DNA from: Oligoflexia bacterium
GTDB lineage: Bacteria; Bdellovibrionota; Bacteriovoracia; Bacteriovoracales; Bacteriovoracaceae
NCBI GenBank assembly: GCA_015231955.1
Contig: JADGAN010000052.1
Location: forward strand, 1 to 33,017
Direction: 5' to 3'
DNA length: 33,017 bases
Below are positions 1 through 33,017 of this stretch, one piece after another (within the stretch, counting starts at the first letter, position 1; each line of letters opens with the position of its first letter). The translations under genes and the position numbers were made by a program. The notes below the pieces were generated by a model. The model did no database searches and was not told where the DNA came from. It saw only the letters and a program-made list of their open reading frames with translations.

Positions 1-252
1 CCGCTAACTGGCAACTGTCCCCGCTAGCTTCACACTGGAACTGCTAACAAATACTGCTACCAGCCACCCTGCTACCTGCTTGCTGGATTTGTAAAACTGT
101 TTTACTGGAATCCAGTTTAAACTTACTAAAATTATTATTACAGAATGATTCAGATAAAAATATTGAGATAAATAAAAACATGACCGATAAAAAAGATGCT
201 AATAATTTCACTTCTTTTCTCCCTCTGATTAATTGCTAATTATGTTTGGATC
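1..252. other. Non-coding start of window with an imperfect hairpin
   Basis: I see no supportable gene here. A nested inverted repeat lies at 83-115: CTGGATT (83-89) pairs with AATCCAG (109-115), and inside it GTAAAAC (91-97) pairs with GTTTTAC (99-105) around a single T. This could be the end of an upstream transcript, but the DNA after it is only AT-rich and lacks a clean T-run, so I do not call a terminator. The first 80 bases are rich in short CTGC/GCTA words without an obvious period. Confidence 0.4.
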
Positions 253-462
253 TTATATCTGTCCTCTCAGTGGATCAACCAAATAATTAGTGGCTTGAAA
301 TTCTACAATTCTATAGATCATTGTTGGTGTCACTTTGCTTTTGGGTCTTAATTGCGAGTGCAATGGAATATTATAAACCCCAATTATCAGATCGTTTTTT
401 TGGGAGATTTCAAAAGTAATAGATGACGATGGAAACGCTTTGTGGCCAGAGAGGGTTATCAT
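253..462 (-). CDS. Small hypothetical protein coupled to receiver remnant
   Basis: A 69-residue ORF of no family I recognise. Its ATG (462-460) overlaps the TAA stop (464-462) of the preceding minus-strand ORF by one base, as TAATG, an arrangement typical of translational coupling. A weak purine-rich GGAAGA lies a few bases upstream. The product is mixed hydrophobic/polar with no signal peptide, membrane segment or cysteine motif. It may be a real small protein co-expressed with the receiver, or a chance ORF behind a decayed gene. Only the stop-start overlap supports it. Confidence 0.35.
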   Translation of the reverse strand: MITLSGHKAFPSSSITFEISQKNDLIIGVYNIPLHSQLRPKSKVTPTMIYRIVEFQATNYLVDPLRGQI

Positions 463-746
463 TAATCATCTTCCGATTCCCAAGGACTTTCCTTGCCCTG
501 ACACTTCAACCACGTTAAATGAGAAAACATTTGAGGATCGCGGCCGGTGGCCAAGAAAATTTTTTTAAATCCCTTTTCATGCAAGGAGGTTGCGATCTCC
601 TCACCTTTAGGCCATTCATCGCCTAACTCTCTATCTATGTAAATTTCGCTGGCCTCTTTCGATACTTGTGATTCATATTGCTCAAACTCTTTGGGAGTTG
701 CTAATGTCAGTAATTTTGCTCCTACTTTTTTGCCGATCGCTCCCAT
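462..746 (-). pseudogene. 5'-truncated response-regulator receiver domain
   Basis: This 94-residue ORF looks like the C-terminal two thirds of a receiver domain. An acidic phospho-acceptor strand is seen as IYIDRELG (Asp38), a helix follows, then the strand IFLATG (about 63-68, with the conserved Thr/Ser position), and finally GKESPW with the conserved Lys at 85. The first beta-strand and the acidic metal-binding pair that normally open a receiver are missing. The apparent start at 746 sits directly against GGAGG with no spacer and only five bases from the palindromic repeat starting at 752, so the 5' part of the gene was probably lost when that element arrived. The parent could have been a stand-alone regulator or the receiver of a hybrid kinase. 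Family assignment is by motif pattern only. Confidence 0.5.
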
Positions 747-751
747 CCTCC

Positions 752-820
752 GGAATTTCTGCCAGCTTCCTTTTTAATTGTCGGTGCGTTTACTGCGGTA
801 TGGATCAAAAAGGAAGCTGG
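752..820. repeat. Palindromic repeat element, copy 1 (left of sulfur cassette)
   Basis: A 69-bp element repeated at 4387-4455 in the same orientation. The core at 761-820 matches 4396-4455 with one difference (A800 versus G4435). It has 14-bp perfect inverted arms, CCAGCTTCCTTTTT (762-775) and AAAAAGGAAGCTGG (807-820), around a 31-base centre that is also conserved. It does not end in a T-run outside the stem, so it is not a standard terminator. The conserved centre argues for a mobile palindromic element (REP/MITE-like) rather than convergent hairpins. Confidence 0.85.
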
Positions 821-1130
821 TACCGACTCCGACTTCCCGACTTCTGGCCAATAGATAGGTCTGACCTAACTATCATAAAAAATTCGTAAGCTTAAACGGG
901 ATAAAAGTTAATTAGTTTAAGCAATTCCGCAGTGAATAGTTCACGATGATTGGAGAATTTTTTTTATATTAACGAAAGTGTGCTGTAAAATTATGCGATT
1001 TTGTCCATGGATAAAAAAAACAAGACAATTATAATTTTTTGTACAATAACGATATCTAACGTAAGTCTTTTTACGTATAAAATCTGCGTAAATTCATATA
1101 GAGATAAGTATAAATCATGGGAGGAGAATT
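821..1130. other. AT-rich leader region upstream of sulfur genes
   Basis: There is no gene in this stretch of about 310 bases. It becomes strongly AT-rich after 890 and holds several TATAAT-like words (for example near 1030 and 1076-1115), so the sulfur operon promoter probably lies here. I could not choose one -35/-10 pair with confidence. A short dyad, GTAA...TTAC, is present near 1061-1075. I saw no recognisable CstR- or BigR-type operator. Confidence 0.35.
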
Positions 1131-2564
1131 ATGATATTTGAAAGAATTAAAACTCTTGGAATGGCCCATAATGCTTACTTGCTTGCCTCAAAAGGGAAAG
1201 GCATTTTGATTGACCCGCGCAGAGATGTTGAAGAATATGTTCAATTGGCGCGATCAAAGGGTGTAAAAATAGAGTATATTCTCAATACTCATCGCCAAGA
1301 AGATTTTGTTTTAGGATCTAATCAATTAAAAAAACTTACTGACGCTAAGCTTGTAGGAGGAGATCATAAGCTCTTCGAGCATTGTGATATTTATTTGAAA
1401 AATAATGAAGAATTCGAAATTGGTGAAATCAAAATAAAGGCACTTCATACTCCAGGACATACACCAGAAAGTATGACATATGCTGTTTATATAAAAGATG
1501 CTAAAGATTGTTGGGGTGTTTTTACTGGTGATGCTTTATTTATAGGAGAAGCTGGAAGAACAGATTTGCCAGATAAGAACAAAACAGCAGAAAATGCAGA
1601 ATTACTTTACGAATCAATCCATAAAAAGATTTTACCATTAGGACCACAAACTCTTTTATATCCTGCCCATGGCTCAGGTTCAGTTTGTGGAGGAAATATT
1701 GCGGAAAATGATCATTCTACGCTTGGTCTTGAGTTTGCCTATAACCCTGCTTTTACATTATCAAAAGAAAAGTTTGTCGAACAAAAGGTTCATGAACGAT
1801 TACCTCATCCACCATATTTCTCTTTAATGGAAGAAGTAAATCTAAAAGGCGGCATTCCTCTGGAAAGTAGTATTGACAGTATCAAGATTTTAACTCCAGA
1901 AGAATTCTCAGAGAAATCCAATGAAGGAATTATCATTGATACGAGACTTCCAGAAGCTTTTGCCGGTGCTCATATCCCTAAATCTTTTAGTATTTGGTTA
2001 GATGGTTTATCTGTATTTGGTGGGTGGGTCGCTAAGAAAGATACACCTATCTATCTTGTATTGGAAAATAAAACTGATTTAGATATGGCCTATAAGCACC
2101 TTACTAGAATTGGTATGGATAATATAAAAGGTGTATTAACAGAAAATTTTGAAAAATGGAGGAATGCTGGACTCCCCATTGAAAGCTCAGGAATAATATC
2201 GGCAAAAAAACTGAATGAACAATTAGATCAGTTTCAAGTTGTTGATGTAAGAGAAGTTAATGAGTATGAAGATGAGGGACACATACCAGGATCATTGAAC
2301 TGCTATGTAGGGAACTTAGTTGAATTTATAAAAAGTAATAAAATAAAAAAACCTATAGTCGTCACTTGTAGTGTCGGTCATAGGGCCAGTTTAGGAGTCA
2401 GCATTCTTCTTCGAGAAGGCCAAAATAATGTTTCAAATTTTCTTGGTGGAATGACAGCTTGGAAAAAACTGGGAAATCCTACTAAAAAAGGTGATTCTGA
2501 AAAATCATTTTATTATGTTATGGAACATGAATCATTCCAAAATATAGGTCTGCAAATGCAATAA
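1131..2564 (+). CDS. Persulfide dioxygenase-rhodanese (MBL fold plus two rhodanese domains)
   Basis: Predicted to oxidise glutathione or low-molecular-weight persulfide to sulfite, with linked sulfur transfer, in the cytoplasm. The metallo-beta-lactamase domain (about 1-240) retains the three residues that bind mononuclear iron in ETHE1-type enzymes: His54 in NTHRQED, His110 in HTPGHTPES and Asp134 in FTGDALFIG, followed by GRTDL and YPAH. The usual HxHxDH motif is degraded to HRQEDF, which rules out a standard two-metal glyoxalase II. The first rhodanese domain (about 252-350) has no active-site cysteine. The second (about 355-450) has CSVGHR with Cys413. At 477 residues it is slightly longer than CstB-type proteins. 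A GGGAGGAG ribosome site stands just before the ATG. It is the first gene of a sulfur cassette with YeeE/YedE genes. Confidence 0.88.
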   Translation: MIFERIKTLGMAHNAYLLASKGKGILIDPRRDVEEYVQLARSKGVKIEYILNTHRQEDFVLGSNQLKKLTDAKLVGGDHKLFEHCDIYLKNNEEFEIGEIKIKALHTPGHTPESMTYAVYIKDAKDCWGVFTGDALFIGEAGRTDLPDKNKTAENAELLYESIHKKILPLGPQTLLYPAHGSGSVCGGNIAENDHSTLGLEFAYNPAFTLSKEKFVEQKVHERLPHPPYFSLMEEVNLKGGIPLESSIDSIKILTPEEFSEKSNEGIIIDTRLPEAFAGAHIPKSFSIWLDGLSVFGGWVAKKDTPIYLVLENKTDLDMAYKHLTRIGMDNIKGVLTENFEKWRNAGLPIESSGIISAKKLNEQLDQFQVVDVREVNEYEDEGHIPGSLNCYVGNLVEFIKSNKIKKPIVVTCSVGHRASLGVSILLREGQNNVSNFLGGMTAWKKLGNPTKKGDSEKSFYYVMEHESFQNIGLQMQ

Positions 2565-2582
2565 AAGATTGCACTTGGCAGC

Positions 2583-3182
2583 ATGGGTAAAATAGAGATG
2601 AAAACAATGAAAAAACAAATTGCGCTCCAAATTTTCATTTTAGTTACTCTGACATCAAATGTTTCTGCTCAAATAAACAATCAAATTGGAGGAAGTTGGT
2701 CACCCTATCTCACTGGTTTTTTTATTGGTACTTTACTTTTATTAACACTCTACTTTTCCAATAAACCAATTGGGGTCTCATCATTTTATGCTACCCTTGC
2801 AGGAATGATAGGAAAAAGGGTATCACCAAGTCATATCCTTAAATTAGATTATTATAAGAATAATCCCCCTGAAATTAATTGGGAGTTTGTTTTTGTCATT
2901 TCAACTGTCGTAGGTTCATTTATAGCTGCTTACTTTGGAGAAGAATTCAACTTGAGTTGGGTTCCCCAGCTTTGGTCCAATACTTTTGGGACCGATAGTA
3001 TCACTCGCTATGGAATTATCGCTTTTATAGGTGGAATCTTTATGTCTTTTGGTGCCCGGTTGGCCGATGGTTGTACAAGTGGACATGGAATAAGTGGAAC
3101 CTCACAACTCAATGTCGCCTCATGGATTTCAGTCATTTGTTTTTTTATTAGCGGTATGATTGCAATTCGATTTATATATTAA
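2583..3182 (+). CDS. YeeE/YedE (DUF395) sulfur transporter, first half
   Basis: An inner-membrane protein of the YeeE/YedE family, which imports thiosulfate or related sulfur compounds. It has a hydrophobic N-terminus (about 12-30), a second membrane segment at 42-58, further segments around 102-118 and 142-158, and the family motif GARLADGCTSGHGISG, with Cys164 and His168, just before the last helix. The family's full-length transporters are about 350 residues; here the two halves are separate genes and this is the N-terminal-type half. The listed ATG (2583) has little Shine-Dalgarno support; ATG 2598 or 2607 are alternative starts. It lies 18 bases after the dioxygenase gene and 15 bases before the second half, so one operon is likely. 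Confidence 0.85.
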   Translation: MGKIEMKTMKKQIALQIFILVTLTSNVSAQINNQIGGSWSPYLTGFFIGTLLLLTLYFSNKPIGVSSFYATLAGMIGKRVSPSHILKLDYYKNNPPEINWEFVFVISTVVGSFIAAYFGEEFNLSWVPQLWSNTFGTDSITRYGIIAFIGGIFMSFGARLADGCTSGHGISGTSQLNVASWISVICFFISGMIAIRFIY

Positions 3183-3197
3183 CGAAGGGAAACTGTA

Positions 3198-3737
3198 ATG
3201 ATTAATCAAAAAGAATCAAAAAGTTCGAAATTGATGAAAGCTTCTATCTTTGGTTTCATTTTCGGTTTCCTTTTACAAAAAGGAGGAGTGGCAAAATATG
3301 AAGTCATTGTAGGTCAGCTTTTACTTCAAGATTTCACTGTGGCCAAGATTATAATGTCTGCTATTCTCGTTGGAATGATTGGAATATATTTTTTGCAAAG
3401 ATTTCATCTAATAGAACTGCAGTTAAAACCTACTCATATTGCTGCAAATATTATAGGAGGCCTTGTTTTTGGTATAGGATTTGCGTTTTCTGGATACTGT
3501 CCAGGAACAGGAGCAGCAGCATTAGGACAAGGGAATTTAAATGCTATTTTTTATATACTTGGAATGCTGGTCGGTTCAATTATATTTGCTGAACTTTCTA
3601 AAAAACTTAATAATTCTGTAAATAAATGGGGTGATAAGGGAATTCTTTCTTTGAATGAATTTTTTAAAATTAGAAAAGGCACTATGATACTCGTGATGAT
3701 TGTATTACTTACCAGCATATTAGGCCTCTTGAATTAA
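3198..3737 (+). CDS. YeeE/YedE (DUF395) sulfur transporter, second half
   Basis: A membrane protein of 179 residues carrying the companion family motif FAFSGYCPGTGAAALGQGN, with Cys101 in a helix-breaking loop. Membrane segments are visible near 15-32, 50-66, 80-100, 113-130 and 160-178. It should assemble with the preceding 199-residue protein, each supplying one repeat with a conserved cysteine, to form one sulfur-compound channel, as in the split PmpA/PmpB-type pairs. A GAAGGG site precedes the ATG at good spacing. The bias to A/T at third positions matches the other genes of the cassette and differs from the more GC-rich genes further right. Confidence 0.85.
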   Translation: MINQKESKSSKLMKASIFGFIFGFLLQKGGVAKYEVIVGQLLLQDFTVAKIIMSAILVGMIGIYFLQRFHLIELQLKPTHIAANIIGGLVFGIGFAFSGYCPGTGAAALGQGNLNAIFYILGMLVGSIIFAELSKKLNNSVNKWGDKGILSLNEFFKIRKGTMILVMIVLLTSILGLLN

Positions 3738-3859
3738 TATAATGTTAATCCTACCATATTTGATAAATTACTGTAGAGGTCTCACTTTTCTATTCCTACT
3801 AAGGGGCAGTAAATGAAACAGGCAGGATAATAAATTTATAGATAGATATAGGAAAAAAT

Positions 3860-4192
3860 GTGAGCACGAATAAAAAACCCTATTCAAAAATTTCGAAGGA
3901 TCAATTGATTTTGGTAGATTGGTTAGCAGTAGACAGGACCATTTTAGCTAACAAAAGAACATTACTTTCTTATATCCGAACAGCAATGGCTTTTTTTATT
4001 TCCGGTGTTACAGCTATACGTTTTATCGAAACGTCATGGATAATAGTTGTTGGTTGTATCTTCGTCATCATTTCAATAATTATTTTGTTTTTTGGAATTT
4101 ACGATTTTTATAAGTATCAAAAAAATGTTCAAGAATTATTAAAAGGTGAAAATATTTTGCCAGAACCAATGCGAGGTGAGAAAGAGCTTTAG
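3860..4192 (+). CDS. DUF202 (YidH-like) small membrane protein
   Basis: The pattern LAVDRTILANKRTLLSYIRT followed by two hydrophobic segments (about 40-56 and 62-88) is typical of DUF202 proteins, whose function is unknown. The reading frame opens with GTG at 3860; a GGAAAAAA stretch just upstream is a weak ribosome site. The gene starts 122 bases after the transporter pair, so it may have its own promoter or be the distal gene of the same operon. DUF202 proteins are known near transporters and redox genes; a role in the sulfur module is inferred from position only. Confidence 0.75.
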   Translation: MSTNKKPYSKISKDQLILVDWLAVDRTILANKRTLLSYIRTAMAFFISGVTAIRFIETSWIIVVGCIFVIISIIILFFGIYDFYKYQKNVQELLKGENILPEPMRGEKEL

Positions 4193-4386
4193 GCCCACAT
4201 TCCGGAGCCATTTTCAAGGCCTCGCAGGACAGAAGACATCCTCTAACAAGGGGCCGACCTACTGCTGCTTTTAAATTTCAATTTTTTCCTCTGATTATTT
4301 TTCCTGCTGTCCTGGCCTCTTTTAGGATGTTTAAACCGCATTCCTTGCCATGCAGATTGATGTCGATAATCAGAATATTGGGCCAG
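4193..4386. other. Non-coding DNA with scrambled inverted matches
   Basis: There is no gene here. CAGGACAG (4225-4232) is matched in reverse complement at 4307-4314, and ACATCCT (4236-4242) at 4324-4330. Because the two pairs cross instead of nesting, they do not make one simple hairpin. This may be decayed mobile-element sequence next to repeat copy 2. Confidence 0.3.
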
Positions 4387-4458
4387 GGAATTCGTGCCAG
4401 CTTCCTTTTTAATTGTCGGTGCGTTTACTGCGGTGTGGATCAAAAAGGAAGCTGGCAC
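4387..4458. repeat. Palindromic repeat element, copy 2 (right of sulfur cassette)
   Basis: Direct second copy of the element at 752-820. The inverted arms are longer and perfect here: 17 bp at 4394-4410 (GTGCCAGCTTCCTTTTT) and 4442-4458, around a 31-base centre (4411-4441). GGAATT (4387-4392) is shared with the other copy, but the sequence outside is unrelated. A further CTGGCAC occurs at about 4490, which could be a remnant of a third arm. With copy 1 it brackets the whole sulfur gene set. Confidence 0.85.
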
Positions 4459-4535
4459 TGCCCCTGGCGCAAACCTCTACCGCAGGTCTGCTGGCACTTA
4501 CACTTTGACGCCCCCTTAAGTGTTTAATTTTAGCT

Positions 4536-4564
4536 TTGACAATAAAAAATGCTGGCCATATACC
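4536..4564 (+). promoter_or_regulatory. Sigma-70-type promoter for the cytochrome-lipoprotein operon
   Basis: A perfect -35 TTGACA (4536-4541) and a -10 TATACC (4559-4564) are separated by exactly 17 bases. Transcription would begin near 4571, giving a short leader ahead of the ribosome site AGAAGGGG (about 4588-4595) and the small ORF at 4604. This is the best-looking promoter in the window. Confidence 0.65.
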
Positions 4565-4603
4565 TGTTGGGAGCTATTAAGGCCAAAAGAAGGGGATTTC
4601 ATT

Positions 4604-4681
4604 ATGATTAAAAAAACTTTCTTTGGATGTACGTTTGTTTTTCTATTAGAGGCCTTCCTAAACTCCTATAAAAATTTATGA
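4604..4681 (+). CDS. 25-codon leader ORF
   Basis: An ATG preceded by AGAAGGGG opens a 25-residue ORF, starting MIKKTFFGCTFVFLLEAF, whose TGA (4679-4681) overlaps the ATG (4678) of the lipoprotein gene as ATGA. The ribosome site is better than anything in front of the downstream gene, so this ORF probably brings ribosomes to it by coupling. The peptide looks like the start of a secreted protein. It could also be the remnant of a displaced signal sequence after a frameshift. No homology claim is made. Confidence 0.5.
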   Translation: MIKKTFFGCTFVFLLEAFLNSYKNL

Positions 4682-5403
4682 GATGTACAAATAACAGTGT
4701 TGTGCTGATCACTTTTTTAATTTTATTTTGCTTGGCCACTTCCTGTAGTTATAGGAGGGAAAAGATGCAAAGTAGTGATAACGCCTTGATGGAGTCTATT
4801 CAAAGATTGGACTTTCAAAAAGTCTCCTATCAAACAGTTTCAGAGTATATTTTCAAACCCAGGTGTGTCGCCTGCCATGGAAATGCAGGCGGAGTTTATT
4901 TGGGATCTTATAACGCAGTCATCTCCAATATGAGTGATGTAGAACGAGTTGCCATTCATGAGCTTACTATGCCACCAGGGCATCCTCTTAGTGACAAAGA
5001 GAGAGCACTGCTCTCCGCTTGGATCAGTGCTGGTGCGCCAGAAATGGTTGCGGGTACAATCATTTCTACCCCAGAACCAGAACCAGAACCATCTCCAATC
5101 ACACCTCTGATCCCCTCTTTTGCATCGTTAAAGGCCAATATTTTTGATAAAAAATGCACTGTCTGTCACTTTGCTGCTGGGCCGATCAAGGATATTCTTT
5201 TTGAGCGAGAAGAGCAGCTAATCAACTCTCCTCGCGATCTGGTTATTCCTGGAGAGGCCGAAGAGAGTGGGCTTTTTATTTCAGTTTCTCGTCAGGATAG
5301 TAAGCGCATGCCCCCGGCCTCTTCCAATTTAGATCCCCTTTCACTACAAGAAATTGAGACCATTAAGCAATGGATCAATGAAACACTTGAAGGAGCTCGA
5401 TAG
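4678..5403 (+). CDS. Lipoprotein with two c-type heme motifs
   Basis: The N-terminus is a lipoprotein signal ending LATSC with Cys23 as the lipidation site. Two CxxCH heme-attachment motifs follow: CVACH (63-67) and CTVCH (160-164). Each is followed at a suitable distance by a Met-Pro-Pro (Met98, Met211) that could supply the distal heme ligand. The protein is thus a duplicated cytochrome c-like domain joined by an acidic Pro-Glu linker (about 132-140), similar to the planctomycete-type cytochrome domains found in cell-surface proteins. It would carry electrons in the periplasm or outer membrane. Translation is probably coupled to the leader ORF at 4604. A YceI gene follows. Heme binding rests on the motifs alone. 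Confidence 0.7.
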   Translation: MRCTNNSVVLITFLILFCLATSCSYRREKMQSSDNALMESIQRLDFQKVSYQTVSEYIFKPRCVACHGNAGGVYLGSYNAVISNMSDVERVAIHELTMPPGHPLSDKERALLSAWISAGAPEMVAGTIISTPEPEPEPSPITPLIPSFASLKANIFDKKCTVCHFAAGPIKDILFEREEQLINSPRDLVIPGEAEESGLFISVSRQDSKRMPPASSNLDPLSLQEIETIKQWINETLEGAR

Positions 5404-5451
5404 AGTCAATAATTTTTCTTAGCAACGTTAGCAATGAACAAAGGAGTTTAC

Positions 5452-6162
5452 ATGAAAAGTCTGAATATTTTTTTAGTGCTTTCTTTCTTCTTTTTCACTC
5501 TCTCCACCCTAGAGGCCCTCAAGGCCGCAGAGGAGCGCTTCAATCTTACTCCTCCTGGAGACTCTAATCCGAACCAAATCAAATTTACGCTTGGCTATTC
5601 ACTTGGTACGCATGTGGGAAAAGTTTACGCTGGGACAGGATTTGTAACGCTGGAAGCGGGACAGCTTGAGACCCTAAGAGGGGAGTTTCATATTCCCATA
5701 GCGGCCATTCGTACAGGCAACGATGCTACTCGTGATTGCCACTTGCGTGAGTCCTTGGGCCTTAACTATCAACTGGCCGACTATCCGGCCCGCCATATCT
5801 GCGATAGTAACGATATGCTGCCAGAGACAGGGGGTGCCTCCATTAAGTACCCATGGATCCATTTTACAATAGATAAGAGTGTGCTGCTCTCAAGTGAGAG
5901 TGATTTTGCCACTACCCGTAAGGCACAAATTCGCATCTTTGGAACATGGGAGATGCATGGACAAAAATTCTCCTCCGATTATCCCTTCTCTGTAGAGTTT
6001 TCCCAAGATGGTTCTAGCTTTACTACCAAGGGGGATTTGGTGCTTAATTTTGACGATTTTGGCATTCAAGTCAAGCCAGTGAGAGTTTTTGGTTTCTCGC
6101 TTTCTGTGGATGAGATGATAAAACTTAAATTAAATCTGCTCATGAAAAAAGTTGGAAATTAG
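5452..6162 (+). CDS. Secreted YceI-family lipid-binding protein
   Basis: YceI proteins form a periplasmic lipocalin-like barrel that holds a polyisoprenoid or other amphiphile. Typical features are the strand pattern around FHIPIAAIRTGNDATRDCHL (the family's T..D.RD.HL signature), a YP...F strand and the late FGTWEMHG segment. The frame opens at 5434, but AAGGAG (5441-5446) supports the ATG at 5452, which gives 236 residues starting with a signal peptide cut near ALKA. It lies about 50 bases after the di-heme lipoprotein and likely shares its operon. YceI genes often accompany cytochromes, so a joint redox/lipid role is possible but unproven. Confidence 0.78.
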   Translation: MKSLNIFLVLSFFFFTLSTLEALKAAEERFNLTPPGDSNPNQIKFTLGYSLGTHVGKVYAGTGFVTLEAGQLETLRGEFHIPIAAIRTGNDATRDCHLRESLGLNYQLADYPARHICDSNDMLPETGGASIKYPWIHFTIDKSVLLSSESDFATTRKAQIRIFGTWEMHGQKFSSDYPFSVEFSQDGSSFTTKGDLVLNFDDFGIQVKPVRVFGFSLSVDEMIKLKLNLLMKKVGN

Positions 6163-6340
6163 GTCGATTCGTAAACTATTGTAAAAAAAACAAGAGTTCC
6201 TTCACTCACTTCTTCCTTCGTTCTAAAGAGATTTAGTCAGGTAAAGCAGTGTTAAAAATTTAATCACAGCACTATGTTTCCTATTATAATAAATTAATGT
6301 CTAAAAAAAAGTATGGGAAAGGGTAAAGGTAATAAGTGCT

Positions 6341-7861
6341 ATGGAGACTCCAATAAAATTTTTGGTCTTTAATACAAATAAAAATCTAGGAGTAGTCACT
6401 GCTTTTTTTCTTGAGAGCAGGTACAACTTTAAAGTTACGACAATTTTTTCTCCTGAAGAGATGGTGGAGGTTCAGTGGGTTATTAGCAATTTTGATTCAC
6501 TCAAGAGTTGCAATGAACTTACGCTGTTTTTAAAAGAAAAACCAGAAGTGAAAGCTATGATCTCTTATGCTAAACAGGATCTTAGTAAAATGAGTTTTGT
6601 CTTTGATGTTATCGCCACCATCGATGAAGTAAAACTCTTTGAGTCCTTGAATGCAAAATTGGCCCAATTTTTTGAACCGGATGTCTCTACGGGCGCACTG
6701 GAGTTTACGCCGATTTCCATTGTTTTTCTCAAAAGTTTAAAAAAATTTAATGAAGATGTGTATATTAAGCTTAATTCAGGACGATATTTAAAGTTGTTCA
6801 ATCGAGATGACCCTGCCACAATAGAGGATTATGAAAAATATGAGGCAAAGAACATATCGAGATTTTGGATTAAAAAGAGTAGTTTTATTTGGGTCAGTAA
6901 AAAATTACAACAAGTCATCCCAGAAATTCTTGCAAATCCTAACTATGAGATAGCAATCGAACCCTCTCCTGAAAATTTCTCAGAAGAGCTTAATTCCACT
7001 CCAACGCTTGAGCTGCAAGAGCAGATGGATAGCAGTGTGGATGCAGATTTACAAGTGACAGTGCGAGCACAAATGCAAGAGCAAGTAGAGGAGCAGGAGC
7101 AATTGCAAGTGGAAGATGAAGTGCAGATAGAAAAAGAGGAGATAAATAGTGAGGAGATCAACTCAGTAATGAAGAATGCAGAGGAGTTTAAGTTTAATGG
7201 CCCTTTTGAGATTGAGGCCGCCTTCTTACAAGAGCTTCATAGCAAATTACCGAAAACAATTAATGCAATAAAAAATAATAAAGATTTATTAAAGCTCATC
7301 AAAGGTATTGATCGCTCCAACAAAGATATGATCTCTCTTAAAATTGAATACAGTTGCAATATCACTTGTGCTATTGCGCGCTTAATGGAGTGGGGTAGTG
7401 ATGCCACCTATGAAAAGTTGATTTATTGTTCTCACATCCAGGACATGAAGTTATTCAAATACCCGGAACTTTTTCGTATTCAAACCTTGTATGATTTAGA
7501 GAAAATTCCTAACTTGACACCTGAACAAAGGGAGCTCTACTTATCACACCCTGATGAGGTGACCAAAATCATTAAGGCGGATGAGATGGCCCCGCAAGAT
7601 GTTGATATCATCATTTCACAACACCACGTATTGCCAGGAGGTAGGGGATTCCCTCCGCGATTTAATGCATCACGGATTATGCCATTTGCGGCACTCCTTA
7701 ATATTGCTTCTGATATGGCCCAAAATATGATCGATTATGGTAATAAATGGGAGTTGAAAACTTTTATTGAAGAGAGAGAGCCAAGATATAAAGGTGGGAT
7801 TTTTTTGAAAATTTTTAAAACCATCGAACCGCTTATGAGAGGAACGGCCAAGATAAAATAG
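6341..7861 (+). CDS. Receiver-like / degenerate HD-GYP protein
   Basis: A 506-residue cytoplasmic protein in three parts. Residues 1-110 look like a receiver fold without a clear phospho-acceptor Asp. Residues about 122-195 (KFNEDVYIKLNSGRYLKLF...) match the N-terminal domain of the HD-GYP protein at 11388. Residues about 205-285 are a Gln/Glu-rich linker. The C-terminal part (about 290-480) is an HD-GYP relative: QHHVLPGGRGFP (427-438) stands in for the QHHE..xGxGYP signature and SHP (402-404) for the conserved HP, but the HD pair is replaced by SHIQDM (around 364-369). It probably binds rather than hydrolyses cyclic di-GMP, or acts as a scaffold. The ribosome site is weak (AAAGG). Confidence 0.65.
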   Translation: METPIKFLVFNTNKNLGVVTAFFLESRYNFKVTTIFSPEEMVEVQWVISNFDSLKSCNELTLFLKEKPEVKAMISYAKQDLSKMSFVFDVIATIDEVKLFESLNAKLAQFFEPDVSTGALEFTPISIVFLKSLKKFNEDVYIKLNSGRYLKLFNRDDPATIEDYEKYEAKNISRFWIKKSSFIWVSKKLQQVIPEILANPNYEIAIEPSPENFSEELNSTPTLELQEQMDSSVDADLQVTVRAQMQEQVEEQEQLQVEDEVQIEKEEINSEEINSVMKNAEEFKFNGPFEIEAAFLQELHSKLPKTINAIKNNKDLLKLIKGIDRSNKDMISLKIEYSCNITCAIARLMEWGSDATYEKLIYCSHIQDMKLFKYPELFRIQTLYDLEKIPNLTPEQRELYLSHPDEVTKIIKADEMAPQDVDIIISQHHVLPGGRGFPPRFNASRIMPFAALLNIASDMAQNMIDYGNKWELKTFIEEREPRYKGGIFLKIFKTIEPLMRGTAKIK

Positions 7862-7880
7862 GGCCAGGGTGCTTAACTAC

Positions 7881-9482
7881 TTACTTGAATAAGTCATCGA
7901 GACTCTCTTTGGTTATGGAGATGTTGGTGGGAGGAGGGGATTTGCCTAGATACTCAAAAAAGAGGGAGTTTTGGTGGCCCATAAATTGAGATCCCTTAAA
8001 GGTTTTAGGGACATTGGTGAATTCAAATTGTGCTTCGGAGTGGGCAATCGAGCGACTGATCTCTTGCAAAGGGGTAAAGCTGCCAAGAAAGAGCGCCATC
8101 ACGATCATGACCTTGATAGGATAAAGGTGATCTTGCTTAAAATTTTCACTGCTTAAAAATTTCCATACTAAAAGTTGTAGGACAAAGAGTGCAGGTAAGG
8201 AGACACGCATGGTGAAGTCGTTGTAGTAACCCAGTTTGTAGAGAGGAAGTAGTATCAAGAGGATGATGGTGATAGCGTAGAGCGAGCGCTCGAAAGCTCC
8301 TCCCTGACGAAAAAGCGGCCAAATCAGCAGAGCGTAGACTCCGAATTCTAAAAAGCAAAAAAGCAGATAGCGAGGCCAAAAAATAGTAGGAGAGAGAAAA
8401 TCCCAAAAGAATCCTTGGGGGTGCTTCATCAAGTTCCCTTGGTAAAAGAGTGCGATGGTAAGCAGAAGTAGCAGAGGAAGCAGAATACTTTTCCAATGGA
8501 AGAGCTGTTTTAACGGATGGTGGAAGAGGGAGAGCAGGAGAAAGGGGGCAAGGCCTATCATAACAAAAGGGGACCAAAAAGCGCTTAAGCTGTAAATAAA
8601 GGGGAAGGGAGAAAAGCATGCAGAAGAAGTTGTTGTTTGCTCTTTTTGCATAAACCAATAGAGAAGAAAGGCGGTCAGCACCCAGGCGGTGATAAAGTGA
8701 TGAGGAGTCCAGAAGAGGCAGGCAGTGCTAGAGCTGTATTGCCAAAAGCCATAACCGGCCCACCACTCGATGTGGGAGGTGCCTTTTAAGATGCTCTCGA
8801 CATTTTTACTTTTAGGATCGGGATTAAAGAGAAGTCCGATAAAGTCGAGACCACTAAAGAGAATAAAAAAACAGGGCGCAAGCATGCTCAATTTTCCTAT
8901 CAGGCGAAAGATCCAGGCAATCGCCAGCAGTGCACCAAAAATGGTCCATAAGAAGAGCATATGGTTTGCCACATAGATATCAGCAAAAATTTTCCCTATA
9001 AGTGCTGCTGGTAAATAGTAGGCAAGATAATAGACCAGGTAGAAGTAGTCGAGTTTGTAAGGGTAGTTCTCACTGGCGATTTCATAGAGGGGCAGATTTT
9101 GATAGGCCACAGGCCACGCCATACTTACAAGATCGTTTAAGACAGCATTGTGTTTATGATAGTCCCCATTTTGTAAAAAAAATCTGCCAGATCCAGAAAG
9201 GGTTACCCACAAAGTAATGGTGGCGATAATAACGATGATGGAGAGAGTAGTGATCCAAGGGTGCTGTTTTAACTCTTCTCGAATAGAGTAGGTTTTTTTT
9301 CGAGTTTGCTGCTGATTTTTAAAGTATTGCAAAGAGAAGAAGAGAGTGATGGTAAAGAGAGGTGTAATGACCATTGCTACTGGGAGTTTTAACCAGCCGA
9401 AGAAGAAAATAAAAAAGGGAAGAGAGAAGTAAAGAAGTGTGGCGCTCTCGAGTGATAGTAGCGCAGTAATAGTGCTTGGCAT
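7881..9482 (-). CDS. Polytopic GT-C-like membrane protein
   Basis: A 533-residue protein with about 11-13 hydrophobic helices and a large external loop after the second helical pair containing GDYHKHNAV (Asp107, His109, His111). An acidic residue with nearby His in the first long loop is the usual active-site position of GT-C glycosyltransferases that use polyprenyl-phosphate sugars. The following segment is aromatic-rich. AGGAGA stands at good spacing before the ATG. The gene starts 26 bases after the GT2 gene 9509-10279, whose family makes polyprenyl-phosphate sugars, so a donor-maker/donor-user pair is a natural reading. I do not recognise a specific named family; a flippase-like or uncharacterised membrane protein is the alternative. 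Confidence 0.6.
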   Translation of the reverse strand: MPSTITALLSLESATLLYFSLPFFIFFFGWLKLPVAMVITPLFTITLFFSLQYFKNQQQTRKKTYSIREELKQHPWITTLSIIVIIATITLWVTLSGSGRFFLQNGDYHKHNAVLNDLVSMAWPVAYQNLPLYEIASENYPYKLDYFYLVYYLAYYLPAALIGKIFADIYVANHMLFLWTIFGALLAIAWIFRLIGKLSMLAPCFFILFSGLDFIGLLFNPDPKSKNVESILKGTSHIEWWAGYGFWQYSSSTACLFWTPHHFITAWVLTAFLLYWFMQKEQTTTSSACFSPFPFIYSLSAFWSPFVMIGLAPFLLLSLFHHPLKQLFHWKSILLPLLLLLTIALFYQGNLMKHPQGFFWDFLSPTIFWPRYLLFCFLEFGVYALLIWPLFRQGGAFERSLYAITIILLILLPLYKLGYYNDFTMRVSLPALFVLQLLVWKFLSSENFKQDHLYPIKVMIVMALFLGSFTPLQEISRSIAHSEAQFEFTNVPKTFKGSQFMGHQNSLFFEYLGKSPPPTNISITKESLDDLFK

Positions 9483-9508
9483 AGGGGTGTCTCCTGTAGG
9501 AGTTAGCT

Positions 9509-10279
9509 TTAGTTGATTTTTTTTAGCTGATAAAATTCACGAATTGCTCGCACTCCTAGTTTAACAATACGGCGTAAGTTGATGGAGTTTTCTCCTCGCT
9601 CGCGCGGACGAAAGGTGATACTAAACCAGCGGATGCGGTGCGAGCGATTTTTGCTGGCAAGTATTGCTAAGTAGGAGTTGATTAAAAAAATCTCTTCAGG
9701 GATTTTAGTGAGCAGGGCCTGTAAGCAGCTACTTCTCATTAGTCGAAAGGGAACATTGGCATCGATAACATAGGTACCGAAAATGATCCAGATGATAAAA
9801 CGTAAAATTTTACTTACAAGCCAGCGTGCCTTACCATCGCCACGCACTTGACGATTGCCAAAGAGAAAATCGTTTGCATCTCGTGCTTCCCATAGTGTAA
9901 AAAACTCTTCTGGGCGTGTTTGCCGATCACTGTCGGTTTGAAAAATCCATTGATAGTGGTGAGCAAGCGCCCACTTGTAAGCTTGCAGGCAGGTGTGTCC
10001 ATGGCCGGAATTTTTTTTGTTGAGTACGATCAGACGGGAATATTTGGGACGTGCACTTAGCTCTTTTAGGCGGGTGAGGGTTTGGTCCTTGCTGCCATCA
10101 TTTAAGACGATGAGGTTGCCACCACACTTATTGGCCACTACCATCCACTCCTCTACAAAATCCTCAATCGAGGCCTCCTCATTATATGCAGGAGCGATGA
10201 TCGCCACCTCTTGGCCCCACTGAAGAGAAGCGGCAGAAGATTCACAAATCAGTTCCATGGAGATTTTGTTTTCTTTCAT
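9509..10279 (-). CDS. GT2 glycosyltransferase, polyprenyl-phosphate sugar synthase-like
   Basis: Family 2 glycosyltransferase features are clear: VAIIAPAYNEEASIED (25-40), VLNDGSKDQT (58-67), SGHGHTCLQAYKWAL and the metal/nucleotide-binding DSD at 116-118, followed by DANVPFRLMR. At 256 residues, with no long C-terminal membrane pair, it resembles dolichol/polyprenyl-phosphate mannose synthase-type enzymes of the cytoplasmic membrane face. It leads a two-gene minus-strand operon with the polytopic protein 7881-9482. AGGAA precedes the ATG. The sugar specificity cannot be read from the sequence. Confidence 0.8.
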   Translation of the reverse strand: MKENKISMELICESSAASLQWGQEVAIIAPAYNEEASIEDFVEEWMVVANKCGGNLIVLNDGSKDQTLTRLKELSARPKYSRLIVLNKKNSGHGHTCLQAYKWALAHHYQWIFQTDSDRQTRPEEFFTLWEARDANDFLFGNRQVRGDGKARWLVSKILRFIIWIIFGTYVIDANVPFRLMRSSCLQALLTKIPEEIFLINSYLAILASKNRSHRIRWFSITFRPRERGENSINLRRIVKLGVRAIREFYQLKKIN

Positions 10280-10375
10280 ACAGAGATTCCTAGTGATTAA
10301 GGAAAGTTACTATATACCTATGGTAAGATTATTGGCCGACAAATGTAAAGCGAGAGGAGGAAAAGAGTAGCTTGG

Positions 10376-11047
10376 TTAGAATGGGCGACGAATGCAGTAG
10401 TTGCGAACATGATCCCAAGCACATCCTGGGGTGTTCATGCACATATTGGCATTGTTCAGGAAGCGACAGTCGCGTGGGTTGTCGTGACCGCCTCTGCGAT
10501 TTTCACAACGGTTGCTCCAGGTATCCCAATCGCATTGGTAGTTTCTCTCACACTCACGGCGATCATAGATATTGTTGCAGAAAGCACCAGGTCCTGGATT
10601 ATCTCGTGGTTCACAACGATTGCGGCGATAATCCCAGTCACATCCAGGAGCGCGCTCACACACTCTTGGATCGCGGAATTGGTAGCATCCAGGTCCAGGT
10701 CCTGGGTTTGGATTATCCCAGCGGTCGAGGCAGCTGCGATCATGGAAATCCCAACGACAATCGGGTTGCATTTGACAGCGATACTGATCATAGTATTGAG
10801 AGCAGGAGCGGTCGTTTGGATATGGATTACCACCACCACGCTCATCACAGCGGCCATAGTGAGTATCCCAAAAACACTCTGGAGTGCTATTACAACTATG
10901 GAAGTCGAGCTGATCACAATAACCATTGTGAAGAGTAGGAAGGTCTCTTGGAGTAATAATGTCCAAGACGTCATCGGCCTTTGCTACACCAGTTTGTAAA
11001 GTGAGAGCAAAAACCATCATCAAGCACGAAAATAAAATCTTTTTCAT
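10376..11047 (-). CDS. Secreted protein with five four-cysteine repeats
   Basis: AGGAGG stands eight bases before the ATG at 11047; the frame is open further upstream, but that start is the credible one. Residues 1-24 form a signal peptide ending AKA. The rest contains five units at 44-67, 82-106, 121-145, 157-181 and 194-218, each C-x7/8-C-x5-C-x-W-D-x5-C. All 20 cysteines and all five WD pairs are kept, while the linkers are Pro/Gly/Asn-rich with variable length. The period is 36-39 residues. Each unit is likely a small disulfide-stabilised module, somewhat reminiscent of PSI-type folds but shorter. No function is recognised; binding or adhesion at the cell surface is a guess. Codon use in the repeats also opens long antisense frames, which are not genes. 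Confidence 0.8.
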   Translation of the reverse strand: MKKILFSCLMMVFALTLQTGVAKADDVLDIITPRDLPTLHNGYCDQLDFHSCNSTPECFWDTHYGRCDERGGGNPYPNDRSCSQYYDQYRCQMQPDCRWDFHDRSCLDRWDNPNPGPGPGCYQFRDPRVCERAPGCDWDYRRNRCEPRDNPGPGAFCNNIYDRRECERNYQCDWDTWSNRCENRRGGHDNPRDCRFLNNANMCMNTPGCAWDHVRNYCIRRPF

Positions 11048-11387
11048 AAAACATACCTCCTGTTGGATTGGTAGGGAACAGTTATAAAAGGGCGCCTTAG
11101 CATTTTTAAGTGAAGTAGTGCTAATTCTACACCGCTCTTGGCGCATAAAAAGCGTTACCATACATGGAATAAGTGACTAAAGGGAACCAGTTGACTCCTA
11201 CTAACTTTTATTTGCTGTCGTTTGTAGCTTTTTTTAGTTGTGATAGCTTATCCCCCCTAACACTTGTTGCACTCTATTGCTTCTGTTTGCAAATTTGTTA
11301 CCACTTAAAATGGAGGAAATAGTTCTAGCTTGACGCTAGTTCTGGTGGGACCTAAGCTAAAAATGAGAGATTAATCAAGGAGAGACT
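11048..11387. promoter_or_regulatory. Divergent promoter region
   Basis: This 340-base gap lies between the start of the cysteine-repeat gene (minus) and the HD-GYP gene (plus), so both promoters should be here. On the plus strand TTGACG (11330-11335) is a reasonable -35, but its -10 (around 11353) is poor. A small dyad, CTAGC-TTGAC-GCTAG (about 11325-11339), overlaps that -35 and could be an operator. Nothing else stands out. Confidence 0.35.
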
Positions 11388-12416
11388 ATGGCGATAACGA
11401 ATGACCCCTCTATGCTCCTCCCCGGAGAGGAAAATCCAACTCAGCAGCAAAGTGAATTTGTCAGGATCAGTATTGCTATTATTTTACAAGTCAATGAGAA
11501 GGTACCCTTTGATATTTACATCGAACGTTCAGAGGGAATTTTCACAAAACTCTTCCATAAAAATAACCCCATCGATCAAGAGATGTTACTGCGTTATCAA
11601 AATGAAAAACATGTGACGGCCCTTTATGTGCATAACCTAGAACATAAAACCTATCGCTACTACGTTGAAAAAATTCTAGAATTGGCGCTCTCTGACCCTC
11701 GCAACACTCCTCATGATAAACTCACGGCCGCGGTCTCCGAGGTGGCAAGTTTAGCAATGGCCGAGATCTACTTAAGCACAGAGGTAAGTAAAAAAATTTT
11801 GGACTGGGCGGGGAAATCGGTTAATGGTTGTATTGCGCTCTTGGGACAAAATCCTAAATCGTTAGCAAAAGTGCTTGAGTCCTTAAAGGCCCACCCAGCA
11901 ATGCTTAAGCACTCGGTGACGACTTGTATCTTCTCCATGGTAATCATTAAACAGATTGGTTACGATAGTGATCGTACCTTAATGTTGCTGGGACTTGGTG
12001 CCCTTCTTCATGATATTGGAATGTCTCTTTTACCCAATGATTGGGAGTTTAAACCCGATTTAACTCCAGATCAGTGGAGGCAAATTAAAGAGCATCCGCA
12101 ACTCGGCCATCGCATGTTGGAAGATCTTAACTTTGTAAAGACAGAGGTGCGTACGATTGTCTTGCAGCATCATGAACAGCCCAATGGCATGGGCTATCCT
12201 AATAATTTTTTTAATAAAGATATCTATTATCTCGCAAAAATTGTCAGCATTGCAGACTCTTTTTCTGAAAAGATTCTTCCGCGTGAATATAGGCCTGCTC
12301 CAATGACGGCACTACAGGCGCTAGCATCCATGCGCGAAGAGACTGGGCGCTTTGACGACGAGATTTTCAAACACTTTGAAAAATTATTCTGGACTGCGAA
12401 AACAAAAAGAATTTAG
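11388..12416 (+). CDS. HD-GYP domain cyclic-di-GMP phosphodiesterase
   Basis: Predicted to hydrolyse cyclic di-GMP in the cytoplasm. The C-terminal domain (about 140-335) has the complete set: His175, the HD pair at 208-209 (LLHDIG), EHP with His236, QHHE at 260-263 followed by NGMGYP (266-271), and Asp290 in IADSF. The N-terminal domain (about 25-95, PFDIYIERSEGIFTKLF) is shared with the degenerate HD-GYP protein at 6341 and takes the place of a receiver, so the input signal is probably sensed or relayed by this domain. AAGGAGAG precedes the ATG. A tRNA-Leu on the other strand follows ten bases after the stop. Confidence 0.88.
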   Translation: MAITNDPSMLLPGEENPTQQQSEFVRISIAIILQVNEKVPFDIYIERSEGIFTKLFHKNNPIDQEMLLRYQNEKHVTALYVHNLEHKTYRYYVEKILELALSDPRNTPHDKLTAAVSEVASLAMAEIYLSTEVSKKILDWAGKSVNGCIALLGQNPKSLAKVLESLKAHPAMLKHSVTTCIFSMVIIKQIGYDSDRTLMLLGLGALLHDIGMSLLPNDWEFKPDLTPDQWRQIKEHPQLGHRMLEDLNFVKTEVRTIVLQHHEQPNGMGYPNNFFNKDIYYLAKIVSIADSFSEKILPREYRPAPMTALQALASMREETGRFDDEIFKHFEKLFWTAKTKRI

Positions 12417-12425
12417 TTTTAAGGA

Positions 12426-12515
12426 TGGTGCCCAAGGCGAGACTTGAACTCGCATGACCGTTTTCAGGCCGAGGGATTTTAAATCCCTTGTGTCTACCGA
12501 TTCCACCACCTGGGC
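12426..12515 (-). tRNA. tRNA-Leu(UAA)
   Basis: Read on the minus strand, the acceptor arm GCCCAGG pairs with CTTGGGC (one G-U) followed by ACCA, so the CCA end is encoded. The anticodon arm AGGGA-TTTAAAA-TCCCT gives anticodon TAA. A long variable arm, typical of leucine tRNA, precedes a regular T arm GCGAG-TTCAAGT-CTCGC. Confidence 0.95.
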
Positions 12516-12546
12516 ATTTTAAACGAGAGACTAATGTACTGATAAG

Positions 12547-12576
12547 ATGTTGTCTCAAAACGTAGGTTTTTGTCAA
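12547..12576 (-). promoter_or_regulatory. Probable promoter of tRNA-Leu
   Basis: On the minus strand a perfect -35 TTGACA (12576-12571) is followed after about 18 bases by CAACAT (12552-12547), a weak -10. The spacing would put the transcript start roughly 25 bases before the tRNA. The -35 is convincing, the -10 less so. Confidence 0.4.
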
Positions 12577-12702
12577 TCAAAAATTAAATGAAACTTCACT
12601 CAACTTTTTACGCGCCAAGGGAGTGTCATTTATTGATAAGAGTGCTTTAATATTGAAGAAGGGGATTTTTTGAAAGATGAAAATTACGAGGGAATTTTTT
12701 TG

Positions 12703-14742
12703 ATGAGACTCTTTTTGTTGATGCTTTTAGCAGTGCTGCTCTTATGTTCGGCGTGTGGATCTACGCAAAAAAATGCAGGGCAGGTGGTGGCCGTTTCCAG
12801 CAGTGATGAGGAAGAGATCGATCTGGACAAGATTGTAGGCAAAGATGAGGGGGAGGAGAGTGGCGATGAGATCGATAAAATCATGGATCGTGTTTCAAAG
12901 CGTAGAAGCGTGGCAAACCTTCCCACTACCATAGAGAGTGAGCATGTTGTTCAAAGGGATCATGTGGCATGGTCTACCGTCTTTATCGAGCCTTTTTGGT
13001 TCTCCAATCAAGGGATTATTCCACCATTTTTAGATAAGCGAGGAGATGTAACCGCCCATCCTTTTTTTGACGCCTCTCCTGTAATGGATTTTCAAGAGCG
13101 CTCCATCAACTTTGTGCCTCTAACCTTCCAAGAGAGTAACGTCATTTGGGATTTTGATCTCCCTTCAGGGCGACCTTTCCTACGCCATCGCATGTGTACA
13201 ATGAGGGATATTTGGGAGCGCTATGAGGGAAAGATTAAGAATCAAGAGTATGTTACTGGATTGATTCCACGAGTTTTAAGTTCTTCAGGAAGGCCGCAAA
13301 AGATTTTGGTCTTTGGGCGTGGTGATTTTTTTGAGCGTGTTCGTAAAGAGAGTAAAGCGAGTGATGAGGATAGTGATAGTGATGAAGATGGTATTCGTGC
13401 AGAGGATGAGCGGGGCGCCTATGCTTCTCATCGGGTAAGAATTGTCGGAGGCGTGATTCGTGAATATTGTCCCAATATTCCTTGTAAACTGAGTAGCGAT
13501 TGGAAGTCAGAACTTTTGGTGTTGGCCGTAGATCCTGGTGATGATCGCTATCAAGATGTACGGGAGATTGCCGATTTAGAGCAGAGAGTAGATTTTCCAC
13601 AATTCTTGGCCTACTTACAAAACGAGGATGGAGGACTTTTGTTAGGAAAGGTTTTTTATCCCTACTATCGCTTGATTAATCGCCCTCTAGGTTCAGAAAA
13701 AATTGCCAATAAAATTTTAAAGGAGCTTTTGATTTTTAGTAAGAAAGATTTATTAGATATACAACGCTCTTGTTTAAACCTCTATCGCTATATGTGGAGC
13801 AACCTTGGTCAATTGAAGAAGCGGGAGATGATGATTTTAGAGATGGATATGCTCTCATTTATGAAGAGTAAGCGAACGGAACGCTCGATTGCTAGTTTTA
13901 GTGATATTAAAATTTCTACAGATGCGGATGCAGATGCAGACGCTAAGAAGGCAGCTATTCCGGTTGCTGTCAAAGAAGCAGAGGAGGATAAGGTTTTTAC
14001 CAAGAGTACCTTTGGATTTGATGAAGGAAAGGTGACGCTGCAAGTAGCAGCACAAGCGACGGCGACAGCGACAGTAGCAGCAACAACTCTCACGAAAACA
14101 CAAGTAGAACAGCTAGTAAAGCAAGGCGCAGAGGCAGATAAGGTTGCGTGGAAAAGTGATCAAGAGATTAACGAAGTTGCGAAGAAGTTTTATGACCGCT
14201 TCAACCAGTTTCATGAAAAATTTTCTACGCAATTTTTTACTTGTAGTAAGTATGTGAAAGCGAGTGATCCTCGATTAAACTACAATCACCATTGGTTCTT
14301 TACCTATATAGAGGCCTTTTATTTGTTGCGTTCTCTTGGGTATGTCTATAATTGCAATAGCAAACAGTGGGATATCGCAACTAGTAAGAGTGATTTGAGT
14401 AGCTTGGTGGCCGGTGGGCGTAGCGGAGGGTGTAGTGCCCTTGCTTTTGAACTTGCTTTTGAGGGTAGTATTGTTACGCTAGAGCAACTTTTAAGAGAGA
14501 GAAAGCGCTCCTATCGTTATATTGAATACGATGTTACGCCGATGGGTTCGCACGAAAAGCTTTACTCATGGGTGGGTGAAGAGGGACTGACTTTAAATTG
14601 TGTGGATGAGCAGGAGAGGGGAAAAACCTCCTTTTGGGATGGGGAGCAGAAGAGTTTGCAGGCGATCTTTCCTCCAGATGTGACTTGGCCTAGTTTTTTA
14701 CGATCCATGAAAAAATGGGGAAGGGCCGATCTTATTCGATAA
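12703..14742 (+). CDS. Large lipoprotein of unknown function
   Basis: The frame opens earlier, at TTG 12670, but ATG 12703 with GAGGGA upstream gives a clean lipoprotein signal ending LLLCSAC, a plausible lipobox. The mature part is about 660 residues. It starts with an acidic stretch, continues with an aromatic-rich globular region, carries a second acidic insertion near the middle (around 235-250) and a low-complexity Asp-Ala, then Ala-Thr run at about 405-470. It ends in a second globular region with several cysteines. I recognise no family. It ends 10 bases before the NuoCD-like gene and very likely shares its transcript, but a lipoprotein and a cytoplasmic-type complex I protein would be in different compartments, so any physical partnership is unclear. 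Confidence 0.65.
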   Translation: MRLFLLMLLAVLLLCSACGSTQKNAGQVVAVSSSDEEEIDLDKIVGKDEGEESGDEIDKIMDRVSKRRSVANLPTTIESEHVVQRDHVAWSTVFIEPFWFSNQGIIPPFLDKRGDVTAHPFFDASPVMDFQERSINFVPLTFQESNVIWDFDLPSGRPFLRHRMCTMRDIWERYEGKIKNQEYVTGLIPRVLSSSGRPQKILVFGRGDFFERVRKESKASDEDSDSDEDGIRAEDERGAYASHRVRIVGGVIREYCPNIPCKLSSDWKSELLVLAVDPGDDRYQDVREIADLEQRVDFPQFLAYLQNEDGGLLLGKVFYPYYRLINRPLGSEKIANKILKELLIFSKKDLLDIQRSCLNLYRYMWSNLGQLKKREMMILEMDMLSFMKSKRTERSIASFSDIKISTDADADADAKKAAIPVAVKEAEEDKVFTKSTFGFDEGKVTLQVAAQATATATVAATTLTKTQVEQLVKQGAEADKVAWKSDQEINEVAKKFYDRFNQFHEKFSTQFFTCSKYVKASDPRLNYNHHWFFTYIEAFYLLRSLGYVYNCNSKQWDIATSKSDLSSLVAGGRSGGCSALAFELAFEGSIVTLEQLLRERKRSYRYIEYDVTPMGSHEKLYSWVGEEGLTLNCVDEQERGKTSFWDGEQKSLQAIFPPDVTWPSFLRSMKKWGRADLIR

Positions 14743-14755
14743 GCAAAGGGTAGTG

Positions 14756-16222
14756 ATGGCAATGCAAGAGTTGATCGATATTTTAGAGAAAATGGATGCC
14801 AAGCTTTCTAGTAGAGAGTCGAGTATAAAAGGCATTAGTGTATTAGAGGTGGTTGTAGGTGTATGCCGTCTGCTAGAGCTTAAAAACCTCTTTTCCTGGC
14901 TTAAATTTGCGCAAGAGTTTTCCTTTGTCACTTACCCGATGGAAGTGATGGCAAGAAAAGAGAGTTTAAGGCGCACAATCTTTTTTTTTAGAGGCCTTAA
15001 GCAGCAAATTGAGTTGCAGCTTTTTATAGAGGATGAGCGGAGTGTTTTTACTGAGGAGGTATGGGGAGAATTAAAACAGAACGCTGTTTTGGTATGGCCC
15101 GCTTTAGAGTGCGATCGCTATCTTCCAGGTATAGAGGAGCGAAAAAAGATCATCTTCTCTCCAGAAATAAGTAGTGTTACCATTTCCTATCAAGAGTTGC
15201 TTTTAAACTTTTATTTAGATGAAGATGTTGTTTGTGAAACCTTTATTGACTACCCAGAAGTTTGTACAGATAAAGAAAATATTTTTACCGATCTTCCCTA
15301 TACTTACAAAATTGCCACACTGATGGCCCAAGAAAATTTTTTAGGGCTGATTATTCCACCGCGAGCACAAGTATTAAGAATGCTGCTTTTAGAGTGGGAG
15401 AGAATCACAGAACACTTGCGAGTGATTCATCAGATGATCGTGCATCTTGGTGCCGATGCTTATGCCACACTCTTCGAGAAATTAATCTACACCATGGCGA
15501 CACACTTTCGGTATACAGCAGATGATTTGGTCTTAGGTGGAGTAACTACCTGGCCTTGTGGAGAGTGGTTTACACGCTTGTATGAGCTTTTGCGCACGGT
15601 TTCGCATGAGTGCCAAACACTCTTTAAATTCATTACCCGGGCCAGAACTTGGCAATCACAAACCAAGATCAGTGGGATGCTTGCTAGTTGGGGCCGTGAA
15701 CGTGGCCTTAGTGGTCCGCTGCTGCGAGCATCTGGTGTGGGGTACGATCTACGAAAGCAACGAGGCCACTACTACTATCCAGAGATCGATTTTGAAATTC
15801 CTGTGGGTGTTATGGGTGACGTTCACGATATTTATCTTGTACGCATGGAAGAGATTTTTTATGCGATCAAAATTATTCAAGCACTCTTAAGAGCACTCCC
15901 GAGTGGTGGAGTGGTGCTGCCTAGAGAGGAGATTCACAATAGTTTTAAGAGTGGAGTAGAGATGGGAACTTATGTTTATACTGCACTAGAGGCGCCTTCG
16001 GGTGAGCTAGGGTTTGGTGTGAGTGTTGCTAGTAGCGGTCTGCTTGTGGGAAAAATGTTTTCAGGAGGGTGGAGTAGTGTGAATAGTTGGCCATTGATGA
16101 TAAAGGGACTTACGGTGGAAGAGGGTCTTTTGGTCTTTATTGCTTTAGGGATAAAGAGTGAAGAGTATCGGAACACGCTCTTTTTACAAGACACACTTGT
16201 GATGAAGGAGTGCTCACGATGA
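14756..16222 (+). CDS. Degenerate NuoCD-like (complex I 30/49-kDa) protein
   Basis: The second half (about 200-470) resembles the 49-kDa subunit NuoD: PPRAQVLRMLLLEWERITEHL, DDLVLGGV, GLSGPLLRASGVGYDLRK (318-335), dF..P (346-350) and YLVRMEEI near 361-368, followed by LP at 382-383. Residues about 40-130 resemble the 30-kDa subunit NuoC, so the layout matches NuoCD fusions. The opening of the NuoD part lacks the HPSTHG segment whose His lines the quinone site in complex I, and there are no CxxC pairs, so it is not a NiFe-hydrogenase large subunit either. GTG 14753 is the outermost start; I prefer ATG 14756 with AAAGGG upstream (residue numbers given from the GTG). No other clear nuo gene is visible. 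It is probably a structural or regulatory paralogue. Confidence 0.7.
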   Translation: MAMQELIDILEKMDAKLSSRESSIKGISVLEVVVGVCRLLELKNLFSWLKFAQEFSFVTYPMEVMARKESLRRTIFFFRGLKQQIELQLFIEDERSVFTEEVWGELKQNAVLVWPALECDRYLPGIEERKKIIFSPEISSVTISYQELLLNFYLDEDVVCETFIDYPEVCTDKENIFTDLPYTYKIATLMAQENFLGLIIPPRAQVLRMLLLEWERITEHLRVIHQMIVHLGADAYATLFEKLIYTMATHFRYTADDLVLGGVTTWPCGEWFTRLYELLRTVSHECQTLFKFITRARTWQSQTKISGMLASWGRERGLSGPLLRASGVGYDLRKQRGHYYYPEIDFEIPVGVMGDVHDIYLVRMEEIFYAIKIIQALLRALPSGGVVLPREEIHNSFKSGVEMGTYVYTALEAPSGELGFGVSVASSGLLVGKMFSGGWSSVNSWPLMIKGLTVEEGLLVFIALGIKSEEYRNTLFLQDTLVMKECSR

Positions 16223-16401
16223 TTCTTAGTCAAAGATATCGCAAAGGAAAAAACTTTTTTTATGCCCTGGTGGATATTCTCTCTTTTTTGATCAAAGTGT
16301 TTGCTCTAGTGATCTCCTCTCCTAAAAGAGAGATTGGATATAGTAAAAGAGGGCCGCAAGAGCGGCGCAAATCGGGATCGTCAGTACCCAGGCCCAAATG
16401 A
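16219..16401 (+). CDS. Small membrane ORF coupled to the NuoCD-like gene
   Basis: A 60-residue ORF whose ATG (16219) overlaps the TGA of the preceding gene as ATGA; AAGGAG at 16205-16210 is at suitable spacing. It has one hydrophobic segment (about 13-36) followed by a basic tail. A hydrophobic N-terminal helix followed by an Arg-Gly segment loosely recalls the opening of NuoI, but the iron-sulfur part is absent and the resemblance is weak. The last 80 bases overlap the end of pit on the other strand, so the tail may be read through non-coding sequence after a truncation. Confidence 0.45.
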   Translation: MILSQRYRKGKNFFYALVDILSFLIKVFALVISSPKREIGYSKRGPQERRKSGSSVPRPK

Positions 16402-17308
16402 TACTGCCAATTAAGCTCCACTTAAGAGCAGAGAGGCGAATGGTAGCGCCTACACCCATCACCGCAGTGGTTTTAATATGAGTGGTACTGATCGGAATTC
16501 CAAAAAAAGAGGCGATAAGAATGATGAAAGAGGCGGTGATCTCCACTGCAAAACCGTGAATCGGGCGAAGCTTCACCACTTTAGTTCCCATGGTGTGAAT
16601 AATGCGCCAACCACCGGCCATAGTTCCAAGTCCCATGGTGAGTGCACACACAAAGATCACCCAAAAGGGAACCTCAAAGTTGTCAATGAATTGGTGGCTA
16701 ACCAGTGCCAGCGTAATAATTCCCATGGTCTTTTGAGCATCATTTGAGCCGTGGCTAAAGGCCATGAGTCCTGCAGAGAGGAGTTGTAATTTTCTAAAGT
16801 AGCGATTGCTCTTATCGGGATGAGCACGAAAGAAGAGTTTTAACAAAACCAGCATGACAAAAAAGCCTACGAACACCCCCAGCACGGGAGAGACCAGCAT
16901 GGGAATGATCACTTTATGGAAGACACCGCTTCCGTTGATATGGCCAATACCACTGTAGCTTGCCGATGCCCCTAATAACCCTCCAATCAGTGCGTGAGAG
17001 GAGCTGGAGGGGAGGCCATAGTACCAGGTGACCAGGTTCCAGACGATGGCACCCATAAGCGCACAAAGAATCACCGTTTGAGTGATGCCTGTGGCATCGA
17101 TAATCCCTGCACCGATGGTTTTGGCAACATGGGTTCCAGAGAAAGCACCGATAAAGTTAAAGATGGCGCCGTAAATGATAGCGGTGCGTGGAGTGAGCAC
17201 TTTGGTGGAGACCACTGTGGCGATAGCGTTAGCAGAGTCGTGAAAGCCATTGATGTACTCGAAGACTAACGCAACGATGATCACCAGGCATAATGTCATT
17301 ATCATCAT
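16322..17308 (-). CDS. pit: Pit-family inorganic phosphate transporter
   Basis: Low-affinity, proton-coupled (metal-)phosphate importer of the inner membrane. The protein has the two inverted PiT signature regions: GFHDSANAIATVVST (21-35) and the later FSHGSNDAQKTMGI. About ten membrane helices are visible in 328 residues, a normal size for bacterial short Pit proteins. It follows its DUF47 partner by 29 bases on the same strand. Its 3' end overlaps a small convergent ORF. Confidence 0.92.
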   Translation of the reverse strand: MMIMTLCLVIIVALVFEYINGFHDSANAIATVVSTKVLTPRTAIIYGAIFNFIGAFSGTHVAKTIGAGIIDATGITQTVILCALMGAIVWNLVTWYYGLPSSSSHALIGGLLGASASYSGIGHINGSGVFHKVIIPMLVSPVLGVFVGFFVMLVLLKLFFRAHPDKSNRYFRKLQLLSAGLMAFSHGSNDAQKTMGIITLALVSHQFIDNFEVPFWVIFVCALTMGLGTMAGGWRIIHTMGTKVVKLRPIHGFAVEITASFIILIASFFGIPISTTHIKTTAVMGVGATIRLSALKWSLIGSIIWAWVLTIPICAALAALFYYIQSLF

Positions 17309-17337
17309 AAAAGTGTTCCCAAAAACAAAGACTAAAG

Positions 17338-17976
17338 TTAGGAGTTTTTCAACACAATGTTGAGGGTGATATCAGAGAGCGTTCCACAACTCTCTCCCAC
17401 GCTTTCCAGGTCACGATAGAGTTGACCTAGTTTCAATATAGTCATTGCATCGTGATTGTTATAGAAGAGCTCTTCTAGCGCTGTCTTGATCTCCGCATCC
17501 ATGAGATTTTCCAGTTCATGCATACGTCGCCCACTCTCAGTGATATCCTTGGCCTTCGTGGTGCTCTTTAATTGATCGACAGCAGTTTTTAGTTCGTCGG
17601 TGATTTTGACTAAAAGTTGCGATTGTTGTTTTAAAGATTCGTTATATCCATCTAAGTTGTAGTAGTAAGAGTTTTTTATTACGCGAACGATTTTTTTTGT
17701 GATCTTGTTGATAAAGACTGCCACTGTTTGAATATCTTCGCGATCAAAAGGGGTGATGAAAGTGGCGCTTAAGTGCTCAAGTAGGCGATGAGTAAGTTCA
17801 TTGGAACGCTCTTTTAAGAGACGAGCATGCTCCATCTTCTCTTCACTAATGCCCGTTTCGTAGATGTCAGATAAGGCAGAGGAGGCCTGACAAGCAAGTT
17901 CGATACTCTCATTGAAGAGGGAGTAGAAGATCTTCTCTTCAGGGGGAAGGATTTTCTTTATTAAATTAATAAGCAT
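17338..17976 (-). CDS. DUF47 / PhoU-like Pit accessory protein
   Basis: A helical cytoplasmic protein of 212 residues of the PhoU-like DUF47 family. The pattern at the start (LINLIKKILPPEEKIFYSLF) and FDREDIQTVAVFINKITKKI, which recalls the metal-binding PhoU motif, are diagnostic. These proteins are almost always encoded next to Pit and are thought to gate or regulate it. AGGAGAG stands before the ATG. The gene is first of a two-gene operon with pit. Confidence 0.88.
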   Translation of the reverse strand: MLINLIKKILPPEEKIFYSLFNESIELACQASSALSDIYETGISEEKMEHARLLKERSNELTHRLLEHLSATFITPFDREDIQTVAVFINKITKKIVRVIKNSYYYNLDGYNESLKQQSQLLVKITDELKTAVDQLKSTTKAKDITESGRRMHELENLMDAEIKTALEELFYNNHDAMTILKLGQLYRDLESVGESCGTLSDITLNIVLKNS

Positions 17977-18035
17977 TAAAACTCTCCTGTCAGTTTATTT
18001 TAAATCCAAGTCGGTTGCACGATCGCGTTTACTTA

Positions 18036-18269
18036 CTACCATAATGCCATAATCAATTGCAGCAAAATTATGACAATGAGAGGGGATATATCAAACGGAA
18101 TATCGTGCGGAAGAATATTTCTTAAAAATTTACGGATCGGCGCTAAGCTTAAGTCAGCGGCCTTGCGAACAAATTGTACTACTTGGTAGTGACGAAATTG
18201 CGGAAGAAAACTTAAGATGACATCGGCAATAATGATCAGGATATAGAAATTTAAGAGAAAATGAATCAT
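18036..18269 (-). CDS. YggT-family membrane protein
   Basis: A 77-residue protein with two membrane helices (about 3-20 and 57-76) separated by the YggT signature of a Leu-Ala-Pro-Ile-Arg loop and the DISPLIVIILLQL segment. The family is linked to membrane maintenance and, in some bacteria, cell division or osmotic tolerance; its exact function is unknown. The frame is open to GTG 18284, but AAAAGGG at good spacing favours ATG 18269. Confidence 0.82.
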   Translation of the reverse strand: MIHFLLNFYILIIIADVILSFLPQFRHYQVVQFVRKAADLSLAPIRKFLRNILPHDIPFDISPLIVIILLQLIMALW

Positions 18270-18353
18270 AGGTGCCCTTTTCACTCTTTTGCGAATGTTC
18301 TGAACTTGTAGGAGTTCCGCTAGACTGTATAAAATTTTGCCTTAAACGTAAAC

Positions 18354-20180
18354 TTAAAAGTTGCTTTTCGAGGTGAGCTCTTCCCAGCGGGTGTAGAGGC
18401 GATCAATCTCTGCTTGTGCCGTCACCATCTGCAGCGAGAGTTCATGCAAGAGTGCAACTTTTTGTTGATTTTGGGGATCGATGCTTTGGGCCTCAAGCAT
18501 GCGCAGTCGCTCTTCTGCCTCTAAAATGGCACTCTCCATTTGATCGAGTTCGCGTTGCTCTTGAAAATTTAATCGCTTCTTGGAATTGCTGGAGTTATTG
18601 GAATTACTGGGAGCAGTAGGTGAGGATGCTGCTGTTGCTTTGTTTCTTTCCTTCTCCTCTGCTTCTTGATTTACGCGCCAATTTTCCCATTGCTCTAAGC
18701 TAGAAAAAGTGAGCAGCTCTTTTTTATTTTTATGATTGTTAAAGACTAAAATTTGTGAGGCCACTTGATCAAGAAAGTAGCGATCGTGAGAGACTAAGAG
18801 GATGGCGCCGGGAAACTCCTGTAATACCTCTTGCAAAATATCTAAAGTTTTGATGTCGAGATCATTGGTGGGTTCATCGAGTACCAAAATGTTGGCCTCT
18901 TTTAACATGAGTTTTGCAATCAGTAGTCTTGCTTGTTCTCCCCCAGAGAGTTTGGCCACAGGCATATCCATCTGCTCTTTACTAAAAAGAAAGCGTGCCA
19001 AATAACCACAGATATGTACTTTACTACCTCGGTAATCGACAAAATCTCCATCGGGAGAGATATTTTTTAGAAGTGTAGTGGTGGGATCAAGGCAGTCGCG
19101 ATTTTGAGCAAACCAGGCCACTTGTAACTTTTCAGCGTGGGTGATGCTACCACCAGCATCGCAGCTCTCTTCACCAATTAAAATTTTAAGCAGTGTGGTT
19201 TTCCCACAGCCATTGGCACCTAAAATACCGAGACGACTTTTGGGAGTGATCAAGAGATCGATTTTGGGAAAGATTAAATTTTCATGGTAACTTTTACTAA
19301 TGGCCTTAGCATCGATCAGTCGCTTGGGATTTTTTTCAGCGGACTGGAAATCGATACGCACACTTTGATTTTGATTGCGGTATTGCAGCTCTGCCACCTC
19401 TGATTCAAGTTCGTAAGCGCGCTTGATGCGCGCTTGTTGCTTGGTGGAGCGGGCCTTGGCCCCTCGTTGTAACCACTCACTCTCTCTGCGGAGGGTGTTT
19501 TTAAGTTTAACCTCCTCACGCTCTTGCGCGGAAAGTTTTTCCTCTTTCAATTTTAGATAGGTGAGGTAGTCCCCACTCACTTGTAAAAGTCCTCCGGCAT
19601 TTCTACGATCAAGTTCGATAATACGATTGGAAACTTTTTGTAAAAAGAGGCGATCGTGGGTGATGGTAATGGTAGCGAAGGCGGAGCGTGCGAGCAACTC
19701 TTCCAGCCAGATAATACTGGTAATGTCGAGGTGATTGGTGGGCTCATCTAAGAGAAGTAGATCGGGGCGCTTTAAGAGTTCTCTTGCCAGTGCAACTCGT
19801 TTTTTCCATCCTCCGGAGAGGGTTGCGATGGGTGTATCGGCGGCGGGGAGATTTAGCTTAGAGGTGAGTTCATCGGCATAGGCCAAATCCTCTTGGTGTT
19901 TAGAGTTGCTCTCTAAAAGGGTAGAGTTGATGGTTGCTCCCTCACTAAAGTGGGGAACCTGTTGTAAAAAACCGATGCGCAAATTTTTTTCGCAAGAGAT
20001 ATTTCCTTCGTCGGGAGTGTCAGCGCTTGATAGCAGGCGTAGGAGTGTAGACTTGCCGGCCCCATTGGGGCCTATCAGTCCGATGCGGTCGCCACGACTA
20101 ACTGAAAAGGTAAGGGAATCAAAGAGTGGCCGAGCGGAATAAGCTTTCTTTAGTTTATGAACATTGATCAATATGGACAT
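18354..20180 (-). CDS. uup: ABC-F ATPase, Uup-like
   Basis: Soluble ABC-F protein with two ATPase cassettes and no membrane domain. Cassette 1 has the Walker A GPNGAGKST (37-45), signature LSGGW (121-125) and Walker B LLLLDEPTNHLD (141-152). Cassette 2 has GANGCGKTT (321-329), LSGGE (411-415) and ILVLDEPTNDLD (431-442). The charged linker between them (about 205-280) and the C-terminal coiled coil (about 545-605, after a Ser/Asn-rich stretch) fit Uup, a ribosome- and DNA-structure-associated ABC-F protein. Length 608 is close to Uup (about 635). AGGAGAT precedes the ATG. Confidence 0.9.
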   Translation of the reverse strand: MSILINVHKLKKAYSARPLFDSLTFSVSRGDRIGLIGPNGAGKSTLLRLLSSADTPDEGNISCEKNLRIGFLQQVPHFSEGATINSTLLESNSKHQEDLAYADELTSKLNLPAADTPIATLSGGWKKRVALARELLKRPDLLLLDEPTNHLDITSIIWLEELLARSAFATITITHDRLFLQKVSNRIIELDRRNAGGLLQVSGDYLTYLKLKEEKLSAQEREEVKLKNTLRRESEWLQRGAKARSTKQQARIKRAYELESEVAELQYRNQNQSVRIDFQSAEKNPKRLIDAKAISKSYHENLIFPKIDLLITPKSRLGILGANGCGKTTLLKILIGEESCDAGGSITHAEKLQVAWFAQNRDCLDPTTTLLKNISPDGDFVDYRGSKVHICGYLARFLFSKEQMDMPVAKLSGGEQARLLIAKLMLKEANILVLDEPTNDLDIKTLDILQEVLQEFPGAILLVSHDRYFLDQVASQILVFNNHKNKKELLTFSSLEQWENWRVNQEAEEKERNKATAASSPTAPSNSNNSSNSKKRLNFQEQRELDQMESAILEAEERLRMLEAQSIDPQNQQKVALLHELSLQMVTAQAEIDRLYTRWEELTSKSNF

Positions 20181-20295
20181 GAGTAGAATCTCCTAGTATT
20201 TTAGAGCGATCTTACAATAAAAAAATGTAGTTTGAAAATCGATTTACAAAAGTTAAGATAATAACAGGGTGGGTGGAAGGGGAGGGACCAAAACG

Positions 20296-21141
20296 ATGTT
20301 GGACGTGAAGACCATCTTTTTCAACAATATTATTGTATCCTTTTGTCTCATTGCAGTTATGCTGGCGTACAACCTTAGCAACAAGACTTATCCAGGACAT
20401 AACAAGTGGATTGGATCAGTGGTATGCATGATGCTGGCCTATGTAGGGTTCTTGTTAAGGAGTACACACCCTTTGCTGGGGGTAGTGATTTGCCAATTCT
20501 TCTTTACAGCAACCTATCTTTTGCATCTGGATGGCTACTGTGAATTTTTTCAAAATAGGCGGATCATCCATAAAGGTTACTATCTCATACCAGTGATGGC
20601 GGTGATTTCAGTTGTTATTATCTACTCTAAGTTTGCGGATGCTACTTTAATAGTAAAGAGCATGGCCTTTTGGATTTCGCTGATTTTAGTGAACACCGTG
20701 CTCTTGCTACGAAAAATCTCTATTGAAAAAAAGGGTGTGCTTTTGCAGCTATCCCTTGGACTTAATCTGCTCAATTTGCTTATGTTTGCCTTTAGCTGCA
20801 CCCCTTGGGTACAGCTGGAGTATGCTATCTTTGTTCAGAATTTGATCAATGTGATGGTCACTATTCTTTATATTCTTCTGCATAATCAGCGAGCGGAAGA
20901 AGAGTTGGCCTTGTCAAAAAATAATTTATTATTATCCAATCAAAGGCTTTCTACTACACTTGGGGAATTAAAAGTACTACATGGATCAATTCCTATTTGT
21001 GAATGCTGTAAGAGTGTTCAGGATGAATCGGGCAGTTGGATGGTTTTTGAACGCTATATTAAAAACAAAACAGAAGTTGCTTTCACTCATGGAATTTGTC
21101 CGGAGTGCAAAAATAAAATTTTAGCTGCAGGTGAGAAATAA
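20296..21141 (+). CDS. Membrane sensor with C-terminal zinc-ribbon-like tail (paralogue 1)
   Basis: The frame runs from GTG 20269, but ATG 20296, preceded by AAGGGGAGGG, matches the start of its neighbour. Residues 1-200 hold about seven membrane helices with SNKTYPGHNKWI and LHLDGY motifs, a layout seen as the input module of some diguanylate cyclases. A short coiled coil (about 201-230) follows, then a tail SIPICECC (231-238) ... HGICPEC (265-271), giving CxxC and CxxC pairs spaced like a zinc site. That tail normally ends PAS-type signalling proteins. There is no kinase or GGDEF domain, so the output must be by contact or the tail itself. The gene is immediately followed (no gap, TAAATG) by its paralogue. 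Confidence 0.7.
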   Translation: MLDVKTIFFNNIIVSFCLIAVMLAYNLSNKTYPGHNKWIGSVVCMMLAYVGFLLRSTHPLLGVVICQFFFTATYLLHLDGYCEFFQNRRIIHKGYYLIPVMAVISVVIIYSKFADATLIVKSMAFWISLILVNTVLLLRKISIEKKGVLLQLSLGLNLLNLLMFAFSCTPWVQLEYAIFVQNLINVMVTILYILLHNQRAEEELALSKNNLLLSNQRLSTTLGELKVLHGSIPICECCKSVQDESGSWMVFERYIKNKTEVAFTHGICPECKNKILAAGEK

Positions 21142-21993
21142 ATGCTGGATGCAAAGACGGTCATCATTGATAGCATATTCATCTACTTGATCTTGTTTGT
21201 GGTGATGTTTGCTTATGGGAAGAGCAACAAAACCTATGCAGGATATGATAAGTGGATTTATTCACTGATTTTCCTCTTTATTGGTCACATAGGAGTAGTG
21301 ATTCGGGATCAGAATATCATCTACGGTATTCTCCTTAGTCCTTTCTCTTTTTCTTTGGCCTGTGTTCTTCGTTTGGATGGTTATATGCAATTTTTAGGGA
21401 AGAGAGGTCTTGCGAAATGGTGGTATGCGATTCCGCTGTTGCTGCTGTTGATAGCGCTTGTAATTCACTACACCATAGGTGACACCCCAATAAAAATTGC
21501 CATGTTCTATTTGCTTTTATTTATGTTTACTACTGCTACCGGCCGTATGCTCTTTCAGGCGTACAAGGTGGATCGAAATCCCCTGCTTTTATTGGCCGCG
21601 CTGATTAATTTTATTAACCCTATTTTGCTTATTGTTCGTACCCTCTTACTTTTATTATCTTACGAGGGGAGTTTGATCATTAGTGATCTTCCCCATGTTA
21701 CACTATTTTCAATGCAAAAGATCACTAGTGTTTTGCTTTTTATCTCCTTTCTGGTATTGCATAACCAACGTTCACAGCAAGCACTGATGGTAGCAAAGCG
21801 AGATATTGATCTCTCGAATCAAAAACTTTCGCAGGCGATGAGTGAATTGAAATTACTTCAAGGATTGGTGCCAATTTGCAGCTACTGCAAAAAGCTTCGT
21901 GATGCCAAGGGAGCTTGGCTTTATGTGGAGGATTATATCAAGGAGTACACCTCTGCCGAGTTTTGCAAAACTCGCTGCCCGAAGTGTGGTTAG
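21142..21993 (+). CDS. Membrane sensor with C-terminal zinc-ribbon-like tail (paralogue 2)
   Basis: A 283-residue paralogue of the preceding protein with the same order: about seven helices with SNKTYAGYDKWI (28-39) and LRLDGY (76-81), a coiled coil (about 211-240) and the tail VPICSYC (243-249) ... CKTRCPKC (275-282). The tail ends one residue after its final CxxC pair. The first tail carries HGICPEC where this one has CKTRCPKC. It starts directly on the stop of gene 1 and ends 50 bases before the xanthine dehydrogenase genes, so all four could be one transcript. The ligand is unknown; a purine-related signal is a guess from context. Confidence 0.7.
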   Translation: MLDAKTVIIDSIFIYLILFVVMFAYGKSNKTYAGYDKWIYSLIFLFIGHIGVVIRDQNIIYGILLSPFSFSLACVLRLDGYMQFLGKRGLAKWWYAIPLLLLLIALVIHYTIGDTPIKIAMFYLLLFMFTTATGRMLFQAYKVDRNPLLLLAALINFINPILLIVRTLLLLLSYEGSLIISDLPHVTLFSMQKITSVLLFISFLVLHNQRSQQALMVAKRDIDLSNQKLSQAMSELKLLQGLVPICSYCKKLRDAKGAWLYVEDYIKEYTSAEFCKTRCPKCG

Positions 21994-22043
21994 TGTTGAA
22001 CAATTTTAATTTTTTTTTATAGCAGTTTTAAGGAGTAGACAGT

Positions 22044-23624
22044 ATGAGTGATCAGCAGCGCAAGCGAATGCGAGATTATGTCCTTCTCTATGTCAATGGT
22101 GTGAGAAGGTGTGTTCGGGGTAAGGATGTTTTTCTTTCTCTCTCCGATTATTTAAGGCAGGAACTTTTACTTACGGGAACCAAGGTGGTGTGTGCAGAAG
22201 GTGATTGTGGTGCCTGTACTACCATTCGTATGTATTCCGATTTTAGTGAGGAGAAAAAACTTACGGTTGAGATGTTTGACTCTTGTATTGCTCCTCTTTA
22301 TCTTCTCGATTGCACCAATGTGGTGACTATAGAGGGGGCGGCCCTGGGTGAGGGTGACGAGAGGATGAGTCCGGTACAAACAGCGATGATGAATAGTCAT
22401 GGCAGTCAATGTGGCTTTTGTACTCCAGGTTTTGTAATGGCGATGACAGCGATCTTTGCAAGTAAGCAGTTGCAGCTCAAGCAGGGAGCAGGAGCAAGTT
22501 TAGGCAAAGAGAAAGAGAATTTGACAGAAGCAGAAGTGTTAGAGGTTCGAGAGGGGCTTGTTGGCAACCTTTGTCGTTGCACTGGTTACGTAGGGATTAT
22601 CGATGCCGCTAAAAGTGTTCCCTGGCGATTGATGCCCTTTTTATTACAGCACCAATGGAGTGTGGAGATAGAAAACGATCTGCTCCAACATCGCGCGATT
22701 CCTCTAAAAGTTGTTAGTAAAGAAGAGGGACTGGGGCAGGAGCAGGAGAAGACTCTTTATGCACCGGTAGAGGTAGAGGAGGCGGTTGCTTTAAAGCGGG
22801 AGCAGCAAGAGAAGCTCTCTATCTTTTCTGGGGCCACCGACCTTGGGGTGCAAATCAATAAAGGACGCTTTGCTGTAAAAGCAGTTTTAAATCTCTCCAA
22901 TATTGCTACACTTTTTACGCTTGCGCGAGATGAGGAGAGAGCAGAGTTAATCGTTGGTGCTAAAGTTTCACTTTCAAGATTGCAAGCAGAGTGCAAGGAG
23001 ACCATTCCAGAACTTTATAAACACCTGAATATTTTTGCCTCTCCACAAATTAAAAATTTAGGAACGCTAGTGGGTAATTTGGCCAACGCCTCTCCCATTG
23101 GCGATACCATTCCCTTCCTTTTAGCGGTCGCAGCGCGCGTAGAGGTGATGGGAGCAGCAGGAAGAAGAGTTATTTTGATGGATGAGTTCTTTTTGGGGTA
23201 TAAAAAAATTGCCGTCACTGCAGATGAGATCATTACACGCATCTTCATTCCTATTCCTGCAAAAGAGAGTGTGCTGAAAATTTATAAGGTCTCTAAGCGT
23301 AGTGATTTGGATATCTCTACGATCAGTGCCAGCTTCTTGGTAAACTTTGCTGCCAAAGAGGGGGTGATTGATAAGATACGAGTTGCTTATGGTGGTGTTG
23401 CCGCCACTCCACTGCGCTTTTTGAAACTTGAAAATTTCTTACAAGGCAAATCGTTACAAGCAGTGGCCAATAGCGAATACAAAGAGGTGGAGGCGATTTT
23501 AAGAAATGAGGCGTCTCCCATTGCAGATGTGCGTGGGTCGGCAGAGTATCGTGCTGATTTAGTAGTAAACCTATTTAAGAAATTTTCAATGGAAATGGAG
23601 ATGGAAATGGAGAGGAGAAAATGA
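22044..23624 (+). CDS. xdhA: Xanthine dehydrogenase, iron-sulfur/FAD subunit
   Basis: Oxidises hypoxanthine/xanthine to urate together with the next protein; this subunit passes electrons to NAD+. The first [2Fe-2S] cluster is at Cys50, Cys55, Cys58 and Cys81; the second at Cys123, Cys126 (QCGFCTPGF), Cys177 and Cys179 (LCRCTGY). An FAD-binding domain follows (about 250-425) with FSGATDLGV and NLGTLVGNLANASPIGD, then the CO-dehydrogenase flavoprotein C-terminal domain. At 526 residues it is a little longer than usual because of charged inserts near 140-165 and 225-240. AAGGAG precedes the ATG. The ATGA overlap with the next gene shows coupled translation. Confidence 0.92.
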   Translation: MSDQQRKRMRDYVLLYVNGVRRCVRGKDVFLSLSDYLRQELLLTGTKVVCAEGDCGACTTIRMYSDFSEEKKLTVEMFDSCIAPLYLLDCTNVVTIEGAALGEGDERMSPVQTAMMNSHGSQCGFCTPGFVMAMTAIFASKQLQLKQGAGASLGKEKENLTEAEVLEVREGLVGNLCRCTGYVGIIDAAKSVPWRLMPFLLQHQWSVEIENDLLQHRAIPLKVVSKEEGLGQEQEKTLYAPVEVEEAVALKREQQEKLSIFSGATDLGVQINKGRFAVKAVLNLSNIATLFTLARDEERAELIVGAKVSLSRLQAECKETIPELYKHLNIFASPQIKNLGTLVGNLANASPIGDTIPFLLAVAARVEVMGAAGRRVILMDEFFLGYKKIAVTADEIITRIFIPIPAKESVLKIYKVSKRSDLDISTISASFLVNFAAKEGVIDKIRVAYGGVAATPLRFLKLENFLQGKSLQAVANSEYKEVEAILRNEASPIADVRGSAEYRADLVVNLFKKFSMEMEMEMERRK

Positions 23625-25999
23625 AGAAAATGGAGAAAAGGGAGAAGAGTATAAATAGGAGTGAGAGTGCGCATGATAGTGCCCACACCCATGTGAGTGG
23701 ACGATCGGAATTTATTGGGGATCGTCCGATGATGGCGGGAGAACTCTTGGTAGATGTTTTTTATAGTCCTTCTGCTCATGCACGCATTCGCCGCCTGGAT
23801 ATCGAGCGCGCGCGCGCACTTCCTGGGGTAGCGGGAGTTTTTACTGCCAAAGATTTGCACCATAACCTTTGGGGGCCGATCATAGCAGATCAACCCTTAT
23901 TGGTAGAAGAGGTGTGTAAATATGTGGGAGAACCGATTGCGGTGATTGCCGCTACATCAGTTGCGGCCTTAAAGAGCGCTAAACGCGCCATCCTGCTAGA
24001 GTTAGAAGAGTTGCCTGCACACTTTAGCATAGAGGAGGCCATCGCTAAAAAAACGTTTTTGGGAAAGCCTGCTCGTGTGGCCACTGGTGATGTGAAAAAA
24101 GTTTTTGCCAATAAAAAACTCAATCGTCTTAAGGGGTCTTTTTACTCTGGTGGGCAAGAGCACTTCTACTTTGAACCACAATCGACGGTGGTGTATCCTT
24201 GTGATCAATTGGGAGCAGGACTAGAAGTGCACAGCTCCTCTCAACACCCGACAGAAATTCAACATGTGGTCGCTCATGCTGTTGGTCTTTCTCAGCAACA
24301 GGTGGTGTGTATCGTCAAGCGCATGGGTGGTGGCTTTGGGGGAAAAGAGTCGCAGGCCTCGCACTTTGCGGCCTTAGCGGCACTAGTTGCAGTGAAATTG
24401 AATCGTCCTGCACGCATTGTTTTGGAACGTGATGATGATATGCGGATGACGGGAAAGCGCCACCCCTTTCTCACCAATTATGAAGTGGCCTTTGATGATG
24501 AGGGAAAAATTTTGGCCTTAAAGGCAGAGCTTTTTGCTGACGGTGGTGCCTATATCGATTTATCACCAGCGATTTTACAGCGCGCGCTCTTTCATATCGA
24601 CAACGCTTACTATATTCCTCATGCAGAGTTAAATGGAAAGATTTGCTTTACTAACCTCGCTTCCAACACGGCGTTTCGGGGTTTTGGTGGACCGCAAGGG
24701 ATGGCCGTAATTGAAGATATTATCGAAGAGATTGCACTTGTATTGGATAAAGAGCCTTTGGAAATTCGTAAAATCAACTGTTATCAAATTAAAAAGTGCA
24801 ATAAGACCCCTTATGGACAGGTGGTTGCCAATAATATGCTGCCTGAGCTTTTTGCTAAGATTGAGAAGAGTAGTGATTATCTTAAGCGTAAGAAGGAGAT
24901 TGCTAAGTTTAATCTAAAATCAAAGACGCATGTACGAGGGTTAGCAATTACGCCAGTTAAATTTGGGATCTCGTTTACGGCAACACTTTTAAATCAAGGT
25001 AGCGCGCTCGTAAATCTCTATACTGATGGCACGCTACAAGTCTCCACTGGTGCAACAGAGATGGGCCAAGGGGTTTATGCTAAAATTAAAAAGGTGGTGG
25101 CCGATACTTTTTCGCTGCAGATGGAGTGTGTGCGGGTGATGCCCACTTCTACAGAAAAAAATCCCAACACCTCCGCTACCGCCGCCTCTAGTGGTGCCGA
25201 TCTTAACTGTAGCGCCGCGCTGATGGCGGCAGTGGCGATTCGCAGGCGTCTCGCTTCGATGGCACTACACCACTTTACTGCAGGCAAATCGCCTCTGCGC
25301 TACGGGGAGACTCCCGATCAAGAGTTGGAGCTTAAGCTTTCCAAACTCGATAGTGAAGTGGAGTTTAAGCAGGGAGTGGTCTATTGGAATAAGAAGAAAG
25401 GCGCAAAGAGGCAGTCGATTACTTTTAAAGAGCTGGTAAGTATGGCCTATGTGAATCGCATGAATTTAAGTGCACAAGCATACTACCGCACACCCCATAT
25501 CTATTACGATCTGGAGAAGGGGCAAGGCCATCCCTTCCTCTACTACACCCAAGGGGTGGCCGCCAGTGAGGTGGAGATTGATCGTTTTACCGGCCATGTG
25601 CGCACACTTCGTAGTGATATCATCATGGACTTAGGACGCCCAATTAATCGCGAACTTGATATTGGACAAATTAGTGGTGCTTTTATTCAAGGATTGGGTT
25701 GGGTTACCACCGAAGAGCTTTACTACTCCGCTAAAGGGGTCTTGCTCTCCAACTCGCCTACAACTTATAAAATTCCCAACATCCAAGATGTTCCAGCGCT
25801 TTTTACGATTGAGCTTATTGAAAATAGCGGCAACACGCTTAATGTTTATGGCAGTAAGGCCGTGGGTGAACCGCCCTTTCCACTTTGCTTAAGCGTCTTT
25901 GCAGCGATTCGCAATGCGATCACCAGAGGCAGTAATACTCGCAAGCTTGCACTATCGATTCCGGCGCGTGCAGAAGATATCCTTAAGAGTTTAAACTGA
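23621..25999 (+). CDS. xdhB: Xanthine dehydrogenase, molybdenum-binding subunit
   Basis: Catalytic partner carrying the molybdopterin site. Visible motifs: GEPIAVIAA (103-111), QEHFYFE (179-185), GGGFGGKE (236-243), RGFGGPQG (353-360, with the substrate-binding Arg) and GSKAVGEPPF near 744-753, whose Glu750 is the expected catalytic base. Length 792 is normal. The first 30 residues are extra and His/Ser-rich, which could be a disordered leader. The ATG lies inside the stop of the preceding gene (ATGA). No xdhC maturation gene is in the window, so insertion of the sulfurated cofactor must depend on a gene elsewhere. Confidence 0.92.
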   Translation: MKKMEKREKSINRSESAHDSAHTHVSGRSEFIGDRPMMAGELLVDVFYSPSAHARIRRLDIERARALPGVAGVFTAKDLHHNLWGPIIADQPLLVEEVCKYVGEPIAVIAATSVAALKSAKRAILLELEELPAHFSIEEAIAKKTFLGKPARVATGDVKKVFANKKLNRLKGSFYSGGQEHFYFEPQSTVVYPCDQLGAGLEVHSSSQHPTEIQHVVAHAVGLSQQQVVCIVKRMGGGFGGKESQASHFAALAALVAVKLNRPARIVLERDDDMRMTGKRHPFLTNYEVAFDDEGKILALKAELFADGGAYIDLSPAILQRALFHIDNAYYIPHAELNGKICFTNLASNTAFRGFGGPQGMAVIEDIIEEIALVLDKEPLEIRKINCYQIKKCNKTPYGQVVANNMLPELFAKIEKSSDYLKRKKEIAKFNLKSKTHVRGLAITPVKFGISFTATLLNQGSALVNLYTDGTLQVSTGATEMGQGVYAKIKKVVADTFSLQMECVRVMPTSTEKNPNTSATAASSGADLNCSAALMAAVAIRRRLASMALHHFTAGKSPLRYGETPDQELELKLSKLDSEVEFKQGVVYWNKKKGAKRQSITFKELVSMAYVNRMNLSAQAYYRTPHIYYDLEKGQGHPFLYYTQGVAASEVEIDRFTGHVRTLRSDIIMDLGRPINRELDIGQISGAFIQGLGWVTTEELYYSAKGVLLSNSPTTYKIPNIQDVPALFTIELIENSGNTLNVYGSKAVGEPPFPLCLSVFAAIRNAITRGSNTRKLALSIPARAEDILKSLN

Positions 26000-26184
26000 C
26001 CACGTTTGTAATCCTACACAAAAATCATTGACGATGCTGACCACTATTTTTGTTATTGCTCTTTTTATTGAGTGAAACTTGCGAGTGCAAAAACAAAGAG
26101 TTGGCGCAGATAAAAATAAAGTTGAGAGCGCTTCCTGTGTTTGCTGCTACTATTATTATAGTCAGTAAGTAAAAACAAAAAATA

Positions 26185-26204
26185 AAACAAACAAACAAAC
26201 AAAC
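26185..26204 (+). repeat. Tetranucleotide (AAAC)5 tract in a 5' region
   Basis: Five perfect AAAC units directly in front of AAGGAG (26206-26211) and the ATG at 26220. The tract lies between any promoter and the ribosome site, so length change by slippage could alter spacing or translation. Five copies is short for frequent slippage. Confidence 0.75.
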
Positions 26205-26219
26205 AAAGGAGCAAAGACG

Positions 26220-27113
26220 ATGGAAAGAATAAAGATTTTTTTTAACGTTTGCGGGATGGTCTTTTTGTGGTTTTTTGTATTACTGGCCATCAATTTTCCT
26301 GAAACTTATGCGGTCGATAAAACAGCATTAGTAGAGACTTGGAAAGCACAAGTGATTGCAAAAATGAAACAAGAGGGAGTCTTCTTCGAGGGCACTCGAG
26401 AAGAGTGGAACGAGCAGCTTTCCAGTGAAACCGTTATTGCAAGAGGAGGTGTGCTCTATCGTGAATCGCAACGCTATCCCACCCATTTCGTGCAGGCCTT
26501 TTTCGATAAGGATCGTGAGCTGTTACAGAAGAATCGCTTGGTGACGGTAAAGAGTCTCTGGGAAAGGTTAAGCATGGAAGAAAAACACCCCTGGTTAAAC
26601 GAGTGGGTGCAGGCACAGGCACAAGAAGCGTGTTCCAATGATTCGAGCATCTCTAAAATCTTACGTTTTCTTGAGCAACAAGAACTCGTGTATCATGAAG
26701 TCCAAACAGACCCCTCCTTGAAACTTTTAAAGCGGATCCCAGGAGAGGCACTCTATCGCGTTTCTAGCAATGGAGGACAGATTACAAAAATTTATATCGA
26801 TCATAGTGGTGGTGTAGAGAAGTTTCGAAAAAAACATATGCAACCCAGCGAGTTCACTTGGCAGGCAAAGTTGCAGATGATTAAAGAGCATCTTGATTCT
26901 CAAGGACAGTGGTGGGAAGAGGAGGGTACTGTTCCCGAGGGATGGCTTTTAGAGATACAAGGAAGATCAATCCCTCAGTACACCTATGATAGCAAACGGG
27001 GCAAAATCATCAAATACTCGTTAAATGCATTTAAGCAACGAGTGGAGAGCTTTATCGAGGTAGAGAGTTTTAGTTTTAAAGCGGAGGAAGAAGCGAGAAT
27101 CAATGGGAGATAG
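26220..27113 (+). CDS. Secreted protein of unknown function
   Basis: Starts with a signal peptide (about 1-32, with two charges, a long hydrophobic core and a cut near TYA). The mature part (about 265 residues) is charged, rich in Glu, Lys and Trp, and probably helical in its first half. I recognise no domain. AAGGAG stands nine bases before the ATG, after a tetranucleotide repeat. The gene stands alone, with a clear terminator after it. Confidence 0.6.
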   Translation: MERIKIFFNVCGMVFLWFFVLLAINFPETYAVDKTALVETWKAQVIAKMKQEGVFFEGTREEWNEQLSSETVIARGGVLYRESQRYPTHFVQAFFDKDRELLQKNRLVTVKSLWERLSMEEKHPWLNEWVQAQAQEACSNDSSISKILRFLEQQELVYHEVQTDPSLKLLKRIPGEALYRVSSNGGQITKIYIDHSGGVEKFRKKHMQPSEFTWQAKLQMIKEHLDSQGQWWEEEGTVPEGWLLEIQGRSIPQYTYDSKRGKIIKYSLNAFKQRVESFIEVESFSFKAEEEARINGR

Positions 27114-27169
27114 AAGATACTTTTCCACTTTTCGAAGTGCAAAAAACATTTACTCATACTGATTTTGAA

Positions 27170-27195
27170 GCCAATAATTTCTATTGGCATTTTTA
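27170..27195 (+). terminator. Rho-independent terminator after the secreted protein gene
   Basis: GCCAATA (27170-27176), loop ATTTC, TATTGGC (27182-27188), followed by ATTTTTATAA. It lies about 55 bases after the stop codon at 27113, as expected for the end of that transcript. Confidence 0.7.
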
Positions 27196-27299
27196 TAAAT
27201 GCTTCAATAATATTTATTTGCTTGAAAGAAAATTTTTATTTGGCTTGATTTATTTTACCATAAACTCATGAGATAATACTATAGTGGATCGTAAAGAAA

Positions 27300-27540
27300 A
27301 AGCGTCTACTACTCAGTAGAGAGTGCGATGAGCGCCGGGGCAAGCCTGAACATACATGTTCAGTGTCATGGAGTAAGGAACGTAAAACAACGGCCACTTA
27401 GATAAAACGAAAGCCAGAAGATCTAAGCGAGGACGCCACAACGACGAATGAGTATCGTCACTATAGAAGGAATAACAAAGTGAGACTCCGGCCCCACAAA
27501 GTTGGAAGGAGATAATAATTTTCCTTCGTTTATTTTTTTG
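27300..27540 (+). ncRNA. Structured RNA candidate, possible group II intron 5' fragment
   Basis: No credible gene covers this region. It holds several hairpins: TCTACT/AGTAGA (27305-27310/27315-27320), CTGAACAT/ATGTTCAG (27346-27353/27356-27363) and CTTAGAT/ATCTAAG (27397-27403/27421-27427), enclosed by GGGGC/GCCCC (27337-27341/27491-27495). A sequence GTGCG at 27323-27327, just after the first hairpin, looks like the 5' end of a group II intron, and CGAAAGCC and the multi-hairpin layout that follow could be its domain I. I see no domain V and no reverse transcriptase, so it would be a fragment. A stand-alone regulatory RNA is the alternative. It does not look like 6S, SRP, tmRNA or RNase P RNA. 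Confidence 0.45.
27503..27538 (+). terminator. Terminator-like hairpin ending the structured RNA
   Basis: GAAGGA (27505-27510) pairs with TCCTTC (27522-27527), extended inward by G-U and A-U pairs, and is followed by GTTTATTTTTTTG. This defines a plausible 3' end for a plus-strand RNA. Confidence 0.55.
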
Positions 27541-27628
27541 TTTGGTGATTTTTTTTTTGCAAAAATCAGTATGAGTAGTATCCATTTTTCTATCGCCAGC
27601 AATAGAGCACTCTTGCCGCTCTTGTTTT

Positions 27629-28417
27629 TTACATCAATTTGATTTTTACTTTTGGCCTCAGGTTAATCAGGAGTAGGCATTTGCTTGGAATCAAAAGGGG
27701 TGTGTTCTTTTTATAAAGAATAAAATCTGGGCGATTTTTTAGATGCTCTTCCATTAAGGGAATGCCTGAGACAAAGATAAGCAAGATGGTGATTGTGAGT
27801 GGCCCGATAAATGCCAACCAATTAGACTGTGCAAAGTAAGCCGCAAGTCCTATTCCCCACCAAAAGCTGATTTCCCCAAAGTAATTGGGGTGCCTGCTAT
27901 AGCGCCAGAGACCGCTTTTAATGATTGTTCCTCGATTGCTAGAGTTATTGCGAAAGCGGGTAAGCTGCCAATCTGCTATGGTCTCATAGAGGAAACCAAA
28001 GAGAGCGATAGCAATACCAAGGAAAGACCATGGGAGATAAGTTTTACTTTGTAGAAGTAAGTAAACAGGAGTTGAAATAATAAGCATGAGTATCCATTGC
28101 AAAAGGTAGATTTGCAGGTAACTTCTAAGGTAGAAGTGTGACCAAGTGGTTCTCCACTTAGCATATCTATAATCTTCAGGTTGTCCTACTTTTCTTCGGA
28201 AAATATGCCATGAGAGACGAAGTCCCCATAGAATAACTAGCACAAAAACTGCGAACTGCAAAAAGGAGACTTTCTCTAATAAAAAGAAGATTGGCAACAT
28301 GCTTATGATAAAAGAGACCCCCCAGCCAACATCAACGATGCTGTTATCTTTTTTTTTAATCGCTAATAGGAAGAGCAGTTGAAAAAAAAGAAAGCTACAA
28401 AGTAATGAAATCCACAT
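27629..28417 (-). CDS. DUF1295 / steroid 5-alpha-reductase-like membrane protein
   Basis: An integral membrane protein of 262 residues with about six helices. NSIVDVGWG near the start and the C-terminal RYSRHPNYFGEISFWWG signature are characteristic of DUF1295, a family related by its C-terminal domain to steroid 5-alpha-reductases and isoprenylcysteine methyltransferases. The HPNYFGE segment is the expected NADPH- or substrate-facing part. It is the last gene of a lipid operon, three bases after plsY, and AAGGAG precedes the ATG. Its substrate is unknown; a fatty or isoprenoid lipid fits the neighbours. Confidence 0.82.
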   Translation of the reverse strand: MWISLLCSFLFFQLLFLLAIKKKDNSIVDVGWGVSFIISMLPIFFLLEKVSFLQFAVFVLVILWGLRLSWHIFRRKVGQPEDYRYAKWRTTWSHFYLRSYLQIYLLQWILMLIISTPVYLLLQSKTYLPWSFLGIAIALFGFLYETIADWQLTRFRNNSSNRGTIIKSGLWRYSRHPNYFGEISFWWGIGLAAYFAQSNWLAFIGPLTITILLIFVSGIPLMEEHLKNRPDFILYKKNTPLLIPSKCLLLINLRPKVKIKLM

Positions 28418-28420
28418 CGG

Positions 28421-29032
28421 TCACTCCTTAACCTTTTCATAAAGCTCGCTTCCCGCAAGAAGACGCTTGATATTGGGAGTATGCCTTAAAAAAAGCAGCA
28501 AGCAACAGAGAAGGAGAGAAAAAAATTCATAAGACAGACCATAAAAGATCACACCACTCAACGGTAGAGAGAGTGAAAGAGCTAGTGAGGCAACCGAAAC
28601 ATAAGGTGAAATTTTCTTAACTAAAAGATGCACAAGGCCTGCAGTGACTACGGGCAAAGGAGTTAGCAATAAAAAGGATCCAAGTGTGGTGTTGACGCCT
28701 TTGCCTCCTTTAAACTTTAAGAAGATGCTAAAATTATGACCAAGAATCGAGGCAAACGCAGTATAAAAAATAAAACCTTTGCTAAAAAGAGTGGAGTCGA
28801 ATGCTTCTAGAATTTTTATCATGAGTACAGGAAGAAAACCTTTCGCCATATCAAGAACTTGAGTTATAAGCGAGAGTTTTTTGCCAGCAATGCGCCTAAC
28901 ATTGCTAGACCCTATATTCCCGCTTCCAAGTTCTAAAATGTTTTTAGCAGCGTATTTTTTTGTTAACAAAAAACCAAAAGGGATGGCCCCGAAAAGATAA
29001 GAGAGGAGGAGGATTATAATTTCCAGTATCAT
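28421..29032 (-). CDS. plsY: Glycerol-3-phosphate acyltransferase PlsY
   Basis: Transfers the acyl group of acyl-phosphate to glycerol-3-phosphate, the first step of membrane phospholipid synthesis, at the inner membrane. GSGNIGSSNV (36-45) is the glycerol-phosphate-binding loop, DMAKG follows at 61-65, and FKGGKGVNTT is the second signature. Length 203 with five or more helices is typical. The ATG is only four bases after the FakAB stop, so translation is coupled; there is no strong ribosome site of its own. Its neighbour supplies the exact substrate type, acyl-phosphate. Confidence 0.93.
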   Translation of the reverse strand: MILEIIILLLSYLFGAIPFGFLLTKKYAAKNILELGSGNIGSSNVRRIAGKKLSLITQVLDMAKGFLPVLMIKILEAFDSTLFSKGFIFYTAFASILGHNFSIFLKFKGGKGVNTTLGSFLLLTPLPVVTAGLVHLLVKKISPYVSVASLALSLSLPLSGVIFYGLSYEFFSLLLCCLLLFLRHTPNIKRLLAGSELYEKVKE

Positions 29033-29036
29033 TTGA

Positions 29037-30851
29037 TTAATCCACTAAAAGAGCGACCGCTGTTGACCCAAGACCTGCACTAATGCCAATTGCTGGGGAG
29101 ATATCAACAATCGAGATAGGATCTTTTTTAAGGAGATCTTTCATCCGATGCGCATAATGATTGGCCCCCTCTTCGTTGTGGGCGTGCAAAATGATATAAT
29201 TCCAAATTTTTTGCTGTTTAGTTAGTTTTTCAATATGACGAATGACTTTTTTCATATTCCCGTGTTGACTGAAGGTTGTACCAAACAACATCGATTTTCC
29301 ATGGCCATCCATAGATACGATTGGTTTGATGTTAAGTAAAGTCGCAAGAAATGCTTTTGACCAAGAGACTCTTCCGCTTCTTAGCATATACTTTAGGGTC
29401 TTTACACTTACAAAAATTTTTGTTCTATCAATCCATGTAGGAAGCAAGCTTAGTAGCTCTTTAAAAGAGTGACCATCTTCAATGGCACAGGCCAGGCGTA
29501 GAACGAGTAACCCAATTGACCCTGAAATATTTTTCGTATCAAAAACATAAATCTCTTTTCCAGATTCTGCAGAAACTTTTTCGGCCGCTCTTTTACTACT
29601 GAGATAGGTGCCACTAAAGAGCGAAGATAAGTGAAGAGCAATAATTTGATCGTAGTGTAAGGCCAGTTCACTATATAATTTACGACAGGCCTGTTCATTG
29701 ACTTGTGACGTTTTGGGGTAATCACTGGCTTGATGATCCAGCAGAGAATAAACCTGAGATGGTGTAATGGTAACTTTATCGAGGTACTCTGTGTCTTTGA
29801 AATTCATCCCCAGCGGAAGAACGTTAATTTGATATTTTTCCAATAATCCTTCTGGCAAATCACAGCTGGAATCAGTAACGATCGCAATCTTCCACTTGCG
29901 ATCGTGAACCAGGGAGTTTTGCCTTATCATGTCGTCAACTTTTTGTTGTCGAATATTGCCTACATCTTTCAAATGGTGGAAGAGTATTGCTGGTTGGTTG
30001 GTGTGAAGATGAAAACGAAGATGTTCGTCTGCCCCCGCAATGACCACAGAGTCACCATGATTTTGCAAAAGTGCTTGCAGAGCTTGTCGATTAATTCTGG
30101 CGTTTTTTAGGATGGCCTCTGTACAATAGCGAAAGTAAGGAGCACTGGAGGTTGCATCTTCATGGGTTAAGAGTTCGGGTTCCGCTATTTCACTCTTTGT
30201 AAAAGTTAAAGACAAAAGATGCTTTAAGCTAGGAGATGATAAAAAATGAATAATCCCCTCAATAAAGACCACAAATCCCTTTGCTCCAGCGTCAACAACA
30301 TTTGAAGCTTCAAGCGCCTTAAGCTTTGACTTTGTCTCTTCAAGCGATACTTTGAGGATTTCATAAGAATCGATAAGCATTTCTCTAAAATCTTTATAGT
30401 AGTCTCGTTTATGATAGATGTAGTGGGCCCATTCACGAATAACGGTCAACATGGTTCCTTCTACAGGAGTTGCTACAGCTTCATAGATGTATTGAACAGC
30501 ATCTTTCATGGATTTGGTAAAATCGAGCAACGTGATCTTGTCATGATTTTTAGTTTCTTGATCGATCCCATAGAGAAACTGAGAAAAGATCACGCCGGAA
30601 TTTCCACGAGCGCCCAAGAGAGCTGCTTTGGCAATATGGGCCGTTATTGTTTTATAGGATTTGCTAGGCTTAACCTGTTCGATCACCGATTGAATAGTGG
30701 AAGCAAGATTAGTTCCCGTATCATGATCTTTTACTGGAAAGACATTAATAAGATTAATGCTAAGCTGATCTTTGATAACATTCTTTGCGCCTGCAAGGAA
30801 GGCATAGTAAAAATCCCGCCCATCCAATGCAACTACGGCCACTCTCTTCAT
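29037..30851 (-). CDS. FakA-FakB fusion: fatty acid kinase with DegV domain
   Basis: A 604-residue cytoplasmic protein. Residues 1-200 form a DhaL kinase domain with INVFPVKDHDTGTN (35-48, Mg-ATP-binding acidic motif) and GARGNSGVI (80-88). Residues about 225-315 match the FakA middle domain (YCTEAILKN, HGDSVVIAG, HLHTNQPA). From about 321 to the end is a DegV/FakB fatty-acid-binding domain beginning KIAIVTDSSCDLP. In most bacteria FakA and FakB are separate: FakB carries the fatty acid and FakA phosphorylates it. The frame opens at TTG 30881, but AAGGGG supports ATG 30851. The gene lies between a lipocalin gene and plsY, which uses acyl-phosphate. Confidence 0.85.
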   Translation of the reverse strand: MKRVAVVALDGRDFYYAFLAGAKNVIKDQLSINLINVFPVKDHDTGTNLASTIQSVIEQVKPSKSYKTITAHIAKAALLGARGNSGVIFSQFLYGIDQETKNHDKITLLDFTKSMKDAVQYIYEAVATPVEGTMLTVIREWAHYIYHKRDYYKDFREMLIDSYEILKVSLEETKSKLKALEASNVVDAGAKGFVVFIEGIIHFLSSPSLKHLLSLTFTKSEIAEPELLTHEDATSSAPYFRYCTEAILKNARINRQALQALLQNHGDSVVIAGADEHLRFHLHTNQPAILFHHLKDVGNIRQQKVDDMIRQNSLVHDRKWKIAIVTDSSCDLPEGLLEKYQINVLPLGMNFKDTEYLDKVTITPSQVYSLLDHQASDYPKTSQVNEQACRKLYSELALHYDQIIALHLSSLFSGTYLSSKRAAEKVSAESGKEIYVFDTKNISGSIGLLVLRLACAIEDGHSFKELLSLLPTWIDRTKIFVSVKTLKYMLRSGRVSWSKAFLATLLNIKPIVSMDGHGKSMLFGTTFSQHGNMKKVIRHIEKLTKQQKIWNYIILHAHNEEGANHYAHRMKDLLKKDPISIVDISPAIGISAGLGSTAVALLVD

Positions 30852-30864
30852 CACTTGCCCCTTA

Positions 30865-31410
30865 TTACTTATGAGGAACAAATATCATTTCAGTCGTGTC
30901 ATAACCTAGTTTATTAACATGAGAAATAATATTGTTCAATTGCTCTTTGCTCATTTTTGGAGTTCTCGACATGATCCAAAAATAGCGTTCACTAGGAACA
31001 CCAACAACTGTCCACTCATAATTAGGATCGAGAGCAATAATGAGATAGGTGAATTTTAGCGGCCAAAAGAAAGAGATTTCCCAAGTAGCGTTGCTTTTAT
31101 CATTCACGACCCAACCCTTTTGAGGATAGCGTTTCAGAGCACCATCGAAACTATTTTTATTCATTTGGAAATCAATATCAATACGTTTTTCCTTTTCGTT
31201 CCAAGTATAGGTCTCTGTCGCATTGTGCGCCCCGTTTTCTAAAAAAGTAAGGCGTCCAGCGATCACATACCACTTTCCCATGTATTTTTGAAGATCAACA
31301 TGATTGACTGTTGTATCAAAGGCCATAGCACTACTCCCAATATTAAAACTAAAAATTAAAAGGAAGAAAGATACAGATAAAATGGAATGCCACAAATATT
31401 TTAAGTTCAT
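30865..31410 (-). CDS. Secreted lipocalin
   Basis: Lipocalin barrel of the bacterial Blc/apolipoprotein-D type: GKWYVIAGR (45-53) in the first strand and YTWNEKEKRIDI, with a late WTVVGVPSERYFWIMSRTP segment. AGGGAGG stands before ATG 31410, giving 181 residues with a signal peptide cut near AMA (about residue 30). No cysteine follows the signal, so unlike Blc it is not a lipoprotein but a soluble periplasmic protein. It likely carries a fatty acid or lysophospholipid. It heads a tight minus-strand operon (13-base gap to the FakAB gene), with two stop codons in a row at its end. Confidence 0.88.
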   Translation of the reverse strand: MNLKYLWHSILSVSFFLLIFSFNIGSSAMAFDTTVNHVDLQKYMGKWYVIAGRLTFLENGAHNATETYTWNEKEKRIDIDFQMNKNSFDGALKRYPQKGWVVNDKSNATWEISFFWPLKFTYLIIALDPNYEWTVVGVPSERYFWIMSRTPKMSKEQLNNIISHVNKLGYDTTEMIFVPHK

Positions 31411-31589
31411 ATGAACCTCCCTGTTTAGGATCATCATAGACCATTTTAAGCGATATTTCACAATCATTCTTTCTTATAAATAGATAGAGGAACATTCATC
31501 GAGATTCTTTTAGGGATGCCAACTATGGCAAGTTAAAGTCCAAAAAAAATTCTCATAAAATTATGCTGCAATAGTTGCAAAAAAAAATA

Positions 31590-31602
31590 TATAATCTTTC
31601 TA
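31590..31602 (+). promoter_or_regulatory. Possible leaderless promoter of the dus gene
   Basis: A perfect -10 TATAAT (31590-31595) lies so close to the ATG (31602) that transcription starting seven bases downstream would begin on the A of the start codon. No ribosome site is present. The -35 (near 31567) is poor, so the case rests on the -10 and spacing. Confidence 0.4.
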
Positions 31603-32555
31603 TGCAACAAAACGACGAATTCATCCTCGCCCCTCTTCATGGAGTAACTTCTAAGAATTTCAGGAATGCACTTGCCAACACTTTTGGTGGTATTGATCGA
31701 GTGATGGCGCCTTATGTGGAGCCCAAACAAAATAAAACAATCACAATAAAAGAACTTGATGAGCTCTCACCCCAGAATAATTCTCTTCCTATAGAGGCAC
31801 AAATTCTAGCAAAGGATGCGGCATTGTTTTTGGCCGCTGCTCAGGAGATGAAATCAATCGGAGTGCAAAGAGTGAATCTCAATATGGGTTGCCCCTATCC
31901 GATGGTGACGAATAAAGGGAAGGGATCTAGTCTCTTAGAAAATCCAAGTCTTGTTGCTAAACTCCTTATGCAGATAAAAAAAAATTCACCACTTTCTCTT
32001 TCAGTAAAACTTCGTTTAGGATACAAAGACCCGAATGAAATTTTCGCACTCATTCCTATCTTTAATGATCTGGCCATCACCGACATCACCATTCATCCGC
32101 GTATTGGCATCGACCTTTATCATGGCCCACTTTATCTAGATCATTTCAAACGTTGTGTAGATATTCTTGCAGTCGTACCTTCATACAATGGCGACATTAC
32201 TAGCACCTCAATGTTTTCGGCAATGAAAGAGAAATTTCCAACCATCAATCGCTGGATGATCGGGCGCGGGGCATTGCTAAATCCTGCGTTCTTTTGCGAG
32301 TTACGAGGCGAGAAACTAGACGAGTCGGAATTTGAAAAAAAATTTTGGAAATTACACGACACTATTAGTGAAAATATTCTCACTCTTTCCAATGGAAAAA
32401 GTTTCTACCTTCACCGCATGAAAGAGTATTGGAGCTACTGGATTCATTCCTTCCAGGAGAACGTGACTTTTGCGAAGAAAATCAAAAAATGCAAAACGAT
32501 CGAAGAGTATGACATCTTATGCAACTATCACAAAGAGACAAAGAGGCCACGTTAA
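31602..32555 (+). CDS. dus: tRNA-dihydrouridine synthase
   Basis: FMN-dependent reductase that makes dihydrouridine in the D-loop of tRNA. The TIM-barrel begins ILAPLHGVT (8-16), and the catalytic loop LNMGCPYPMVTNKGKGSSLL has Cys97. SVKLRLGY, TIHPR, YNGDI and MIGRGAL supply FMN-phosphate and tRNA contacts. Length 317 is normal. The frame runs back to TTG 31575, but ATG 31602 is the better start. I cannot tell Dus A, B or C type with confidence; the sequence is divergent. Confidence 0.88.
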   Translation: MQQNDEFILAPLHGVTSKNFRNALANTFGGIDRVMAPYVEPKQNKTITIKELDELSPQNNSLPIEAQILAKDAALFLAAAQEMKSIGVQRVNLNMGCPYPMVTNKGKGSSLLENPSLVAKLLMQIKKNSPLSLSVKLRLGYKDPNEIFALIPIFNDLAITDITIHPRIGIDLYHGPLYLDHFKRCVDILAVVPSYNGDITSTSMFSAMKEKFPTINRWMIGRGALLNPAFFCELRGEKLDESEFEKKFWKLHDTISENILTLSNGKSFYLHRMKEYWSYWIHSFQENVTFAKKIKKCKTIEEYDILCNYHKETKRPR

Positions 32556-32608
32556 CTATATCTGAGCTTTTTCGAATTTTTGGAGAAATTCCTTTGGGGC
32601 GGATACGG

Positions 32609-32647
32609 GTACTTTTTTCTGTTTTTTTTATGAAATCAAAAAAGTAC
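32609..32647 (+). other. Inverted repeat after dus
   Basis: GTACTTTTTT (32609-32618) is matched by AAAAAAGTAC (32638-32647) around a 19-base, T-rich loop. It lies about 55 bases after the dus stop. The T tract is inside the stem and the 3' side is not T-rich, so it is a poor terminator; it may still slow polymerase or be an operator. Confidence 0.3.
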
Positions 32648-32689
32648 AATAGAATTGGTAACAATGTTTTTAATAATGGATGTAATAAA

Positions 32690-32917
32690 ATGAATAAGAT
32701 GCTGAAGCTTTGCATACGCAACAGAAAGGGTCTTTCTCTCCTCGAAGTTATGATCGCTCACAAGGCCAATGCGGATAATGTCAGATTTGTTCTTACAACT
32801 GCACTAAGAGATGCGAAAGCTTGTACAGCAACACTCACCTCGGCAGGGCTGACGCAAGCGGGAGGTGCTCTCACTTCGATACTTAGTAGCAACGTAACTT
32901 ATATGGACTCGCCGTAA
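32690..32917 (+). pseudogene. Prepilin-like remnant with lost helix
   Basis: A 75-residue ORF opening with a basic leader and KGLSLLEVMIA, the type IV prepilin cleavage/methylation motif (cut after Gly15, Glu at +5). A normal pilin continues in a hydrophobic helix of about 20 residues; here the sequence jumps to AHKANADNVRF and a short C-rich tail that resembles the head region of small pseudopilins. An internal deletion, or two fused fragments, is the simplest explanation. A frame extends upstream but overlaps dus, so ATG 32690 is the sensible start; its ribosome site is poor. Confidence 0.55.
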
Positions 32918-33017
32918 ATGCAAGAAAAAATTCTAATTTAATAGCAAAATAAAAATAATCGCTGCCATATATCCGGCCTATCTTTATTGGGATTCAGTTC
33001 CCTGTGGCCCTGATGGA
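32918..33017. other. Non-coding window end
   Basis: I see no gene, hairpin or repeat in this last stretch. A few short AT-rich words only. Confidence 0.4.

Follow-up and report, generated by a model that had tools for sequence, protein, structure and literature searches.

A set of sulfur genes near the left end of a contig lies between two direct copies of the same palindromic element, and this raises the question of whether the element moved or captured the genes as one unit, or whether hairpins and genes reached the region separately. The window analysed here, 33,017 nucleotides, is the entire contig G000:C62 of a 5.6-Mb genome and is read from its base 1. The features concerned are the following:

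462-746, minus strand: C-terminal receiver from a hybrid histidine kinase gene that is truncated at the 5' tail of the left hairpin
752-823, plus strand: left hairpin copy, subfamily A, with 5' tail GGAATT and stem GCCAGCTTCCTTTTT.../...AAAAAGGAAGCTGGT
824-847, plus strand: imperfect short tandem duplication (CGACTC CGACTTC CCGACTTC) at the 3' foot of the left hairpin
1131-2564, plus strand: MBL-fold hydrolase and rhodanese fusion
2583-3182, plus strand: Sulf_transp (YeeE/YedE, TsuA-like) half
3198-3737, plus strand: Sulf_transp (YeeE/YedE, TsuA-like), other half
3860-4192, plus strand: DUF202 membrane protein
4311-4376, minus strand: remnant of a receiver-domain gene (ILIIDINLHGKECGLNILKEAR), matching a response regulator of contig C43 at 68% across 22 aa
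4387-4458, plus strand: right hairpin copy, subfamily A

The two hairpins and their junctions

The hairpins are in direct orientation with a spacing of 3635 bp and are 94% identical across 72 nt. They differ at four positions, of which one (A800/G4435) falls within the 60-bp core at 760-819 and 4395-4454, in agreement with the earlier note, which had described two direct copies of one palindrome with a single core difference. Each copy is the closest relative of the other. Folding of the right copy compared with shuffled sequences gave z = -6.0 on the plus strand and -6.9 on the minus strand, with 0 of 200 shuffles as good. The sulfur genes that the note had placed between the copies are real (MBL-rhodanese, split YeeE/YedE and DUF202), and its impression that they are more AT-rich is supported by a GC content of 34.4% between the two hairpins, compared to 42.2% outside and about 41% for the genome. 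In the sampled part of the genome, 2.4% of 3.5-kb windows were as low in GC as this segment.

The left copy does adjoin a truncated gene, as had been proposed. The 94-aa ORF at 746-462 on the minus strand encodes the receiver of a histidine kinase of the hybrid type, and its identity to two other kinase ORFs of this genome, 649 and 893 codons long, is 45-48%. It matches the last receiver of these kinases, on contigs C37 and C36, whose ORFs extend 557 and 803 residues further upstream; in the window the homology ends at the 5' tail of the left hairpin. The missing N-terminal part was not found in the first 6 kb of the window, including the portion of it to the right of the right hairpin. On the other side, the receiver remnant at 4376-4311 on the minus strand, which the earlier note had missed, sits between the operon and the right hairpin. 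The right copy therefore does not mark the end of the operon. The order and strand of the two receiver fragments fit a model in which they derive from one kinase interrupted by the operon; the right fragment, however, matches the first receiver of the hybrid kinase at an E value of 0.39 only, and the response regulator on C43 matches better. The broken gene at the left copy could equally reflect a rearrangement junction or a simple insertion. Finally, the outer flanks of the hairpins, CATCCTCC and TGCCCCTG, share nothing, so that the target-site duplication that had been suggested as a check outside the outer ends was not found.

A dispersed and locally clustered hairpin family

A blastn search with the subfamily A copy revealed two further full copies on contig C23, giving four full A copies in the genome, in addition to several half copies. 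Two covariance models were then available, one built from the four copies and a wider one (R2) built from two subfamilies. Model R2 found 33 hairpin sites in the genome, plus half copies, and matches to sister subfamilies in 8 of 57 other genomes. The search for the repeat proposed in the earlier note thus confirmed a family, the roughly 33 sites of which are nearly all intergenic and scattered beside unrelated genes; this is the distribution that the note itself had named as speaking against a captured cassette. Members are 50-75 bp long with an outer arm GGTGCC[A/G]GNNNNCTTTTG..., and several arm subfamilies occur per phylum. All subfamilies have an asymmetric core and the arm plan GGTGCC[A/G]G-NNNN-CTTTTG, of which some variants occur, and they differ in the variable arm. 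When the A copy alone was used for blastn against 95 relatives, nothing convincing was obtained, the sole match (in genome G070) lying inside a gene. The subfamilies are therefore lineage-specific and the architecture is shared. The exact A-arm and B-arm patterns had no match in viral contigs and the exact A-arm pattern had none in genome contigs, and plasmids gave only short matches at chance level. Mini forms with the sequence GTGCCAGCTTCGAAGCTGGC(A/C)C, which lack the entire centre of subfamily A, were seen at L064:1301 (C22:37800) and L259:5359 (C22:32359).

With respect to genes, 14 of the 37 copies listed for this genome have an ORF stop codon no more than 15 bp away, and 2 of the 37 have a start codon at such a distance. 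The strand of the hairpin is independent of that of the adjacent gene, which makes a one-way terminator unlikely. The foldable strand agreed with the GC skew in 25 of 33 copies (p 0.005), an agreement that can come from a C-to-T strand bias after insertion; with the strand defined by subfamily, agreement was only 16 to 12. Replication-strand bias was dropped as proof for these two reasons.

The sites are clustered, with eight pairs within 5 kb where 0.93 would be expected (P 5e-5; 33 sites, own genome). Six neighbouring sister pairs (on C62, twice on C31, and on C25, C86 and C34) had a mean identity of 0.90, compared to 0.69 over all pairs, and in each of the six both copies face the same way; on C23, a weak member and an A copy form another close pair, which is not co-oriented. 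Such near-identity among local copies suggests recent copying. Genes found between the other close pairs include those for HEPN, GNAT, Fic, a nucleotidyltransferase and a ChaN-like protein. Since close pairs are over-represented and mostly near-identical and co-oriented, bracketing recurs around genes that have nothing to do with sulfur, and the pair at the sulfur operon is one case of this general pattern. Its hairpins being two of about 33 scattered copies, the bracketing alone is not enough to show that the sulfur genes moved together.

Some placements were recorded as separate observations. Several copies lie less than 800 bp from contig ends (G000 C28:234, C93:214, C62:752, C23:98965 and C65:25765), as if the assembly breaks nearby. 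At L165 (G011:C63:4500-17500), a hairpin comes directly after the stop codon of each of two paralogous genes in tandem, both about 1,400 codons long, and a third hairpin follows the gene preceding them. Genes for AAA_14/ATPase_2-type ATPases stand beside hairpins at L148, L152, L159, L164, L166 and L172, the one at L172 being bracketed by oppositely oriented hairpins. In the own genome, 3 of 24 strong AAA_14 matches were within 1 kb of a hairpin with about 0.3 expected, a weak and post hoc excess in a count of coordinates.

Tandem duplications at the hairpin foot

Exact tandem duplications with a unit of 5-12 bp touch the hairpin foot in 20 of 108 flanks (18.5%; 54 copies), compared to 3.3% in intergenic controls. 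The excess drops to the background level by 15 bp from the hairpin, and other inverted repeats with 10-bp arms showed a tandem duplication in 8.8%. Examples are TAATTTGG, present twice before the copy on C35, and CTACTCAC, present three times after the copy at C92:70277; copies with foot duplications are also recorded at L235:10171, L249:9777, L250:15840 and L176:2455. The units differ between the two sides of one hairpin, and we therefore do not regard them as target-site duplications. Flank-to-flank matches were slightly longer than in shuffles (3.24 nt versus 2.58 nt, P 0.0015), and inspection revealed separate tandem duplications at each foot, none of them shared. Foot-anchored duplication is a new signature, which slippage at a hairpin that stalls replication would produce.

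Origin of the hairpins and of the sulfur operon

Relatives of the MBL-rhodanese protein at E<=1e-60 were present in 9 of 369 genomes of the phylum, the own genome included. The best of them (62-66%) occur in four genomes of one other genus, g24, in which the MBL-rhodanese gene and the transporter pair are divergently oriented, unlike in the operon of the window. When the MBL-rhodanese protein was compared with a separate collection of genome contigs, no relative turned up. A search with the R1 model found no hairpin at the orthologous operons of g24. This patchy distribution indicates that the operon was probably acquired, and its hairpin-free orthologues that it does not travel with the hairpin elsewhere; acquisition was probably separate from that of the hairpins. 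The gene of the right flank has homologues in the family at only 28-38%, and a syntenic right flank was absent from the relatives. The presence of the operon at the same locus in all relatives without the repeats, which the earlier note would have taken as evidence against its proposal, was not observed.

That proposal, in which the element moved or captured the cassette, corresponds to a reading in which the two direct hairpins served as recombination or transposition sites and the segment including the operon was inserted as one unit, or to an integron-like variant with hairpins bounding exchangeable genes. Part of it stands, as the repeat is of mobile-element type, the operon is AT-rich and patchy (9/369 genomes) and a gene is broken where it meets the left copy on its outer side; the direct orientation of the C62 copies, their mutual similarity, the low GC between them and the accessory genes enclosed by other close co-oriented pairs also agree with it. 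Insertion as a unit is nonetheless unlikely, given the many scattered sites with most copies single and beside ordinary genes, the recurrence of pairs, the operon of relatives without hairpins, the receiver remnant that separates the operon from the right copy, and the kinase N-terminus that was not found beyond that copy. Nor does the hairpin-operon-hairpin segment have the duplication at its outer ends that defines a composite transposon. Like the sites of integron attC arrays, the hairpins are imperfect palindromes that share one orientation and lie between accessory genes, but the RYYYAAC / GTTRRRY core sites are absent from them, their ends read GTGCC...GGCAC, and most copies are singletons beside ordinary genes. 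We consider it rather unlikely that they are the boundary sites of an integron- or REP-like system, in which recombination between co-oriented hairpins moves or deletes the exchangeable accessory genes lying between them (sulfur operon, Fic, HEPN, GNAT and AAA_14 ATPases).

A REP element of the canonical kind, mobilised by a RAYT (Y1 HUH transposase), would likewise be extragenic, palindromic, asymmetric and biased to gene 3' ends, and the genome has four Y1 transposase genes (PF01797). The GTAG/GTGG tag of such elements is, however, absent: none was found 0-2 nt from the stem foot in 52 listed copies, the feet reading AATTTG/GTGCC, GGGGAAAG/TGCC and so on. No mobilising enzyme was found either, and none of 26 Y1 loci in ten genomes had a confident hairpin (E<0.05) within about 1.5 kb, and two of the most hairpin-rich genomes, G070 and G011, are without PF01797. 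A core-like motif, GCGTTTATTGCG, adjoins two tandem Y1 genes on C73, but folds no better than shuffles (60/200 as good). At this locus (L030/L031, G000:C73:11710-16456) the Y1 genes are tandemly duplicated with a repeated upstream block, and the core resembles that of the hairpin. With neither tag nor transposase linkage, the canonical REP/RAYT system is refuted in part, and we regard it as improbable. GTAG/GTGG REPs and REPINs with their RAYT (TnpA-REP) do resemble the hairpins as short, asymmetric extragenic palindromes with several families per genome, located near gene 3' ends and sometimes clustered; the hairpins differ by their length of 50-75 bp, the missing GT[AG]G tag, only a few tens of copies, pairs that are co-oriented rather than inverted, and the lack of any copy beside a Y1 gene (PMC3733652, PMC6006769). 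The extragenic and gene-end position expected of any REP is seen here (14/37 within 15 bp of a stop). CGTC-tagged REPs are extragenic palindromes without a linked transposase, and repeats of the TIR families may be self-complementary and reach moderate abundance (PMC3733652). The hairpins are alike in being extragenic palindromes, but carry no CGTC tag at their ends and have their own GGTGCC[A/G]G...CTTTTG arm plan and foot tandem duplications. With MITEs they share a non-autonomous nature, intergenic position and terminal inverted repeats; they are, however, nearly all stem and without a consistent target-site duplication, and no parent insertion sequence was found in a genome-wide transposase search that covered Y1.

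Functional RNA hairpins kept by selection, such as bidirectional terminators or stabilisers of mRNA 3' ends, would explain large stable structures placed just past stop codons, and T-runs follow some subfamily B copies. Against such a role, the hairpin strand does not follow the adjacent gene, the terminator scan gave only a weak 5-pair stem on the minus strand of the right copy with a regional count no higher than in shuffles, no Rfam match was present at the two hairpins, and near-identical local copies suggest recent copying. We give this explanation little credit.

We therefore favour as likely a non-coding, REP/MITE-like family of extragenic hairpins that copies locally, with the operon as a separately acquired AT-rich module whose ends are not the hairpins. 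Accessory-looking genes between close pairs (HEPN, GNAT, Fic, nucleotidyltransferase and the sulfur operon) argue against self-copying, which in its pure form does not predict them. Copying of the hairpins is most likely, as judged from comparison of the copies rather than from the observed movement of any of them. In such a family, copies would spread within the genome with a preference for nearby sites and the same orientation, and would settle between genes, often just past stop codons. Spread would most likely occur as single-stranded hairpin DNA at replication forks, on which an enzyme may act in trans, and repeated stalling at the hairpin foot may give rise to the short tandem duplications alongside. 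The sulfur operon would have been acquired separately, and two sister copies would presumably have landed in its region.

Where a repeat family clusters of its own accord, a pair of direct repeats flanking an operon is thus weak evidence of a mobile unit. The known REP and TIR repeats are joined here by a hairpin family that spans genera of a single phylum and is set apart from them by the absence of known tags and of a linked transposase, by clear local co-oriented copying and by foot-anchored duplications. If the latter stem from stalled replication, they would allow hairpin extrusion to be read from the sequences of natural genomes.
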